Assembly: GCA_003168375.1 (NCBI GenBank)
Contig: PMSI01000001.1
Span: forward strand, 806,001-870,000
Direction of reading: 5' to 3'
DNA from: Vulcanimicrobiota bacterium
Lineage (GTDB): Bacteria; Vulcanimicrobiota; Vulcanimicrobiia; Vulcanimicrobiales; Vulcanimicrobiaceae
DNA length: 64,000 nucleotides
The first letter of the stretch is position 1. Every line of letters starts with the position of its first letter. Positions 1 through 64,000 of the stretch are shown in pieces. The notes below the pieces were generated by a model. It worked only from the letters and a program-made list of their open reading frames with translations, was not told the DNA's origin and ran no database searches. A program made the position numbers and the translations under genes.

Positions 1-806
1 TCGCGTTCCGCGCCGGGCTCTTCAACATCGGCGCTGAGGGCCAGCTCGTTATGGGGGGCTTCGCGGCGGGCTGGCTCGGCGCGCAGTTTCCGCTGCCGGG
101 CTACCTCGCGGTTCCGATGGTGCTGGCCGCCGGAACGCTGGCGGGCGGCGTGTGGGGCGCGATCCCGGGGATCATGCGCGCGCGCTTCAAAGCGAACGAA
201 GTGATCGCGACGCTGATGCTCAACGTCGTCGCGATCCTGCTGACGACGTATCTTGTAACGGGACCGTTGCAGCAAGGCGGCGCCAACGGTTCGGAGACCG
301 GGCCGCTGCCGAAAGCCGCGCAGCTGACCCATCTGTTCGACACGCAGCTCACCTGGGCGTTCGTGCTCGCGCTGGTGCTCGCGTTCGTGCTGCGCTGGGT
401 GCTGCAGCGTACGATCTTCGGCTACGAACTGCGCGCCGCCGGCGATGCACCTGAGGCCGCGAAGCGCGCCGGGATCGATCTCGGCCGTACGGCGCTGATC
501 GCCATGTCGCTCTCCGGCGCGATCGCCGGGCTGGGCGGCGCGACGATCGTCGCGGGCGCGCTGCACCGCTTCAACACCGGGCTCTCGCCCGGCTACGGGT
601 TCATCGCGATCGCCGTCGCGCTGGTCGGCAACCTCGACCCGCTGTGGATCGTCGTGGCGTCGGTTGCGTTCGGGATGCTGCAGAGCGGAGGGATCGCGAT
701 GCAGGCCGAGGCCGGCGTTCCCAAGGAGGTCGTCTCGCTGATCATCGGCCTGGTGATCATCGCGCTCGCCGGACGGCGCGTCGTCGCCAGCCTGAGGTCG
801 ACGTGA
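1..806 (+). CDS. ABC transporter permease, nucleoside/sugar type (5' partial)
   Basis: This is the inner-membrane permease of a BPD_transp_2-family ABC importer of the nucleoside/simple-sugar (BmpA-associated) kind. The frame is open from base 3, so the gene starts outside the window; the ATG at 51 is internal. The first visible residues include FNIGAEGQL, the signature of this permease family, and about 267 residues of mostly hydrophobic helices follow. Its stop overlaps the GTG of a second, related permease, so the two should form a heterodimeric channel. The ATPase and lipoprotein are expected upstream, outside the window. The substrate is inferred from family only. Confidence 0.9.
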   Translation, partial: AFRAGLFNIGAEGQLVMGGFAAGWLGAQFPLPGYLAVPMVLAAGTLAGGVWGAIPGIMRARFKANEVIATLMLNVVAILLTTYLVTGPLQQGGANGSETGPLPKAAQLTHLFDTQLTWAFVLALVLAFVLRWVLQRTIFGYELRAAGDAPEAAKRAGIDLGRTALIAMSLSGAIAGLGGATIVAGALHRFNTGLSPGYGFIAIAVALVGNLDPLWIVVASVAFGMLQSGGIAMQAEAGVPKEVVSLIIGLVIIALAGRRVVASLRST

Positions 807-1678
807 ACGCAACGCTCGCAGCGGTCATGGCGATCCTGGGCCTCACGCTGATCAAGGCCACGCCGCTGATCTATGCGGCGCTCGGCGGGGTGCTGAGCGA
901 ACGCGCCGGCGTCGTCAACATCGGCCTCGAAGGGATCCTGATCGCCGGCGCGTTCACCTCGGTCGTCGTCAGCGGCGCGACCGGGAACCCGATCCTCGGC
1001 GCGTTGGCGGGCGTCCTCGCCGGGATGCTGCTGGCCGCGATCCTTGCCTACGTCACGACGCGGCTGGCGGTCGATCAGATCGTCGCCGGGACCGGGCTCA
1101 ACATCGCCGCGCTCGCCGGCGCCGCGTTCGGCCTCGTCCTGGTCTACCACCAGCCCGGCGCGTCGCACGAGGTTCCGGCGCTCGGCCGTACCGGCGAGAC
1201 CGTGCTGGTCGTCCTCGCCTTCGTCGCCGCCGGCGTGCTGCATCTCGTCCTGACGCGCACGCCGTGGGGGCTGCACGTGCGCGCGTGCGGCGAAGACCCG
1301 AGCGCGGCGGATTCGGCCGGGATCGACGCGCTGAAGACGCGCTTCTGGGCTGTCGTCATCGGCGGCGCGATCGCCTCGCTCGGCGGCGTCTACCTCTCGC
1401 TGGCGGAGCTCGACCTCTATTCGGACGGGATGACCGCGGGGCGTGGCTTCATCGCGCTGGCCGCGGTGATCTTCGGACGCTGGACGCCGCTCGGCGCGAC
1501 CGGCGCAGCGCTCTTCTTCGGGTTCTTCGCGGCGCTGCAGTTCTCGCTGCAGCGCGCCGGTGTCCCCAGCGAGCTGCTGCAAGCACTCCCGTATCTCGCC
1601 GCGCTCGTCGCTCTCGCCGGCTTTGCGGGACGCGTGCGCGCACCGGCAGCCGACGGGGTCCCCTACGTTCGCAGCTGA
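803..1678 (+). CDS. ABC transporter permease, second subunit
   Basis: This is the second membrane permease (291 aa) of the same nucleoside/sugar-type ABC importer. The GTG at 803 overlaps the TGA of the preceding permease in a GTGA, which indicates translational coupling and decides the start over the longer open frame from 644. The motif VVNIGLEGI near residue 37 matches the partner's FNIGAEGQL, and there are about eight hydrophobic helices. The paralogous pair is usual for YufP/YufQ-type systems. The next gene is convergent, so this ends the operon. Confidence 0.9.
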   Translation: MNATLAAVMAILGLTLIKATPLIYAALGGVLSERAGVVNIGLEGILIAGAFTSVVVSGATGNPILGALAGVLAGMLLAAILAYVTTRLAVDQIVAGTGLNIAALAGAAFGLVLVYHQPGASHEVPALGRTGETVLVVLAFVAAGVLHLVLTRTPWGLHVRACGEDPSAADSAGIDALKTRFWAVVIGGAIASLGGVYLSLAELDLYSDGMTAGRGFIALAAVIFGRWTPLGATGAALFFGFFAALQFSLQRAGVPSELLQALPYLAALVALAGFAGRVRAPAADGVPYVRS

Positions 1679-1687
1679 CCGGCGAGT

Positions 1688-3256
1688 CTACATCTCGTAG
1701 TCGATGTAACCCTTGCTGTCGTCCTTCGTGAAGATCTTCGGGAGCGGTTCGAGCTTCGGATCCACCGGGAAGTTCGGCACCGCGACCTGATCGGCGCGTG
1801 CGAGCTGATCCTTCGTCTTCTTGTCGAGCGCATCGATCAGCGGACCGCGCGGCACCTCGCTGTTGTTCTTGACGCTGCCGTACGCGCCGGGCTGCGTCGA
1901 ACACATCGCCACGCAGCCGTCGCGCATCGCGTTGACGGCGGGGATCGGGCTGGCGTTGGTGCTGCCGTGGTGGCCGACTTTATAGAAGTCGAGGCTGCCG
2001 AGAATCGACTTGCTGTTGGCGGTCAGCGGCGTATTGGCGCCGACGACCGCGCCGCCGAACAAGAAGTTGTCCCAGTTGCCCCACTGCGCGTCGCCGGCGA
2101 AGAGCAGTTTCTTGCCGCCGAAGGTGAAGAGCACGATCAGGCTCTGGTTGTTGATCGTGTTGTCCGCCTTCGCGGCTTGCGCGGCCAGGAGATCCGGCTG
2201 GTTCGTGGAGATGTGCTTGGCGATCTGGTCGGGGCTGAAGACGGCGAACGCCTCCGGCGGATAGGCGCTCGCGTCCGCCGTGAACACGCGGCTGAACCGC
2301 GTCGGCGGCGCGTTCTCATCGCCGCTCGCCGCGAGGTACTGCTGCGGCTTATTGTCCATTTGCGCGACCAGCGCGGGATCGGTCGGCGGTCCGAGGATCT
2401 GCGCGGTGAGACCGGCGTGCACGAGCGAGTCCGGGAGCGTCGGAGTGTCGCCGGCCTTGTAGTAGTCGACCGGCGCTTTGTTCTTGAACCCGCCGTGCAG
2501 CGTCGCGAGCGCGGCCGCATTCCCACCGCCCGCGGCGGCAGCCGCGCCGGTGATGTTTTCAGCCATGTTGAACAGCTGCTTGTCGGCCGGATCGCTGCGG
2601 GCCGCGAGCGACTGCTGCAGCTTGCCGGCCAGCGCCGTGATGGTCGCCTGAAAATTCGTCGCGGCCGTGTCGCTGGGGTTTTCGAACCACGACATCCACA
2701 CGCGCTCGACCTCGAATCCGGCGAAGTCGGCCGCGCCGGTACCGAAACCCGAGATATGGTCGGCGTGACGATGCGTCATGATGACGAGCGCCAGCTGCTT
2801 TCCGGTATCCTGCGCCAGCTGTTTGATCGCGGGGCCGATGCTGTTGAGATTCGCCGCATGCACGCCGCAGTCGACGAGGATGTGCCGCGGCGTGCCGTCG
2901 GGAGCGCGCACCGTCAGCAGGAAGAAGTCGCCGAACCCGACGCGGTACATCCGCACGCGAATCCCGGCCGGCCCCCCGATCGAACCGGCCGGCGCCGGAC
3001 CCGCCGAGGTTGAGCCGGTGCCGGACGGGGCCGTCGTTCCCGACGGGGGCGTCCCCGAGGTCGGCGTCGTGCGCGGCGCCAGCGCAGGTTTCTTCGCCGC
3101 GGTGGTCTTCTTGCGCGTGGTCTTCTTGCGCGCGGTGGTTTTTTTGCGCGCGGTCTTCTTGCGCGCGGTAGTCTTCTTGCGCGCCGTGGCCTTCTTGCGC
3201 GCGGTGGTCTTCTTGCGCGTCGTCTTCTTGCGCGTCGTCTTCTTGCTCGTGCTCAT
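1688..3256 (-). CDS. Metallo-beta-lactamase-fold hydrolase with histone-like Lys/Thr/Arg tail
   Basis: This 522-residue protein joins three parts. Residues 1-56 are an almost pure K/T/R/A tail of KKTT and ARKK units, resembling histone H1/AlgP tails. Residues 57-97 are a Pro/Thr/Ser/Gly linker. The rest is a metallo-beta-lactamase domain of the ComEC-C-terminal/Rec2-like kind. The metal motif H162-x-H164-x-D166-H167 is present, followed by LLFAGDAQ and VGHHGS, the later ligands expected for two-zinc enzymes. No signal peptide is visible. The gene starts 3 bases after the stop of the HExxH peptidase, so the two are probably co-transcribed. The substrate is unknown; the tail suggests nucleic-acid or polyanion binding (inference). 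Confidence 0.8.
   Translation of the reverse strand: MSTSKKTTRKKTTRKKTTARKKATARKKTTARKKTARKKTTARKKTTRKKTTAAKKPALAPRTTPTSGTPPSGTTAPSGTGSTSAGPAPAGSIGGPAGIRVRMYRVGFGDFFLLTVRAPDGTPRHILVDCGVHAANLNSIGPAIKQLAQDTGKQLALVIMTHRHADHISGFGTGAADFAGFEVERVWMSWFENPSDTAATNFQATITALAGKLQQSLAARSDPADKQLFNMAENITGAAAAAGGGNAAALATLHGGFKNKAPVDYYKAGDTPTLPDSLVHAGLTAQILGPPTDPALVAQMDNKPQQYLAASGDENAPPTRFSRVFTADASAYPPEAFAVFSPDQIAKHISTNQPDLLAAQAAKADNTINNQSLIVLFTFGGKKLLFAGDAQWGNWDNFLFGGAVVGANTPLTANSKSILGSLDFYKVGHHGSTNASPIPAVNAMRDGCVAMCSTQPGAYGSVKNNSEVPRGPLIDALDKKTKDQLARADQVAVPNFPVDPKLEPLPKIFTKDDSKGYIDYEM
3109..3255 (-). repeat. Imperfect short repeats encoding the KKTT/ARKK tail
   Basis: The first 150 or so bases of the hydrolase gene consist of repeated units close to CGCGCAAGAAGACCAC on the minus strand. 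Unit length varies between 12 and 18 bases, always in frame. Such arrays change length easily by slippage or recombination, so tail length may vary between strains. Confidence 0.75.
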
Positions 3257-3259
3257 CGA

Positions 3260-5104
3260 TCAGATCCCGTGGAGGAGGCCGAAGTTGATGCGGGCGTCGG
3301 CACCGGTGCCGTCGGTGAAGCCCTGCGCCACGTAGGCGGCGCGCTGGAGGTTGTCGTGAGCCGCGCCCAGATGCTTGGCGATCGCGTACCGCACCTCGGG
3401 ATCGGGTCGCTTCCCGGCGCGCAGCGGCTGCTGCGCGATCATCAGCGTGGCGCCGCCGCGGATCACCGTCGTGCCGAGCTTCGGCTCCGCCGGGTCGAGC
3501 GGGACCTCGCGCTGCTGGACCATCTCGACGACCATGTCGATCTTCAGCGAACCGTCCTCGTCGGTTCGGAACATCGGATGGAACGACGGGACGGAGATCG
3601 GGCTCCGATCGAAGCCGAGCGCTTTGGCGTTCGCTCTGGCGTACGCGCGCAAGAGGCCGCCGTTGGCGTTCTTCTCGTCGGTCGTCAGGCCGTTCGGGTC
3701 GCCGAAGATCAGGCCGCGCACCGGCTTGAGCGCGCCCGGCTTCACCCGCGGCCAGCAGAGCGAGTCCTCCGAAAAGAACTGCGCACCCTCGGGGACGATG
3801 CCGCGCGAACGAAACGCCTGCATCACCGCGTCGCGCACTCCGTAGGTGTCGCTCGGGAACAGGTCGATATCCGCCGTGATGATCGCGCGCAGGAAATCGC
3901 CGAACGTGACGTCGACCGGCGGGCAATAGTCGAGCGCGCGTGCACAGACCGAGAAGAACAGCTCCGCGATACGGCTGGCGTCGGCAGCGAGCAGGTTGGC
4001 GAGCGGTCCCGGCAGGTCGACCGGTTGGTCGGAGCCGCCGCCCGCGCGGAAGACCCGGAAGTAATCGGCGGTGCGCTGCAGATAGACCGAGAAATAGGCG
4101 TCGAACACGGCGGCAACCAGGATCGCGCCGCGCGCGTGCGGCTCGATCGTCGTCCGCAAGGCCTGCGCGTTCGCGGGCGTTCCGAGCGCGCTGCGAAGCC
4201 CGGCGTGGAGTCCTGAGACCTGACCGAATTGTCGTGCGAGCTCGATCAGCGGATTGTCCGGCGCGATCTCGCTCTGGATCACCGGTTCGGTCGACGAACC
4301 CGGCGCATCGGCCCGCATGTTGGTCGTGTAGAGCTTGCCGCCGGTCCGCTGCAGCGTGTCGAGCAGGGCCTCTCGATGCGAAAAGTGCCGGAAGAGCGCC
4401 GCCAGATCCGCGAACGCTTCGTGGAATGCCGGCACGTCGATGTTCGTCGGTTCCGTGAAGTGCTCGCGGATCCCGTCGACGATGGCGTGCGTCGTTTCGT
4501 GGGCGATGATGTCGTGCGACAGACACGTGAAGATCGTCTGTCCCGGCACGATCTGCGCGTCTACGACGCTCCCGGCGCGGAAGTAGCCAAACAGGATGCC
4601 GTGCGCATCCGGGCTGTAGAACGCGTTGGCCTGCATCATCGCGTGAGGGAACAGGTACAACCGGTTCGCGACGTGCTTGCCGCCCGGGACCTGACGCCAG
4701 TGCACGCGCCGGCCGAGCGCGGACTCGAACCGTTCCAGCGTCTCGGACGCGACGGCGTAGACCATCTGCTGGTGAAAGCGAGGGTCGGACTCGGTCGGAT
4801 CCAGCCCGTCGCGCAACAGCAGGTTGGGGTTGTCGAGATCGACGGGAGCGTAGAACGACTTGGTCGAGCCGTCGTAGTCGACCACCGCGAACCGTTCGCC
4901 GACGGGCCCCGGCTTCAGCGGCTCGTAGTTCACCTCGATGACGAGGTCGTTGCCGAGCACGCGGCCCAAAGTCGGGTCGAACGCGTAGACCGTCAGCGGC
5001 CGTTTCGCGGGCGGATCGAAGCTGGTCGACGGGGCGAAGATGTCGGGGGCCGGCTCACGCCCGCCCCGCGACACTGCGGCTCGCGTTGCACTTGCGTTTC
5101 GCAC
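3260..5104 (-). CDS. HExxH (gluzincin-like) metallopeptidase
   Basis: This 614-residue protein has a zinc peptidase signature: H202-E-T-T-H206, followed 23 residues later by E229-A-F-A-D233. That is the HExxH plus downstream Glu arrangement of gluzincins (thermolysin-like clan). No secretion signal is obvious, so a cytoplasmic role is possible. The GTG start is supported by a GGGGAGGG Shine-Dalgarno six bases upstream. The metallo-beta-lactamase-fold gene follows 3 bases after its stop. The regions before and after the catalytic block (roughly 35-150 and 450-614) are not recognised. Function in vivo is unknown. Confidence 0.75.
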   Translation of the reverse strand: MRNASATRAAVSRGGREPAPDIFAPSTSFDPPAKRPLTVYAFDPTLGRVLGNDLVIEVNYEPLKPGPVGERFAVVDYDGSTKSFYAPVDLDNPNLLLRDGLDPTESDPRFHQQMVYAVASETLERFESALGRRVHWRQVPGGKHVANRLYLFPHAMMQANAFYSPDAHGILFGYFRAGSVVDAQIVPGQTIFTCLSHDIIAHETTHAIVDGIREHFTEPTNIDVPAFHEAFADLAALFRHFSHREALLDTLQRTGGKLYTTNMRADAPGSSTEPVIQSEIAPDNPLIELARQFGQVSGLHAGLRSALGTPANAQALRTTIEPHARGAILVAAVFDAYFSVYLQRTADYFRVFRAGGGSDQPVDLPGPLANLLAADASRIAELFFSVCARALDYCPPVDVTFGDFLRAIITADIDLFPSDTYGVRDAVMQAFRSRGIVPEGAQFFSEDSLCWPRVKPGALKPVRGLIFGDPNGLTTDEKNANGGLLRAYARANAKALGFDRSPISVPSFHPMFRTDEDGSLKIDMVVEMVQQREVPLDPAEPKLGTTVIRGGATLMIAQQPLRAGKRPDPEVRYAIAKHLGAAHDNLQRAAYVAQGFTDGTGADARINFGLLHGI

Positions 5105-5224
5105 TGATCACCCTCCCCTAGGTTCCGATGCTCCGCTGACCAAGAGCCGGAGAGCCGCTAGATACTGCTTGCCCCGCGTGGCACCTCCCCGGCTACGAAG
5201 TTCCAAATGGCCGGCTCGCGGCAC

Positions 5225-5258
5225 TTGACTTTCGTCGCACCAAACCGACAAATATATA
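5225..5258 (+). promoter_or_regulatory. Possible promoter for the beta-lactamase-like gene
   Basis: TTGACT at 5225 is followed by an AT-rich block (AATATATATA, 5251-5260), unusual in this GC-rich DNA. The best -10 fit, AAATAT at 5250, has a 19-base spacer. Transcription would begin almost at the ATG (5263), and no Shine-Dalgarno is visible, so a leaderless mRNA is possible. Confidence 0.4.
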
Positions 5259-5262
5259 TACA

Positions 5263-6276
5263 ATGCGGGTACCACGACGACTCGTTGCCGCCGTCGTTCT
5301 CATCGCTGTTCCGCTCGCCGGCGTTCTCCCGGCGGGCGCGAATGGTTTGGGCGGGCCACTGGCTGATTTCCAGGCCGAGCTGACCGCGTATTCGCTGCGC
5401 GCGCCCGGCCACGTCGGGATCGCAATCCAAGACGTCGCGACCGGCGCGACGTCCGGGATCAACACCGGCGCCGAGATGCCCGCCGCTTCGACGATCAAGA
5501 TCCCGGTCATGGTCGAGGTATTCCGGCAGCTGGTCGCCGGCAAGTTCGATCTGAACACGAAGCTGCGTCTGCGGCGCGGTGACAAGGATTGGGGTTCGGG
5601 CGATCTGTCGGGCGCCCGCGTCGGCTCGAGCTACACCGTCTCGCGGCTCCTCTCGCTGATGATCGACGTCAGCGACAACACGGCGACCAACATGCTGATC
5701 CGCCGGGTCGGCCGGCAGCGGATCAACGCGACGATGGCGGACTACGGCCTCACGCACACGCGCCTGCGCGATTTCATCCGCTCCGAAGGGCCCGGAATCC
5801 GCTGGGCGCTGCGCTCGAGCCCGGCCGACATGGCGCACCTGCTCGGCGTGATGGCGAAGGAGCAGCTGGTCGACGAATGGTCATCGCGCGAGATGATCGC
5901 GATCCTGCGCGGCCAGCACCACAACGGGCTCCTCCCGGAGCCGCTCCCGCCCGGGACGCAGATCGCGCACAAGACCGGAACCTTGCACGACACGCTCAAC
6001 GACGTCGGAATCGTCTACGGCGCCGGCGAGGATCCCTACGTGATCGCGGTGATGACCACCGATCTGCCGACGCTCGAATCCGGCCGACGCTTCATCCGCG
6101 GCGTTTCGAAGATGGCCTACGCCGCGCTCGGCAAGCTCGGCGCGTGGCACGACGACTTCAATCCGGCCACCGACTGGACGCGTGGGACGCCCGAGCAGCA
6201 GATGTGGACGCCCCAGAACGTTCCGGCGGCGGCGCCGGCCGCCGAGCCGAGCGCGGCCCCCTCGCCGGCGCCCTAG
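5263..6276 (+). CDS. Secreted class A beta-lactamase-like serine hydrolase
   Basis: The 337-residue protein carries a signal peptide (residues 1-28) and the three class A landmarks: S76-T-I-K79 (nucleophile and base), S137-D-N139 and K237-T-G239. It should be a periplasmic serine hydrolase of the beta-lactamase/transpeptidase superfamily. The omega-loop region looks short, and a canonical ExxxN cannot be placed with confidence (E175 is the nearest acidic residue). Activity on beta-lactams is therefore uncertain, and a penicillin-binding or peptidoglycan role is an alternative. The last 25 or so residues are Pro/Ala-rich. It is convergent with ilvE, their stop codons abutting. Confidence 0.85.
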   Translation: MRVPRRLVAAVVLIAVPLAGVLPAGANGLGGPLADFQAELTAYSLRAPGHVGIAIQDVATGATSGINTGAEMPAASTIKIPVMVEVFRQLVAGKFDLNTKLRLRRGDKDWGSGDLSGARVGSSYTVSRLLSLMIDVSDNTATNMLIRRVGRQRINATMADYGLTHTRLRDFIRSEGPGIRWALRSSPADMAHLLGVMAKEQLVDEWSSREMIAILRGQHHNGLLPEPLPPGTQIAHKTGTLHDTLNDVGIVYGAGEDPYVIAVMTTDLPTLESGRRFIRGVSKMAYAALGKLGAWHDDFNPATDWTRGTPEQQMWTPQNVPAAAPAAEPSAAPSPAP

Positions 6277-7227
6277 TTAGCCGACCGTCGCCGGCGTACG
6301 GCCGCCGTACGTGCGCGTGAGCCAGGGCGCGTACTTCGGCATCCCGCCGCGGATTGCGCGGTCGTAGAGATCGATCAACGCGCCGGCGATCGGCCCGCGC
6401 TCGCCGTTGCCGACCGGGCGGTGGTCGACCGACTCGATCCACTGGATCCCGGCCGCGCTCCCGGTGATGAACAGCTCGTCGGCGACGACCAGCTCGCTGC
6501 GGTCGATCGCGCGCTCGACGACCGTGAGCCCCAGCTCCTCGGCGGCCAGCGTGATGATCGCGCGACGCGTGACGCCTTCGAGGATATTCTGGGAGGGATC
6601 CGGTGTGTAGAGCACGCCGCGCCGCACCACGAACACGTTCTCGGCCGAGCCTTCGCAGACGTGGCCTTCGGCCGAGAGCATGATCGCTTCGTCGAACCCG
6701 TTCATCACCGCCTCGCTCTTGGCGAGCGCGCTGTTGACGTACGTCCCAGTGATCTTGCCGCGCGCCGGCGCCATCGTGTCGTCGATGCGGCGCCACGAGC
6801 TGACGCCGACCTTGAGCCCCCGCTGCGTGTCGAAGTAGCGTTCGAACGGGATCGCCACCATCGCGAACGCATCCTTCACGCCGTGCAGGCGCACGCCGAT
6901 GTCCTCGTTGGCCTTGTAGGCGAACGGGCGCACGTAGACGTCGCCGCGCAGCTGGTTGCGTGCGCACAGCTCGACCGTGAGCTCGCAGAGTTCGGGCGTC
7001 GTGTGCGGGAGCGTGATCATGAGGATCCGCGCCGACTGCGCGAGCCGGTCGTAGTGGTCGGCGAGCTGCAGCAGGTAGAGCTCCTCCTCGCGCTCGCTCC
7101 AGAAGCCGCGGATCCCTTCGAAACAGCCGGTTCCGTACTGCAGCCCGTGCGTGAGCAGACCGACCTTCGAATCCGCGTAGCGGGCGAAGGCTCCGTCGTG
7201 ATAGACCGTCAGGTCGCCCAGATGCAT
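6277..7227 (-). CDS. ilvE: Branched-chain amino acid aminotransferase
   Basis: This PLP-dependent transaminase (316 aa) interconverts branched-chain amino acids and their 2-oxo acids. It shows fold-type IV signatures: the N-terminal HDGAFARY block, the catalytic Lys in the GKITGTYVNS stretch (K158), and the EGSAENVF motif that binds the cofactor phosphate. The ATG at 7227 is chosen because CGGAGGA lies about ten bases upstream and the next 150 codons of the longer open frame are low-complexity read-through. The length fits the family. It is divergent from, and touches, the chromate transporter gene. Confidence 0.93.
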   Translation of the reverse strand: MHLGDLTVYHDGAFARYADSKVGLLTHGLQYGTGCFEGIRGFWSEREEELYLLQLADHYDRLAQSARILMITLPHTTPELCELTVELCARNQLRGDVYVRPFAYKANEDIGVRLHGVKDAFAMVAIPFERYFDTQRGLKVGVSSWRRIDDTMAPARGKITGTYVNSALAKSEAVMNGFDEAIMLSAEGHVCEGSAENVFVVRRGVLYTPDPSQNILEGVTRRAIITLAAEELGLTVVERAIDRSELVVADELFITGSAAGIQWIESVDHRPVGNGERGPIAGALIDLYDRAIRGGMPKYAPWLTRTYGGRTPATVG

Positions 7228-8428
7228 GAAGTCGCGGTCCTCCGGGAGTAAGCAGAGCGTCGTGCGCGAGGTTTTCGCGACCTTCCTCCGCCTGGGTTCG
7301 ACGTCGTTCGGCGGTCCGATCGCCCACCTCGCGTACTTCCGCCGGACCTTTGTCGAGGAACGGCGGTGGCTCGACGAACCTGCTTTTGCCCGGATCGTCG
7401 CGTTCTGCTCGGTACTGCCGGGACCCACCTCGAGCCAGGTAGGGATGCTGATCGGGTTCGCGCGCGGCGGTCCGCTCGGGGCGTTCCTCGCCTGGCTCGG
7501 CTTCACGGCCCCATCGGCGCTCGCCATGACGCTGATCGCGGCCGCGCTCGGGGGCGCCGAGCGCCATACGCCGCCGCCCTGGTTCGGCGGACTGCTCGAC
7601 GGGCTGTTCGCCGCCGCGGCGGCCGTGGTCGCGTTCGCCGTCACCGGCTTGGCCGGATCGCTCTGCACCGATCTGCCGACCAAGACGATCGCCGTCGTAA
7701 CGATCCTGGTGACGCTCGCGCTCCGCCCGTTCCCCGGCTTCCAGTGGGTTTCGATCGCGCTCGGCGCGCTCGCGGGCGCCCTCTTCCTGCACGCCCCGGA
7801 GCTGCGCCACGAACCGCTTCCGATTCGGGTTTCGCGGACGGTCTCGATCGCGGCCGGCGTGCTGTTCGTCGCGCTCGTCGCGGTGACCGCGCTGCCGCAG
7901 GACGCGACGCTGGCGTTCCTCGCGACGCTGATCCGGGCGGGTTCGCTGGTGTTCGGCGGCGGTCACGTGGTGCTGCCGCTGCTGCAGGGCATGATCCACG
8001 ACGGCCTGATCGGCGCACAAGACTTCTTCGCCGGCTACGGCGCGGTGCAGGCGATGCCCGGTCCGCTCAACACGTTCTCGTCGTTTCTCGGCTACGCGAA
8101 CCGCTCGCCGCTGCACGGGTTCCCCGGCGCGCTGGTCGCGACGGTGCTGATCTTCCTGCCCTCGTTCGCGCTGATCTTCGCGATCGCGCCGGTGTGGAAC
8201 CGCATCGCCGGCGCGCCGCGCGCTGCCGGAGCCGTGCGCGGCGCGAATGCGAGCGTCGTCGGGCTGCTGGGCGCGGTGCTCTACGACCCGGTGCTGCTCT
8301 CGCTCGGCGCGAGCTGGGCGCGCATCGCCATCGCCGTCGCCGCACTCGCCGCGATCACCGGCTGGCGTATCGCCCCATGGATCGTCGTCGTCACCGCCGC
8401 GCTGTTGGGCGCACTCCTCGGAGCATGA
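7226..8428 (+). CDS. chrA: Chromate transporter, two-domain
   Basis: This is a long-chain CHR-family inner-membrane protein (400 aa) that exports chromate by proton-coupled transport. Both halves carry the family marks. The first has FGGPIAH and LPGPTSSQ; the second has FGGGHVVLP and MPGPLNTF. The hydrophobic helices are in the expected duplicated pattern. The ATG at 7226 overlaps the ilvE start codon head to head; a GTG at 7262 would leave a short gap and may be the true start. Resistance to chromate is the family role; other oxyanions are possible. Confidence 0.9.
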   Translation: MKSRSSGSKQSVVREVFATFLRLGSTSFGGPIAHLAYFRRTFVEERRWLDEPAFARIVAFCSVLPGPTSSQVGMLIGFARGGPLGAFLAWLGFTAPSALAMTLIAAALGGAERHTPPPWFGGLLDGLFAAAAAVVAFAVTGLAGSLCTDLPTKTIAVVTILVTLALRPFPGFQWVSIALGALAGALFLHAPELRHEPLPIRVSRTVSIAAGVLFVALVAVTALPQDATLAFLATLIRAGSLVFGGGHVVLPLLQGMIHDGLIGAQDFFAGYGAVQAMPGPLNTFSSFLGYANRSPLHGFPGALVATVLIFLPSFALIFAIAPVWNRIAGAPRAAGAVRGANASVVGLLGAVLYDPVLLSLGASWARIAIAVAALAAITGWRIAPWIVVVTAALLGALLGA

Positions 8429-8479
8429 CCCCAGGATGACAGGACTCCCTCCGCGGGCCGACGCACCGCAAGGCTTGAC

Positions 8480-9376
8480 GTGACAGCCCCACTCGCTCGC
8501 CGCGGCGCGCTTGATTTTCAGTCGCTCATCATGACGCTTCAGCAGTACTGGGCGGAACAGGGCTGCGTCGTGCTGCAGCCCTACGACGCGCACGTCGGGG
8601 CCGGGACATTTCATCCCGCGACGACGCTGCGGAGCCTCGGCCCCGAGCCGTGGCGAGCGGCGTACGTGCAGCCGTGCCGCCGGCCGACCGACGGGCGCTA
8701 CGGCGAGAACCCGAACCGGCTGCAGCACTACTATCAGTTCCAGGTCATCCTCAAGCCCTCGCCGCCGAACGCGCAGGAGCTCTACCTCGAGAGCCTGCGG
8801 CGGCTCGGAATCGACCCGCTCGCGCACGACATCCGGTTCGTCGAGGACGACTGGGAGAGTCCGACCCTCGGCGCCTGGGGACTCGGCTGGGAAGTGTGGT
8901 GCGACGGGATGGAGGTCAGCCAGTACACGTACTTTCAGCAGGTCGGCGGGATCGAATGCGATCCGGTCTCGGTCGAGTACACCTACGGGCTCGAGCGGCT
9001 GGCGATGTACGTGCAGGGGGTCGAGAACGTCTACGATCTCGCGTACAACGCGCCGGAGAGCGATCCGCACATCACCTACGGTGACGTCTTCCTCGAGAAC
9101 GAGCGGGAGTTCTCCGCGTACAACTTCGAGTACGCGGACGTCGAGCTGCTGCTCCGCCACTTCACCGACGCCGAGACCGAGTGCAACGCGCTGCTGGCGC
9201 AGGCGCTCCCGCTCCCCGCGTACGATGCGTGCGTAACGGCGAGTCATCTCTTCAACATGCTGGATGCACGCGGCGTGATCAGCGTGACGGAACGGCAAGC
9301 GTACATCGGCCGGGTGCGTGCCCTCGCGAAAGCGTGCTGCGAGAGCTGGCTCGCGCGCGGCGCCGCGGCAGGCTGA
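8480..9376 (+). CDS. glyQ: Glycyl-tRNA synthetase alpha subunit
   Basis: This is the catalytic alpha chain (298 aa) of the tetrameric alpha2beta2 glycyl-tRNA synthetase, which charges tRNA-Gly in the cytoplasm. The N-terminus carries the family-typical [11 protein letters not shown], and [14 protein letters not shown] and [12 protein letters not shown] follow as the class II active-site blocks. The GTG at 8480 puts the conserved [12 protein letters not shown] at the usual distance from the start. The beta-subunit gene starts on the last base of the glyQ stop (TGATG), the standard operon arrangement. Confidence 0.97.
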
Positions 9377-11472
9377 TGGCCGAACTCCTTTTCGAGCTGT
9401 TCTCCGAAGAGATCCCGGCGCGGATGCAGTCCGCCGCCGCAGACCAGTTGCTGGCGACCGTCATCGCACGGCTCGGGGAAGAGCGCCTCGACTTCGAGCG
9501 CGCTGAATCGTACGTGACGCCGCGGCGCCTCACGCTCTTCGTCGACGGCTTGCCGGCGCGCCAGCCCGACACGGTCGAAGATCGCCGCGGACCGCACACC
9601 GGCGCGCCGCAGCGCGCGCTCGACGGGTTCATGAAGTCCGCCGGCATCACCACGCTCGAAGGCGTCGAAGTGCGTACCGTCACCGGCGCCGATTATTACT
9701 ATCTCAGCCGGACGGTCGCCGGGCGCGCCGCCGGTGACGTCCTGCGTGAAGTGCTGACCTCGGCGGTCGAGACGTTCGCCTGGCCGAAGTCGATGCGCTG
9801 GGGAAGCGACGCGATGCGCTGGGTCCGCCCGCTGCAGAACGTCCTCTGCCTGTTCGACGGCGCGGTCGTCGAGATCGCGCTTCGTGCGCACGGCCTGCAC
9901 GCAAACGATCGCACCTTCGGTCACCGGTTTCTCGCACCGCAGCCGTTCGCCGTGACCTCGTTCGCGGACTACTGTCGCAAACTGCGCGATGCGTACGTCG
10001 TGCTCGACCCGCGCGAACGGCGCGAGATCGTTCGCGAGCGTGCCCAGGCGCTGGCGCACGGCGAGGGACTCACGGTCGCTGACGATCCGGCGCTGCTCGA
10101 GGAGGTATCGGGGCTGGTCGAGCTGCCGGTCGTCCTTGCCGGCTCGATCGACGAGCATTTCATGGATGTCCCGCGCGAAGTGCTGACCACGACGATGCGT
10201 GCGAACCAGAAGTATTTCGCGCTCGAAACCGCCGCGGGCGCGCTGGCGCCGCGCTTTCTGCTGGTCGCGAACATGGACGCGACGGACGGCGGCGCCGCGA
10301 TCGTCGCCGGCAACGAGCGCGTGCTGCGTGCGCGGCTGTTCGACGCCAAGTTCTTCTGGGACCAAGACCGCAAAGCACCGCTCGAATCGCGCGTGCCGAA
10401 GCTCGCCGAGCTCGTGTTCCACGCGAGGCTCGGCACGATCGGCGACAAGGTCCAGCGGCTGCAGCCGTTCGCGCAATTGCTCGGCGAAGAACTACGCGTC
10501 ACCGAAGCCTCGCTGGTGCACCGCGCCGCACTGCTCTGCAAAGCCGACCTCGTCACCGGGATGGTGCGCGAGTTTCCGGAGCTCCAGGGAAAGATGGGGC
10601 GCTACTACGCGCTCGCAGAGGGCGAGGACCCGCGCGTCGCCGACGCGATCGCCGAGCACTACGCCCCGCTCGGGCCGAACGATCGCTGTCCGACCGCGCC
10701 GGTCTCGATCGCGGTCGCGCTCGCCGACAAGATCGACACGTTGGTCGGCTTCTTCGCGATCGGCGAGAAGCCGACCGGATCGAAGGATCCGTTCGCGCTG
10801 CGGCGCGCCGCGCTCGGCGCGATCCGGGTGATCGTCGAGAACCGGCTGCGGCTCCGGCTGCGCGAGCAGTTCGTCTCGTCATACCGCCGCTATGCGCAAC
10901 AGCCGGCGTTCACCAAGGTCGCGGCTGCGGCGGCGGACGACGTCGCGGCCGAGCTGCTCGAGTTCTTCGCGGACCGGATGAAGGCGCATCTGCGCGGAAC
11001 CGGCGTGCGTCACGACCTGATCTCCGCGGTGTTCGCGCTCGGGGACGAAGACGATCTGGTGCGCGCGCTGGCGCGGGTCGCGGCGCTCGAGGATTTTCTC
11101 GCGAGCCCGGACGGCGCGAACCTGCTCACCGCCTACAAGCGCGCCTCGAACATCGTCCGGCGCGAAGAGTCGAAAGACGACGTGCGTTACGACAGCGCCG
11201 TCGAGCCCGCACTGTTCGCGCAGCCCGAGGAGACGGAGCTGTTCGCCGAGCTCGAGCGCACGACCGCGGAGATTCGCGAGGCAACGGCGCGCGAAGACTT
11301 TGCCGGCGCGATGGCGGCGCTGGCGCGGCTACGGCCGCACGTCGACGTGTTCTTCGATCGGGTGACGGTGAACGCGGACGATACCGCGCTGCGTGCGAAC
11401 CGTTTGAAGCTACTGTCGGGGATCCGGGACGCGCTCGGCGCCGTGGCGGACTTCTCGAAGATCGAAGGATAG
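9376..11472 (+). CDS. glyS: Glycyl-tRNA synthetase beta subunit
   Basis: This beta chain (698 aa) binds and helps discriminate tRNA-Gly. It begins [17 protein letters not shown], the standard opening of bacterial GlyS, which fixes the start at the ATG overlapping the glyQ stop rather than the upstream open frame. Also visible are VTPRRLTLFVDGLP, the central HD-like block around LLCKADLVTGMV, and a C-terminal anticodon-binding-type region. The length matches the usual 690-700 residues. Confidence 0.97.
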   Translation: MAELLFELFSEEIPARMQSAAADQLLATVIARLGEERLDFERAESYVTPRRLTLFVDGLPARQPDTVEDRRGPHTGAPQRALDGFMKSAGITTLEGVEVRTVTGADYYYLSRTVAGRAAGDVLREVLTSAVETFAWPKSMRWGSDAMRWVRPLQNVLCLFDGAVVEIALRAHGLHANDRTFGHRFLAPQPFAVTSFADYCRKLRDAYVVLDPRERREIVRERAQALAHGEGLTVADDPALLEEVSGLVELPVVLAGSIDEHFMDVPREVLTTTMRANQKYFALETAAGALAPRFLLVANMDATDGGAAIVAGNERVLRARLFDAKFFWDQDRKAPLESRVPKLAELVFHARLGTIGDKVQRLQPFAQLLGEELRVTEASLVHRAALLCKADLVTGMVREFPELQGKMGRYYALAEGEDPRVADAIAEHYAPLGPNDRCPTAPVSIAVALADKIDTLVGFFAIGEKPTGSKDPFALRRAALGAIRVIVENRLRLRLREQFVSSYRRYAQQPAFTKVAAAAADDVAAELLEFFADRMKAHLRGTGVRHDLISAVFALGDEDDLVRALARVAALEDFLASPDGANLLTAYKRASNIVRREESKDDVRYDSAVEPALFAQPEETELFAELERTTAEIREATAREDFAGAMAALARLRPHVDVFFDRVTVNADDTALRANRLKLLSGIRDALGAVADFSKIEG

Positions 11473-11477
11473 GCGCG

Positions 11478-11810
11478 ATGAGCTGGGGATGGATCGAGGG
11501 ATCGCGCAGCTTCGATCTTGGCTGGGGGCTCGTCAGTGCCACGGTCTGCCTCGCGCTTGCGGTGCCGATGCTCTGGTGGTGGCTGCCCGAGCACCGCCGT
11601 TCGTTCTTCGGGTCGAGCGTCGACCCGCGCTTTCGGCTGCAGTTGGCCTACGGGCTGTTCTGCATGGCGATGGCCGGAACGAACCTCGGGTGCCGCGCGA
11701 TCCCGCACGACGAGTTGCCCCTCGTCCACCCGGCGTTCTTCGTGATCACCGCGGCGCTCGCCGTCGCGTTTGCGCCCCGCGTCCTTCGGCTTCTGTGGAG
11801 GCACTCGTGA
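11478..11810 (+). CDS. Small membrane protein of unknown function
   Basis: This 110-residue protein has three likely membrane helices (about residues 17-37, 50-67 and 82-103) separated by short charged loops, and I do not recognise a family. It lies 5 bases after glyS. Its stop overlaps the GTG of the next gene in a GTGA, so it is translationally coupled to the beta-propeller/phosphoesterase protein and may serve it as a membrane partner (inference). The start has no strong Shine-Dalgarno beyond an AAGGA near the glyS stop. Confidence 0.7.
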   Translation: MSWGWIEGSRSFDLGWGLVSATVCLALAVPMLWWWLPEHRRSFFGSSVDPRFRLQLAYGLFCMAMAGTNLGCRAIPHDELPLVHPAFFVITAALAVAFAPRVLRLLWRHS

Positions 11811-14110
11811 AACGCACCGGCTTCGTCATCGCCGCCGTCCTCGTGCTCGGCGGCGTCGCGCTCGCCGCGACCGGCGTGACGACGCTACCGACCGGATGGA
11901 AGATCCGCGGCAGCGACGGGCCCGTCGCGACGGTCGGCACGTTGCCGACCGGGCTCGCGCTTTCGCGTGACGGCTCGCGTGTGTTCGTGCTCGAGACCGG
12001 CCACCGCAAGCCGGCGCTGCGCGTGCTCGATGCCGCGACCCTCAAAGAGATCCGCAGCGTTCCGCTCAGCGGCGCGTTCGGCGCGCCGCTCCGCGACGCG
12101 GACGGCGACGGCGTCTGGGTCGCGGCGCCCGGCACGTTCCAGGAAACGATCGCGCACATCGACACCGCGACCGGCGTGGTCGACAAGACGGTCTCGCTGC
12201 CGGTGCCCTTCTATCCCGTCGCGCTGACCCGGCAGCCGAACGGCATGATCGCCGTCGCGGGCGATATCGCCAACCGTGTCGCGCTGGTCGACCCGAAGAC
12301 CGCGCACGTGATCGCCACGCACGACGTCGGACACCACCCGGCGGCGGTGCTCTACCCGCGCCGCGGCGGCAAACTCTACGTCGCCGAACGCGGATGGAAC
12401 TTCGTCACAGGCCTGGGCGCGCACACGACGCGCATCACCGTCGGCCGCCATCCCGTAGCGCTCGCGAGCGACGGGACGCTGCTCTTCGTCGCGAACAGCG
12501 ACGACGACGACATCGCGGTAGTCGACCTTGCGACGGAGCGCGTGATCCAGCACGCGCGGATCCCCTTCGCGCGCGCCGACGCGGTCGGGACCTCACCCAA
12601 CGCGCTGGCGCTCGACGGTACCCGCCTTTACGTCACGTGCGGCGCGGCCAACGCCGTCGCGGTGTTCCGCACGAGCGCGCACGGGCTGACGCCGCTCGGT
12701 GCGATCCCGGCCGGCTGGTATCCGACCGCGCTCGCGATCGACCATGTGCACGGCGTCCTCTACGTCGCGAACGGCAAGGGCGAGTCGAGCCACGCGAACC
12801 CGAAGTTCAACCCGAACGCGCGCTCGGAGAGCGACTACGTCGCCGATAACTTGGTCGGTTCGGTTCGCCGCGTCACGATCCCCGACGACGGCGCGCTCGC
12901 GCGGGGACTTGTCGACGTCCGCGAGTTCGCACAGCACGAAGGCGTCCCCGACAGTCCCGTCGTGCGCCGCAACGGCCCGATCAAGCACGTCATCTACGTC
13001 ATCAAGGAGAACCGCACGTACGACCAGGTCCTGGGCGACGTGAGCGGTGCCGACGGCGACCCGTCGCTGGTGATGTTCGGCGAGAACGTCACGCCGAATC
13101 AGCACGCGATCGTCAAGCAGTTCGGCGTCTTCGACCGCTTCTTCGAGGACGCACACATCAGCGCCGACGGGCACAACTGGTCGACCGCCGCCTTCGCGAA
13201 CGACTACCTGGAGCGGATGTGGCCGCAGAACTACGCGAACCGGCGGTCGTTCTACGATTTCGAGGACGGCGCCGAAGCAGCGATCCCGCACGCGGGGTAC
13301 CTGTGGGACGACGCCGCGCGCAACGGCGTGAGCCTGCGGAACTACGGCGAGTTCGTCACCGCCTCGCCGGGCGGCCCGACGCCCGTCTCGTCGATGAACA
13401 AAGTCCTGAACGCGAACACCGACCGCGGTTTCGCCACGTTCGACATGAACGTCGAGGACGTGGCACGGTTCAACGAGTGGAAGCGCGAGTTCGACGCGTT
13501 CGAAGCGTCGCACACGCTCCCGCAGCTCGAGATCGTGCGCTTCCCGCGCGATCACACCTCGGGCACGCGGGCGGGTGCCGTGACGCCGCAGGGGATGGTC
13601 GCCGACAACGACCTCGCCGTCGGCAAGCTGGTCGAAGCCGTCTCGCATTCGCCCGACTGGAGCAGCACGGCGATCTTCGTCCTGGAGGACGACGCGCAGA
13701 ACGGCCCCGATCACGTCGACGAGCAGCGCTCCACGCTCTACCTGGCCTCGCCGTACGCCACCGGCGGCCTGCGGCACGAAACGTACACGCAAGCCTCCGT
13801 GCTCCGCACGATCGAGATCCTGCTCGGACTTCCCCCGATGTCGGCGTACGACGCCGGCGCGCTCCCGCTCACCGCGGCCTTCACCGGCACGCCGAACCTC
13901 GCACCGTTCGATGCGCTGCCCGCGCGCATCGACGTCAAGGCGAAGAACGGAACGACCGCGTACCGCGCCGCCGACAGCGCGCGCTTCGATCTCGCCGAAG
14001 CCGACCGGGTCGACGACGCGGTGATGAACGACGTCCTCTGGCACGCCGTCAAGGGCGCGCGCGCGACCCCGCCGCCGTACGGGCTCTTTCCGCACCGCGA
14101 CGATCGATAG
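11807..14110 (+). CDS. Exported YncE-type beta-propeller fused to phosphoesterase (PLC/acid phosphatase family)
   Basis: The 767-residue protein starts with a signal peptide (1-20). A seven-bladed YncE/SMP-30-like propeller follows to about residue 370, with repeated blade motifs such as GTLPTGLALSRDG and VGRHPVALASDG. A phosphoesterase domain of the PF04185 type (phospholipase C/acid phosphatase) begins at IKHVIYVIKENRTYDQVLG, with HISADGHNWS and VLEDDAQNGPDHVD as active-site blocks. The GTG start has GGAGG five bases upstream and overlaps the preceding gene. It probably acts in the periplasm on phosphate esters or phospholipids. The substrate cannot be read from the sequence. Confidence 0.88.
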   Translation: MKRTGFVIAAVLVLGGVALAATGVTTLPTGWKIRGSDGPVATVGTLPTGLALSRDGSRVFVLETGHRKPALRVLDAATLKEIRSVPLSGAFGAPLRDADGDGVWVAAPGTFQETIAHIDTATGVVDKTVSLPVPFYPVALTRQPNGMIAVAGDIANRVALVDPKTAHVIATHDVGHHPAAVLYPRRGGKLYVAERGWNFVTGLGAHTTRITVGRHPVALASDGTLLFVANSDDDDIAVVDLATERVIQHARIPFARADAVGTSPNALALDGTRLYVTCGAANAVAVFRTSAHGLTPLGAIPAGWYPTALAIDHVHGVLYVANGKGESSHANPKFNPNARSESDYVADNLVGSVRRVTIPDDGALARGLVDVREFAQHEGVPDSPVVRRNGPIKHVIYVIKENRTYDQVLGDVSGADGDPSLVMFGENVTPNQHAIVKQFGVFDRFFEDAHISADGHNWSTAAFANDYLERMWPQNYANRRSFYDFEDGAEAAIPHAGYLWDDAARNGVSLRNYGEFVTASPGGPTPVSSMNKVLNANTDRGFATFDMNVEDVARFNEWKREFDAFEASHTLPQLEIVRFPRDHTSGTRAGAVTPQGMVADNDLAVGKLVEAVSHSPDWSSTAIFVLEDDAQNGPDHVDEQRSTLYLASPYATGGLRHETYTQASVLRTIEILLGLPPMSAYDAGALPLTAAFTGTPNLAPFDALPARIDVKAKNGTTAYRAADSARFDLAEADRVDDAVMNDVLWHAVKGARATPPPYGLFPHRDDR

Positions 14111-14118
14111 CCCTCGTC

Positions 14119-14148
14119 TTGCCTCCCTTGGCGACGCCGTGGTATGGT
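14119..14148 (+). promoter_or_regulatory. Likely sigma70-type promoter
   Basis: TTGCCT (14119) and TATGGT (14143) are separated by 18 bases. They sit right after the phosphoesterase stop and about 20 bases before the next ATG, giving a short leader that contains the AGGGGGG Shine-Dalgarno. Confidence 0.5.
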
Positions 14149-14168
14149 CGCCCAGGGGGGTTACGACG

Positions 14169-15677
14169 ATGCAGAAGTCTCGTTCGGGCCGCGCCGCGCT
14201 CTTGTTGGCGGCGGGTTTTGCGGCGCTCGCGGCCGGCGGCTTGCTGGCGCAGGCGCCCGCGCCGAAGGCCACCTGGCACATCGGCACCACGTACTGCTCG
14301 AAGATGGCCGTCGCCGCGACGATGCCGACCGATTTCGTCCCGGGCGGCTCCGTCGATTTCCAGCTCGACGCCGACTGCTACGCGTGGATGGAGTTCTTCT
14401 ACCTCAACTGGCGCGCGGCGGCGGGACAGGTCGGCATCCCCGACCCCAGCGCGAGCCCGGCCCAGTTCGGCGCGCCCGTCGCGAGCAAGACCGGGATCTA
14501 CCCCACGGTGTGGGAGAGCTACCATTCTTCAGACGAGCTGTTCGCGTCGACCGCGCTGCGCCTACGAGGCGTTCCGCCGCCGCGTCCCGGCGTCAAGGTC
14601 CTCGCCGCGACGTCGAAGTTTCTCGGCGCCGACGTGCACTTCGGCAACATCCAAGAGGCGTCCGGCGGATGGCTCACCGACCGCCGCGGCAACCTGACCT
14701 ATTACGAAGTCCACGTCGACAACGACGAGTACGGATACATCGTCGGCAACGGGCTGACGCACGCGCGCAATCAGGTGGCGTGCGCGAACGGACCGGCCGG
14801 ATTCTCGCTCCCCCACGGCGCCGGAACGACGGCTGCGGTCGACTACGCCTGCAGCGCTAAGCCGGCGAAGTACGGCATGAACTTCGGCGCGATCGAGATC
14901 AAAGCGGCGTGGATCGAGCTCCCCGACCCGGCGACGTGGCCGAACTACAAGATCTCGGTCGCGGACATCTACCCGCCGCGCAGGCCGGTTCGTCACAACG
15001 TCGTCGTCGGACTCGTCGGACTGCACGTCATCCACAAGACGCCGAGCGCGCAGCAGATGGTCTGGGCGACGTTCGAGCACGTCGACAACGACCCGGTTGC
15101 CGTGCCGAGCGGCTCACCCACACCGACGCCCCCGCCGCGCGGCTGGACGTTCTATCGCAACACCTGCAACCCGGCGACGGACCATTACCAGTGCGTCCCC
15201 AACGCCTCGCCGCGGCCGTGTCCGACCGTCGGCCCATGCCAGGACCCCTACAATGCACCGGTTCAGGTCGTGCGCACGACGACGATCGACCCGTTCTCCG
15301 AGGAGATCAACGCGAGCGCGTATCGGCTCATGGACAAGGCCAACGATCCGCGGTCGGTGTTCAAGCACTATCGCTTGGTGCAGGTGCTGTGGCCGGGGAC
15401 ACCGGTCGCCGTGCCGTCGCCGCGCGCGACGGTCCCGCTCTCCGACGCCGGCACGATCCCGACCGGCCCGGTCGCGAACACCACGCTGGAAACCTACGTG
15501 CAAGGGTCACGCTGCTTCGACTGCCACAAGTATGCGACCGTTGCGACCCCGTCACCGCTGCTCGGCGGCTCTCGGCGGCGTCTGATCGTCATCCCCGCGC
15601 CGGGGCAGCGCACCGCCAAGGGCGGATCGTCGACCCTCGCGTCGGACTACTCGTTCATCTTCGGCGACGCGCACTGA
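14169..15677 (+). CDS. Exported protein with C-terminal c-type heme motif
   Basis: The 502-residue protein has a signal peptide (about 1-28) and a single CxxCH heme-attachment motif, C449-F-D-C-H453, near the C-terminus. It looks like an exported monoheme c-type cytochrome-like protein. The body (30-440) is not a family I recognise; it contains Pro-rich stretches (PTPTPPPRG) and several Cys residues. The ATG at 14169 is chosen for the AGGGGGG Shine-Dalgarno eight bases upstream and because it opens the signal peptide. It stands between the phosphoesterase fusion and the bd oxidase. Electron transfer is an inference from the motif alone. Confidence 0.72.
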   Translation: MQKSRSGRAALLLAAGFAALAAGGLLAQAPAPKATWHIGTTYCSKMAVAATMPTDFVPGGSVDFQLDADCYAWMEFFYLNWRAAAGQVGIPDPSASPAQFGAPVASKTGIYPTVWESYHSSDELFASTALRLRGVPPPRPGVKVLAATSKFLGADVHFGNIQEASGGWLTDRRGNLTYYEVHVDNDEYGYIVGNGLTHARNQVACANGPAGFSLPHGAGTTAAVDYACSAKPAKYGMNFGAIEIKAAWIELPDPATWPNYKISVADIYPPRRPVRHNVVVGLVGLHVIHKTPSAQQMVWATFEHVDNDPVAVPSGSPTPTPPPRGWTFYRNTCNPATDHYQCVPNASPRPCPTVGPCQDPYNAPVQVVRTTTIDPFSEEINASAYRLMDKANDPRSVFKHYRLVQVLWPGTPVAVPSPRATVPLSDAGTIPTGPVANTTLETYVQGSRCFDCHKYATVATPSPLLGGSRRRLIVIPAPGQRTAKGGSSTLASDYSFIFGDAH

Positions 15678-15750
15678 AACGGACCCGAAAGTAGGGCGAA
15701 CCCGAGCAAAGTCGAGTGGCGGCCCCGCCAGGCGCGGGTAGACTGCGAAC

Positions 15751-17046
15751 ATGGACCACGTGATCGCGGCGCGCGCCCTGATGGGGACGTCGCTCGCGTT
15801 CCACATCGTGTTCGCGGCGCTCGGCGTGGGGCTGCCGCTGCTGGTGTTCGCCGCCGAGGGCCTGTGGCTGAGGACGAAGCGCCGCGCCTACTACGACCTC
15901 GCGCGCACGTGGGCGAAGGGGATGGCGATCCTGTTCGTGGTCGGTGCGATGTCCGGAACCGTCCTCGCGTTCGAGCTGGGGCTGCTGTGGCCGACGTTCA
16001 TGAAGTATGCCGGCGGGATCATCGGTTTGCCGTTCTCGCTCGAAGGCTTCGCGTTCTTCATCGAAGCGATCTTCATCGGGATCTACCTGTACGGCTGGGA
16101 GCGCCTGAGCCCGGTCGCGCACTGGCTGAGCGGGCTGCCGATCGTGGTCAGCGGCGCCCTGTCGGCCGCGTTCGTCACGACCGCGAACGCGTGGATGAAC
16201 ATGCCGACGGGTTTCCGCATCGTCAACGGCGCCGTCGTCGACGTCGATCCGATCGCCGCGATACTGAGCCCGCCCTGGCTGGTCGAGGTGCTGCACACGA
16301 CGCTTGCCGCCTACGTCGTCACCGGCTTCGGCGCCGCCGCGGTCTGCGCGTTCGCCTTGCTGCGCCGGAGCGCCGAAGACCGGCGCGAGCAGGTGTACGC
16401 CGGGCTCACGATCGCGATGATCGTCGCGTCGATCGCGATTCCGCTGCAGTGGATCGTCGGCGACGAGATCGCGCGCTTCGACGCCGAGCACGAGCCCGCC
16501 AAGTTCGCCTCGCTAGAGGTGCTGTTCCACACCCGGCGGCACGCGCCGATCACGATCGGCGGGATCGTGCACGGTGACACCGTCCGCTACGGGATCGAGA
16601 TCCCGAGCGCGCTCAGCCTGCTGGTCGCATACGATCCGAACGCCGAAGTCAAAGGCCTCGACCGCGTCGCTCCGGAGGACCGTCCGCCGGTCGCTGCGGT
16701 CCACTATTCGTTCGACACGATGGTCGGCAGCGCGTCGCTGCTGCTGCTGGTCGCGATCGTCTGGACGATCGCCGCGCTGCGCAAGCGCGTGCCCGCAAAA
16801 CCGCTGCTGATCGGCATCGCCGTCTGTGGGCCGCTCTCGGTCGTCGCGATGGAGGCCGGCTGGTTCGTCACCGAGTTCGGACGCCAGCCCTGGATTGCGC
16901 GCGGCCTGCTGCGCACGAGCGACGCCGCGACGGTCGCCCCCGGCGTCGACCTCCAGTTCTACGGCTTCGCGATCGTGTACGTCATCCTCGCCGCGACGTG
17001 CTGGTGGCTGCTGCGCCGCGTCGGCACGAAGGACCACACAGCGTGA
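15751..17046 (+). CDS. cydA: Cytochrome bd-type quinol oxidase subunit I
   Basis: This 431-residue inner-membrane subunit carries the b and d hemes and oxidises quinol while reducing O2. H18 in SLAFHIVF is the conserved N-terminal heme ligand, NAWMNMPTGF is the second ligand block, and EFGRQPW is the conserved GRQPW signature. The periplasmic Q loop is short, as in cyanide-insensitive-oxidase-like CydA. The cydB start overlaps its stop. No CydX-like peptide is apparent between or after the two genes. Confidence 0.96.
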   Translation: MDHVIAARALMGTSLAFHIVFAALGVGLPLLVFAAEGLWLRTKRRAYYDLARTWAKGMAILFVVGAMSGTVLAFELGLLWPTFMKYAGGIIGLPFSLEGFAFFIEAIFIGIYLYGWERLSPVAHWLSGLPIVVSGALSAAFVTTANAWMNMPTGFRIVNGAVVDVDPIAAILSPPWLVEVLHTTLAAYVVTGFGAAAVCAFALLRRSAEDRREQVYAGLTIAMIVASIAIPLQWIVGDEIARFDAEHEPAKFASLEVLFHTRRHAPITIGGIVHGDTVRYGIEIPSALSLLVAYDPNAEVKGLDRVAPEDRPPVAAVHYSFDTMVGSASLLLLVAIVWTIAALRKRVPAKPLLIGIAVCGPLSVVAMEAGWFVTEFGRQPWIARGLLRTSDAATVAPGVDLQFYGFAIVYVILAATCWWLLRRVGTKDHTA

Positions 17047-18038
17047 CGCCCGTCCTCGGCGCGGCGCTCGTCGCGCTCACCGCGGTTTCGCTCTACGCGA
17101 TTCTGGGCGGCGCCGACTTCGGCGGCGGCGTGTGGGACCTCTTCGCGAGCGGCTCGCGCCGTCGGGCGCAGCGGGACGCGATCTCGAACGCGATCGGTCC
17201 GGTGTGGGAAGCGAATCACGTCTGGCTGATCTTCGCGATCGTCGCGCTGTTCACGTGCTTCCCGCCTGCCTTCGCCGACATCGGCGCGAACCTCAACACG
17301 CCGCTCACGTTGGCGCTGCTGGGCATCGTCATGCGCGGCGCGGCGTTCGTCTTCCGCAACCACGCGTCGGACACGCTCGCGGCGGCGCGCAGCTGGACGG
17401 CGATCTTCGGCGCCGCCTCGATCATCGCACCGTTCTTCCTCGGTGACGCGGCCGGTGCGATCGCTACCGGCCACTACGCCTGGACGTCGCCGTTCGCGCT
17501 CTCCGCCGGCGTGTTCGCCGTTGCGCTCTGCGCGCAGATCGCCGCCGTCTTCCTCGTCCGCGAAACCTCCCACGACCCCGCGCTGCGCGGCGACTTCCGC
17601 CGCCGCGCCGTCCGCGCGACGCTCGCCGTCTGGGTCGCCGGCCTCGTTCCGGCGCTACTGGCGCATCAGAGCGAACCGGCGCTCTTCGCGGCGTTGGTCG
17701 GCCCGACGGCCCGCATCGCGATCGCGAGCGCGATGCTGCTCGGCATCGTCGTGATGCTCCTAATCGCCAACCGTCGCGACACGTTCGCGCGCGTCGCGGT
17801 CGGCGCCGAAGCGCTCGCGGTCCTCGCCGGCTGGTTCGGAGCGCAGGCCCCCAACTTGATCCCAGGCCGCTGGACCTTCCAATCCGCCGCGGCCTCGCCG
17901 GCGATGCTGAACGCGTTCCTCATCTCCACCGCGATCGGGGCGCTTTTCCTGATCCCAAGTCTCGCGCTGCTGTTCTCCACGTTCAAGGGACACGGCGGCG
18001 GAAGCGACGCCGCACTTCCGCCGCGTCCCAGCCGTTGA
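17043..18038 (+). CDS. cydB: Cytochrome bd-type quinol oxidase subunit II
   Basis: This 331-residue membrane subunit pairs with CydA. The GTG at 17043 overlaps the cydA stop in a GTGA, which decides the start. The N-terminus has the CydB signature ILGGADFGGGVWDL, then WEANHVWLIF, and about eight membrane helices follow. The length is normal for the short CydB group. The operon ends here; the next genes are on the other strand. Confidence 0.96.
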   Translation: MTPVLGAALVALTAVSLYAILGGADFGGGVWDLFASGSRRRAQRDAISNAIGPVWEANHVWLIFAIVALFTCFPPAFADIGANLNTPLTLALLGIVMRGAAFVFRNHASDTLAAARSWTAIFGAASIIAPFFLGDAAGAIATGHYAWTSPFALSAGVFAVALCAQIAAVFLVRETSHDPALRGDFRRRAVRATLAVWVAGLVPALLAHQSEPALFAALVGPTARIAIASAMLLGIVVMLLIANRRDTFARVAVGAEALAVLAGWFGAQAPNLIPGRWTFQSAAASPAMLNAFLISTAIGALFLIPSLALLFSTFKGHGGGSDAALPPRPSR

Positions 18039-18061
18039 GCGTCGCGTGTCGCGAGCCGGCG

Positions 18062-18289
18062 CTATGGATGCACCGCGCGCACGAGGACCACGCCGAGATA
18101 TGCCGCCGCGACCCCCACGACCACGCTGCCGCCCGCATAGGCCAGACTCTGCAACGAGAAAGCGTCGGCGCTAAGAACGTACGTCTCGTACGCGAACGCC
18201 GAAAACGTCGTGTATCCGCCCAGAATCCCGGTCGCGATGAACAGCCGCACGTACGGGTTGAATCCTGCTCGCGTGGCCGCTAGCTGCAC
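18062..18289 (-). pseudogene. crcB: Truncated fluoride channel (FluC/CrcB), C-terminal half only
   Basis: The 75-residue reading frame aligns from memory with the second half of CrcB/FluC: FIATGILGGYTTFSAFAYE is the conserved TM3-break region with the TTFS Phe-box, and one more helix follows. The N-terminal half (TM1-TM2 with its conserved Asn) is absent. The frame upstream runs open into the antiporter gene without a CrcB-like sequence or start. GGAGGA sits only one base before the GTG, a poor spacing. It lies 40 bases after the antiporter stop, downstream of a fluoride riboswitch. It is probably a remnant, though a half-size product cannot be excluded. Confidence 0.75.
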
Positions 18290-18329
18290 GTCCTCCGGTC
18301 GCGAAATGACGTCACGGCGCGTGCTTGGG

Positions 18330-19493
18330 TCACGGCACGCCCAGTTCCTCGGGATCGACGAACTCCTGGGGGTGAAAGAATGCCTGCGCGATGATCGTCG
18401 GTACGACTGCGGTGAGGATGACGACCGTCACCAGCGTCGTATACTGAGCCTGGTCGATGTAGTGATGCGTGAGACCGTAGAGACTCGAGATCGTGCCGAA
18501 CGTGAGGCCCGTCGCCATCATCAGCGTGATATACCCGGCGTTCTTCGGAGCGTGCTGGAACGCTCGCGCAGCCGGAAAGACGCCGACGCATTTCGCGACG
18601 ACTTTCACGACGAAGAATGCGGCTATTGCGCCGATGCCTGCGACGGCAGCCGAGAACGAAACCAGCGTACCCGCCTTGAGAAAGTAGAACGGCGTCAAGA
18701 AGCCCATGGTCATGGAGCGCAAACGCCGCGACACGTCGGGATTCGCGAAGAGGAAGCCCGCACAAGCGAGGCCCAAGAAATAGGCCGGCAGGACACCCTC
18801 GCTCTTCGCTGCCGTTGCAATCGCGCTGAGAACGAGGATGATCAGGAACGTCAGACGGAGTCCGGGCTCGCTCACCCACCGCGAGGTCTTCTCGAACACG
18901 GACGGCAAAAACTTTGGGACGAAGACGATTGCCAGCACGATCGCCACAACGAGTGCGGCCAGCCAGCCGTTGTAGTTCGCGAACAGCATGCCGAGCGCCA
19001 CGACCGTCCCAAGATCCGTGATGAAGCACGCGGCCAGGATCAACTGGCCGAAGTCTTTGCCCGCCAAACGTGACTCTACCATCACCGCATAGACCACCGC
19101 GACCGACGTCGTCGACATCGCCACGCCGGCGATTTTCGAAGCGTCGACGGTCCAATGGGCAACGAAATACGCGTACGCCATGGCTGCGAGAAACGGCGCA
19201 AAGAAGGAAATCGCTCCGATGACGACCGCCGGGCGGAGTTGGCGGCGAAGGACCGTGGGCTCGATCTCCGCGCCGGCGAGAAACGTCAGCATGATGCTTC
19301 CGAAGCCCGCGATGAAGTCGACCCAGGCGGTCGATCGCAGGCCGATGAGGTTGCCTGCGAGCACGCCGAGCAGGATCTCGACGAGAGCGGCGGCCAGGCC
19401 CACGCGGCGCGCGATGAAGGCGGCGGCCGTCGCAAGCGCAAGCCAAACGGCGGCGAACGCCCAAAGGTTGTCGGCCGGAATCGCGAGGGTCAC
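18330..19493 (-). CDS. CPA2-family cation:proton antiporter under fluoride riboswitch
   Basis: This 387-residue inner-membrane protein has about 12 helices and the CPA2/KefB-like Na+(K+)/H+ exchanger pattern: the LVEILLGVLAGNLIGL entry helix, FLAGAEIEP, and the ITDLGTVVALG helix with a conserved acidic residue. The GTG at 19493 is preferred because GGAGG lies six bases upstream within the riboswitch expression platform; the longer frame would start inside the aptamer hairpin. Antiporters are established members of fluoride riboswitch regulons, so its job here is probably coping with fluoride or the proton/cation imbalance it causes (inference). Confidence 0.88.
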   Translation of the reverse strand: MTLAIPADNLWAFAAVWLALATAAAFIARRVGLAAALVEILLGVLAGNLIGLRSTAWVDFIAGFGSIMLTFLAGAEIEPTVLRRQLRPAVVIGAISFFAPFLAAMAYAYFVAHWTVDASKIAGVAMSTTSVAVVYAVMVESRLAGKDFGQLILAACFITDLGTVVALGMLFANYNGWLAALVVAIVLAIVFVPKFLPSVFEKTSRWVSEPGLRLTFLIILVLSAIATAAKSEGVLPAYFLGLACAGFLFANPDVSRRLRSMTMGFLTPFYFLKAGTLVSFSAAVAGIGAIAAFFVVKVVAKCVGVFPAARAFQHAPKNAGYITLMMATGLTFGTISSLYGLTHHYIDQAQYTTLVTVVILTAVVPTIIAQAFFHPQEFVDPEELGVP

Positions 19494-19496
19494 GAA

Positions 19497-19592
19497 CGTC
19501 CTCCTTCCCGGCGCAAGGCGCCGGCGCAAAGAGGAGTCATTGGCCCATCGACGGGCGGTTTCGCTGATGCGGGGCGGACTCCACCGCCCGTG
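19497..19592 (-). promoter_or_regulatory. Fluoride riboswitch (crcB motif) with SD-sequestering platform
   Basis: Read on the minus strand, P1 is GGGCG/CGCCC (19589-19585 with 19576-19572), closed by the loop GUGGAGUC. After an 11-base insert comes AAACCGCCC, a short hairpin closed by GGGC, and then AAUGACUCCUC. Loop bases GGAGUC (19582-19577) pair perfectly with GACUCC (19538-19533), reproducing the pseudoknot of known fluoride aptamers at the same positions. Downstream, a CCGGCG/CGCCGG hairpin can extend by pairing CUCCU (19536-19532) with AGGAG of the Shine-Dalgarno (19505-19501). The two pairings exclude each other, giving a translational ON switch. One usually conserved loop A is G here. 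Confidence 0.92.
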
Positions 19593-19692
19593 TCTCCGAG
19601 CAGCCGCCCGGGTCCATTACCGTGCTGTTGCCCCGTCTGTACGCGGATTCCTCGCTGTCCTCGAGCACGAGGTCGCGCTCGGGACGGCCGGG

Positions 19693-20184
19693 CTAGCGGA
19701 CGCGGTTTGCGGCGAGCACGTCGCGCAGACCCGATCCGGCGACGCCGAGCGCGAACAGGCTGAGCGCCCACGACAAGACGCCGTAGTCTGCGCGCACGAA
19801 CGCGGTCGGATCGTGCAGCCAGGACGCGGCGTACGGCACGAGAAGCGCGAGCAGCGCGCCGTACACGATCCCCATCAGCGCGTGGGTTACGCGCTCCCCG
19901 CCGGGCAGCCGGCGCGTGTGGTCTTCGACCAGGAAGTCGGAGAGCGTGATCGCGATCTCGACGGCGAAGAGCAGCATGTACGCGACGACCAGCGCGCCGT
20001 GCGGCTCGAGCCACGCCAACGATGCGAACAGCACCGCGTACACGGCGTCGCGCGCCGCGTGCAGCCGCAGCTCAGCCGCGGCCCGCGGATCGGCGGGGAG
20101 CCGGCCGATCCACTCGTGAAAGACCAGCGTGTCGAACGCGCCCATCACGCCGAGCACGAACAGAACGCCGAGCGCGGCCGTCAC
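19693..20184 (-). CDS. Multi-pass membrane protein of unknown function
   Basis: This 163-residue protein has about four hydrophobic helices: near the N-terminus, around AVYAVLFASLAW, around AYMLLFAVEIAI, and around MGIVYGALLALLVPY. An acidic/basic loop SDFLVEDHTRRLPGGERV lies between two of them. The GTG at 20184 overlaps the stop of the DUF4166 gene in a GTGA, which fixes the start and indicates coupling. I do not recognise the family. The three genes down to 21147 form one minus-strand unit of a DUF1761 protein, a DUF4166 protein and this one. Confidence 0.75.
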   Translation of the reverse strand: MTAALGVLFVLGVMGAFDTLVFHEWIGRLPADPRAAAELRLHAARDAVYAVLFASLAWLEPHGALVVAYMLLFAVEIAITLSDFLVEDHTRRLPGGERVTHALMGIVYGALLALLVPYAASWLHDPTAFVRADYGVLSWALSLFALGVAGSGLRDVLAANRVR

Positions 20185-20771
20185 GCCGGGACGACCGTCC
20201 CGCTGTACGCCCCGATCGTGCCGAGCAGCGGCAGCGCGATCGAGACCTCGACCTTCCAGCCGTTGGCGACGCCGTGTACGATCGCGGTGACCGCCGGCGC
20301 GAACGCGCGCGGCAGCGGCACCCCGAACACCCGGCAGCCACGGCTCGTGATGCGCATCCCCGACTCGTCGGCCGCGACGTCGAACGCGACCTGCAGCGGG
20401 CCCGCCTGCTCGATCAAGCGGCCGCGCTCGAGCCATTGCGCGGTGCGCAGCTCGCGATCCGGGAAGACGCGCGTCCAGACCTCGCGCTCACCGTCGACGC
20501 GGACGTGCAGCACGACGCGGGTCGACGGCGTGACGGCGGGGAGACCGGCGGCGCGCGCTACGATTCCGTGCAGCGGGCCGGCGTGGCGGCGTACGGCGAA
20601 CGTGCACTCGGCCTCGCCGCCGCCCTGCGCATGAAACCGGCGCAGCACGGACGGGAGCCGCTCGAACGACGCGCCGAGCAGCCGCTGATAGAGCTGAACG
20701 TCGAGCCCCTCAGGCCGCGCGCGCCGCAGCTCCGCGCGTCGCCCGCCCCCGCAGAGCGCCAACGACCGCAC
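20181..20771 (-). CDS. DUF4166 domain protein
   Basis: The 196-residue frame contains a DUF4166 domain from about residue 26: LYQRLLGASFERLPSVLRRFH at the start, FGVPLPRAFAP in the middle and PLLGTIGAYSG near the end. This soluble domain is usually found alone or beside membrane proteins, and its function is not established. The start is uncertain. The GTG at 20771 overlaps the preceding gene by 62 bases, whereas the domain itself begins near 20699, where no standard start codon exists despite a GAGGGG there. A TTG at 20762 or a CTG near 20729 are alternatives. Confidence 0.75.
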   Translation of the reverse strand: MRSLALCGGGRRAELRRARPEGLDVQLYQRLLGASFERLPSVLRRFHAQGGGEAECTFAVRRHAGPLHGIVARAAGLPAVTPSTRVVLHVRVDGEREVWTRVFPDRELRTAQWLERGRLIEQAGPLQVAFDVAADESGMRITSRGCRVFGVPLPRAFAPAVTAIVHGVANGWKVEVSIALPLLGTIGAYSGTVVPA

Positions 20772-21147
20772 CGGTGATGACGAATCCGATCACCCCGTAG
20801 CCGCCGTCGATCAGCATCAGCGCGATCGGACGCACTTCGAAGCTGGACAGGTTCGCGAGCATCGCAAGGAAGATGCAGACGCCGGTCAGGAATCCGACCT
20901 GCGCACCCTTCGACGCGTTGCCGCGCTCGTAATGCCACAGCATGTTGTCGAAGCAGTACGAAACGAGAAGGCCGGCGACGAACGAGATGACGTACGGCCA
21001 GAAGCCCGCGGCGGCGAACTCCTCTTTCGTCTTGCCGACGGCCGCGATCCACTGAGCGCTGAAAACCGTGAACCAGATCGCGCCCCACGCGAAGAACACG
21101 ATCGCTCCCGCCACGATCCCGAGATAGTTCGGACGCCGTTCGCTCAT
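20710..21147 (-). CDS. DUF1761 family membrane protein
   Basis: This 145-residue protein has four membrane helices and the DUF1761 pattern: an N-terminal helix ending in WGAIWFTVFS, the KTKEEF linker, then helices around FVAGLLVSYCFDNML, GVCIFLAMLANL and IGFVITGAVVG. The start is supported by GGAGGG eight bases upstream. It is the first gene of a three-gene minus-strand unit. Function is not established for the family. Confidence 0.85.
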   Translation of the reverse strand: MSERRPNYLGIVAGAIVFFAWGAIWFTVFSAQWIAAVGKTKEEFAAAGFWPYVISFVAGLLVSYCFDNMLWHYERGNASKGAQVGFLTGVCIFLAMLANLSSFEVRPIALMLIDGGYGVIGFVITGAVVGALRGRATRGAAARAA

Positions 21148-21191
21148 CGAGAGTCCCTCCGCAGCAGCGACCGAGCGGCCGCTCTTCGCCC

Positions 21192-21220
21192 AGCCTAGCG
21201 CGGTACCGTGGAATTGTCCA
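21192..21220 (-). promoter_or_regulatory. Likely promoter for the DUF1761/DUF4166 unit
   Basis: On the minus strand TGGACA (21220-21215) and TAGGCT (21197-21192) are separated by 17 bases. This lies about 45 bases upstream of the DUF1761 start, in the 83-base gap after the formate dehydrogenase gene. It is also upstream in the same direction as fdh, so read-through is possible. Confidence 0.5.
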
Positions 21221-21230
21221 GGCTCGCCCG

Positions 21231-23981
21231 TCAGAGGATCGCGGCGGTGACCCGTTCGCCTTTGCGCACCTTGACGGCGCAGAACTTGAACTCCGGGATC
21301 TTCCCGACCGGGTCGATCGCGTCGTTGGTCAGCAGGTTCGCCGCCGCTTCGTTGTAGACGAACGGCATGAAGAGCGTTCCGCGCTGCATCCCGCGATCGG
21401 CTCGTGCGTAGCCGGTCAGCTCGCCGCGCCGCGATTCGAGCGTGATCGGGCCGCCCGGCTCGACGCCGAGCTGCGTGAGATCGTCCGGGTGGACGCTGAT
21501 GACGGGGTCGGGTTCGAGCGCGTCGAGCACGCTGGCGCGGCGCGTCATCGAGCCGGTGTGCCAGTGCTCGAGCTGCCGGCCCGTCGTGAAGATGTACGGA
21601 TACGCGTTGTCCGGCATCTCGTCGGCGTGGCTGTACGCGGCCGGCTTGAACAAGCCGCGGCCGCCCGAGCGCGGAAAGTCCTCGATGAAGATCACCGGCT
21701 CACCCGGATCGCCGACGTGCTCCAGCGGGTACGTGCACGAGCCTTCGACCTCCAGCCGTTCCCAGGTGATCCCGGCCATGCTCGGCGTCGCGTGGCGGAT
21801 CTCTTCGAACACCTCCGCCGGCCCGGCATAGTTCCAGTCGAGACCGATGCGGCGCGCGATCTCTTGGATGATCCAGAGATCCTGACGCGCGTCGCTCGGC
21901 GGATCGAGCGCCTGACGGCCGAGCTGCACGCGCCGGTCCGTGTTGGTGAAGGTCCCGGTCTTCTCCGGGAACGCCGATGCGGGCAGAATCACATCCGCGT
22001 AGCTCGACGTCTCGGTGAAGAAGATGTCCTGCACCACCAGATGATCGAGCTTCGTCAGCGCCTCGCGCGCGTGCTCGACGTTCGGGTCCGACATCGCGGG
22101 GTTCTCGCCCATGATGTACATCCCGCGGATCTCGCCTTTGTAGGCGCCCTCCGTGATCTCGGTGACGGTCAAGCCGACGTTCGGATCGAGCTTCGTGTTC
22201 CAGAGCGCTTCGAACTTGCGCTGGGCGTCCTGGTTGTCGACGCGCTCGTAGTCCGGGAACATCATCGGGATCAGCCCCATGTCCGAGGCGCCCTGCACGT
22301 TGTTCTGCCCGCGCAACGGGTGCAGGCCGGTCCCCGGCCGGCCGATCTGTCCGGTGACGAGCGCCAGCGAGATCAGGCAGCGCGCGTTGTCGGTGCCGTG
22401 AATGTGCTGCGAGATCCCCATCCCCCAGAAGATGATCGCCGCGTTCGCCGTCGCGTAGAGCCGCGCGACTTCGCGGATCGTCTGCGCATCGATACCGGTG
22501 ATCGGCGCAACCTTCTCGGGCGAGTAGTCCTTGACGTTCTCTTTGAGCGCTTCGTAGTTCTCGGTGCGATCGCGGATGAACGCCTCGTTGGCGAGGCCTT
22601 CCTCGATGATGACGTGCATCAGCGCGTTGAGCAGCGCGACGTCGGTGTCGGCGTTGAACTGCAGGAAGTACGTCGCGTGCCGCGCCAGGTCCGAGCGCTG
22701 CGGGTTGATATAGATGAGCTTCGTTCCGGCCTTGGCGGCGTTCTTCATGAACGTTGCGGCGACGGGATGGTTCACCGTCGGATTCGCGCCGATGACGATC
22801 GCCACGTCGGCCAGCGCGACGTCCTCGACCTGGTTCGAGACGGCGCCCGAACCGACGTCTTCGAGCAGCGCGGCGACCGACGAGGCATGGCAGAGCCGCG
22901 TGCAATGGTCGACGTTGTTCGTCCCGAAGCCGGTCCGCACGAGCTTCTGGAACAGGTAGGCCTCTTCGTTGCTCCCCTTCGCCGAGCCGAACCCGGCCAT
23001 CGCCTTAGGACCGTGCTGGTCGCGAATCTCGCGCAGCTTTCCGCCCGCGAGATCGAGCGCTTCTTCCCACGTCGCTTCGCGGAACGCGTTCCACATCTCG
23101 GCCGGATCCATCAGCGCCGGCGTCTTCGCGACGCCTTCCTTGCGGATCATCGGTTTCGTCAGCCGCTTCGGGTTGTGCACGTAGTCGAAGCCGAACCGTC
23201 CCTTGACGCACAGCCGGCTCGCGTTCGACGGACCGTCCCGTCCATCGACGGAGAGGATCTTTTCGTCCTTGATGTTGTACGTGAGCAAACAGCCGACGCC
23301 GCAGTACGGACACGCCGAGTCGACCTTCCTGTCGGGTTCGAGCATCGCGACGTTGTTCGCCGGCGCGAGCGCACCGGTCGGACACGCCTGCACGCACTCG
23401 CCGCACGCGACGCACGAACTCGGCCCCATCGGGTCGTCGAAGTCGAAGACGATCTTCGCGTGCTCGCCGCGCCAGGCGTAGCCGATCACGTCGTTGACCT
23501 GCTCTTCGCGGCAGGCACGCACGCAGCGGCCGCACTGGATGCACGCGTCGAGGTTCACCGACATCGCGGGGTGCGAGAGATCCGGCGCGGGCTGGTGCCG
23601 CTGCGGGTAGCGCGCCGCCGTGACGCCCAGCTTGCCCGCCCATACGTCGAGCTCGGAGACGAGCTTGTACGGCGAGGCGCCCTGCTTCGGCATGTCCGTC
23701 AGCAGCAGCTCGGCGACCATCTTCTGCGATTTCGTCGCGCGATCGCTCGTGCTCGACACCGCCATCCCCTCGGTGGGGCGGCGGCAGCACGACGGCGCGA
23801 GGACGCGTTCGCCGTCGATCTCGACCATGCAGACGCGGCAATTCCCGTCGGGACGATAGCCGTCTTTGTAGCACAGGCGCGGGATCTCGATGCCGTTACG
23901 ATCGGCGGCCTGCAGGATCGTCTCGTCCTCGTGGGCTGCGACCGCCGTGCCGTTGAGCGTGAAGCCGATCCGCGTCGCCAT
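21231..23981 (-). CDS. fdhF: NAD-dependent formate dehydrogenase, catalytic subunit
   Basis: This 916-residue molybdopterin (bis-MGD) enzyme of the FdsA/FdhF type oxidises formate to CO2. In order it has an N-terminal [2Fe-2S] domain (C37, C48, C51, C65/66), two [4Fe-4S] ferredoxin motifs (C147-C157 and C190-C200), a further CPYCGVGC cluster site at 224-231 with C258, and the molybdopterin domain. The active-site ligand is Cys364 in DHCTRLCHAS, so selenocysteine is not used. A C-terminal dinucleotide-binding domain follows. Its ATG lies one base after the stop of the diaphorase gene. No fdhD or maturation gene is in the window. Confidence 0.94.
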   Translation of the reverse strand: MATRIGFTLNGTAVAAHEDETILQAADRNGIEIPRLCYKDGYRPDGNCRVCMVEIDGERVLAPSCCRRPTEGMAVSSTSDRATKSQKMVAELLLTDMPKQGASPYKLVSELDVWAGKLGVTAARYPQRHQPAPDLSHPAMSVNLDACIQCGRCVRACREEQVNDVIGYAWRGEHAKIVFDFDDPMGPSSCVACGECVQACPTGALAPANNVAMLEPDRKVDSACPYCGVGCLLTYNIKDEKILSVDGRDGPSNASRLCVKGRFGFDYVHNPKRLTKPMIRKEGVAKTPALMDPAEMWNAFREATWEEALDLAGGKLREIRDQHGPKAMAGFGSAKGSNEEAYLFQKLVRTGFGTNNVDHCTRLCHASSVAALLEDVGSGAVSNQVEDVALADVAIVIGANPTVNHPVAATFMKNAAKAGTKLIYINPQRSDLARHATYFLQFNADTDVALLNALMHVIIEEGLANEAFIRDRTENYEALKENVKDYSPEKVAPITGIDAQTIREVARLYATANAAIIFWGMGISQHIHGTDNARCLISLALVTGQIGRPGTGLHPLRGQNNVQGASDMGLIPMMFPDYERVDNQDAQRKFEALWNTKLDPNVGLTVTEITEGAYKGEIRGMYIMGENPAMSDPNVEHAREALTKLDHLVVQDIFFTETSSYADVILPASAFPEKTGTFTNTDRRVQLGRQALDPPSDARQDLWIIQEIARRIGLDWNYAGPAEVFEEIRHATPSMAGITWERLEVEGSCTYPLEHVGDPGEPVIFIEDFPRSGGRGLFKPAAYSHADEMPDNAYPYIFTTGRQLEHWHTGSMTRRASVLDALEPDPVISVHPDDLTQLGVEPGGPITLESRRGELTGYARADRGMQRGTLFMPFVYNEAAANLLTNDAIDPVGKIPEFKFCAVKVRKGERVTAAIL

Positions 23982-23982
23982 G

Positions 23983-25722
23983 CTACGCCTGAACCTCGTG
24001 GGGGAAGTACTTGTAGACGCAGAGATACGGGTTCGGCGCGGCTTGACCCAGGCCGCAGATCGACGCGTCCATCATGACGGTCGAAAGATCGGTGAGCAGC
24101 TCCCGGTCCCAGTCGTCACGCTCCATCAGCGCGACGGCTTTCGCCGTGCCGACGCGGCAGGGCGTACACTGCCCGCACGACTCTTCACGGAAGAAGCGCA
24201 GCATGTTCAGCGCGGCGCTCTTCGCGCTGTCCTTGTCGGAGAGCACGATGATCGCCGCCGAGCCGATGAAGCACCCGTACTTGTTCAGCGTATCGAAATC
24301 GAGCGGGATGTCGTCCATCGAGGCCGGCAAGATCCCGCCGGACGCGCCGCCGGGAAAGTACCCGTAGAACGTGTGGCCGGGGAGCATCCCGCCGGCGTAT
24401 TCGTCGATCAGCTCGCGGATCGTGATCCCGGCCGGCGCCAAATGGACGCCGGGCTTTTGCACGCGCCCGCTGACCGAGAACGAGCGCAAGCCCTTGCGGC
24501 CGTTGCGCCCTTGCGAGGCGAACCACTCCGCGCCGCGTTCGACGATCTCGCGCACCCAGTAGAGCGTCTCCATGTTGTGCTCGAGCGTCGGCCGCCCGAA
24601 GACGCCGACCTGCGCAACGTACGGCGGGCGCAGCCGCGGCATCCCTTTCTTGCCTTCGATCGACTCGATCATCGCAGACTCTTCGCCGCAGATGTAGGCG
24701 CCCGCGCCGCGCCGCAGGTGGATCGACGGCAGCGGCACCGGTGCGTGCGCCTGCAGCGCGGCGAGCTCGGCGGTCAGGATCGCTCGCGCGGCGGCGTACT
24801 CGTCGCGCAGGTACACGTAGATCTCGGCGATTCCGACCGCCCACGCCGCGATCAGCATCCCTTCGAGAAAGCGGTGCGGATCGCGTTCGAGATACCAGCG
24901 GTCCTTGAACGTTCCGGGCTCGCCTTCGTCGATGTTCACCGCCATCAGGCGCGGCGCCGGTTCGGCACGGACGATCTTCCACTTGCGGCCGGCCGGGAAG
25001 CCGGCGCCGCCGAGCCCGCGCAGCCCGGCGTCCTCCATCGTCGCGATCACCTCGTCGGCGCCGCGCTCGCCCGCGACGCACGCTTTGAGCAGCGCGTAGC
25101 CGCCGCCCGCGACGTACGCCTCGAAGTTCGTATACGACGGCACCGCCGCGGTCAACACCTTGGCTTCGAGCGCAGCGTCGACCAGCGCGACCGTCGCACG
25201 GTCGACCGGATTCTGATTCACCACCGCGACCGGCGCGGTATCGCAGCGGCCGACGCACGGAGCGGTAATCACCCGCACGCCGTCGCCGTATCCACCGTTG
25301 CGCAGCAGACCCAGCAGGTTTTGCGCGCCCGCCATCTCGCACGAAAGGCCGTCGCAGACACGCACCGTCACCGCCGGAGGCGCGGCCTCGCCTTCCTTGA
25401 CGACGTCGAAGTGATGGTAGAAGGTCGCGACCTCGAACACCTCAGCCGGCGCGAGGCGCATCTCCTCGGCGAGTGCGTTGAGGTGCGCCGCCGAGATCGC
25501 GCGATAGCGGTCTTGGATCTTGTGCAGGTGCTCGATGAGCAGATCGCGCCGGCGCGGCTCGTCGCCGAGCAGGGCGCGCACGTCCGCGAGCGCGACCGGA
25601 TCGACCGGACGGCCTCTGCCCTCGCGACGCCGCTTCTTGCGCCGTCCGTCGGCGTCCGCATCGGGCGTGAGGCGCGCCGCCTGCCCGACCGGGATGCCGC
25701 CGACGATGTCGATCGTCTCCAA
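23983..25722 (-). CDS. fdsB: Formate dehydrogenase diaphorase: fused NuoE-like and NuoF-like subunit
   Basis: This 579-residue protein fuses a 24-kDa (NuoE/FdsG) domain at about residues 45-195 with a 51-kDa (NuoF/FdsB) domain at 200-579. The first binds [2Fe-2S] through CDGLSC and CVGRC. The second carries the FMN/NAD site GLGGAGFPAGRKWKI and the [4Fe-4S] site ESCGQCTPC plus a later Cys in SICGLGQ. It passes electrons from the formate dehydrogenase subunit to NAD+. The start is TTG, with GGGAG eight bases upstream. FdsG and FdsB are separate in Cupriavidus/Rhodobacter-type enzymes; fusion is a known variant. Confidence 0.92.
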   Translation of the reverse strand: METIDIVGGIPVGQAARLTPDADADGRRKKRRREGRGRPVDPVALADVRALLGDEPRRRDLLIEHLHKIQDRYRAISAAHLNALAEEMRLAPAEVFEVATFYHHFDVVKEGEAAPPAVTVRVCDGLSCEMAGAQNLLGLLRNGGYGDGVRVITAPCVGRCDTAPVAVVNQNPVDRATVALVDAALEAKVLTAAVPSYTNFEAYVAGGGYALLKACVAGERGADEVIATMEDAGLRGLGGAGFPAGRKWKIVRAEPAPRLMAVNIDEGEPGTFKDRWYLERDPHRFLEGMLIAAWAVGIAEIYVYLRDEYAAARAILTAELAALQAHAPVPLPSIHLRRGAGAYICGEESAMIESIEGKKGMPRLRPPYVAQVGVFGRPTLEHNMETLYWVREIVERGAEWFASQGRNGRKGLRSFSVSGRVQKPGVHLAPAGITIRELIDEYAGGMLPGHTFYGYFPGGASGGILPASMDDIPLDFDTLNKYGCFIGSAAIIVLSDKDSAKSAALNMLRFFREESCGQCTPCRVGTAKAVALMERDDWDRELLTDLSTVMMDASICGLGQAAPNPYLCVYKYFPHEVQA

Positions 25723-25788
25723 ACCGATTACTCCCGAGTTTTGGGATACGGTATTTTGTACACCACGAAGTCGGCACCCTCCGGCGGC

Positions 25789-26058
25789 TCAGCCTCCGGG
25801 CGGATCTGCCGGCGGCTTGACCGCATCGAAGCTCCCGCCTTCTTCCAGCGCCTCCCGTTCGTTGAAGGGCTCGCGTTCGAGCCCCTCCGTCTCGGCCGGC
25901 TCGTGGAACGCCGTCAGCGGCCGCTCGACCGCCGGCCGGCCGACGACGGAGGCGCTCTCGCGGCCGGTTTCGGGCGGGGTCGTCCCCGACCCGCGGTCGC
26001 TGTTCACGACGGGGTCGGGACCGCGCTGGGTTGGATTGCGATCCGCGTGATTGGCCAT
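25789..26058 (-). CDS. Small hydrophilic, probably disordered protein
   Basis: This 89-residue frame is rich in Pro, Glu, Gly and Arg, with no hydrophobic segment and no recognised domain. The Shine-Dalgarno GGAGGG lies about eleven bases before the ATG. It fills the gap between the hybrid kinase and the formate dehydrogenase genes, all on the minus strand. Low complexity makes a chance frame possible. Confidence 0.45.
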   Translation of the reverse strand: MANHADRNPTQRGPDPVVNSDRGSGTTPPETGRESASVVGRPAVERPLTAFHEPAETEGLEREPFNEREALEEGGSFDAVKPPADPPGG

Positions 26059-26090
26059 GCTCGCCGATACCCTCCGCCGCTGAGTTCTGC

Positions 26091-28829
26091 TCAGGCGGGC
26101 GAGGTGTCCGGCGCACTCGACCGGCTGCCGTTCGCGTGGTCGAGGGCGGTGTCGACCGCGCCGTAGAGATCCTTCATCAGGAACGGCTTCGTCAGGAACG
26201 CGTTCCAGCCGTCGAGCGCGGCCGGCATGCGGAGCGCGATTCGCACCAGCGGCGTGCCGTTGGCGCGCTCGAGAAACTCCTCAGGCGGCATACCGAGCCG
26301 GTCGGCGTCGACCAGCGCGCAGTCGAAGCGGCCGTCGGTGAGCGTTCGCAGCAGTTCCTCGCCGCTGGTCGCGACGGCCACCGCGATCCCGTCGTGCCGG
26401 AGTGCGTGCGCGACGTACGAGCGCGCGTCGCCGTCGACGTCGAGCAGCGCGACGCGGCGGGAGGCAATCGTCCGGTGCGCGGGCCGGGCGGGGACGAAGA
26501 CGCGGAACGTCGAGCCTTGGCCTTCGACCGACTCGACGTCGATCGAGCCGCCGTGCAGCTCGACGATCGTCTTGGCGAGATAGAGGCCGAAGCCGGTGCC
26601 GCCGATCCCCAGGGCGCGCGCGTTGCTGGCCCGCGCGAAGCGGCCGAACAGCTTCGCGCGCTCGCCCTCCGGGATCCCGATCCCGCGGTCGCGGACGCTG
26701 AGCTCGACCCCGCCCGCTCGCGCGCGCAGCGCGACCTCGACGGCCTCGCCGCCCGGCGAGTACTTGATCGCGTTGCCGATGAGGTTCTCGACCACCTGAC
26801 GCAGCCGCGCCGCGTCGCCGATCACCAGCAGGTTGCCGCCCATCACGCGCAAGTCGATCGGCCGCGTCACGCTGAAGACGCGCACGACGTCGCGAACGAG
26901 CGCGACCAAGTCGACGTTGCCGAGCGTGAGCGCGAGCTCGTTGTGCTCGAGCCGCGAGAGCGCGAGCGTGTCGGTCGCCAGCGAGGCGAGCCGCATCGCG
27001 CTCGACGAGATCATCCCGAGATACTGGCGCGCCTCGTGATCGAAGCGCTCGTCGTCGGCCAGCACGTCGGCGAAGCCGACGATCGTCGTGAGCGGGCCTT
27101 TGAAATCGTGCGCGAGCATCGCGATCAGATCGTTCTTGATCTGGTTGAGCTCGACGACCGCATCCCGCCGCGCTGCCAGCTCTTGGTACAGCTCGACGTT
27201 GCGCGCCGCGACGGCGAAGTACTGGCCCAGCAGGCCGATCGCGAAGACGTCGGCGGTGCTGAAGGCGGCGGTCCGTTGCACGTCCAGCACGTACGCCGTG
27301 CCGCCGCCCGAGCCCGGGACGCGCACGGCGGCGCGCTGCTCGAACTCGTCGAGCACACAGACGTCGCTGCGCGACGCGAGTGCGACGAACGCGTCGCCGG
27401 CCGGCGCGTCGTCCTCCAGCGAGAGATCGGTCGTCGCCCCGAAGCCGCCGCGCGGACGCGGTGCGTACAGCGTCGCGCGCCCGTCGACGAGCTCGCGGAC
27501 GCCGGAGAGCAGCGCTTCGACCAGCACGCTCGGCTCGAGCGAGGCGAACAGCGTGCGCGCGATCGAGGTGATCGCGGTCAGGCGCTCGTTCTGCATCGTG
27601 AGCTGCACGCCGCGCAGCACCTGCTCGGTGACGTCGCGCTGGACCATCACGTAGTGCGTCATCGTCCCCGCCTCGTCGAGCAGCGGACGCGCCGAGGCTT
27701 CGGTATGGTAGTGCGAACCGTCGACGCGGTACGAGATGTACTCGACGCGCGCGGGACGGCCCGCGGCGACCTCGGTGCGCATCGCGACGAGCTGCGCGAG
27801 GTCGGTCTTCGGTCCGAAGAACTCGTCGACGCGGTGCCCGATGATTTGGTCCGGCCGCGTCGCACCCTTCATCCGGATGAACGCGTCGTTCGCGTAGACG
27901 ATCGTCGAGGGTTCTGCCGGCGAGGCGCCGGGTTTGGCCAATATGATCGGGTCCTGCGCGGCTTCGATCGCCGCCGACAGCAGGTTGATGCGCTGCTGCG
28001 CGCGCTCGCTCTCGGTCAGATCGGTCGCGACGACGAGCGCGATCTCACGCTTGTGCGTCGGGACGAGCTCGACGCGCAGCTCGGTCGGGTAGATCGAGCC
28101 GTCCTTGCGCCGTGCCGGCGTGCGAAGGGTCAGCCGGCGCCCGGGGTTCGCCCGCAGCTCCTCGAGCCGTTCGGCCAGACGGCCCTCTTTCACCAGCGCG
28201 GGCAGCAGCGAGGCCAGCGGGAGTTGCCGGATCTCATCGGTGGTGTAGCCCAGGTTGCGGCACGCGGCGTCGCTGGCGAAGAGCACGCGCTGGGCGGCCA
28301 GATCGACCTGATACAGCTCCGTCTGCGAGCTGTCGAAGAGCCGCAGCAGCAAGCGGCGCGCCTCCATCGCCTCCACGACGGCGCCGCCGATCGCCTCCAG
28401 CGCGGTGCGCTGCTGCGGCGTCAGCCTTCGCGGCCGCCGGTCGAGAACGCAGAGCGTGCCGACGGCGTACCCGTCACTCGAGCAGAGCGGATACCCGGCG
28501 TAGGAGCGGATCCCAGGCTTTCCAGTGACCAGGGGATTCTTCGCGAACCGCGGGTCGGCGCTCGCGTCGTCGACTTCGAAGATCCCTTCGCCCAGGATCG
28601 CCTGGGCGCAGAACGCGGCGTCGCGCGGCGCCTCGCGCAGATCGAGTCCGACCGACGACTTGAACCACTGGCGCTCGCGGTCGACCAGGGTGATCAGCGC
28701 GATCGGGGTGTCGCAGAGCTGCGCTGCGAGCCGCGTGAACGCGTCGAAGAGATCCTCGCCCGGCGTGTCGAGGAGCTCGTACTCATAGAGGGCGGCGAGC
28801 CGCCGCTCCTCAGACGTTGTCGTCTGCAT
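26091..28829 (-). CDS. Hybrid sensor histidine kinase (GAF-PAS-PAS-GAF-HisKA-HATPase-REC)
   Basis: This 912-residue cytoplasmic kinase has no membrane segment. Domains in order: GAF (about 10-160), PAS (170-275), PAS (285-405), GAF (425-555), HisKA with His574 in AHDFKGP, HATPase (690-805, with the DRGIGIPEGE and GTGFGLYLAK boxes), and a C-terminal receiver with Asp in CALVDAD and Lys in LTKPF. The H box reads HDFKGP instead of HELRTP. The ATG at 28829 is chosen because the GAF domain starts right after it and GAGG precedes it; it overlaps the polX end by 20 bases. No separate response regulator is adjacent, so the receiver probably phosphorelays elsewhere. Confidence 0.9.
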   Translation of the reverse strand: MQTTTSEERRLAALYEYELLDTPGEDLFDAFTRLAAQLCDTPIALITLVDRERQWFKSSVGLDLREAPRDAAFCAQAILGEGIFEVDDASADPRFAKNPLVTGKPGIRSYAGYPLCSSDGYAVGTLCVLDRRPRRLTPQQRTALEAIGGAVVEAMEARRLLLRLFDSSQTELYQVDLAAQRVLFASDAACRNLGYTTDEIRQLPLASLLPALVKEGRLAERLEELRANPGRRLTLRTPARRKDGSIYPTELRVELVPTHKREIALVVATDLTESERAQQRINLLSAAIEAAQDPIILAKPGASPAEPSTIVYANDAFIRMKGATRPDQIIGHRVDEFFGPKTDLAQLVAMRTEVAAGRPARVEYISYRVDGSHYHTEASARPLLDEAGTMTHYVMVQRDVTEQVLRGVQLTMQNERLTAITSIARTLFASLEPSVLVEALLSGVRELVDGRATLYAPRPRGGFGATTDLSLEDDAPAGDAFVALASRSDVCVLDEFEQRAAVRVPGSGGGTAYVLDVQRTAAFSTADVFAIGLLGQYFAVAARNVELYQELAARRDAVVELNQIKNDLIAMLAHDFKGPLTTIVGFADVLADDERFDHEARQYLGMISSSAMRLASLATDTLALSRLEHNELALTLGNVDLVALVRDVVRVFSVTRPIDLRVMGGNLLVIGDAARLRQVVENLIGNAIKYSPGGEAVEVALRARAGGVELSVRDRGIGIPEGERAKLFGRFARASNARALGIGGTGFGLYLAKTIVELHGGSIDVESVEGQGSTFRVFVPARPAHRTIASRRVALLDVDGDARSYVAHALRHDGIAVAVATSGEELLRTLTDGRFDCALVDADRLGMPPEEFLERANGTPLVRIALRMPAALDGWNAFLTKPFLMKDLYGAVDTALDHANGSRSSAPDTSPA

Positions 28830-30561
28830 CTGCGCCTCGCGCCCGCTTCGCCTCGACGAAGGCGAGGACTTCCTCCAGCGGGCGCGCGTTGAGGACCTCG
28901 GCCGAGGTGATCCACCCGCGGCGCGCTTGTCCGACCGCATAGGCGACGTTCTCGAGCTGCGCGACGCCGTGCGCGTCGGAGTCGCAGGTGAACGTCACGC
29001 CGAACTCCTTGGCGCGGCGCGCGAGGGGGCTCGGCAGGTCGAGCCGGCTCGGCTGCCCGTCGATCTCGAGCGCGGTCCCGGTACGCGCGGCCGCCGCGAA
29101 GACGGCGTCGTGATCGAAGTCGTAGCCGGCGAACGTCTCCACGTTGCGCCCGGTCGGATGACCGATCACGTTCACGTACGGGCTTTCGATCGCGCGCAGC
29201 AACCGGGCGGTCATCTCGTCACGGGATTGGTTGAACGCCGAATGCACCGATGCAACAACGAAATCCAGCCCGGAAAGGATCGCATCGTCGTAGTCGAGGG
29301 TGCCGTCGGCTAGGATGTCGACCTCGCTCGAGCACAGCGTGCGGATTCCGTAGCGCTGGCCGAGCTCGCGCACCCGCACGCGCTGCGCCCGCAGTTCTTC
29401 GGGATCCATCCCGATCCGGCCACGGCCCCACGAGTGGTCGCTGATCGCGTGGTACGCGTAGCCGCGCGCGGCGCAGGCGGCGACCATCGCGTCCAGCGTG
29501 TCGCGCCCGTCCGACCACGTCGAGTGCATGTGGAAGTCGCCCCGCAGATCGTGCACGTCGAGCACCAGCGGGAGCGTGCCGTCGCGGGCCGCTTCGATCT
29601 CGCCGACGCCGAGCCGCATCTCCGGCGGGATGTACGCCATGCCGAGCGTCGCGTAGACCTCCGCCTCGGTGCGGCAGACGATCGTGCGGCCGTCGGTCAG
29701 ATCGACGATCCCGTTCTCGCTCACCCGCAGGTTCTTGCGAACGGCGAGCTCGCGGAACTGGATGTTGTGCTCGCGCGAGCCGGTGAAGTGCTGCAGCAGG
29801 TTGCCGTACAGATGCGCCGGCAAGACGCGCAGGTCGATCTGCAGCCCACCGGCGAGCCAGATGCTGGCCTTGGTCGGACCCTCGGCGAGAACGGCCTCAG
29901 CCCGCTCCCACGCCGTGAACGCGGCGACGACAAGCTCCGCGTTCTCCGAGGTGCAGATCACGTCGACGTCGCCGACGGTCGGCTCCTGGCGCCGGACGCT
30001 GCCGGCCGCAGTGAGATCCTGCGCGTCGGTCACCTTGCGCAGAAAGGCGATGACCTCGCGCGCGATCGGCAGCGCGACCCCGAGCGGAGTGCGACGCGTG
30101 CGTCCCTTGTACGCGAGGACGCCGCGGCGGATGTTTTCGATCGACTTCGCTCCGAGCCGCGGCATCTCGGCGAGCGCGCCCCCATCGAGCGCCCGCTCGA
30201 GATCGGCGAGCGAGGCGATTCCGAGCCGTTCGAACAGCTGCTGCGCGGTCTTCATCCCGACGCCTTGGACGGCCAGGACCTCCAGCAGCGTCGAGGGGTA
30301 CCGCGCGCGCAGCTCTTCGAGGTACGGGTCGGTCCCGGTCCGGGCGATCGTCGCGATCCGCGCGGCGATGCTCTTCCCGACCCCGGGCAGCTCCGTCAGC
30401 CGGTCGATGTCGACCTCGACGCCGAGCGGCGCCGCGTTCTCCAGCGTCTCGGCGGCACGCTCGTAGGCCATGAACTTGAAGAACGCCTCGCCCGCGAACT
30501 CCATCAGGGTGCGAATCTCGCGCAAGCGGTCGGCGATCTCGCGGTTGGTCGGGTGCGGCAT
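28810..30561 (-). CDS. polX: DNA polymerase/3'-5' exonuclease PolX
   Basis: This 583-residue family X polymerase serves base-excision repair and gap filling. Residues 1-150 hold the helix-hairpin-helix 8-kDa-like region (LTELPGVGKSIAARIA). The nucleotidyltransferase core carries GS188 and the catalytic D198-V-D200. A C-terminal PHP phosphoesterase domain begins near 340 with H344-M-H346 and continues with AISDHSWG, giving metal-dependent exonuclease or AP-endonuclease activity. The ATG at 30561 matches the usual N-terminus and family length. It is divergent from the nicotinate phosphoribosyltransferase gene. Confidence 0.94.
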   Translation of the reverse strand: MPHPTNREIADRLREIRTLMEFAGEAFFKFMAYERAAETLENAAPLGVEVDIDRLTELPGVGKSIAARIATIARTGTDPYLEELRARYPSTLLEVLAVQGVGMKTAQQLFERLGIASLADLERALDGGALAEMPRLGAKSIENIRRGVLAYKGRTRRTPLGVALPIAREVIAFLRKVTDAQDLTAAGSVRRQEPTVGDVDVICTSENAELVVAAFTAWERAEAVLAEGPTKASIWLAGGLQIDLRVLPAHLYGNLLQHFTGSREHNIQFRELAVRKNLRVSENGIVDLTDGRTIVCRTEAEVYATLGMAYIPPEMRLGVGEIEAARDGTLPLVLDVHDLRGDFHMHSTWSDGRDTLDAMVAACAARGYAYHAISDHSWGRGRIGMDPEELRAQRVRVRELGQRYGIRTLCSSEVDILADGTLDYDDAILSGLDFVVASVHSAFNQSRDEMTARLLRAIESPYVNVIGHPTGRNVETFAGYDFDHDAVFAAAARTGTALEIDGQPSRLDLPSPLARRAKEFGVTFTCDSDAHGVAQLENVAYAVGQARRGWITSAEVLNARPLEEVLAFVEAKRARGADADDNV

Positions 30562-30601
30562 AGGACGAGGACTTCGTTCCACGCCCGCGTAGGGGCGTCC
30601 C

Positions 30602-31714
30602 ATGCTCACCACCGAGCGGCGTCGTCTCGACCCGGCGATCCTCAACCTGCCGGTCGAGAAGATGCGCGAGGGCTACTACTCCGACGTCTACTTCAAACGC
30701 GCGCGCGAGATCCTGGAGAAGGACGGCTACCACCCGCGCGTGCGGATGCAGGTCTTCCAGCGGAACCACGCCGTGCTGTGCGGGATCGACGAGGCGATCG
30801 CGATCCTCAAGCTCTGCAGCGGCCGGCACGCCGGGGACGGCTCATGGCACGATGGATGGGACCGGCTCACCGTACGGGCGCTCTACGATGGTGACCCGAT
30901 CGAGCCGTTCGAAACGGTGATGACGATCGAGGGCGACTACGCGCTCTTCGCACACCTCGAGACGCCGTATCTGGGCGTCCTCGCGCGCCGTTCGCGCATC
31001 GCGACCAACGCGCGCGCGATCGTCAATGCGGCCGGCGGCAAGGAAGTGCTGTTCTTTCCGGCACGCTTCGATCACCATCTGGTGCAGACCGGCGACGGCT
31101 ATGCCGCGTACATCTCCGGCGCGCTCGGCGTCTCGACCGATGCGAACGCCGAGTGGTGGGGTTCGCGCGGGATGGGCACCGTTCCGCACGCGCTGATCGC
31201 TGCGTACGGCGGCGATACGGTGCGCGCGACCGAGAAGTTTACGCAGTACATCGACGCCTCGGTCAACGTCATCTCGTTGGTCGACTTCGACAACGATTGC
31301 GTCGGCACGTCGCTCGCCGTCGCCCGCGCGCTCGGCGACCGGTTATGGGGCGTGCGGCTCGACACCTCGGGGACGCTGGTCGACAATAGCGTCATCCCGC
31401 AGATGGGGACGTTTCCGCCGACCGGCGTCAACGCGCAGCTCGTGCACAACGTGCGCAGCGCGCTCGACGCCGAAGATTTCCACCACGTGAAGATCGTCGT
31501 CAGCGGCGGCTTCGACGCCGGGCGCATTCGCCGTTTCGAGGAAGATCGAGTCCCGGTCGACGCGTACGCCGTGGGCAGCGCGTTCTTCAAAGGCGCCGGA
31601 TCGTTCGACTTCACCGCCGACATCGTCGCGATCGACGACGGCAGCGGCTGGCACGAATGCCACAAAGTCGGGCGCCCCGAACGTCCCAACCCGCGACTGA
31701 GCGCAGTTAACTAG
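30602..31714 (+). CDS. Nicotinate phosphoribosyltransferase-type enzyme
   Basis: This 370-residue type II phosphoribosyltransferase is likely to convert nicotinate plus PRPP to nicotinate mononucleotide in NAD salvage. It shows the N-terminal EGYYSDVYFKRA block, LARRSRIATNARAIVNAA, the GDGYAAYISGALGVSTD region, VRLDTSG and VVSGGFDAGRI, which are family hallmarks of the barrel active site. Its length is shorter than Escherichia coli PncB but normal for this subgroup. Its stop shares a CTAG with the stop of the convergent methyltransferase gene of the island. Confidence 0.88.
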   Translation: MLTTERRRLDPAILNLPVEKMREGYYSDVYFKRAREILEKDGYHPRVRMQVFQRNHAVLCGIDEAIAILKLCSGRHAGDGSWHDGWDRLTVRALYDGDPIEPFETVMTIEGDYALFAHLETPYLGVLARRSRIATNARAIVNAAGGKEVLFFPARFDHHLVQTGDGYAAYISGALGVSTDANAEWWGSRGMGTVPHALIAAYGGDTVRATEKFTQYIDASVNVISLVDFDNDCVGTSLAVARALGDRLWGVRLDTSGTLVDNSVIPQMGTFPPTGVNAQLVHNVRSALDAEDFHHVKIVVSGGFDAGRIRRFEEDRVPVDAYAVGSAFFKGAGSFDFTADIVAIDDGSGWHECHKVGRPERPNPRLSAVN

Positions 31715-34302
31715 CCGGGCCGCGTCCCGGGGTCACTGGTCCGCGCCTTGACCTCATAGACCTTCAACACCTCATCGCCATAGCGGTTGATCACCTTAAC
31801 GGCAATCCTTCCGGACTTCGGTTTTGGAAAGGGCCGACTCACCATGCTGGCCAGCGTATCCCACACATCTTCGGGAATATCGGCCCTCAGTGCGCGTTTG
31901 AGAGCCTTGAACGGGTCTTGAGCACTGCGGCCAAAATAAACGTGCCGAACGAAAAAGCCCTCGCCGTCATAATCCGTGTCGATGAACCACGCGGCAATAG
32001 CTGAAGTATCGCGTTCGGCCCTCAAGGAGCGTGTCGCTGGGTTGTAGACATCGACACCAAAAAGTTCGACAACGATTTCTTCACCAACGCTGCGGACTTC
32101 GATATCAGGTTCGCCGAAAACCGTGAACAAATTACCGGTGCCAGTTTTCTTCAAAACATCATCCGGCATTTGAAGCTCAACGTTCATTCGCACATTAAGA
32201 ATGGTCAGCGGACCCAATTCAGTTACGACATTGTACGGGCCTTCAAATGCGAATCCGCACACGATTAACGTATCAGCGACGGACAGCGCCTCCTTTCCCG
32301 CCTTACGATGAAACTCAGCACCGACGGTTCCATACTCAGGTCCAACCGCTATTGCGACACGCTGGCCATTGTCCGTGACCGCTATGCCGTTGATAAATAC
32401 CCCCGGAAACGGGTCTACGGATGCAAATGTCATTCGTTCACCCTTGCGGGTATTTTGAACGCCTGCCTTGCGTAGATTCGCAAGGATTCTATCGAGGTAT
32501 GACTCGGACGTCAGGCTCTCGACGCCGACGTCATCGCTCATGCCGGTCGGGGACAGCGATTCAAACGTGAAGGGGCCAGTGACACGCACTACACCCACCC
32601 GTTCATAAGGCCGATCGCGAAGTGGCTCGATATCCGCATGCCGTAAGACTGCCGACTCAATCTCCGATTTGGTCATTCCGTCGCGAAGTTCGGGATTATT
32701 TGCGATTGATCTCAACGTCACGTGTGGGATGCGTTGGTAAACAAAGCCCTGCGTAAGATCGTTACCGACCGGCACTGTCGTTTGCGGAAGTCCCGACAGT
32801 TCTGCTTCCTTCTGGCGACCCTCCGACGAATCAGCGAGCATGAATGCCGGATAGCGTCCGGCCATGAGTCTTGTGCGTGCCAGCGTGAGTGCCACTCGAC
32901 TAGTATCGATGGTGATCCATCGCCGGCCCCACTGCTCGGCAACAGACGCTGTCGTTCCACTCCCGCAGGTTGGGTCTAAGACGAGATCTCCGGGATCCGT
33001 AGTCATGAGCATGCAGCGCTGGACGACCTTCCGGTTTGTCTGCACCACATAAACTTTTTCACTGGCAAAACCAGCCGTTATTGTGTCATTCCATTGCGAC
33101 CCTACAGCGAATGCGTCGAAGTCATCAATATATCGAACATAGTAAAGCGTCTTCCCGGCACCATAAAGCCGCCTTCCGCGTGCTAAGTTCGCCATACCCC
33201 GCTCACCCGTGCTCCAGTAGCCGGGGTCCGGAAGCCAGGTCTTCCCGTCAAACGTTACAGGGAAAGAGCCGGGTGGATTTCGAGACGCCAGCTTATCCCC
33301 CCTAAATACTCGCGCGCCCTTCGGAACCGCAGTACGCCCCTGACGTTCTTCCGCCGACATTGCGCGGCGAGTCCCATCCGGAAGTTCGACAAGGCGATAC
33401 GCCGCACCACCGCCGCGGATATCTTGCTTCCGATTGAGCAGCGGGTATGCCCGCGCCGATTCCTTATTCTTTGTAAACCACACCAAATAGTTGCAATTGT
33501 TTTCGATCAATCGACCCGTTTGCGCGTTCGCAGTGACATAGTTGATAATAGTGACGAAATTCTCACTGCCGAACACTTCATCGCAAATAGCAGTAACACG
33601 ATGCAGGTTAACATCGCTGATCTGTATGAAAATGCTGCCTGTCTCCGACAAGAGATCACGGGCGACTGTAAACCGATCACGAAGATACGCGAGGTACGTA
33701 TGGACGCCGTCTACCCACGTATCGCGAAACGCCTTAATTTGTTCGGGCTGATTTGTGACATCCTCCAGCTTACCGTCTTGCATATCGCGATCATTTGTCG
33801 CAACCTGCCAGTTTGATCCGAAGCGAATTCCATATGGCGGATCCAGATATATCATCTGGACCCTTCCGCGCAGGCTTTCGCGATCGGCAAGGGACGCCAT
33901 AACAGCAAGCGAGTCACCGAGGATCATCCGGTTTTCCCAGCGCTGCTCGTGCTGATAAAATTCGATCTTACGTTCGAACGGTGGCTCCGGCTCTTCATCA
34001 AAGAAGTGCAATTGGGCTTCGCGCTGACCTGCACCGACAGCGATAAGATCTTTCACAAGCGCTTCGGGCCGAACACGTTCCTGGATATAGATAGGGGGAG
34101 CCTCGACCCGCAACGCATCGCCGTCTTGCTCGTCTTTGCCACGCCAAACATACTGCGGATCCAGCGTAGTGTCTCGAGGATACAGCAGTTGCCGCGATCG
34201 CTTCGTCTCTTCAGTGACAAATGGTTCCAACTCGGAAGTCGGAATGTTGGGACGTGTACCGCCGTGCCGGTACGCCTCCACCCCTCGGTCAATCTCACTC
34301 AT
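31711..34302 (-). CDS. Type III-like DNA methyltransferase (Mod)
   Basis: This 863-residue amino-methyltransferase is of the beta class. The catalytic motif IV D154-P-P-Y-G158 comes before the AdoMet-binding motif DPTCGSGT at 443-450, the order that defines the class (N6-adenine or N4-cytosine). The long region between them and the 350-residue C-terminus should contain target recognition. Its ATG overlaps the stop of the restriction gene in an ATGA, so res and mod are coupled. The base composition is visibly lower in GC than the flanking genes, and Phe, Ile, Asn and Lys codons with A/T third bases are common, which suggests transfer. Confidence 0.9.
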   Translation of the reverse strand: MSEIDRGVEAYRHGGTRPNIPTSELEPFVTEETKRSRQLLYPRDTTLDPQYVWRGKDEQDGDALRVEAPPIYIQERVRPEALVKDLIAVGAGQREAQLHFFDEEPEPPFERKIEFYQHEQRWENRMILGDSLAVMASLADRESLRGRVQMIYLDPPYGIRFGSNWQVATNDRDMQDGKLEDVTNQPEQIKAFRDTWVDGVHTYLAYLRDRFTVARDLLSETGSIFIQISDVNLHRVTAICDEVFGSENFVTIINYVTANAQTGRLIENNCNYLVWFTKNKESARAYPLLNRKQDIRGGGAAYRLVELPDGTRRAMSAEERQGRTAVPKGARVFRGDKLASRNPPGSFPVTFDGKTWLPDPGYWSTGERGMANLARGRRLYGAGKTLYYVRYIDDFDAFAVGSQWNDTITAGFASEKVYVVQTNRKVVQRCMLMTTDPGDLVLDPTCGSGTTASVAEQWGRRWITIDTSRVALTLARTRLMAGRYPAFMLADSSEGRQKEAELSGLPQTTVPVGNDLTQGFVYQRIPHVTLRSIANNPELRDGMTKSEIESAVLRHADIEPLRDRPYERVGVVRVTGPFTFESLSPTGMSDDVGVESLTSESYLDRILANLRKAGVQNTRKGERMTFASVDPFPGVFINGIAVTDNGQRVAIAVGPEYGTVGAEFHRKAGKEALSVADTLIVCGFAFEGPYNVVTELGPLTILNVRMNVELQMPDDVLKKTGTGNLFTVFGEPDIEVRSVGEEIVVELFGVDVYNPATRSLRAERDTSAIAAWFIDTDYDGEGFFVRHVYFGRSAQDPFKALKRALRADIPEDVWDTLASMVSRPFPKPKSGRIAVKVINRYGDEVLKVYEVKARTSDPGTRPG

Positions 34303-37300
34303 ACCAGAGCTCGCCTAGTGTCGCGCCCTACCTGTTCGCGCAGGATTTCTACCGTACGCTGCCTGTCACGAACGTCGACATAGATCCAACGCCCGAACTC
34401 GTGGAGATTATTCACCGCGGGTATCCATAACGTTGTAGCAGCTCCCACTTTTGCCGCCTTCATTGGGTCATCACGGCCGCTTACCTCGAGAACAACCGTC
34501 AGTGGTTCTTCGTGCGGAGCGGGACGCCAGCGAACGAGAAAGTCGGGCTCGTATCGATGCGGCTGACCATAAAACACATACGGAATCGAGAATCCGAGCC
34601 CTTGGTTTTTCACATATGAGATGACCTCCGGCGCGTGTTCGAGCAATTCGGCAACCGTAGCTTCCCAGCCGGAATCGCAGACGACCCGATTAACGTGCGA
34701 CCGAACAGCCTTGTACGTTGGCTTCGTCGTATCAAACGCGATACTAGACGTTGAGCCAATCGGATCAAAGCCACGCAACCGAGGATAGATTCGTTGCGCT
34801 TCCGCAACGGCCACACCATCGCTCTGTGCAGCAACAATACCCTGATAGACCCGCTCTGCTGCTTCATTTCGATATCCGGCGAAGAGCAGCATCTGCACGA
34901 ATGTATTTCCCGGCGTAGTAACCCAACCACCCTCTACATACTGCCGGACTGCATCCGCTGCCTGTCGAAAAAGCCACGGTCGCTGCGCGCCGTTTTCGTC
35001 ACACAAATATCGTTCGAGCAATGTTTGCGCCACCGCAAAAATAATCTCGCCGATTCGCTTACTACGAAAGGCATCGAGATCATGCACCGCTGCGCTCCCT
35101 ACAATCGGGTCCAACTCCGTCAAAGTCGGGAAGCGGTTCGGGTCGAGAATCATTCGAGATTCGTCGCCAAAACGCACAGCGATACGATCCTCCGCGAAGT
35201 GCCATCGGTAGGCGTCAACCCGGGGAAATGCAATCGCCAAGCCTGCTCGCTCCGGCAGTGCCCGAATATGCGTCGGTCCCGCTCGCTCGGGCTTTGGCAC
35301 CGATGAACCCGATGTGGGGACGAACGTAAATGGGATGCCATAAACCTCCGCGTATTCCGGAGAAAACCGGCCATCGGGGTCAGTTTCGTACGACGTACGT
35401 CGTAGGCCGCGCCCAACGACTTGCTCGCACAGCAGTTGCGTGCCAAAGGCTCGTACCCCGAGAACATGTGTCACGGTGTTCGCGTCCCACCCTTCGGTAA
35501 GCATTGAGACAGAGACGACACACCGGATCTCAGCACCGAGTTTACCCGGCTTCCCAACTGTATTCAGGACTTCCCGTAGCACATCTCCATCGTCAAGCGC
35601 ATCCGACGTGCGACCTGGATAACGCCGTTCATACTCGCGCTTGAACTCCTCGATCTCCCGTCGGGCAGCCGCCTTGAAATCACTGGACAGAGGCTCGCCG
35701 CTTTCGATTTGCGCAGAGTCAATCAGTATTGTGCGGCGCGTTTCGGCCCACGCCCCATCATCTGCGTTTGCGAATAGCGGAAGGTGTCCCGAAACCAAAG
35801 TTCCGTCCGGAGCCTCATAACCACCGATCCAATCGGCGATCATCTTTGAAACCGCAGTGTTGCTGCAAATTACGATGAATACTGGCGGCGCAGCATCGCC
35901 TAACTCGGCGCGCGCAGCAAAGCGCTTCTCGTAATCCGCATACAATGTGCGCAACGCTGCTTCTAACGGAGCGGGGATGTCGTCTGGGTTGCCGGCATTG
36001 CCTGAGCGTCCACGCTTTGGTAAATCATCCTTGACACGCGACCATAGATCGCGAAACATCGGGACCCCAACGCCGCTCGCATCGTCTGAAACAGGAACGC
36101 GCGGGATCTTGACGATGCCACTTTCAATCGCATCGATCAATGAGAAATCCGAGACGGTCCATGGGAAGATCTCTCCTTCCGCAAACCCAGATCCGCGAAG
36201 CCATGCTGGTGTTGCAGACAAGTCGAATACGCGACGAATCGCGACGCGCCGTGACACCGCGAGCAGGCCGTTGAGCCAAAGCCGCGCCGCTTCAGCATTG
36301 CGCTTTGCTTCTTGCGCCTCGTCGCCGCGCAAGCCTTCGCGGTCGATCGGTTTGTCTCGATAGCAATGGTGTGCCTCATCGTTGATGACGATGATCGATC
36401 GTTTTGTTCCGAGCGGTCGGAGAACCCGGCGAGCGACCTCCTCTGGCGTTTCGCGAAACTGGTCTCTCGGACCATCAGGTCCGCTCAGCACGGCCTTTGT
36501 AAGCTTTGAGCCTTCCATGCGGTCACGCTGTCCGAAGGCGTGATAGTTGACAATTTCGATCGAGAGTGCACTCATGCGTTCGAGCCATTCCGGACGAACC
36601 ACGTCGCGCGCTAGATAGTAGTTATCTGGCGCATTAGGTCGTAGGACGCGCAACCGATCTCGAATGGTCAAACCCGGCGCCACAATGAGAAAGGCATCGG
36701 CGAAGCGTGGATCTTGAGGCGCCGTGAGCTTGTTGAGTCCTTGCCACGCGATCAACATCGCCATTACTACCGTCTTACCGGAGCCTGTTGCCATCTTATG
36801 AGCCAGCCGCGGCAAGCCGTCGCTGAAGTCTCGATTGATCTCGGCGAGTTTAGAGCCTATCCATGGCTCATGCCGCGGCGCGACCTCGGTCAGGTATATT
36901 GCGGTCTCGACGGCCTCAACTTGGCAAAAAAATAAAGGTCGTGACCGGTCCGCAAGGCTCCAGTAGTCCAAAAGCATCTTGCTGACGGAAGTCGCACCTG
37001 CATAGTCACTACCGCGCCATGCATCAATCTTTGAGCGAACTTGGTTAATAAACTCATTAGGTCGCCGGCGCTCGTATCCCCAAGAACTCTCGAGAGAAAG
37101 CTGTTTGCTTTTCGTCGGCGCTATCGGAACAAAATACTCGCTCGAGCGCCGTTGCCGCACGATCTGCGGCGTGATGCCTTCGTCGTCGAAACGAAAGTGT
37201 TGGCCAGGCATCCGGTACGGCGAGTTCAGAATCGGATCATCAATCAACCGGTCAACGTTGCGCACCTGAACAACTCCGTGAGCTCTAGTGGCTCTCGCTC

Positions 37301-37364
37301 AGACTTGGTCTTGCGAGCGTCCCTCACCTTGCGCAATGCAGCGTTGGCCCACGAGCAGCGCCCT
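31715..37364. other. Low-GC restriction-modification island
   Basis: From the last codons of the nicotinate phosphoribosyltransferase gene to just before the DJ-1/PfpI gene, composition drops and A/T-ending codons become frequent. The genes on both sides return at once to the very GC-rich pattern. The island holds only the res-mod pair. I see no integrase, transposase, tRNA or terminal inverted repeat. The first 99 bases upstream of res (37266-37364) are non-coding. Confidence 0.7.
34299..37265 (-). CDS. Type III-like restriction endonuclease (Res), helicase-nuclease
   Basis: This 988-residue protein has a superfamily 2 helicase core with Walker A A159-TGSGKT165, DEAH box D296-E-A-H299 and SVSMLTEGWDANTVTHV as a motif V/VI region. 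A C-terminal PD-(D/E)xK-like segment follows: P907-D908 and E927-V-S929. The usual Lys of the last motif is Ser here. The GTG start has GGAG eight bases upstream. It should translocate on and cut unmethylated DNA together with Mod. It resembles the BPTD_3080-type restriction family from memory; subtype assignment is tentative. Confidence 0.88.
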   Translation of the reverse strand: MRNVDRLIDDPILNSPYRMPGQHFRFDDEGITPQIVRQRRSSEYFVPIAPTKSKQLSLESSWGYERRRPNEFINQVRSKIDAWRGSDYAGATSVSKMLLDYWSLADRSRPLFFCQVEAVETAIYLTEVAPRHEPWIGSKLAEINRDFSDGLPRLAHKMATGSGKTVVMAMLIAWQGLNKLTAPQDPRFADAFLIVAPGLTIRDRLRVLRPNAPDNYYLARDVVRPEWLERMSALSIEIVNYHAFGQRDRMEGSKLTKAVLSGPDGPRDQFRETPEEVARRVLRPLGTKRSIIVINDEAHHCYRDKPIDREGLRGDEAQEAKRNAEAARLWLNGLLAVSRRVAIRRVFDLSATPAWLRGSGFAEGEIFPWTVSDFSLIDAIESGIVKIPRVPVSDDASGVGVPMFRDLWSRVKDDLPKRGRSGNAGNPDDIPAPLEAALRTLYADYEKRFAARAELGDAAPPVFIVICSNTAVSKMIADWIGGYEAPDGTLVSGHLPLFANADDGAWAETRRTILIDSAQIESGEPLSSDFKAAARREIEEFKREYERRYPGRTSDALDDGDVLREVLNTVGKPGKLGAEIRCVVSVSMLTEGWDANTVTHVLGVRAFGTQLLCEQVVGRGLRRTSYETDPDGRFSPEYAEVYGIPFTFVPTSGSSVPKPERAGPTHIRALPERAGLAIAFPRVDAYRWHFAEDRIAVRFGDESRMILDPNRFPTLTELDPIVGSAAVHDLDAFRSKRIGEIIFAVAQTLLERYLCDENGAQRPWLFRQAADAVRQYVEGGWVTTPGNTFVQMLLFAGYRNEAAERVYQGIVAAQSDGVAVAEAQRIYPRLRGFDPIGSTSSIAFDTTKPTYKAVRSHVNRVVCDSGWEATVAELLEHAPEVISYVKNQGLGFSIPYVFYGQPHRYEPDFLVRWRPAPHEEPLTVVLEVSGRDDPMKAAKVGAATTLWIPAVNNLHEFGRWIYVDVRDRQRTVEILREQVGRDTRRALV

Positions 37365-37919
37365 CTACACCGGCGCGTTCTGCGCGGCGAGCTTCTCGAT
37401 GATCGCGCGGTTGAAGAGGAGCAAGTCGCTTGGGTTGCGCGAGGTGACCCAGTTGCCGTCCTGCACGACCGGCTGGTCGCGGTACAGTCCGCCCGCGTTG
37501 CGGATGTCGTCGGCGATCGAGGCGTAGCCGGTCAGCGTGCGGCCGCGCACGAGCTGCGCGGAGATCAGGACCTGCGGGCCGTGGCAGATCACGAACATCG
37601 GCTTCTTCGCTTGATCGAACTCGCGCACGAACCGCTGCACGTCTTTATTGGTGCGGATGTGATCGGGTGACTGTCCGCCGGGGATCAGCAGCGCGTCGAA
37701 GTCGTCGGCGGTCACGTCGGCGACGAGCTCCTCGGCTTTCACGCTCTGGCCTTCGTCGAGCCCGCGTTTGCCGCGAATCTTCTGCAGCGCACGGTCGTCG
37801 ACTCCGACGATCGTGACGATCGCCCCCGCCTCTTCGAGCGCCCGGCGGGGCTCCAGCAGCTCAGATTCCTCGAAACCGTCTCCGACGAGGGCGGCGATGC
37901 GCTTACCTTCGATCTCCAT
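37365..37919 (-). CDS. DJ-1/PfpI family protein (type 1 glutamine amidotransferase-like)
   Basis: This 184-residue cytoplasmic protein has a nucleophile elbow with the catalytic Cys in FVICHGPQVLISA and the N-terminal VGDGFEESELLEP segment supplying the conserved Glu. The family includes PfpI/YhbO-type proteins proposed to act in protein or nucleotide deglycation and stress survival. The ATG at 37919 gives the standard N-terminus (MEIEGKRIAALV); no clear Shine-Dalgarno precedes it. It lies just outside the restriction island and has the host's high GC. Confidence 0.88.
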   Translation of the reverse strand: MEIEGKRIAALVGDGFEESELLEPRRALEEAGAIVTIVGVDDRALQKIRGKRGLDEGQSVKAEELVADVTADDFDALLIPGGQSPDHIRTNKDVQRFVREFDQAKKPMFVICHGPQVLISAQLVRGRTLTGYASIADDIRNAGGLYRDQPVVQDGNWVTSRNPSDLLLFNRAIIEKLAAQNAPV

Positions 37920-37962
37920 AAGGGATCGGGCGTTCTCACCACGCACCCGCCCCGCCTCTTGG

Positions 37963-38469
37963 TTAGAGCGTGCCCGCCGTGTTCTGGACGGCCGCCCGGA
38001 GGAGGTAGGCGAGTTCGATCTCGAGCTTGCCGAGCGGGTCGATCACGGTGTCGTCGGTCAGCGCTTTGAGGACCGGGTTCCGCTTCGTCATGTCGCCTTC
38101 CGGGACGGCGTGGCGCGGGTTGATCTCGCGCATGTAGATCCGCGCGTCGTACCGGATCTGGCCGTCCGGCAGAAAGTACAGCGGGTCGAGCCCGCCGGCG
38201 TACACCTCGAGGCCGAGCAGTCCGGTCTGCTGCAGGAAGCCGATCGGCCGCAGTCGCAGCGCCCGGGCCAGCCGCGCCAGCGCCGGCACGCCGAGCCGCG
38301 CCTCGCCGGCGACGACACGCTCCACGAGTGCGGGGTCGAGTTCGGCGGCCGCGGCGAGGCCGCCGGCGTCGAGCTCTTTGGCCGCCGCGAGCCGCAGCAG
38401 CGCCTCGCCGAACGCACGGCCGCCGGCCGTGCCGGTCGCGCCGTCGTACGCCGCTTGCTGAAGGTCCAT
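37963..38469 (-). CDS. Protein with degenerate helix-turn-helix-like N-terminus
   Basis: This 168-residue protein is not recognised. Residues 20-75 look like a diverged XRE-type helix-turn-helix: repeated short Ala/Leu helices, LAAAAELDPALVERVVAGE, then VPALARLARALRL. The C-terminal 90 residues are mixed polar and contain no known motif. It starts 45 bases from the divergent isopentenyl-diphosphate isomerase gene and could regulate it or itself (inference). No Shine-Dalgarno is seen before the ATG. Confidence 0.6.
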   Translation of the reverse strand: MDLQQAAYDGATGTAGGRAFGEALLRLAAAKELDAGGLAAAAELDPALVERVVAGEARLGVPALARLARALRLRPIGFLQQTGLLGLEVYAGGLDPLYFLPDGQIRYDARIYMREINPRHAVPEGDMTKRNPVLKALTDDTVIDPLGKLEIELAYLLRAAVQNTAGTL

Positions 38470-38514
38470 CCGGGAGGTGATCGCCGACCGCGGCGCGGAC
38501 GCCTCTTGCAACGT

Positions 38515-39528
38515 ATGGCGGAATCGACCGAGCAGCGGAAGTCGCGCCACTTGGACGTGTGCCTCGATGAGGACGTCGCGTCGCGCCTCGACGCGGGCTG
38601 GGAGGCGGTGCGGCTTCGCCACGAGGCGCTCCCCGAGATCGCCCTCGCCGACGTCGACGTCTCGACCGTATTCCTCGGCTTGGCGCTGCGCGCGCCGTTG
38701 CTGATCTCGTCGATGACCGGCGGAACCGTACGCGCCGCCGAGATCAACCGGCGCTTGGCGCGCGGCGCCGAGGCGGCCGGAATCGCGTTCGCGCTGGGCA
38801 GCGGGCGCGCGATGCTCGAGGACGACGGGCTGCGGACGACGTTCGACGTCCGCGCCGTGGCGCCGAAGGTCGTGGTGTTCGCGAACCTGGGCGCCGTCCA
38901 ACTGAACTACGGGGTGCGTACCGAGGACGCGCGCCGGCTGGTCGACGCGCTCGGCGCGAACGGCCTCTACCTGCATCTGAACCCGCTGCAGGAGGCGCTG
39001 CAATCCGGCGGTGACACCAACTTCCGCTCGCTCGAGCCGAAAATCGCGGCGCTCTGCGCGGCGCTCGAGGTGCCGGTGATCGCGAAGAGCGTCGGTTCGG
39101 GGATCGCGCCTTCGACCGCGGCGCGGCTGGTCGACTGCGGGGTCGCCGCGATCGACGTCGCCGGCGCCGGCGGGACCTCGTGGGCGCGCGTCGAGGGGAA
39201 GCGATCGGGTGATCCCGCCCGCGAGCGGATCGCGGAGGCGTTCGGCGACTGGGGCTATCCGACGCCGCGCGCAACCGCCGCGCTGCGCGCCGCGCTGCCG
39301 CTCGTTCCGCTCGTCGCCAGCGGTGGGATCCGTGACGGCGTGCAGGTCGCGAAGGCGCTCGCGCTCGGCGCCGATCTGGCCGGACTCGCGCTCCCGTTCC
39401 TGCGCGCCGCCGACGAGTCCGACGCCGCCGTCGCGGCGCTGATCGACGAGCTCGTCACCGCGCTGCGGATCGCGCTGTTCGCGACGGGTTCGCGCGCGAT
39501 CGGCGAGCTGCGCGACGCGCTCGCCTAG
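38515..39528 (+). CDS. fni: Type 2 isopentenyl-diphosphate delta-isomerase
   Basis: This 337-residue FMN- and NADPH-dependent enzyme interconverts IPP and DMAPP for isoprenoid and quinone side-chain synthesis. It shows RKSRHLDVCL at the N-terminus, APLLISSMTGG, GSGRAML, VFANLGAVQLNY, LHLNPLQEA, and the FMN-phosphate loop with AGAGGTSWARVE and VASGGIRDG. The ATG at 38515 places RKxxHL near the N-terminus as usual. No Shine-Dalgarno is evident; an in-frame TTG lies nine bases upstream. Confidence 0.94.
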   Translation: MAESTEQRKSRHLDVCLDEDVASRLDAGWEAVRLRHEALPEIALADVDVSTVFLGLALRAPLLISSMTGGTVRAAEINRRLARGAEAAGIAFALGSGRAMLEDDGLRTTFDVRAVAPKVVVFANLGAVQLNYGVRTEDARRLVDALGANGLYLHLNPLQEALQSGGDTNFRSLEPKIAALCAALEVPVIAKSVGSGIAPSTAARLVDCGVAAIDVAGAGGTSWARVEGKRSGDPARERIAEAFGDWGYPTPRATAALRAALPLVPLVASGGIRDGVQVAKALALGADLAGLALPFLRAADESDAAVAALIDELVTALRIALFATGSRAIGELRDALA

Positions 39529-39537
39529 GGGGTAGCC

Positions 39538-41496
39538 GTGTTCGCCGCCGTCGTCCTTGCCGCGGCCGTCGCGGCGAGCGCCTCACCGACGCCTTCACCG
39601 GCGCCGAGTCCGAGCGCGCCGGCGCCGATCGGCAGCGTCACCGTCGTGAGCGGGAGCCCGCAGTCGCTGCACCGTGCGCCGCAGGCGGCGTCGGTGCTCG
39701 ACGCGCGCACGCTGCGCGCTTCGACCGCGGCCTCGCTCGACCAAGTCCTGCGCGCGCTCCCCGGCTTCGACCGCGATCGCAGCAACGCACCGTTCACGAA
39801 CTACGGCCAGCTGCGGCTCTCGTTCGCCGGCGCGGGGAGCGATCGCGGCGCGCTATTCGTCGACGGCGTTCCGGCGCAGGACGGATTCGGCGGGCAGGTC
39901 GACTGGAACGCGCTGCCGCCCGGCGAGATCGAGCGCGCGGAGCTGCTGCGCGGTCCGGGCTCGGCGCTCTACGGATCGGGCGCGATCGGCGGAGCGCTCT
40001 CGCTCACGACGCTGCGCCCAGGCTCGCCGAACGAGTCGTTCGCGCTGAGCACCGGCGGGATCGACCGCGGCAGCGCGGCATTCGCCGGCGACCGGCAGGT
40101 CGGCGCCGTGCGCGCGCTGGTCTACGCCTCGACGCGGCGCTTGGCGTACGACGACATCCCGCCCGACCAGACCTCACCGGTCGACCGCAGCGCGCGCTCG
40201 ACGGCGGACGTCATGCACGTGCAACTGCGCGCCGGCGACGCTCGAAGCGCCGTCCGGCTCGACGCGCTGGTCGCGGACGACGCGCAGGAAGACGGCCGCC
40301 CGTTCGCAGGCTTCTCGCGATCGACGCGCCAGCTCGCACTGAACTGGACGGACGTGCGCCGCGAATCGCTCGACCTCACCGCGTACGCGCGCGCGACGAC
40401 GCTGGTGAATCTCGCCGACCGTTTTCCGTCGGCGCCGGGCCAGCAGCTCTACACGCAGCACGTGCCGACCTCGGACGCCGGCATCCGCGCGCGCTGGTCG
40501 ATCCCGCTCGACCGCGCCGGCGACGGAACCAGCGCGCTGACCGTGCTGCTCGACCATCACGCCGTCAGCGGCCGCAGCGACCAGCTCACGCCGGCGAACG
40601 TCGTGCAGAGCGACGTCGCGGGAACGCAGCAGCTGGACGGCTTGGCCGTGCAGGCGGTGACGCAAGGCCGGCTGGGCGCGATCCTCGGCGCGCGCTACGA
40701 CACGGTCCGCACCGAGGCGCTCGGCGATCGCACGGCGGCCGCGATCTCGCCGCGGCTCGCGCTGCACTACGATCTTTCGCCCGCACTCGCGGTGCGTGCG
40801 GCATACGGCACGGGATTGCGCGCGCCGTATCTGAACGAGCTGGTGCGCAGCTTCCGTATCGGCACCGTGCTCGAGCAGAGCAACGCCGCGCTGGTCCCCG
40901 AACGCAGCCGCTCCACCCAGCTCGGGCTCGACCTCGCGAGCGCCGCGGGGCGGTTCGCGCTCGACTATACCGGGACGCGCGTCGCGAACGCGATCGGTTT
41001 TCAAACGATCTCGCCGACCGTGCAGCAGCGCGCGAACTTCGGCCGCACCGCGAGCGACGCGTTCACCGGCGAGTACGAACGGGCGTCACCGTGCGGGCGC
41101 GTGCGCGCGTTCGGGATCGCGCAGCACGCGCGCGTCGTCTCGGCGGCGGCGCCACAGATCGGCAAGCGGCTCGCGCTCGTCCCGGATTCGGCGGCGTCGC
41201 TCGGCGTCGAGCGCACGGTGCGCGCGCTGACCGGTTCGCTGGAGCTCTCGTACAGCGGCCCGACGTTCGCCGACGATCTCGAGCGTCAGCCGCTCGGTTC
41301 GGCGCTGCTGATCGGCGGCCGGCTGACGCTGCACGACGCGCGCGGCGACGCGCTCTCGCTCGCCGTCGACAACCTCGCCGACCGCGTGTACCTCACCAGC
41401 GTCGACCGGCTCGGTCCGCCGGCCTCGGTGACGCTGCGCCTCTCGGTTCCGGTCGGCGCGCGGCCGCCGGTTACGCCGGGCGCGGCGTGCGGCTGA
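39538..41496 (+). CDS. TonB-dependent outer-membrane receptor
   Basis: This 652-residue protein has an N-terminal signal sequence with a Pro/Ser-rich linker (about 1-32). A plug domain follows (40-155), with RTLRASTAASLDQVLRALPG, GALFVDGVPAQDGFGG and RAELLRGPGSALYGSGAIGG, the classical plug signature. A beta-barrel fills the rest. It should import a chelate or cofactor using TonB energy. The plug motif set is closest to BtuB/siderophore-type receptors, but the ligand cannot be stated. The GTG start follows AGGGGG nine bases after fni, so co-transcription with fni is likely. Confidence 0.92.
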   Translation: MFAAVVLAAAVAASASPTPSPAPSPSAPAPIGSVTVVSGSPQSLHRAPQAASVLDARTLRASTAASLDQVLRALPGFDRDRSNAPFTNYGQLRLSFAGAGSDRGALFVDGVPAQDGFGGQVDWNALPPGEIERAELLRGPGSALYGSGAIGGALSLTTLRPGSPNESFALSTGGIDRGSAAFAGDRQVGAVRALVYASTRRLAYDDIPPDQTSPVDRSARSTADVMHVQLRAGDARSAVRLDALVADDAQEDGRPFAGFSRSTRQLALNWTDVRRESLDLTAYARATTLVNLADRFPSAPGQQLYTQHVPTSDAGIRARWSIPLDRAGDGTSALTVLLDHHAVSGRSDQLTPANVVQSDVAGTQQLDGLAVQAVTQGRLGAILGARYDTVRTEALGDRTAAAISPRLALHYDLSPALAVRAAYGTGLRAPYLNELVRSFRIGTVLEQSNAALVPERSRSTQLGLDLASAAGRFALDYTGTRVANAIGFQTISPTVQQRANFGRTASDAFTGEYERASPCGRVRAFGIAQHARVVSAAAPQIGKRLALVPDSAASLGVERTVRALTGSLELSYSGPTFADDLERQPLGSALLIGGRLTLHDARGDALSLAVDNLADRVYLTSVDRLGPPASVTLRLSVPVGARPPVTPGAACG

Positions 41497-41791
41497 CCTG
41501 GACCTCGTCGTCCACGATCCGCACCTCGAACGTCTCGACCTCCGCGTAGTCGCCGAGCGTCATCTTGCCGCTCGCCAGGTCGAAGCACCAGGCGTGCCAC
41601 GGGCAGGTGACGGTCCGCCCCTCGATCCAGCCCTCGGCGAGCGGACCGCCCTGATGCGGGCACGTGTTTTCCAGGGCATAAAACGTCCCGCCGGCGTTAA
41701 ACAACGCGATCTCACGCCGGTCGACGACGACGGTCGTCGCCGTTCCCGGCGCGACGTCGGCGACGCGCGCCACCGTCACGTAGTCAGTCAT
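41471..41791 (-). CDS. Rieske [2Fe-2S] ferredoxin-type protein
   Basis: This 106-residue soluble Rieske protein has C44-P-H46 and C63-P-W-H66, the two halves of the cluster-binding motif, inside the usual CPHQGGPLAEG and CPWHAWCFDL boxes. It is of the size of NirD/biphenyl-dioxygenase-type ferredoxins and should carry electrons to an unidentified oxygenase or reductase. The ATG lies at the end of a dispersed short repeat that supplies its upstream AGG. It overlaps the TonB receptor end by 26 bases, tail to tail. Confidence 0.93.
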   Translation of the reverse strand: MTDYVTVARVADVAPGTATTVVVDRREIALFNAGGTFYALENTCPHQGGPLAEGWIEGRTVTCPWHAWCFDLASGKMTLGDYAEVETFEVRIVDDEVQVSRTPRPA

Positions 41792-41810
41792 CCTGAGCGT
41801 GTCGAAGGAC
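41792..41810 (-). repeat. Dispersed short repeat (CCTTCGACA-GCTCAGG family)
   Basis: On the minus strand this reads GTCCTTCGACACGCTCAGG, directly followed by the ATG of the Rieske gene. The same element occurs three times within the imuB-like gene, and diverged copies lie at 56841 and 59647. Confidence 0.7.
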
Positions 41811-41848
41811 GGGCACGCCCGACCGTTCCGCGCCCATAGGAGGACGTC

Positions 41849-42142
41849 TTGCTCAAAGATTATCGCGACTGGCTGGAGTCGGAGTTGAAGCTGCTTGGCA
41901 ACGCGAGTCACCACGCATACTCGTTCGGCCAAGCCAACATGGCGAAGCGCGCGCTCGAACGCCTCGACGCCGAGATCGCGCGCACGCTCTTCGTGCCGTT
42001 CGACCGCGCCGAAGCGCGCCGCGTGCTCACCGCGATCGAAGCGCTCGGCCAGGCGACGACCGGCCTCCCGCCTGAGCTGGAAGCGCTGCGCGAGGCGATC
42101 AAGGTCGCGATGGTCCAGGAGAACGAGCCCGCCGACATCTGA
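41849..42142 (+). CDS. Small conserved-looking soluble protein, function unknown
   Basis: This 97-residue protein is helical by composition, with no membrane segment and no motif I recognise. The start is TTG with a perfect AGGAGG five bases upstream, strong evidence that the frame is translated. It precedes rpsO, whose own promoter lies just after this stop, so it is probably transcribed separately. The position between Rieske (divergent) and rpsO gives no functional hint. Confidence 0.75.
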   Translation: MLKDYRDWLESELKLLGNASHHAYSFGQANMAKRALERLDAEIARTLFVPFDRAEARRVLTAIEALGQATTGLPPELEALREAIKVAMVQENEPADI

Positions 42143-42159
42143 GGGCGGCCGTCGCCTTT

Positions 42160-42188
42160 TTGACTGGGTAGCGCGGATTTGGTATGAT
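42160..42188 (+). promoter_or_regulatory. Strong sigma70-type promoter for rpsO
   Basis: TTGACT (42160-42165) and TATGAT (42183-42188) are spaced by exactly 17 bases, the best promoter match in the window. Transcription would start near 42195, giving a leader of about 60 bases before the rpsO GTG. That leader could host S15 autoregulation, but no specific structure is evident. Confidence 0.85.
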
Positions 42189-42255
42189 CCGTCGGTCGCC
42201 GTCGCGGGCCCACGGAGCCTGCGGACGCGCGAGTCGAAAGGAGACCAGTTACCCC

Positions 42256-42525
42256 GTGCCCCTGACCAAAGACGAAAAGGCGGGCCTCGCGACCAAGTAC
42301 GGCCGCGGCCCCAACGACACCGGCTCGGCCGACGTCCAAATCGCGATTCTGACGGCGTCGATCAACCAGCTGAACGAGCACCTCAAGGTCCACAAGAAGG
42401 ACCACCACAGCCGCCGCGGCCTGCTGATGCAGGTCGGCCAGCGCCGGCGCCTGCTCGTGTACTTGCAGAACAAGGATCTCGAGCGCTACCGCAAGCTCAT
42501 CGGGGATCTCGGCCTGCGCAAGTAA
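42256..42525 (+). CDS. rpsO: 30S ribosomal protein S15
   Basis: This 89-residue primary 16S rRNA-binding protein is exactly the family length. [23 protein letters not shown] and the [24 protein letters not shown] block are the conserved rRNA-binding helices. The GTG at 42256 gives the standard start (residues 2-6 PLTKD) with AAAGGAG about a dozen bases upstream. rpsO followed by pnp is the common bacterial order. Confidence 0.98.
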
Positions 42526-42545
42526 GCGCACTTCAGCGAACATCG

Positions 42546-42575
42546 GCACCGGCGGGGAGACCCGCCGGTGCTTTT
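42546..42575 (+). terminator. Rho-independent terminator after rpsO
   Basis: A perfect 11-bp stem GCACCGGCGGG/CCCGCCGGTGC closes a GAGA loop and is followed by TTTT. It lies 20 bases after the rpsO stop and would attenuate read-through into pnp, as in other rpsO-pnp loci. Confidence 0.88.
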
Positions 42576-42700
42576 CGTTGTGCGGCCTGCGCTAAGACAG
42601 CCAGGCACAGCCGCGAAGGCGGCCTGTCGGATTTCGGCGAACCCGAGCCTGTTCACACAAAAACGAACGAACAGCAAAAGAACAGAAACTAGGAGTACCA

Positions 42701-45010
42701 GTGCCAGAATCCGTCTCGCTCGAGATCGGTGGCCGGGAGCTCGTCATTGAGACGGGCGAGCTTGCAAAGCAAGCAAACGGCAGCGCTCTCGTCCGCTACG
42801 GCGAGCAAATCGTCGTTCTGTGCGCCGCGACGGCGTCAGAGAAACCTCGCGAGGGGATCGACTTCTTCCCCCTCACCTGCGACTACGAAGAGAAGATGTA
42901 CGCGGCCGGCAAGATCCCGGGCGGCTACATCAAGCGTGAAGGCCGCCCGACCGAACACGGCGTGCTCAGCGCGCGGCAGATCGATCGTCCGCTGCGCCCG
43001 CTGTTCCCCGACGGCTTCCGCAACGACATCCAGATCATCGCGACGGTCCTCTCGACCGATCCCGGTTTGGACAGCGACGTGATCGCGGTCTGCGCGGCCG
43101 GCGCCGCGCTCGCGGTCAGCGATATCCCGTTCCACAAGAACGTCGCCGCCGTCCGCGTCGGCCGCGACGAGAACGGCGGCTACATCACCAACCCGACGCT
43201 CGAACAGTACGAGACCGGCGGGATGGAGATCGTCGTCGCCGGCACCTCCGACGCCGTGATGATGGTCGAAGGCGGCGCCAAGGAGATCTCCGAGGAAGTC
43301 TTCCTCGAAGCGGTCGCCTTTGCGCACGTAGAGATCAAGAAGATCGTCAAGGCGATCGATCAGCTCGCGAAAAAAGTCGGGAAGGCGAAGCGCGAGTACC
43401 CGCTGCTCAAGACCGACGCGGCGCTCGATGCGTGGGTGCGCAAGAACTTCCAGAAGGAAGTCGCCAAGGCGATGCGCGTCGTCGACAAGCTCGAGCGCAA
43501 TGCGGCGTTCGACAAGCTCTCGCGCGAAAACGCACTCGCGAAACTCGGCAAAAAGGGCGATGCCACCGTCCAAAGCCTGATCGAAGATCCGAAGAACAAA
43601 GAGTTCGAGAAGATCATCAAGGCGATGGAAGAGGACGAGCTGCGCACGATGGTCGTGGACGAAAAGATCCGTCCCGACGGCCGTAAACCCGACGAGATCC
43701 GCGCGATCTGGTCGAAGGTGCACTATGTGCCGCGCGTCCACGGTTCCGGTGTGTTCACCCGCGGACAGACGCAGGTGTTCACCGCAGCGACGCTCGGTTC
43801 GATCAGCGACGAGCAGCGTTTGGACGGGATCCTCGCGATCCCCAACAAGCGCTACATGCACTACTACAACTTCCCGCCGTACTCGGTCGGGGAGACGCGT
43901 CCGATGCGCGCGCCGGGCCGGCGCGAGATCGGGCACGGCCAGCTCGCCGAACGCGCGCTGGTTCCGGTGCTGCCGCCCGAAGACGAGTTCCCCTACACGC
44001 TGCGCGTGATCAGCGAAGTGCTCGAGTCGAACGGGTCGTCGTCGATGGCCTCGGTCTGCGGCTCGACGCTCGCGCTGCTCGACGCCGGCGTTCCGATCAA
44101 GGGACACGTCGCGGGCGTCGCGATGGGCCTCGTCCTCAAGGGCAAGGACTACGCGATCCTCACCGACATCCAGGGGCTCGAGGACGCTCTCGGCGAGATG
44201 GACTTCAAGGTCGCGGGGACGACCGAAGGGATCACCGCGATCCAGATGGACATCAAGGTCGCGGGGATCACGATCGAGATCATGCGCGAAGCGCTCAAGG
44301 AAGCGAAGAAGTCGCGCCTGTTCATCATCGAGAAGCTCAAAGAGACGATCACCGAACCGCGCAAGGAGCTCTCTGAGTTCGCACCGCGGATGATCGTGCT
44401 GCAGATCAGCCCCGATCTCATCAAGAACGTGATCGGACCCGGCGGCAAGGTGATCAACAAGATCGTCGCCGACTGCGGCGTGAAGATCGACATCGAGAAC
44501 GACGGCCGCGTCTTCATCGCCGGAGCCAACGCAGCCGGCGCCGAGAAGGCGAAGCAGATGGTCGAAGCGCTCACCAAGGAAGTGAAACCGGGCGAGACCT
44601 ATCTCGGAACGGTCACGCGCTTGATGAACTTCGGCGCGTTCGTCGCGATCTTGCCGGGCAAGGAAGGCCTGGTTCACATCTCGCAGCTCGCGCCGCAGCG
44701 CGTCGAGCGGGTCGAGGACGTGGTGAAGCCGGGCGACCAGATCATGGTCAAGGTCATGGAGATCGACTCACAAGGCCGCATCAACCTCAGCCGTAAGGCG
44801 ATGCTCGGCGCGGATGCCGGCGGTGGAAGCGAGGCCGGGAACGACCGCAGCTCCGCCGAGCCGGAATACGCCGGGCGTGGCAACGGCGCACCCCCGCGCC
44901 GTGAATCGAGCGGTTCCGGCTCCGGACCCAGTGGTGGCGGCGGAGGCGGAGCCGACCGTCCGCGGCGACGGCGCCCGAGGCCCGGTCCGGGCGGCGGTTC
45001 GGCGGACTAG
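42701..45010 (+). CDS. pnp: Polyribonucleotide nucleotidyltransferase (PNPase)
   Basis: This 769-residue phosphorolytic 3'-5' exoribonuclease acts in RNA decay. It has two RNase PH cores (about 10-145 and 320-545; EGIDFFPLTCDYEEKMYAAG in the first, FPPYSVGETRPMRAPGRREIGHG in the second). A KH domain (IKNVIGPGGKVINKI) and an S1 domain (GTVTRLMNFGAFVAI to LVHISQL) follow. Residues from about 705 form a Gly/Ser/Arg-rich tail absent from Escherichia coli PNPase. The GTG start has AGGAG six bases upstream. Confidence 0.98.
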   Translation: MPESVSLEIGGRELVIETGELAKQANGSALVRYGEQIVVLCAATASEKPREGIDFFPLTCDYEEKMYAAGKIPGGYIKREGRPTEHGVLSARQIDRPLRPLFPDGFRNDIQIIATVLSTDPGLDSDVIAVCAAGAALAVSDIPFHKNVAAVRVGRDENGGYITNPTLEQYETGGMEIVVAGTSDAVMMVEGGAKEISEEVFLEAVAFAHVEIKKIVKAIDQLAKKVGKAKREYPLLKTDAALDAWVRKNFQKEVAKAMRVVDKLERNAAFDKLSRENALAKLGKKGDATVQSLIEDPKNKEFEKIIKAMEEDELRTMVVDEKIRPDGRKPDEIRAIWSKVHYVPRVHGSGVFTRGQTQVFTAATLGSISDEQRLDGILAIPNKRYMHYYNFPPYSVGETRPMRAPGRREIGHGQLAERALVPVLPPEDEFPYTLRVISEVLESNGSSSMASVCGSTLALLDAGVPIKGHVAGVAMGLVLKGKDYAILTDIQGLEDALGEMDFKVAGTTEGITAIQMDIKVAGITIEIMREALKEAKKSRLFIIEKLKETITEPRKELSEFAPRMIVLQISPDLIKNVIGPGGKVINKIVADCGVKIDIENDGRVFIAGANAAGAEKAKQMVEALTKEVKPGETYLGTVTRLMNFGAFVAILPGKEGLVHISQLAPQRVERVEDVVKPGDQIMVKVMEIDSQGRINLSRKAMLGADAGGGSEAGNDRSSAEPEYAGRGNGAPPRRESSGSGSGPSGGGGGGADRPRRRRPRPGPGGGSAD

Positions 45011-45034
45011 CCGATCCGGCAGGGAACATCCCGG

Positions 45035-45056
45035 GAGCCCGTCGCAAGACGGGCTC
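45035..45056 (+). terminator. Hairpin with GCAA tetraloop after pnp
   Basis: GAGCCCGTC and GACGGGCTC form a perfect 9-bp stem around GCAA. There is no T-run after it (TCGCC follows), and the next ATG is only five bases away. It may be a 3'-end stabiliser for pnp mRNA or a translational block on the thioredoxin-like gene rather than a true terminator. Confidence 0.5.
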
Positions 45057-45061
45057 TCGCC

Positions 45062-45616
45062 ATGTCAGGGCTCCGCGCGCTCGCGCTCGCCGTCCTCGCA
45101 TCCGCCGCGCTGACCGGCGCGGCGCGGCCTCCTGCGACCGTTTTCGATCTCTCCGATGCGATCGGCAAGCGCGGACCCGCCCTGACGCTGACGGCGATCG
45201 ACGGCAGCCCGCTAACGCTCGCGGCGCGCGGAAAGCCGACCTACGTCTTCCTGTTCGCCGGTTGGTGCGGCCCGTGTCAGGAGTCGCTGCCGTTCGTGCG
45301 CAGGGCGTTCGCCAAGTACGGCGATCGGGTGCGTTTCGTCGGCGTCGACGTACTGGAGGACGCTGACGCGGCGCGCGCGGCGGTCGCAAGCGCAGCGCTC
45401 CCGTTCGCGGTCGCGATCTACCCGATCGACGCGCTCGACGCCGCCATCGCGCCTGCCGCACAGCTGCGCGCCGGGAACAAGTACCGGATCCCGGCCGACT
45501 ATCTGCTCGACGCCGACGGCGTCGTGCGCTACGCCTGGCACGGCCTCTCGCTCAACGGCGGCGGCGATCCGGTCGACGTGCTGCCGGGCTATCTCGCGAA
45601 GCTCGGAATCGAATGA
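45062..45616 (+). CDS. Exported thioredoxin-like (TlpA/redoxin) protein
   Basis: This 184-residue protein has a signal peptide (1-20) and a thioredoxin fold with the active-site W68-C-G-P-C72, inside AGWCGPCQESLPFVRR. It should be a periplasmic thiol-disulfide reductase, of the kind used in cytochrome c maturation or oxidative stress. No Shine-Dalgarno is visible because a hairpin abuts the ATG. The acetyltransferase gene starts one base after its stop, so the two are coupled. Confidence 0.88.
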   Translation: MSGLRALALAVLASAALTGAARPPATVFDLSDAIGKRGPALTLTAIDGSPLTLAARGKPTYVFLFAGWCGPCQESLPFVRRAFAKYGDRVRFVGVDVLEDADAARAAVASAALPFAVAIYPIDALDAAIAPAAQLRAGNKYRIPADYLLDADGVVRYAWHGLSLNGGGDPVDVLPGYLAKLGIE

Positions 45617-45617
45617 G

Positions 45618-46130
45618 GTGACGCGCCCGTCGTGGACGATTCGTCCCGTGGGCGAACGCGACGTCGACGCGATCGTCGCGCTGCTCGCAGCGATCGCTCG
45701 CGAGGGAAACTACATCGCCACCGAGTGGCCGTTCGACGTCGGCGCACGGGCGCGCGCGCTGCGCGATGCGTTGCTGCTGCGGCGCAGCGTCGGCTGGATA
45801 GCGGTCGACGGGCGTGAGCTCGTCGGCGAGCTGAGCGTCATCGACGTCACGCAGGAAGAGCCCGAGATCGGGATGATCGTCGGCGCACCGCACCGCGGCC
45901 GCGGCATTGGACGGGCGCTGCTGGAACGGGCGTTCGCCTGGGCGCGTACGAACGGAAAGCCGGCTCTGACGCTGCGGGTATTCCCCGACAATGAGCGCGC
46001 GCGCGCGCTCTACTGCGGGACCGGGTTCGTCGACGTGTCGCTGCAGCCCGACGGGATCGTGCGGCGCGACGGTACGGGGCGCGACGTGTTGCTGATGCGC
46101 CGCCCGATCGACGAACCGGGCCGGACGTGA
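45618..46130 (+). CDS. GNAT family N-acetyltransferase
   Basis: This 170-residue protein is of the Gcn5-related acetyltransferase fold. IGMIVGAPHRGRGIGRALLE contains the R/Q-x-x-G-x-G/A acetyl-CoA pyrophosphate loop, and RVFPDNERARALYCGTGF is the C-terminal motif B. The GTG at 45618 has GAGG overlapping the preceding stop as a partial Shine-Dalgarno. The acceptor substrate is unknown. Its stop overlaps the GTG of the next gene. Confidence 0.9.
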   Translation: MTRPSWTIRPVGERDVDAIVALLAAIAREGNYIATEWPFDVGARARALRDALLLRRSVGWIAVDGRELVGELSVIDVTQEEPEIGMIVGAPHRGRGIGRALLERAFAWARTNGKPALTLRVFPDNERARALYCGTGFVDVSLQPDGIVRRDGTGRDVLLMRRPIDEPGRT

Positions 46131-46708
46131 TGCGCGTCGAGGTGATGTCCCGCGCGCCGCATGCGCGCAAGCACGGTTCGACGTTCGCCGAGACGTGGAC
46201 GAGCGCCGACGGAGCGACGATCGTCGCGGTCGGTGCGGTGCTCGCCGGCGGCGACCCGGTCGTCGTCAGCGACCTGCTGCGCACCGGCGCACGCGCGCTG
46301 GTGACGTCACGCAAGGCGCTCGGCGCCGCGCTCGGGGCGCTCGACGGCGTCGTCACCAAGCACGCGCGCGAGCACCGCGACGACGTGTTGGCCGCGGCCG
46401 TCGTGCTGATGGCGTTCGCGAAGGATGCTACCGACGTCGACTTCGCCGGTGCGGGACAGCTGCACGCGAGGCTGATCGACGGCACCGGAACACAGCGCCC
46501 GCTGCACGGCCGCGCCGGAGCGCTGGGGACGGGGATCGAGCCGCAGAACCTGGTCGAGCATTTTCACCTGCGCCGCGACGATCTCGTCGTCGTTGCGACG
46601 CTTCCGTTCGAGCACGCTTGGTGGGCGTCGGGCGATCGCACCCCCGACGCGCTGCTGCATCAGAGCGGCGCGCACGAAGCCTCGGCGGCGATCGTCGAGC
46701 TCTCATAG
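46127..46708 (+). CDS. Diverged SpoIIE/PP2C-like domain protein
   Basis: This 193-residue protein's C-terminal half recalls SpoIIE/RsbU-type phosphatase domains: DVDFAGAGQLHARLID, then GRAGALGTGIEPQNLVEHFHLRRDDLVVVATLPFE. These parallel the AGAGH, LG and GD-lll-TDG segments of the fold. The usual metal-binding aspartates of the last motif are not evident, so activity is doubtful. The GTG at 46127 overlaps the acetyltransferase stop. It is followed at once by the Pro/Thr-stalk protein. The assignment is by pattern only. Confidence 0.5.
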   Translation: MMRVEVMSRAPHARKHGSTFAETWTSADGATIVAVGAVLAGGDPVVVSDLLRTGARALVTSRKALGAALGALDGVVTKHAREHRDDVLAAAVVLMAFAKDATDVDFAGAGQLHARLIDGTGTQRPLHGRAGALGTGIEPQNLVEHFHLRRDDLVVVATLPFEHAWWASGDRTPDALLHQSGAHEASAAIVELS

Positions 46709-46712
46709 CGCG

Positions 46713-47783
46713 ATGGGCACCGGTCTCGTCAGCCGCTCGAACGCCCTTCGCTGTTGCGCCATCACCGCGGCGCTGTTGGCCCTGCCGGCCCGCACCGGCG
46801 CGCAGCCGGCTCCGCCGGGGACGACGATCACGCCCAGCCCGCTCACCGCAGCGTACCTCGCATGCGTCGCCGGCAGTGTCCGGCTTAGCCGGGACCCCGT
46901 CGGGTCGTGCCTGGCGAAGCTCGGCGTCGACGAGGCCCGGCGAACCGCAGTCGATCGGTGCTTCGGAACGGCGGACGCCCGCGCCGTGCTGGTGACGAGG
47001 TGTCTCAATGCCGTCTTCGGCGCCGCGGCGACGCCGGCGCCTCGGCCGACACGCACCCCAAGCCCGGTTCCCACACCGACACGGGTGCCGACTGCAACGC
47101 CGGTGGCGACCGCCACCCCCACGCCGGTGCCGACAGCAACGGCGGTGCCGACTGCAACGCCGGTGCCGACCGCCACCCCCACGCCGGTGCCGACCGCCAC
47201 GCCGGTGCCGGCCGCGACCCCGACGCCGGTGCCGACGGCGACGCCGGTGCCGACCGCCACGCCGACACCGGTGCCGACCGCCACGCCCGTCCCGGTGCCG
47301 AACCCGCTCGCGCCGTGGCCGGCCGCGGCGATCGTCGCCGGACTCGCAGGGCTGGGCGCAATCGTTTTCGTCCAGCTGCGGCGTATGAGGAGACCGAAGA
47401 TGCGTTCGCTCGCAATCGTCACGCCGCTCGAGGCCAGCATCGCCGTTGCCGGTCGGCCGGTCACGTTCGCTGCGGTCACGCAGCCGCCGGAACTCGCCGC
47501 GAACGTCCGCTGGTCGGTGGAAACGCAGCCCGGCGCCCCGGACGCGCACGGGATCGGCCCGTCGTTCACCTACACGTTCGCCGAGACTGGCGTCGAACAG
47601 GTCGTCGCGCGCCTCGACGGCGCGGGGCTGGCCTGCGACGTCGTGGTCTATCTCTTCAAGACGCCGACCGGCGGATCGACGCTGGCGGATCTCCTGCGCA
47701 GCGAGCCGCCGAAGATCTCCCGCAGCGTGGAGAGTTTGCGGCGCTACGGCGCCTCGGCTGTCGAACCGGGGCGCGCATCATGA
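46713..47783 (+). CDS. Membrane protein with Cys-rich N-domain, Pro/Thr stalk and C-terminal Ig/PKD-like domain
   Basis: This 356-residue protein is not recognised as a family. In order it has a signal peptide (1-31), a small domain with four Cys (C51, C66, C83, C97), a Pro/Thr/Val-rich stalk (107-198) of repeated PTATPTPVP units, a membrane helix (201-222) followed by a basic stop-transfer RRMRRPK, and a beta-rich Ig/PKD-like domain (240-325). The stalk would project the Cys-domain outside the inner membrane, leaving the Ig-like domain in the cytoplasm. It is coupled to the next gene by ATGA. Confidence 0.65.
   Translation: MGTGLVSRSNALRCCAITAALLALPARTGAQPAPPGTTITPSPLTAAYLACVAGSVRLSRDPVGSCLAKLGVDEARRTAVDRCFGTADARAVLVTRCLNAVFGAAATPAPRPTRTPSPVPTPTRVPTATPVATATPTPVPTATAVPTATPVPTATPTPVPTATPVPAATPTPVPTATPVPTATPTPVPTATPVPVPNPLAPWPAAAIVAGLAGLGAIVFVQLRRMRRPKMRSLAIVTPLEASIAVAGRPVTFAAVTQPPELAANVRWSVETQPGAPDAHGIGPSFTYTFAETGVEQVVARLDGAGLACDVVVYLFKTPTGGSTLADLLRSEPPKISRSVESLRRYGASAVEPGRAS
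47031..47306 (+). repeat. Tandem repeats encoding the Pro/Thr stalk
   Basis: Roughly 18-base units close to ACGCCGGTGCCGACCGCC recur about fifteen times in frame, with 12- and 24-base variants. They encode PTATPVP-type peptide. There are no unique spacers, so this is not a CRISPR array; it is a variable-length coding repeat. Confidence 0.8.
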
Positions 47784-48292
47784 ACCCGCCCGGCGGCGAG
47801 CAGCTCGCGGCGTCGATCCGGAACGCGACCGCGAACGCGGCGACGTCCGCCATCGGAGGCTTCACCGCGGCGGCGGCCCTCGCGCTCGGCGACGTCGCAA
47901 TGTCGGTCGTCCGCGACGGCGCGACGGCCGGCGCCGGCACGGTCGCCGACTCGCTGGTCACCGCCTACGGCACCGACCTGGTCGGACGCATCGTCACCGA
48001 CGTCGACGCGAACGGCCTCCGCATCGGCGACGTGCAAGTGTGGACGCAGCTCGCGAAGTTCGCCTCCGGCGACCCGCAGGTGACCTCACCGGTCGGCAGC
48101 GTCTCCGCCACCCACAAGTTCCCGTTCGCGATCGGCAGCAGCGGCGCGCTGAAAGCGAGCGGTATGCTGACGCTGCACGCGACCTGCGCACTCGACGCCG
48201 CGAAGAACGAGCTGAAGCCGAGCGCGTGGGGGACGATCGAGCTGCTGCTGTCGTGGTCGACCGAGCCGAAGAAAACCGCTGCCGGGCCCTAG
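47780..48292 (+). CDS. Unknown protein coupled to the stalk protein
   Basis: This 170-residue protein's ATG overlaps the preceding stop (ATGA), good evidence for translation. The N-terminal 70 residues are Ala/Gly-rich and amphipathic (TSAIGGFTAAAALALGDVA), with no clear cleavable signal. The C-terminal half is beta-rich, with HKFPFAIGSSGALKASGMLT. I know no family for it. Coupling suggests it works with the Pro/Thr-stalk membrane protein. Confidence 0.6.
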   Translation: MNPPGGEQLAASIRNATANAATSAIGGFTAAAALALGDVAMSVVRDGATAGAGTVADSLVTAYGTDLVGRIVTDVDANGLRIGDVQVWTQLAKFASGDPQVTSPVGSVSATHKFPFAIGSSGALKASGMLTLHATCALDAAKNELKPSAWGTIELLLSWSTEPKKTAAGP

Positions 48293-48295
48293 CCG

Positions 48296-49492
48296 TCACC
48301 GCGGAGGAGTGAGCTCGGGGATGACGCGTTCGCCGATGAACCGGTACAGCGCCCTCACCGCGGGAGGAGCGCCCCTCGGGTCACAGGCGGCGTCGATTGC
48401 AGCACGGTTGCGCCTGGTTCCGTCGGGAGCAACGTGCGTGATCTGCACGAGGAGCTCGCACCCGTTCGGTCCATAGCCGGCGGGAACCGAAACGTCGTCA
48501 GGAACGTCCGAAATGAGCCGGCCAAGTGCCCTAACGGTCGCGCCTCCGACCGTCGGGCGCACGGGATCGCTGCCCTTGCGTGCGACCAGCGAACGACCGC
48601 CGCTATCGATGTCGACCGACACGACGGCGTCGTTGTCCGCGCGCGTCGCCTTCAGAATCCACCGTGTCTCGCGCGGCACGAGGTACTCCGGCGAGGTGTA
48701 ACCACAGCAGGCCGGCGCACCGCAATCGTTCATGGTGCGTTCGAAGATCTGCGCCGTCTCGCGTGATGTCGCGAAGAACACGTCGGCAGTCGGCGTCAGC
48801 AGTGCGTGAAGCTTCGCCAAGACGGGCGGGTCGACGGCGCCGAGGTCGCGGACCGGACAGTCGGCCACCGCGTAGAGGGCCGTGCTGGTACGCCGGCGCG
48901 AAAGAATTGTGCCGTCGGCGGCGATCGAGACGCTGCGCGTCCGGTCTCCGGTGACGAGTGACATCGCGTCGTGCGCGGAAACCGGGATCGCGTCGGCGTT
49001 CGGCAGCGCATCGGTTTGGGCATCGGGAAGCAGGCTCTTTACGTGCGCGCGCAACGCCACGATCAACGCACGAAGATCGGCCGGTACGCCGAGCAATCCG
49101 CACGTCCAGGTCACTGCGATCGATCCTGGATCGCGATCTCGCGCGCGCGAAAGCTGGAGCGAGGCCACGTGTTCGTGGCAGATGCTGTAGCCTCGGTAAC
49201 TGCTCGACCACGTTGACGTACGCGCGTCCGCGACGAGCCGTGCGATCGTCTGAAGCTCGGCCGGCGCGAGCGTCCCGGAGCGTTCGCTGCGCGGAAAGCG
49301 GATCGACGACGCAACCAGATCGTACTGCCCGCTCGCGTCGACGTCGAACGTCGTCCCGCCGTAGAGGCCGGTCCCGAAACCGTAGTGCAGCGACCACGCC
49401 GGCGCGGGCGGCGTCCCCGGCGCCGGGTCCACGGGCGCCGGCGCCGCGAAAACGAGCGCCGCAGCGAGGAGCACGCGCCCGAGCACGGTCAA
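48296..49492 (-). CDS. Exported protein with three internal repeats, function unknown
   Basis: This 398-residue protein has a signal peptide (1-17) and then three similar segments beginning near residues 45, 175 and 285. Each has a beta-hairpin with a DxxG turn (FDVDASGQYDL, VSIAADGTILS, VSVDIDSGGRS), followed by a Leu/Ala-rich helix ending in Asp. Each helix is preceded by a loop with PxEL- or PPVL-type residues. Eight Cys residues suggest disulfides and a periplasmic site. No catalytic motif is seen. The GTG start overlaps the stop of the YciI-like gene by 4 bases. Confidence 0.65.
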   Translation of the reverse strand: MTVLGRVLLAAALVFAAPAPVDPAPGTPPAPAWSLHYGFGTGLYGGTTFDVDASGQYDLVASSIRFPRSERSGTLAPAELQTIARLVADARTSTWSSSYRGYSICHEHVASLQLSRARDRDPGSIAVTWTCGLLGVPADLRALIVALRAHVKSLLPDAQTDALPNADAIPVSAHDAMSLVTGDRTRSVSIAADGTILSRRRTSTALYAVADCPVRDLGAVDPPVLAKLHALLTPTADVFFATSRETAQIFERTMNDCGAPACCGYTSPEYLVPRETRWILKATRADNDAVVSVDIDSGGRSLVARKGSDPVRPTVGGATVRALGRLISDVPDDVSVPAGYGPNGCELLVQITHVAPDGTRRNRAAIDAACDPRGAPPAVRALYRFIGERVIPELTPPR

Positions 49493-49785
49493 CCTCGAGG
49501 CAAGAACCCGCGGTACGGGTTCACCGGGATCAGCGCGTCGAGCAGCAGCATCCGTTTCTGTTTGAGCGGCAGCGTGTCCAGGGCTGCCAGCGCTTCATCG
49601 GCCGAGGCTGCTTCGAGAATCATCGCCGCGCCCGGGTGGTCGCCGCGGCTCCAGATCTGCCGCGTTACGCCGTCCGCGTAGAGTTGGCGTGCCCGCTCGG
49701 CCTCGGCCTCCATGAGCTCCGGGGTGAACTGGGGCTCGGGAAATTCGTCGTAGTTGCGACGCAGGAGCGCGATGAACTGTGCCAT
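49489..49785 (-). CDS. YciI/muconolactone-isomerase-like small protein
   Basis: This 98-residue soluble protein has the dimeric alpha-beta barrel look of YCII or muconolactone isomerase-like proteins. It opens with MAQFIALLRRNYDEFP, has a charged helix in the middle, then the AAMILEAASADEALAALDTLPL helix, and ends in a beta-strand with VNPYRGFLPRG. A specific reaction cannot be assigned. It is divergent from the UbiD gene across 83 bases and is coupled to the exported repeat protein downstream. Confidence 0.6.
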   Translation of the reverse strand: MAQFIALLRRNYDEFPEPQFTPELMEAEAERARQLYADGVTRQIWSRGDHPGAAMILEAASADEALAALDTLPLKQKRMLLLDALIPVNPYRGFLPRG

Positions 49786-49868
49786 GGAGTCAAAGGTTCG
49801 TTCGTAGGAGTTCGACTCACCCGTTATCCGACAAAGACCGTCCTTGAACTCCGTCTAACAACCGACGG

Positions 49869-51434
49869 ATGGCCTATGAATCGCTGGGAGCGTTCGTGCG
49901 CGCCTTGCGCGACGCCGGTGAGCTGGCGACGATCGAGGCCGCCGTCGACCCGCGCCTCGAGATCGCCGAGATCACCGATCGCGTCGTGAAGGCGGGCGGC
50001 CCGGCGCTGCTGTTCCGGAACGTGCGCGGCTCGCGCTTCCCCGTGCTGACCAACCAGTTCGGCACCCAAAAGCGCACGGCGATGGCGTTCGGCGCCTCCT
50101 CGCTCGGTGAGGTCGAGGAGCGGCTGCGGCGCACGATCGACCTCGCGCTGCCGCCGACGCTCGGCGGGAAGCTCGGCCGGCTCGCCTCGCTGGCCGCCGC
50201 CGGCGCTTCGGCGATCCCGCGGCGGGTGACGAATGCGCCCTCGCAAGAGGTGGTCATCGACCCGCCCGACTTGCGGGCGCTCCCCGTCCTCACCACGTGG
50301 CCGCTGGACGGCGGTCCGTTCATCACGCTGCCGCTGGTCTTCACCTGCGATCCCGTGACGCGCCGCCCGAACGTCGGGATGTATCGCATCCAGATCTACG
50401 ACGAGCGCACCGCCGGGATGCACTGGCAGCGCCACAAGCAAGGGCGTGCGCACGCGGACAAATGGGGCCCCCGCATCCCGGTCGCCGTCGCTGTCGGCGG
50501 CGACCCCGCGCTGACCTATGCCGCCACCGCGCCGCTTCCGCCGATCGTCGACGAGCTCGCGTTCGCCGGGTTCCTGCGCGGCGCGCCGGTGCGGACCGTC
50601 AAGGCCAAGACGGTCGACCTCGACGTCCCGGCTGACGCCGACTTCGTGATCGAGGGCTGGGTCGACAACGAGGATCTGCGCGTCGAGGGACCGTTCGGCG
50701 ACCACACCGGCGTCTATTCCGCCGCCGATCTGTACCCGACGCTGCACGTCAGCGCGATCACGCACCGCCGCGACGCGATCTGGGGCGCGACGGTGGTCGG
50801 GAAGCCGCCGATGGAAGACGCGTGGCTCGGCAAAGCGACCGAACGGATTTTCTTGCCGCTGCTGCAAGCCGTCGTCCCAGAGATCGTCGACTACAATCTG
50901 CCGGTGGAAGGCGGATTTCACAACCTCGTGATCGTCGCGGTCAAGAAATCGTATCCGGGCCAGGCGAAAAAGGTCATGAACGCGCTGTGGGGCCTGGGAC
51001 ACATGATGATGCTCACGCGTTGTATCCTCGTGGTCGATCACGACGTCGACGTTCACGACGTGCGCGGCGTCGTGTGGTACGCGCTCAACAACATCGATCC
51101 GTCGCGCGACCTGGTGATCATGCCGGGCCCGGTCGACGATCTCGACCACTCCGGCTCGTACGAGCTCGCACTGGGCCACAAGCTCGGCATCGACGCGACC
51201 CGCAAGGGCGCCGACGAGGGCTACCGCCGTGACTGGCCGCCGGAGATCCGGATGGACGCGGCGACACGCGAGCGCGTCACCGCCCGCTGGGCCGAGTACG
51301 GCCTCGGCGACCTCGCCAAGGCCGGCGTCGCCGACGAGTGGTCGGGCCAAGGTCCGGCCCGGCTCGCGCGGCTGCTCGCCTCGGCCTCCGCCTCGCCGGA
51401 CGACGTCGGCCCGCGCTCGGATCGCGTCAAGTGA
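49869..51434 (+). CDS. UbiD family decarboxylase
   Basis: This 521-residue protein is a prenylated-FMN-dependent decarboxylase of the UbiD family. Family blocks include FRNVRGSRFPVLTNQFGT, NVGMYRIQIYDERTAGMHWQRHKQG (metal and phosphate site), the EGWVDNEDLRVEGPFGDHTG active-site segment with the conserved Glu, and VEGGFHNLVIVAVKK. The prenyltransferase gene overlaps its stop (GTGA), which together points to decarboxylation of a prenylated aromatic acid in quinone, probably menaquinone, synthesis. No clear Shine-Dalgarno precedes the ATG. Confidence 0.93.
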   Translation: MAYESLGAFVRALRDAGELATIEAAVDPRLEIAEITDRVVKAGGPALLFRNVRGSRFPVLTNQFGTQKRTAMAFGASSLGEVEERLRRTIDLALPPTLGGKLGRLASLAAAGASAIPRRVTNAPSQEVVIDPPDLRALPVLTTWPLDGGPFITLPLVFTCDPVTRRPNVGMYRIQIYDERTAGMHWQRHKQGRAHADKWGPRIPVAVAVGGDPALTYAATAPLPPIVDELAFAGFLRGAPVRTVKAKTVDLDVPADADFVIEGWVDNEDLRVEGPFGDHTGVYSAADLYPTLHVSAITHRRDAIWGATVVGKPPMEDAWLGKATERIFLPLLQAVVPEIVDYNLPVEGGFHNLVIVAVKKSYPGQAKKVMNALWGLGHMMMLTRCILVVDHDVDVHDVRGVVWYALNNIDPSRDLVIMPGPVDDLDHSGSYELALGHKLGIDATRKGADEGYRRDWPPEIRMDAATRERVTARWAEYGLGDLAKAGVADEWSGQGPARLARLLASASASPDDVGPRSDRVK

Positions 51435-52285
51435 ACGGAGTCAAGCTCTTCCTGCGCGACATTCGGGTCGAGCACACGCTCTTCGCGCTGCCGTTCGCAT
51501 ACGTCGGCGCGGTGATGGCGGCGCGCGGGGTCCCGTCGTGGTGGCAGCTGCTGTGGATAACGCTCGCGGTGATCGGCGCGCGCACCGCCGCGATGGCGGC
51601 GAACCGCTACTTCGACAAAGAGATCGACGCGGCGAACCCGCGCACCGCGCAACGCGCCCTCGCCAGCGGGAAGCTGCCGCCGTCGGTGATGCTGTGGGCG
51701 ATCGCGGGCGGCTTGGCCGTCCTGGTGCTGAGCGCCGCGATGCTGAACCCGCTGTGCGTGAAGCTGCTCCCGCTCGCCGCAATCGGCGCGGTCGGGTATC
51801 CGCTCTGCAAGCGCTTCACCTGGACCGTGCACTTCGTGCTCGGCGCCGTCGACGCGTGCGCGCCGCTCGGCGCCTACGTCGCGGTCGCCGGAACGATCAC
51901 GCCGGCTGCGCTGCTGCTGTTCCTCGCCGTGACCGTCTGGGTCGCCGGTTTCGACATCCTGTACGCGCTGATGGACGTGCGCTTCGACGTCGCGAACGGC
52001 GTGCGTTCGTTTCCGCAGGCGTTCGGCGAGCGCAGCGCGCGGCTCTGGCCGGTCGTGCTGCACGTCGTGATGACGCTGGCGCTGCTCGGCGCAGGGATCC
52101 TCGCGCATGCCGGCTGGCTGTACTACGCCGGCGTTGCGCTGGCCGTCGCCGTCACCGTCTACGAAGAGCGGCTGATCGCGCTCGCCAAGGACGTCTTCGT
52201 CCTCAACGACCGCGTCTTCCTGACCAACATGGCGTTCTCGGTGGGCTTTCTCGGCACGACGCTCGCATCGTACGTCGCGCGATGA
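51431..52285 (+). CDS. mqnP: UbiA/MqnP-type prenyltransferase
   Basis: This 284-residue integral membrane prenyltransferase attaches a polyprenyl chain to an aromatic acid. The two Asp-rich metal-diphosphate sites are NRYFDKEIDAANPRT and DILYALMDVRFD, and about nine helices are present. Coupling to a UbiD decarboxylase fits the futalosine-pathway MqnP step (1,4-dihydroxy-6-naphthoate prenylation). A 4-hydroxybenzoate role (UbiA) is the alternative. The start is the GTG overlapping the UbiD stop. Confidence 0.88.
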   Translation: MNGVKLFLRDIRVEHTLFALPFAYVGAVMAARGVPSWWQLLWITLAVIGARTAAMAANRYFDKEIDAANPRTAQRALASGKLPPSVMLWAIAGGLAVLVLSAAMLNPLCVKLLPLAAIGAVGYPLCKRFTWTVHFVLGAVDACAPLGAYVAVAGTITPAALLLFLAVTVWVAGFDILYALMDVRFDVANGVRSFPQAFGERSARLWPVVLHVVMTLALLGAGILAHAGWLYYAGVALAVAVTVYEERLIALAKDVFVLNDRVFLTNMAFSVGFLGTTLASYVAR

Positions 52286-53427
52286 TCCGCACGGAGTTCC
52301 TCGCCGGATTCGGGGCCCTCGCCGGCACCGCCCAAGTGGCGCAGATCTCCCCGTACACGCCGACGCTGCGCTTCGCGGTCGTGTGCCCGCAGAGCGGCCC
52401 CGACGCGCGGATCGGGCGGCAGCTGATCGCCGGCGCGCGCGCGGCGGCCGACGAGCTGAACCGCGAGCGCACCTCGCTCGAGCGCGTGTTGATCTTCGAC
52501 ACGTTCGACGATCACAACACGCCCGCCGACGCGACGGTCCAGGCCAGCTTTGCGACCGGGAACTCCGACACGCTCGCGGTGATCGGCCATCTCAGCGCCG
52601 GTGCGACGCTCGTCACCGAGCCGTCGTACTCGAACGCTCAGATCCCGCTGATCGTCCCGACCGTCACCGACGACCGCATCACCGCGCGCGGGTACCGCAA
52701 CGTGTTCCGCCTCCCGACCAAGGATTCGGACGAAGGCAGCCTGATCGCCGCGTACGTCATCTCGACCGGCTCGAAGGCACCGCACCTCGCGCTGCAGGAC
52801 GGCGACTACGGGGCCGACGTCGCCGGCGGCTTCGTGCGCCGGGCCGGCGCGCTGCACGTCGACGCGAGCACGACGCAGTTTTCTGTCGACAAGCCGGACT
52901 TCGCGAAAGCCGCCGACGCGGTGCTCACGCACACGCCCGACTGCGTCGTGCTGGCCGGCAACGTCGCCGACATGGGGCCGCTCTTGCGCGCGCTGCGCAC
53001 GAAGGGCTTCAGCGGACGGTTCGTCGCATCGCAGGGATTCTTCGACGCGCAAACCGTCAAGGACTACGCGAAGGACGCCCAAGGGCTCGTCGTCTCCACG
53101 AGCGTTCCGTACTATCCGCTCGCACCGACGGCGCTGCGCGACGTGCAGTTCTACGAAGCGCAATACGGGCCGCTCACCCCGGTCGCGGCGTACGGCTATG
53201 CGGCGGTCCAGCTGATCCGCAACGCTGCGCGCCGGACGGGCGCCGCGAACCGGCTCGCGCTGATCCGGGCGCTCGCAAGCGGCGGCGTCTACGACACCGT
53301 GACCGGCTCGTACACGTTCGGCCCGCGAGGCGACGTCCTCGACCCGAACTGCTACTTCTACCGCGTCAACGACGGGAAGTTCACGTACGAGCGCCAAGGC
53401 CATCCCAGCGGGTTCATGCTGAAGTAG
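52282..53427 (+). CDS. Periplasmic binding protein, branched-chain amino acid (LivJ) type
   Basis: This 381-residue protein has the type 1 periplasmic-binding fold of ABC leucine/isoleucine/valine receptors: RFAVVCPQSGPDARIGRQLIAGARAA at the start, VIGHLSAGATLVTEPSYSNAQIPLIVPT, and FRLPTKDSDEGSLIAAYV. A short hydrophobic N-terminus may serve as a signal, but there is no lipobox Cys. Its ATG overlaps the prenyltransferase stop. No permease or ATPase is adjacent, so it may be an orphan receptor or act in quinone-related sensing (speculative). Confidence 0.85.
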   Translation: MIRTEFLAGFGALAGTAQVAQISPYTPTLRFAVVCPQSGPDARIGRQLIAGARAAADELNRERTSLERVLIFDTFDDHNTPADATVQASFATGNSDTLAVIGHLSAGATLVTEPSYSNAQIPLIVPTVTDDRITARGYRNVFRLPTKDSDEGSLIAAYVISTGSKAPHLALQDGDYGADVAGGFVRRAGALHVDASTTQFSVDKPDFAKAADAVLTHTPDCVVLAGNVADMGPLLRALRTKGFSGRFVASQGFFDAQTVKDYAKDAQGLVVSTSVPYYPLAPTALRDVQFYEAQYGPLTPVAAYGYAAVQLIRNAARRTGAANRLALIRALASGGVYDTVTGSYTFGPRGDVLDPNCYFYRVNDGKFTYERQGHPSGFMLK

Positions 53428-53452
53428 TCACTGCCGGCAGCAAGGAGGGTTT

Positions 53453-54724
53453 GTGACGGGACTCTTCTCGGGGACGAAGTCGCTCCGCGTTCGCGGCGAG
53501 CACGCCGCGTTCGTACTGACGCTCTGCTCGTTGCCGCTCACGGTCATCGTGCTGGGCTGGGTGTTTCAACACCAGATCACCTGGCAAGAGATCACGCTGC
53601 TGGTCGTCGTCGCGATGGTCTACGTCGCGTTCGCCCGCGGCCGCCTGCTCGGCGGCGGCCTGCGAATCCACGGCGGCCAGTTCTCGGAGATTCATGCCGT
53701 CGTCGACGAGTGCGCGCGGATGCTGCGCATGCCGGCGCCGCACGTCTTCATCCGCGACGACCCGTTCGTGCCGGTCGTCGCGATCGGGATCGGCGACCCG
53801 TACGCGATCGTCTTCTCGGCGCAGTACGTCGAACACTTCGGCGTCGACGAGCTGCGCTTTCTGGTCGGCCGCGAGCTCGGTCACATCGCGTCGGGGCACA
53901 CCCGCTACACCTCGCTGATGAGCTCGAACGGGCGCGAGAACGGCGTGCTCGCGATCGCGCTCGGCGCCTGGCTGCGCAAGATCGACTACACGGCCGATCG
54001 TGTCGGGCTCCTGTGCTGCGGCTCGCTCGACGCCGCAATGCGGGCGATCGCGGTCGCCACGTTCGGGTCGCTGGGCCGCAAAGTCGACTTGCGCGCGTTC
54101 GCGGAGCAGCTCAAGGAGCTCCACGCCGAACCGTCGCTGCAGATGGCCGAGTGGACGGCGTCGACGCCGTACGCGACCAACCGCATCGCCGCGCTCCACC
54201 GCTTCGCGCGCGATCCGCTCTACACGCTCTGGGCGGCGCGCATCACGGCGAACGCAAACGCGCCCGAAGTGTCCGGTGCCGCGGAGACGGGATACGCAGG
54301 CTTCTGGCGGCGCGCGTGGGCGTACGCGATCGATTTGCTGGTCGTGCAGACGCTCGCACCCGCGGCGGGCTCCTTCGTCAAGGCGCAGGTTGCGTCGGGC
54401 GGCCTCGTGCTGTTCTCAAACGCGCACACGAAGATCACGGTCGGGAACGACAACACGCTGCTCTTCTTCGCGTTCGCCGCGTACGCGATCGTGCTGGTCG
54501 CTCTCACCGGCCAGACGCTCGGGATGATGGTCTCCGACCTGCGCGTCGTCGCCGCGAACCGCGACGCCCGCGTCGGTTTCGGCCGCGCGATCGCGCGCTA
54601 CGCCGCGTTCGTCGCGAGCCTGTTCGCGCTGGTAGGATGGTTCTCGCTCTTCCGCCGCGTGCAGCCGTACGAGAAGTGGTCGCGCACGCGGCTCATCAGC
54701 GGGAGCGCGCCGGTTCGCTCGTAG
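53453..54724 (+). CDS. M48-like peptidase domain fused to RDD membrane domain
   Basis: This 423-residue membrane protein starts with two helices (18-40 and 45-62). An M48-like domain follows to about 265, and then an RDD domain (283-410) with FWRRAWAYAIDLLVVQ and GQTLGMMVSDLRVV. The M48 zinc motif reads R-E-L-G-H instead of H-E-L-G-H, and the later ligand region is DYTADR instead of the common E-x-x-ADR. Proteolysis is therefore uncertain. The GTG start has AAGGAGG four bases upstream. It is tail-to-tail with yihY, overlapping by 29 bases. Confidence 0.82.
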   Translation: MTGLFSGTKSLRVRGEHAAFVLTLCSLPLTVIVLGWVFQHQITWQEITLLVVVAMVYVAFARGRLLGGGLRIHGGQFSEIHAVVDECARMLRMPAPHVFIRDDPFVPVVAIGIGDPYAIVFSAQYVEHFGVDELRFLVGRELGHIASGHTRYTSLMSSNGRENGVLAIALGAWLRKIDYTADRVGLLCCGSLDAAMRAIAVATFGSLGRKVDLRAFAEQLKELHAEPSLQMAEWTASTPYATNRIAALHRFARDPLYTLWAARITANANAPEVSGAAETGYAGFWRRAWAYAIDLLVVQTLAPAAGSFVKAQVASGGLVLFSNAHTKITVGNDNTLLFFAFAAYAIVLVALTGQTLGMMVSDLRVVAANRDARVGFGRAIARYAAFVASLFALVGWFSLFRRVQPYEKWSRTRLISGSAPVRS

Positions 54725-55565
54725 ACTTCGAACCGCGCCGCTCGGCGTACACTCGGGTGAACTCGGCACCGAACAGCAGGATCATCGACGAATAGTACAC
54801 CCAGAGCAGGATCGCCAGCAGCGAGCCCGCCGCGCCGTACGCCGACGCCACGCCGGCCCAGCCGAGATAGAACGCGATCAGCACCTGCCCGATCACGAAA
54901 GCGACCGCCGTGACGAATGCCCCCGTCCACACGTCGCGCCACTCGATCTCGACGTCCGGCAGATACTTGAACATCATCGCGAACAGCAGCGTGATGAGCG
55001 CGACCGAGACGATCCAGTTCACCACGGCGAAGACGAGCCCCGCGCCGGGAAACGGCAGCGCCTGCGCGACATAGGCCGAGACGTACGCGATCGCGGCGTT
55101 GATCGCGGTGGTCACCAGCAGCAGAAAGCCGATCGCGAGCAGCATGCCGAGCGACGCGACGCGGTCGCGGATCGCAAGCCAGAGCCCCTTCTTCGGCGGG
55201 TCGGCGTGCCAGATCGTGTTGAGCGCGTCTTGCAGCGCGGCAAAGAGCCCGGCCGCTCCGAGGACGAGCGCGATCCAGCCGGCGACTTGCGTGACGACCG
55301 ACTGCCGCGGCTTGTCGAGGCTCGCCGCGACCATCTGGCGCACGACGTCGGCGGCCTCACGCCCGGCCGACGCCTGGATCGCTAGGAGCAGCTTGTCCTC
55401 GATCGCGGCGTGTCCGGTCCCGTTCGCGACGCCGATCGCGTAGCCGGCGATCGCGATGACGATGACGAGCACGGGCGCCAGCGCGAAGATCGTAGTGAAC
55501 GCGAGCGCGGCGGCGAGGCGCGGCGCCTTGTCCGCGTTCCACCGCGCGAAGGTTTCTTTGATCAT
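54696..55565 (-). CDS. YihY/BrkB family inner-membrane protein
   Basis: This 289-residue protein has six membrane helices and the YihY (UPF0761/BrkB) pattern: the RLAAALAFTTIFALAPVLVI first helix, NTIWHADPPKKG, a central helix pair, and YGAAGSLLAILLWVYYSSMILLFGAEFTRVYAE at the C-terminus. Family function is not established; transport or envelope roles have been proposed. It follows the acidic protein gene by 21 bases on the same strand. Confidence 0.92.
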   Translation of the reverse strand: MIKETFARWNADKAPRLAAALAFTTIFALAPVLVIVIAIAGYAIGVANGTGHAAIEDKLLLAIQASAGREAADVVRQMVAASLDKPRQSVVTQVAGWIALVLGAAGLFAALQDALNTIWHADPPKKGLWLAIRDRVASLGMLLAIGFLLLVTTAINAAIAYVSAYVAQALPFPGAGLVFAVVNWIVSVALITLLFAMMFKYLPDVEIEWRDVWTGAFVTAVAFVIGQVLIAFYLGWAGVASAYGAAGSLLAILLWVYYSSMILLFGAEFTRVYAERRGSKSTSEPARSR

Positions 55566-55586
55566 CCGCCGGGGGCGCGCGCCCGG

Positions 55587-55805
55587 CTAGTCCTCGTCGT
55601 CCTCGTCGTCCTCGTCGTCCTCGTCGTCGTCGCTCTCGGGGTCGCCGGGGACGCCGCCCGAGACCTCGGGCGGGGGGCGCACGTCCCCGTCGTCCGGCAG
55701 CGTGTCCGGATCGAGGACTTCGGTCGCCGCCTGGTCGGCGCGCTGAGCGGGCGACGGATAGCGCTCTTCGGTGAGGTCGTCCTGGTAGAGGTCACGGCGT
55801 TCCAT
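55587..55805 (-). CDS. Small protein with poly-Asp/Glu tail
   Basis: This 72-residue protein consists of a polar N-terminus (MERRDLYQDDLTEERYPSP), a Pro/Gly-rich middle and a final run of about fourteen Asp/Glu residues. It could be a DNA-mimic-like or ion-binding protein, or a chance frame. No strong Shine-Dalgarno precedes the ATG. It lies 21 bases upstream of yihY on the same strand, which supports expression. Confidence 0.45.
   Translation of the reverse strand: MERRDLYQDDLTEERYPSPAQRADQAATEVLDPDTLPDDGDVRPPPEVSGGVPGDPESDDDEDDEDDEDDED
55591..55633 (-). repeat. 9-base tandem repeat encoding the acidic tail
   Basis: The + strand shows TCCTCGTCG units repeated four to five times, read on the minus strand as Asp-Glu-Asp codons. 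Slippage would keep the frame and change only tail length. Confidence 0.75.
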
Positions 55806-55870
55806 GGACCCAGCGTACCATCGCCGCCGCGAAGGGAAACCGGCAGCCCGCTTTCGCGGTCGGGATCAGC

Positions 55871-56845
55871 ATGAAAGCGATCCGCGTCGGCCGCACCGGC
55901 GGCCCTGAAGTCCTGGAGTTCGTCGACGTCCCGGACCCCGTGCCCGGCCCGGGAGAAGCGCTCGTGCGCCAGACCGCGATCGGGATCAACTACATCGACG
56001 TGTACGTGCGCACGGGCCTCTACAAGCGACCGCTGCCGTTCATCGACGGGCGCGAAGGAGCGGGGGTCGTCGAAGCGGTCGGCGAGGGCGTCACCGACGT
56101 CAAGCCGGGCGACCGCGTCGCCTACGCCGCGACGCCGAACCTCGGCGGCTACGCGGAGAAGAACGCCGTTCCCGCGCGCGAGTTGGTGCTGGTCCCCGAC
56201 GGCGTCGACGACCGCGTCGCGTGCGCGCTGATGCTGCAGGGGATGACCGCGCATTACCTCGCCTACGATACCTTCCCGCTGCACGCCGGGCACGTGGCGC
56301 TCGTGCACGCGGCCGCCGGCGGCGTCGGTTCGCTGCTGGTGCAGCTCGCGAAGGCGCGCGGGGCGACCGTCGTCGCGACGGTCGGCACCGAGGACAAGGC
56401 AGCGCGGGCGCGTGGGTACGGCGCCGACCACGTGATCGTCTACGCCGAGCAAGACTTCGCCGAGGCGACGCGCGCGCTGCTCGGCGACCATGCCGTCGAC
56501 GTCGCATACGACTCGGTCGGCAAGGACACGTGGGAACGCAGCCTCTCGCTGCTGCGCTCGCGCGGCATGCTGGTCGTGTACGGAAACGCGAGCGGGCCGG
56601 TGCCGCCGGTCGAGCCGCAAAAGCTCGCCGCCGGAGGCTCGCTGTTCTTCACGCGGCCGACGATCGTCGACTACATCAAGACCCGCGAGGACCTGCTGCG
56701 CCGCGCGAGCGATCTGTTCGCCGCCGTTCGCGAGGGCAAGCTGCACGCGCGCATCGGGGCGACGTACCCGCTCGCCGACGCCGCGCAGGCGCACCGCGAC
56801 CTGGAAGCCCGCAAGACGACAGGAAAGCTGCTCCTCATCCCCTGA
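55871..56845 (+). CDS. NADPH:quinone oxidoreductase, zinc-free MDR family
   Basis: This 324-residue medium-chain reductase is of the QOR type. GINYIDVYVRTGLY lacks the catalytic zinc ligands of alcohol dehydrogenases, and the Rossmann site is VHAAAGGVGSLLVQLAK. The C-terminal AARKTTGK-type ending (EARKTTGKLLLIP) is typical. It should reduce quinones with NADPH, one electron at a time. A diverged copy of the dispersed repeat sits at its stop. Confidence 0.93.
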   Translation: MKAIRVGRTGGPEVLEFVDVPDPVPGPGEALVRQTAIGINYIDVYVRTGLYKRPLPFIDGREGAGVVEAVGEGVTDVKPGDRVAYAATPNLGGYAEKNAVPARELVLVPDGVDDRVACALMLQGMTAHYLAYDTFPLHAGHVALVHAAAGGVGSLLVQLAKARGATVVATVGTEDKAARARGYGADHVIVYAEQDFAEATRALLGDHAVDVAYDSVGKDTWERSLSLLRSRGMLVVYGNASGPVPPVEPQKLAAGGSLFFTRPTIVDYIKTREDLLRRASDLFAAVREGKLHARIGATYPLADAAQAHRDLEARKTTGKLLLIP

Positions 56846-56858
56846 GTCCTACGAAGGG
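56841..56858 (+). repeat. Diverged copy of the dispersed short repeat
   Basis: CCTGAGTCCTACGAAGGG spans the quinone oxidoreductase stop codon. It matches the CCTGAGCCTGTCGAAGGG consensus of this window at 14 or 15 of 18 bases. Confidence 0.4.
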
Positions 56859-58237
56859 CCAAGGGCGAGCGAGGGCGAGCCCAGATCGAGCCGCTCGAAG
56901 GGGATGACGCGCACGTCGTCGTGCGTGCGCGCGATCTCGCTCGCGAACTTCGACGCGTCGCCGACCAGCACGACGAACGTGTCCGGAACCAGCCCGCGCG
57001 CCGCGAACGCGCGCACCGACTCGGCGTCGACCGCCTGGATGCGATGTGCGTAGTCCTGCATCTCGGCGATCGGCACGTCGTAGAGCACGTGCTCGCCGAC
57101 CGCGCCGGTGATGCCGTCGACCGTTTCGATCGCGCGGTAGAAGCCCCCGGTGACGGTCGCCTTCCGCGTCACCAGATCGTCGTCGGTCGCGGGCGCATCG
57201 GCGAGCGACCGGATCGTCTCGAGCGTCACGCCGACCGCTTCGGCCGCGCGCGCGTGATCGACCAGCGTCGTGGCCAGAAACGTTCCGCACTGCCGCCGCG
57301 CCGTCAGCGACGCGCCGGCGCCGTACGAGAGTCCCCGCTTGACGCGGATCTCCTGGTTGAGACGGCCGCTGTACCCCGAGAGGACCGCGGTCGCGACCGT
57401 CGCGGCGTAGTAGTCCGGCGAGCGCCGCTCGATCGTGAGCCGTCCGGCGACTAGCGCGGTCCGCCCCGCGTCCGGCTTGTCGACGATCACGGCTTGCGCG
57501 CGCGGCGGCGGGACCGCGCCGTGCGGACGTTCGCCGATCGGCCTCTCCGGCGCGCGCCACGAACCCAGCACGCGGTCGGCGAACGCGAACGCTTCGTCGA
57601 CCCCGAGATCGCCGCCGATCACGAGCACCGCGTCGTCCGGCCGATAGAACCGCTCGTGGAACCACGCGACGCGTTCGCGGGTGAGCGTCTGCAGCGTCGC
57701 GGCGGTTCCGGAGAGCGGGTGACCGTAGGGCGCACCTCCGTACGCGACGCGATGCGCGACGCCGCGCGCGACAGCACCCGGATTGGCGTAGGTGAGCGCG
57801 AGGTCGGAGATCGACTTCGTGCGCACGCGCTCGACTTCGTGCGGCGCGAACTCCGGCCGGCGCACGACCTCGTCGAGCAGCGCGAAGGCGTACGGAAACG
57901 CAGGCGTCGTCGCGCTGACGCTGACGATCGAGGCATCGTAGCCGGAGGCGGCGAGCAGCCGCGCGCCGAGCGCGTCGCTCGCGGCGGCGAGCTCGGTCGC
58001 ACTGCGCAGCGCCGTTCCCTGCGTGAGGAGCGCCGCGACCAGCGCGGAGAGCCCGGCTTCGTCTTCGTGCTCGGCGGCACCGCCGCAGCCGACGATCAGC
58101 TGCGCCGCGATCAGCGGGAGGTTGCGCTGCGAGAAGGCGATGACGCGCAGCCCGTTGTCGAGCACGCGCTCGACCGGCGCGGGCAGGATCGCGTCGCGCG
58201 GCGGCCCTGCGGTCGGGATCATCGACATCCCGTTCAT
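56849..58237 (-). CDS. M16 family peptidase homologue lacking the HxxEH motif
   Basis: This 462-residue protein has the M16 (pitrilysin/MPP) two-domain fold but no HxxEH: the corresponding place reads GLSALVAALLTQGT. It keeps the C-terminal-partner signature R..Y (RLNQEIRVKRGLSYGAGA). It is the non-catalytic partner of the active M16 gene just upstream, whose stop overlaps its ATG by 4 bases. The pair probably forms a heterodimeric clamshell peptidase, as in other bacterial M16B pairs. Confidence 0.9.
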   Translation of the reverse strand: MNGMSMIPTAGPPRDAILPAPVERVLDNGLRVIAFSQRNLPLIAAQLIVGCGGAAEHEDEAGLSALVAALLTQGTALRSATELAAASDALGARLLAASGYDASIVSVSATTPAFPYAFALLDEVVRRPEFAPHEVERVRTKSISDLALTYANPGAVARGVAHRVAYGGAPYGHPLSGTAATLQTLTRERVAWFHERFYRPDDAVLVIGGDLGVDEAFAFADRVLGSWRAPERPIGERPHGAVPPPRAQAVIVDKPDAGRTALVAGRLTIERRSPDYYAATVATAVLSGYSGRLNQEIRVKRGLSYGAGASLTARRQCGTFLATTLVDHARAAEAVGVTLETIRSLADAPATDDDLVTRKATVTGGFYRAIETVDGITGAVGEHVLYDVPIAEMQDYAHRIQAVDAESVRAFAARGLVPDTFVVLVGDASKFASEIARTHDDVRVIPFERLDLGSPSLALGPS

Positions 58238-59526
58238 CCCGGAAGGTACTCGATGCTGGTGCGGTTCTCCGGGCGCAGGTACGTGCGCGCGACGCGCAGC
58301 ACGTCGTCGGCGGTCACGGCGAGATACCGCGCCAGATCGCCGTTCGCGACCTCGGGATCGCCGCGTTCGGTCGTCGCGCGCACGAGTTCGAGCGCCACGC
58401 CGCTATTCGTCTGGCGCGAGCGCACGAGGCTGGTCGCGATCTGCGTGCGCACGCGCGCCAGCTCGTTTTCGCCGGGCGGCTCGCTGCAGACGCGCTCGAG
58501 CTCTTCGGTGAGCGCGGCCCGCGCCGTCGCGAGCTCGACGCCGCGCGCGCACGTCACGCGCGCGCCGAAGAGTCCCGGCTGCTCACGCAGATCGGCGGCC
58601 GCGTATGCGCTCGACGCGACTTGCTTTTGATAGACCAGCGCCGTATAGAGCCGCGAGCTGCGTCCCGCACCGAGCACGGTCTCCAGCACGTCGAGCGCCG
58701 CCGCATCCGGATGCGAGGCCGCCGGAATGTGATACGCCTCTTCCGCCGCCGGCAGCGGGACGTTCGCGGCGCGGTACTCGTACGCGCGCTCGAGCGTCTG
58801 CGCCGGTTCGACGACGCGCACGCGGGGGAGCGGCGCGGACGGCGTCGGGATCGGCCCGAACAAGTGCTCGATCCAGCGCAGCGTCTGGTCGACGTCGAGA
58901 TCGCCGGCGATGACGAGCAGCGCGTTGTCGGGCCGGTAGTACGTGGCATGGAACGCGACCACGTCGTCGAGCGAGGCGGCGTTCAGCTCGGCGGGACTAC
59001 CGATCACGCCGCGGCGGTACGGGTGGACTGCGTACGCCTCGCGGTTGACCAGCTCGTCGAGCATTCCGTACGGCTCGGCCAAAATGCGCTGGTCGTACTC
59101 GCCGATCACGACGTCGCGCTCGGTCGCGAAGTTTGCCTCGTTGACCGTCAGCGACGCGAGCCGGTCGGCTTCGGCCCACAGCAGCCGCTCGAGGTGGTTC
59201 GAGGGGACCACCTCGTAGTAGTTGGTGATATCTTCCGAAGTGAAGGCGTTGTTGTAACCGCCGACGTCCTCGGTGAGCCGGTCCATCGTCTCGGGGACGG
59301 TCCGCGAGGTCCCTTTGAACATCAAGTGCTCGAACAGGTGCGCGAAGCCTGAGCGGCCCGGCGGATCGTCCTTCCCGCCGACGCGATACGCGACGTTGAT
59401 CGCAACCGACGGAACCCGCGGATCGGGGACGAGGATGGCGCGCAGGCCGTTGTCGAGGGTCCGGTCGACGTAGCGAATCGGCGCTACGCCGATCGCCGAG
59501 GCGGAGATCGTCGGTAATGCGGTCAC
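58234..59526 (-). CDS. M16 family zinc peptidase, catalytic subunit
   Basis: This 430-residue protein has the inverted zinc motif H63-L-F-E66-H67 and the third ligand E143 (TERDVVIGEY), 75 residues further on, exactly the M16 spacing. No signal peptide is visible, so it is probably cytoplasmic and degrades peptides together with the inactive partner encoded next. The GTG at 59526 is the only start near the conserved N-terminal strand (RTLDNGLRAILV). It diverges from the SOS promoter of the imuA-like gene. Confidence 0.93.
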   Translation of the reverse strand: MTALPTISASAIGVAPIRYVDRTLDNGLRAILVPDPRVPSVAINVAYRVGGKDDPPGRSGFAHLFEHLMFKGTSRTVPETMDRLTEDVGGYNNAFTSEDITNYYEVVPSNHLERLLWAEADRLASLTVNEANFATERDVVIGEYDQRILAEPYGMLDELVNREAYAVHPYRRGVIGSPAELNAASLDDVVAFHATYYRPDNALLVIAGDLDVDQTLRWIEHLFGPIPTPSAPLPRVRVVEPAQTLERAYEYRAANVPLPAAEEAYHIPAASHPDAAALDVLETVLGAGRSSRLYTALVYQKQVASSAYAAADLREQPGLFGARVTCARGVELATARAALTEELERVCSEPPGENELARVRTQIATSLVRSRQTNSGVALELVRATTERGDPEVANGDLARYLAVTADDVLRVARTYLRPENRTSIEYLPG

Positions 59527-59591
59527 GGGATTCCGCCTTCATCCCCGCGCGGGCACTCCGTCCCTTCCTGGGAGCGGCGGCCGAATGCCGG

Positions 59592-59621
59592 TTGACAATC
59601 GAACATATGTTCGATTAGGAT
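59592..59621 (+). promoter_or_regulatory. SOS-regulated promoter of the imuA-like gene
   Basis: TTGACA (59592-59597, consensus -35) and TAGGAT (59616-59621) are separated by 18 bases, and those 18 bases are exactly the LexA palindrome. The expected start point is near 59628, two or three bases before the ATG, so the mRNA is almost leaderless. Confidence 0.8.
59598..59615. promoter_or_regulatory. LexA operator (SOS box), perfect 18-bp palindrome
   Basis: ATCGAACATATGTTCGAT is a perfect inverted repeat containing CGAAC-N4-GTTCG, the LexA/DinR box of Bacillus and many high-GC bacteria. It fills the spacer of the promoter, the ideal place for repression. Confidence 0.93.
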
Positions 59622-59630
59622 GGGTCTCCC

Positions 59631-60422
59631 ATGAGCGCCGAACCGGCCCCTTCGAGAGCCTCAGGGCAAGCTTTCGCGGCCCTGAGGGAGCGTCTCGACC
59701 GCCGTCACCGGGAGACGACGGCCGCTGCGTTCGCGCTCGGCGACGAGGTGCTGGTTCGCACCGGGATCGAGGCGTTGGACGCCGCTTTGGGGGGCGGTTT
59801 CCCGCGCGGGACGATCGTCACGCTCGAGGGTCCGCCGAGCTCCGGGCGGAGCGCGCTCGCAGCGCGGCTCCTCGCGGCGGCGACGCGGCGCGGGCTGGGA
59901 GCGATCGTCGGGGTGGATCTCTTCCCGCCCGCGCTCGCGGCGGCAGGGGTGCGGCTCGAACGGCTCTTGATCGTCAGCACCGGCGAGCCGCTCGAGGCCG
60001 CGCGGGCGGCCGACATCGTGGTCCGCTCCGGCGCGTTCACCGCCGTCGTCATCCCGGCGCTCCCGAGCGGGCGCGGCACCGGGGCCGCGACGTGGACGCG
60101 CCTGGCGAGCCTCGCGCACCGTGCCAACGCGCTGCTCGTCGCGCTCGGCGACGAAGCCTCGGCGGAGCTGCGCTACTTCGCCTCGATCCGGCTCGAGACG
60201 GCGATCGAGCGCGTACGCTGGAACGGACCGGCCGGACATCTCGGCGAGCTCGCGGGGTACGACGTGCGCGCAATCGTGCGCAAGCACAAACGCGCCGCCC
60301 CGGTGGGCGACGCGCTCGTGCGTTGTATGCCGTTCGAAGATCGTCCGCCGCTCGTCGACGTGCGCGACTGCGCCGTCGTCGCGGAGAGGCCGGCGGTTAC
60401 GCGCCGCCGCGGCGTGTCGTGA
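59631..60422 (+). CDS. imuA: ImuA/RecA-like SOS mutasome protein
   Basis: This 263-residue RecA-fold protein has the core GIEALDAALGGGFPRGTIVTLEG and a P-loop G67-P-P-S-S-G72-R73-S74, in which the usual Lys is Arg. This suggests weak or no ATP hydrolysis. It has the size and order of ImuA/ImuA' proteins, which work with ImuB and a DnaE2-type polymerase in damage-induced mutagenesis. Residues 5-13 derive from a diverged dispersed repeat. Expression should be LexA-controlled from the adjoining operator. The partner imuB-like gene is 1.7 kb downstream beyond inverted genes. Confidence 0.82.
   Translation: MSAEPAPSRASGQAFAALRERLDRRHRETTAAAFALGDEVLVRTGIEALDAALGGGFPRGTIVTLEGPPSSGRSALAARLLAAATRRGLGAIVGVDLFPPALAAAGVRLERLLIVSTGEPLEAARAADIVVRSGAFTAVVIPALPSGRGTGAATWTRLASLAHRANALLVALGDEASAELRYFASIRLETAIERVRWNGPAGHLGELAGYDVRAIVRKHKRAAPVGDALVRCMPFEDRPPLVDVRDCAVVAERPAVTRRRGVS
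59647..59670 (+). repeat. Diverged copy of the dispersed short repeat inside imuA-like gene
   Basis: CCCCTTCGAGAGCCTCAGGG at 59647 resembles the CCCTTCGACAGGCTCAGGAC element and is translated in the same frame as the first imuB copy (PSRASGQ here, PSTGSGQ there). Confidence 0.5.
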
Positions 60423-60436
60423 TCGCCGTGCGCGGA

Positions 60437-60763
60437 TCAGCGGTGCTGATGCGCGTCGTTGTGCTTGTCGTAGTAGATGCGATCGGAGAGGTTGTTCTGC
60501 TCGCGGTTGAGCTGCCGGTATTCGGCCGGCGTCAGATGGCCGTCGTTGCGGCGCAGGTCGCGGGCGCGCTGCGCGGAGACGCGGTCGAGACCGTTGTCGA
60601 GGCGATGGTACTCGCCGTACGTCAGCGAGCCGTTGCGCACGCCTTGGTTGATGCGGTGCTGCTGGTTGTCGATGCGCTGTTCGACTTCGCCGTCGGCGCT
60701 GGCGGCGAGCGGGGCGACGAGCGAGGCGAGGAGAGCGGTTGCGACGAGAGCTTTCGTGAACAT
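60437..60763 (-). CDS. Small exported protein with two repeats
   Basis: This 108-residue protein has a signal peptide (1-22) followed by two related 25-30 residue helical repeats: RINQGVRNGSLTYGEYHRLDN and DLRRNDGHLTPAEYRQLN. Each carries an NG/DG turn plus LT-x-x-E-Y, reminiscent of a degenerate EF-hand. Similar short exported proteins are common in soil bacteria, with unknown function. The ATG has AGGAG eight bases upstream. It is inverted relative to the flanking SOS genes. Confidence 0.75.
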   Translation of the reverse strand: MFTKALVATALLASLVAPLAASADGEVEQRIDNQQHRINQGVRNGSLTYGEYHRLDNGLDRVSAQRARDLRRNDGHLTPAEYRQLNREQNNLSDRIYYDKHNDAHQHR

Positions 60764-60900
60764 CGGGTGTCTCCTGAAGCGAGAATTTCGTCGATGAATG
60801 CGGTGCGGATGATCTCCGCCCGATCATCCTACGCTCGCAGCGCCGGTTCCATATCCCGGTCTCAGCGAACGTTCACCACGCTCTCAGTACCGTCTCATGT

Positions 60901-61377
60901 TTACATCTTGAGCGGGCGCGGCAGGATCGAGACCCCCGCGGCGTCGGCCAGCGCGCCGGCGTCGACCGCGAGCGCGCGGGCCGCGCTCGACGAACTCGGG
61001 CACGAGAGGTCGGGCGAGAGCTTCCCGCGGTATCCGATCTGCATCGACGAGCCGAACGAGACGCTCTTCATGCAGCGCATCACCGTGATGCGATCGAGCG
61101 GGCCGGCCGCGCGAAGGTCGGCGAAGAAGCGTTTGATCAGCGCTGCGGGGACGCGCTTTTTGACCGGGACGTCGCCCTGCTGCAGCGCCGTCCAGCCGGT
61201 CGCGTACACCCGCAGCCGGTATCCCGCGCGGTTCGTCGAGCCGGAGTCGAGGATCAGCGCCTCCCCGACCGTGGTCGGCACGCGCAAATACGCCGGGGGC
61301 GGCGCAGGCGACCCGGACGGATCGGGGATCGGCCCGTACGTCGGGACGGCAAAGGCGAGGACGAGCGCGAGCAGCAT
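60901..61377 (-). CDS. Exported protein of unknown function
   Basis: This 158-residue protein has a short signal peptide (1-13), a Pro-rich linker and a mixed alpha/beta region with two Cys (C102, C125) but no motif I recognise. Its ATG lies 21 bases after the toxin stop on the same strand, with GGGGGA about a dozen bases upstream. It may be co-transcribed with the toxin-antitoxin pair. The 137 bases between it and the next gene (60764-60900) show no gene or clear signal. Confidence 0.6.
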   Translation of the reverse strand: MLLALVLAFAVPTYGPIPDPSGSPAPPPAYLRVPTTVGEALILDSGSTNRAGYRLRVYATGWTALQQGDVPVKKRVPAALIKRFFADLRAAGPLDRITVMRCMKSVSFGSSMQIGYRGKLSPDLSCPSSSSAARALAVDAGALADAAGVSILPRPLKM

Positions 61378-61398
61378 ATCCGGTAAACGTCCCCCGGC

Positions 61399-61728
61399 TC
61401 AGATTCGGCGCAACGCTTGGTCGTATGCACGGTCATGTGGCGCAAGCGCGATGATGTGGACCCGCCGTTCCGCCTCATGCACTATGAACACGGCACGCCA
61501 CGATTCCCGACCGCGAAAGCGAAGGTTGGCGGCACGTGCTTTTTGCAAAGCTCCTGTTTTCTTCGGGTATTGCTTGGGATCGCGTCGGAGTGAGGCGATC
61601 AGCTCGGCCAGGTTGGGGACGAAGTCGCGACTTTGCGCGCCGTGCGCCGCAATCTTCTTAGACACTACCGGATGGAAACTAACGCTCCACGCGCCGACGG
61701 CCGCGGTTGGAATACCGGCGTCGGCCAT
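61399..61728 (-). CDS. RelE/HigB-type toxin
   Basis: This 109-residue protein resembles RelE/ParE-superfamily mRNA interferases. The helical N-terminus is followed by LIASLRRDPKQYPKKTGALQ, RAANLRFRGRESWRAVFIV and a C-terminal strand HIIALAPHDRAYDQALRR with basic residues typical of the active site. The ATG at 61728 lies inside the antitoxin gene, overlapping it by 50 bases. Antitoxin-first order with overlap is common for HigA/HigB-like and XRE-type modules. It would cleave mRNA when free of the antitoxin (family inference). Confidence 0.75.
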   Translation of the reverse strand: MADAGIPTAAVGAWSVSFHPVVSKKIAAHGAQSRDFVPNLAELIASLRRDPKQYPKKTGALQKARAANLRFRGRESWRAVFIVHEAERRVHIIALAPHDRAYDQALRRI

Positions 61729-62065
61729 TCGCTTCGTCGAGTGCCGCGAGCAGGGCGTCTGCATCGACGAATTCGCTCGCCGGCGCATGCGCACGGCGAA
61801 GCAATTCTTCATTGGAAGGCATGTTGAACTCCCCGATGGGCGCCAGGAGTTCGTGCACACCGACGTCCAACGCACGAGCGAGCTTTCCCAGAAGTTCAAG
61901 GCCCGGATTCGCGTAAACGCCCGATTCGAGTCGGACGACCGTGTAGCGCGAAATGCCGGCTCGATCGGCAAGATCGGCTTGCGAGAAACGCTTGCGCGCT
62001 CGCTCCGAGATGAGGTGGGCACGGAGCGTCTCCTGCGGCGCGACCGTTTGGGTCGTGTTCGTCAT
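61679..62065 (-). CDS. XRE-family antitoxin
   Basis: This 128-residue protein has a helix-turn-helix of the Cro/C1 type at residues 15-72: LISERARKRFSQADLADRAG, then ISRYTVVRLESG, then LELLGKLARALDVGVHELL. The 55-residue C-terminus should bind the toxin. The ATG at 62065 has GGAGG nine bases upstream. The promoter at 62107-62136 precedes it by about 40 bases, and autoregulation is expected for the family. It interrupts the imuA-imuB region on the opposite strand. Confidence 0.85.
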   Translation of the reverse strand: MTNTTQTVAPQETLRAHLISERARKRFSQADLADRAGISRYTVVRLESGVYANPGLELLGKLARALDVGVHELLAPIGEFNMPSNEELLRRAHAPASEFVDADALLAALDEANGRRRYSNRGRRRVER

Positions 62066-62106
62066 AGGTCTACGCCTCCTCATCACGCGCGGGCGGGACT
62101 GTGGCT

Positions 62107-62136
62107 AGAGTACGTCATCCACCTCGGAATAGTCAA
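62107..62136 (-). promoter_or_regulatory. Likely promoter of the toxin-antitoxin module
   Basis: On the minus strand TTGACT (62136-62131) and TACTCT (62112-62107) are separated by 18 bases. The start would be near 62100, 35 bases before the antitoxin ATG. The same 100-base gap must also hold any promoter for the imuB-like gene, for which I see no LexA box. Confidence 0.65.
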
Positions 62137-62166
62137 CTGCATGCCACATTTCGCGAGCTAATCTGA

Positions 62167-63726
62167 ATGCCGGCCGTCTGCGTTTGGATCCCGGCGTTCC
62201 GGCTCGCCGTCGCGCGGCTGACGAACGCCGGCCCTTCGACAGGCTCAGGACAGGCTGTCGACCTCGACGCCCCGCTGATCCTCGCCGACCGGGTCGAGCG
62301 CGGGCGCGTGGTGGACTGCACGCTGACCGCGGCCGCGCTCGGGGTGCGGCCCGGGATGACGCTCGTGCAAGCACAGGCCGTCGCGACCGACGCGCGGACC
62401 GTCTTCGACGATCCGGCCGCCGACACGCGCGTGTGGGCCGAGGTGCTCGAGGCGCTCGACGCGGTCTCGCCGATCGTCGAGGACGCCGGCCTCGGGCGTG
62501 CGTTCCTCGAGATGCACGGGATCGCCGGTGATCCGGCTGCCTGGCTCGGCGCAGTGCGCGGCGCGCTCGCTCCCCTTCGACAGGCTCAGGGTGACAAAGG
62601 CCTTCCGGTGCGGGTCGGGCTCGGGCCGAACCGGTTCGTCGCGCACGCCGCGGCGTCGTGCGGCGACGGCGTCGTCTGCGACCGGGATCCGGCAGCCTTC
62701 CTCGCCCCGCTGCCGCTCGATCTGCTCGCCCAGGGCGACAACGGTGCAATGGACGACCGCATCCGCGAGCGCCTGCGGCTGCTCGGAGTGAACACGCTGG
62801 GCGGCCTCGCCGCGCTCCCGCACGGTCCGTTCGTGCGTCGCTTCGGGATCGAGGCGGCCGCCTGGCACGACCTCGCTCGCGGCATCGATGACCGCCCGCT
62901 CAAGCCGCGCGCGCGTACGCTGCGGGTCGATCGCGTGCTCTACGGCGAGGGCGAGGCGAGTTCCGAAGAGCAGGTGCTGTTCGCGCTCCGCACGCTGGTG
63001 GGCTGGGTCGTCGACGATCTCTGCGCGGCGGGGAAGCGCGCGGGCCGGCTCGTGCTGCAGCTCGACTGCGAAGACGGCGAGACGCGCGAGCTGACGACGC
63101 GTGTCGCGCAGCCGACCGCGGTTCCTCGCGCGCTGTTCGAGCTGTTGCGCGCACGGCTCGAAGGGATCGTCCTGACCGCTCCGGTCGTCGGGTTGCGCCT
63201 CGTCGCCGAGGAGCTCGCGAGCGGCGGCGTCGCGCTCTCGCTGTTCGCGGCGAGCGTCCCCGACCCGGACGCGATCGGCGTCGTGCTCGCGCGGCTCGAC
63301 GCCGCGCTCGGCGAAGGCAAGGCGCTTCGCGCGCGCATTTGCGATGGATCGCGCATCGAACGGCGCTTCACGTTCGAGCCGTTCACCCTCGACACGCTCG
63401 CCACGTCCTTCGACACGCTCAGGACAGGCGCGCAGCCGGAACAGACGCAGCTCGCCGCAGCGGCGACGCTGCAGCTGCGCATCGTCACGCCGCGTCCGGT
63501 CAAGGTGCGCGTGATCGACGGCGCGCCGCGGTTCGTCGGCTCGCCTTCGCAACACGTCGTCGACGTCGCCGGGCCGTGGCGCGTCGAAGAAGGCTGGTGG
63601 GCGGCGGCGACCGGTGAGGGCGCGCCGCTCGTCCGCGACGAGTACGATCTCTACCTCGACGACGGCGCGCTGCTGCGGATCGCGCGCGAAGGGGACCAGT
63701 GGAGCATACGCGGCATCTACGATTGA
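62167..63726 (+). CDS. imuB: ImuB-like Y-family polymerase homologue
   Basis: This 519-residue protein is a Y-family polymerase relative of the ImuB type. It has the fingers/palm-like region with AVSPIVEDAGLGRAFLEMHGI, LPVRVGLGPNRFVAHAAA, a helix-hairpin-helix segment (LLGVNTLGGLAALP), the little-finger region and the ImuB-typical C-terminus (YLDDGALLRIAR... GIYD). The acidic catalytic residues of active Y polymerases are not evident, as expected for ImuB, which acts as a clamp-binding scaffold. Three short dispersed repeats are embedded in frame (about residues 23-30, 136-145 and 414-421). No Shine-Dalgarno or SOS box directly precedes the ATG. Confidence 0.85.
   Translation: MPAVCVWIPAFRLAVARLTNAGPSTGSGQAVDLDAPLILADRVERGRVVDCTLTAAALGVRPGMTLVQAQAVATDARTVFDDPAADTRVWAEVLEALDAVSPIVEDAGLGRAFLEMHGIAGDPAAWLGAVRGALAPLRQAQGDKGLPVRVGLGPNRFVAHAAASCGDGVVCDRDPAAFLAPLPLDLLAQGDNGAMDDRIRERLRLLGVNTLGGLAALPHGPFVRRFGIEAAAWHDLARGIDDRPLKPRARTLRVDRVLYGEGEASSEEQVLFALRTLVGWVVDDLCAAGKRAGRLVLQLDCEDGETRELTTRVAQPTAVPRALFELLRARLEGIVLTAPVVGLRLVAEELASGGVALSLFAASVPDPDAIGVVLARLDAALGEGKALRARICDGSRIERRFTFEPFTLDTLATSFDTLRTGAQPEQTQLAAAATLQLRIVTPRPVKVRVIDGAPRFVGSPSQHVVDVAGPWRVEEGWWAAATGEGAPLVRDEYDLYLDDGALLRIAREGDQWSIRGIYD
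62232..62254 (+). repeat. Dispersed short repeat in imuB-like gene, copy 1
   Basis: CCCTTCGACAGGCTCAGGAC starts at 62232 and is translated as PSTGSGQ within the N-terminal region, where homologues would not be expected to have such a Ser/Gly insert. Confidence 0.75.
62572..62600 (+). repeat. Dispersed short repeat in imuB-like gene, copy 2
   Basis: CCCCTTCGACAGGCTCAGGG at 62572, followed by TGACAAAGG, is translated in a second frame as PLRQAQGDK, between the conserved helix and GLPVRVGLG. Confidence 0.75.
63405..63428 (+). repeat. Dispersed short repeat in imuB-like gene, copy 3
   Basis: GTCCTTCGACACGCTCAGGA at 63405 is translated in the third frame as SFDTLRTG near the start of the C-terminal region. 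It is nearly identical to the copy upstream of the Rieske gene, there on the other strand. Confidence 0.75.
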
Positions 63727-63771
63727 ACCGATGGCGGGTGGGACCGGCGGCACAAACGGGCACGATGGACC

Positions 63772-64000
63772 ATGCACGCCGCCGGGACCCTGACGATCCG
63801 CTCCGCGGACGAGGACGATCTGCCGGCGATCGCCGCGATCCTCAACGCGGCAATCGCAACGCGCATCGCGACGGCCCAGCTCGAGCCGGTCGACCTCGCC
63901 GACCGCCGGGCATGGCTGCAAAGCCACGACGCCCGCCATCCCGTTTGGACGGCGATCGACGAGAGCGGGGTCGCGGGCTGGCTCAGCGTGCTCCCGTGGT
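63772..64000 (+). CDS. GNAT family N-acetyltransferase (3' partial)
   Basis: The first 76 residues of an acetyltransferase of the phosphinothricin/YncA-like group are visible: TIRSADEDDLPAIAAILN, then a basic/aromatic helix RRAWLQSHDARHPVWTA and VAGWLSVLPW, which match the N-terminal half of that family. The acetyl-CoA loop lies beyond the window. The ATG at 63772 is the first in this frame; no good Shine-Dalgarno is seen. Confidence 0.8.
   Translation, partial: MHAAGTLTIRSADEDDLPAIAAILNAAIATRIATAQLEPVDLADRRAWLQSHDARHPVWTAIDESGVAGWLSVLPW

Follow-up and report, generated by a model that had tools for sequence, protein, structure and literature searches.

A G6-C38 variant of the RF01734 fluoride riboswitch family carrying an added hairpin, predicted to control translation of a CPA2 antiporter

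The leader of a CPA2 cation:proton antiporter gene on the minus strand of the window (the whole stretch of DNA that was analysed, 64,000 nucleotides long) is very probably a fluoride-responsive riboswitch that turns translation on, a variant of the RF01734 family with a G6-C38 pair and an added hairpin called P1b. The family match, the competing pairings and their conservation, the gene context and the covariation of positions 6 and 38 were all computed; fluoride as the ligand, the direction of switching and fluoride transport by the antiporter are what we infer. Fluoride riboswitches, the exchange of their pseudoknot and their links to transporter and formate hydrogenlyase-type genes are established (PMC2864571, PMC8752731, PMC11077080).

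A default Rfam scan of the window returned nothing above gathering; a second scan of the region, ranked by E-value (cmscan, 501 bases), aligned RF01734 (model 1-64) to the leader at 33.0 bits with an E-value of 2e-7. The default scan missed the element because this score falls just below the gathering score of 34 bits, which is a curation cut-off and no structural feature. Across the whole genome, the leader match has an E-value of 4.1e-7 and the second-best match reaches 15.4 bits, leaving the leader as the sole credible copy. The parts of the element and the genes behind it are as follows.

19524-19597, minus strand: fluoride riboswitch aptamer, RF01734 match, top-scoring in the genome
19586-19589, minus strand: P1 5' strand GGGC, partner 19572-19575
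19584, minus strand: position 6 (T. petrophila numbering), G for A, covarying with position 38
19577-19582, minus strand: pseudoknot 5' strand GGAGUC (positions 8-13), from the Rfam alignment
19572-19575, minus strand: P1 3' strand GCCC, partner 19586-19589
19562-19571, minus strand: extra hairpin P1b, CGC-AUCA-GCG, 10 nt with a 3-bp stem, in the gap between P1 and the AAAC linker
19558-19561, minus strand: AAAC linker, from the sequence
19543-19556, minus strand: P3 hairpin GCCC-GUCGAU-GGGC, stems 19556-19553 and 19546-19543
19542, minus strand: position 38, C for U, partner of position 6 and covarying with it
19540, minus strand: linchpin A40, from the sequence
19533-19538, minus strand: pseudoknot 3' strand GACUCC (positions 42-47), from the Rfam alignment, also the anti-Shine-Dalgarno strand
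19532, minus strand: U48, partner in the A40-U48 linchpin pair, from the sequence
18330-19493, minus strand: CPA2 cation:proton antiporter coding sequence, GTG start (19493), 387 aa, PF00999 and TIGR00932
18062-18289, minus strand: truncated CrcB/Fluc open reading frame, 75 aa, C-terminal half only, PF02537 profile positions 46-103

The structural features of RF01734 are present in the leader, namely P1, P3, the six-pair pseudoknot and both A40 and U48, whose pair has the linchpin role described in PMC8752731, and the element lies upstream of fluoride-resistance genes (CPA2 and the truncated CrcB). An earlier note had placed a fluoride aptamer here with P1, the GGAGUC/GACUCC pseudoknot and P3, and the sequence and the RF01734 match bear it out. 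The covariance search named there as a check fell one bit short for the leader itself (33.0 vs 34), whereas the orthologous elements in G089 (35.3 bits) and G095 (34.5 bits) lie above the gathering score. The low score goes together with two things that the family model does not expect, a compensated pair swap and an inserted hairpin, and the curated threshold misses genuine members that carry them. Comparative evidence supports membership of the leader in RF01734, with fluoride as the putative ligand. It shares P1, P3, the six-pair pseudoknot, A40-U48 and the AAAC linker with the examples from T. petrophila, B. cereus and P. syringae, which likewise lie in 5' leaders of fluoride-related genes, and it differs from them in having G6-C38 for A6-U38, the added 10-nt P1b and C13-G42 for U-G at pseudoknot position 1. 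A U-G wobble occupies the C13-G42 place in many elements and was found critical in tested transcriptional switches (PMC11077080), which weighs against the proposed switch.

In the crystal structure of the T. petrophila aptamer, A6 is paired with U38 in reversed Watson-Crick fashion, and the ion site is built of phosphates and three Mg2+, not of base identity at positions 6 and 38 (PMC11586693). The same long-range contact, A-U in known structures, is present in the leader as G-C, G6 being compensated by C38. To the earlier note, a G where the loop usually has a conserved A was an oddity; the G is there, but the compensating C38 had escaped notice and explains it. Reverse Watson-Crick pairs are known to exchange A-U for G-C, for instance the Levitt pair 15-48 of tRNA. 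Since MAFFT handled P1b and P3 badly when the variant RNAs were aligned, pairs were counted by position from the ends of the Rfam hits, which gave 52 A-U, 28 G-C, four A-C and one U-U in the family of the window, two of the four A-C cases being weak matches near 22 bits. Bias was avoided by a pattern that leaves positions 6 and 38 both free and allows zero mismatches; its 74 matches in four taxa comprise 43 A-U, 29 G-C and 2 U-A pairs with no mixed combination. They are distributed as 25 A-U and 17 G-C in the phylum of the window, 6 G-C in Myxococcota, 17 A-U, 5 G-C and 2 U-A in Acidobacteria, and one A-U and one G-C in a single alphaproteobacterium. A reversed control pattern had zero matches in the searched taxa, and the variant pattern was not found in the viral contigs searched. 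Both U-A loci are full RF01734 matches (43.1 and 40.2 bits). The tertiary pair beside the fluoride site can thus be swapped whole, between A-U, G-C and U-A, and evolution in this way plainly confirms the A6-U38 contact in the crystal. The exchange was not found in the available parts of the literature, although the Thermotoga structure paper and the papers on the discovery of fluoride sensing may mention it; P1, the pseudoknot and P3 are treated in a recent study of covariation, with no mention of pair 6-38 in its available part (PMC13273304).

Two observations touch on the range of these forms. The U6-A38 fluoride riboswitches (L247 3700-3764, minus strand; L248 361-428, plus strand) are a third compensated form. 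A subgroup of G6-C38 elements (L055, L058, L053, L054, L056 and others) has A for U at position 7 (GGAGG), and these precede DUF190 or NuoH-like genes.

It could be argued that the leader is a decayed riboswitch which kept its sequence and lost fluoride binding with the conserved A6, considering that position 6, an A in most elements, belongs to the ion-binding region, that the score lies under the gathering threshold and that the operon has partly decayed, its crcB being truncated. This is very unlikely, as the change from A6 to G is compensated by U38 to C, the same double change occurs in many phyla before intact genes, and the pseudoknot, the linchpin and the Shine-Dalgarno (SD) competition are conserved across orthologues from several species. 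It is even harder to believe that the G6-C38 and P1b variants sense another ligand, such as a different small anion or a metal-anion complex. Two coordinated changes near the ion-binding pocket do make them a recognisable subclass, but the ion site in T. petrophila is not made by base identity at 6 and 38 (PMC11586693), and variants and canonical elements share their kinds of target gene (CPA2, crcB, DUF190, NuoH-like), at times within one cluster. Elsewhere, G6-C38 elements have a CPA2-like antiporter or a crcB open reading frame directly downstream, which argues for fluoride as the ligand.

The second departure from the canonical aptamer had been described as an 11-base insert after P1; an insert is present there, but it is 10 nt long (19571-19562) and folds as the P1b hairpin. 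By length and sequence, P1b occurs in 28 of 28 G6/C38 members of the family of the window. Pattern matches from the own phylum measure 51-59 nt with G-C against 41-46 nt with A-U, the former being longer because P1b separates P1 from the linker in each G-C element. The folding z-scores of P1b against simple shuffles average only -1.1, too weak to serve as proof, and the argument for P1b is made from recurrent complementary stems and from length. That every G6-C38 element needs P1b was rejected, since the hairpin is absent from Myxococcota and many Acidobacteria loci, which makes the two features separable. Neither feature is unusual in the sense first proposed, both being common to relatives and not peculiar to this leader. 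A compensated pair swap and a shared hairpin point to a variant of a known switch and not to a new one.

Downstream of the aptamer lie the two elements on which the proposed control would act.

19508-19524, minus strand: platform hairpin CCGGCGC-CUU-GCGCCGG, from the predicted fold
19500-19505, minus strand: Shine-Dalgarno AGGAGG, unpaired probability at most 0.018 unconstrained and 0.06-0.66 with the pseudoknot strands blocked

In the predicted minimum free energy (MFE) fold of the leader, UCCUCUUU and AAGGAGGA form a helix around the CCGGCGC/GCGCCGG hairpin that buries the SD. Without fluoride, UCCUCUUU, which includes most of the pseudoknot 3' strand together with the linchpin U, would pair with AAGGAGGA in this way; with fluoride and Mg2+, the GGAGUC/GACUCC pseudoknot and the A40-U48 linchpin would form and use up the anti-SD strand, the SD would open, and the CPA2 antiporter would be made, whose role is presumably to export fluoride or to put right its effects. 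SD opening, about 0 in the free RNA, climbs to about 0.2-0.4 once the pseudoknot strands are blocked, both in the window and in five orthologues. Because any SD has some match to CUCCU, it was tested whether the helix runs past it. The mean length of the anti-SD helix is 6.35 bp in 81 relatives and 5.12 bp (sd 0.11, maximum 5.43) in a swap control in which 5' arms were exchanged between loci (200 exchanges), so the helix exceeds the trivial CUCCU/AGGAG match. Its strands also co-vary locus by locus, for instance as GACAAU/AUUGUC, ACGU/ACGU and ACUG/CAGU. The competition between pseudoknot and SD that the earlier note had proposed is therefore supported by the MFE fold, the blocked-strand folds and the comparison of 81 loci.

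The best-studied fluoride riboswitches are transcriptional, and the GC-rich hairpin that follows the pseudoknot might serve as the stem of a terminator, so that an action mainly on transcription termination has to be weighed. It is highly unlikely, because no U run follows the hairpin, no terminator-like site was found near the leader, and the strand pairs instead with the SD, a pairing conserved in relatives. No sigma-70-like site was found near the leader either. Conserved SD pairing with no terminator makes translational ON control most likely. The fluoride riboswitches of Burkholderia pseudomallei and Pseudomonas syringae are named as translational in PMC13273304; like them, the window element has no terminator, with control deduced from SD sequestration, and unlike them it has an extra GC-rich hairpin inside the anti-SD helix and a different target gene. 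The sequestered fold is predicted to be 11.5 kcal/mol better than the fold with the pseudoknot strands blocked, a strength that makes folding order during transcription probably important. In terms of this model, the switch may have to act while the RNA is being transcribed and not at equilibrium, and it may leak or switch weakly.

The target gene matches PF00999 (Na_H_Exchanger) over residues 20-370 at 129.8 bits (cut-off 26.2, E-value 1.5e-37), and its best NCBIfam model is TIGR00932 (CPA2) at 90.5 bits (E-value 1.2e-25), below the 238.3 cut-off of that model. It therefore has the Na_H_Exchanger domain over its full length and is nearest to CPA2 models; a solved-structure search with the antiporter found nothing. 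Together with plasmid homologues behind RF01734 elements, these matches uphold the CPA2 antiporter as target, as first suggested. Behind the antiporter, the operon holds the only CrcB of the genome as its second gene, which lacks the N-terminal half of the complete CRCB domain (about 103 positions). Since no other CrcB and no CLC was found in the genome, no intact candidate fluoride exporter other than the antiporter is recognised there, and the locus adds a case of this kind; transport of fluoride by the antiporter is presumed. The operons of relatives continue with DUF190 genes. In G095 (L041 3215-3661), the start of a DUF190 gene runs in frame into a CrcB C-terminal half, whereas DUF190 and a full crcB are intact in the same operon in G096; by sequence, the changes in the window and in G095 look like internal deletions. 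The cydA and cydB genes of cytochrome bd oxidase (15751-18038, plus strand) are convergent with the riboswitch operon, and a tRNA-Gln(CTG) at 40508-40600 (minus strand) is the only tRNA found in the window.

The element also precedes the same antiporter in G089, G095, G096, G027 and G097, and 56 of 99 genomes of the family have RF01734 matches, many of them clustered. Four antiporter homologues with 46-50% identity are located on plasmids of Klebsiella, Methylocystis, Rubrobacter and Rhizobium, and all four examined lie directly behind RF01734 matches of 49.5-59.4 bits, with neighbours that include universal stress protein, crcB, DUF190, mutS and eno genes. These systems have the same antiporter subfamily in the same position as the window; their riboswitches differ in being A6-U38 without P1b, and a universal stress protein gene comes next in three of the four (the Rhizobium stretch is unannotated), where the window has the truncated crcB. 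It is conceivable, though rather unlikely, that G6-C38 with P1b marks a tuned subclass with a fluoride threshold or folding rate unlike that of A6-U38 cluster-mates, in which case one genome would answer fluoride in graded steps. Fluoride islands (L052, L050, L049, L043/L044, L048/L047, L067) hold up to 8 RF01734 matches in about 20 kb per genome, preceding NUDIX, metallophosphoesterase, dynamin-like, MutS-like, DUF190 and NuoH-like genes. In Hephaestia caeni (G150; L251, L252), 13 RF01734 matches fall within about 37 kb, and the set includes both A6-U38 and G6-C38 forms.
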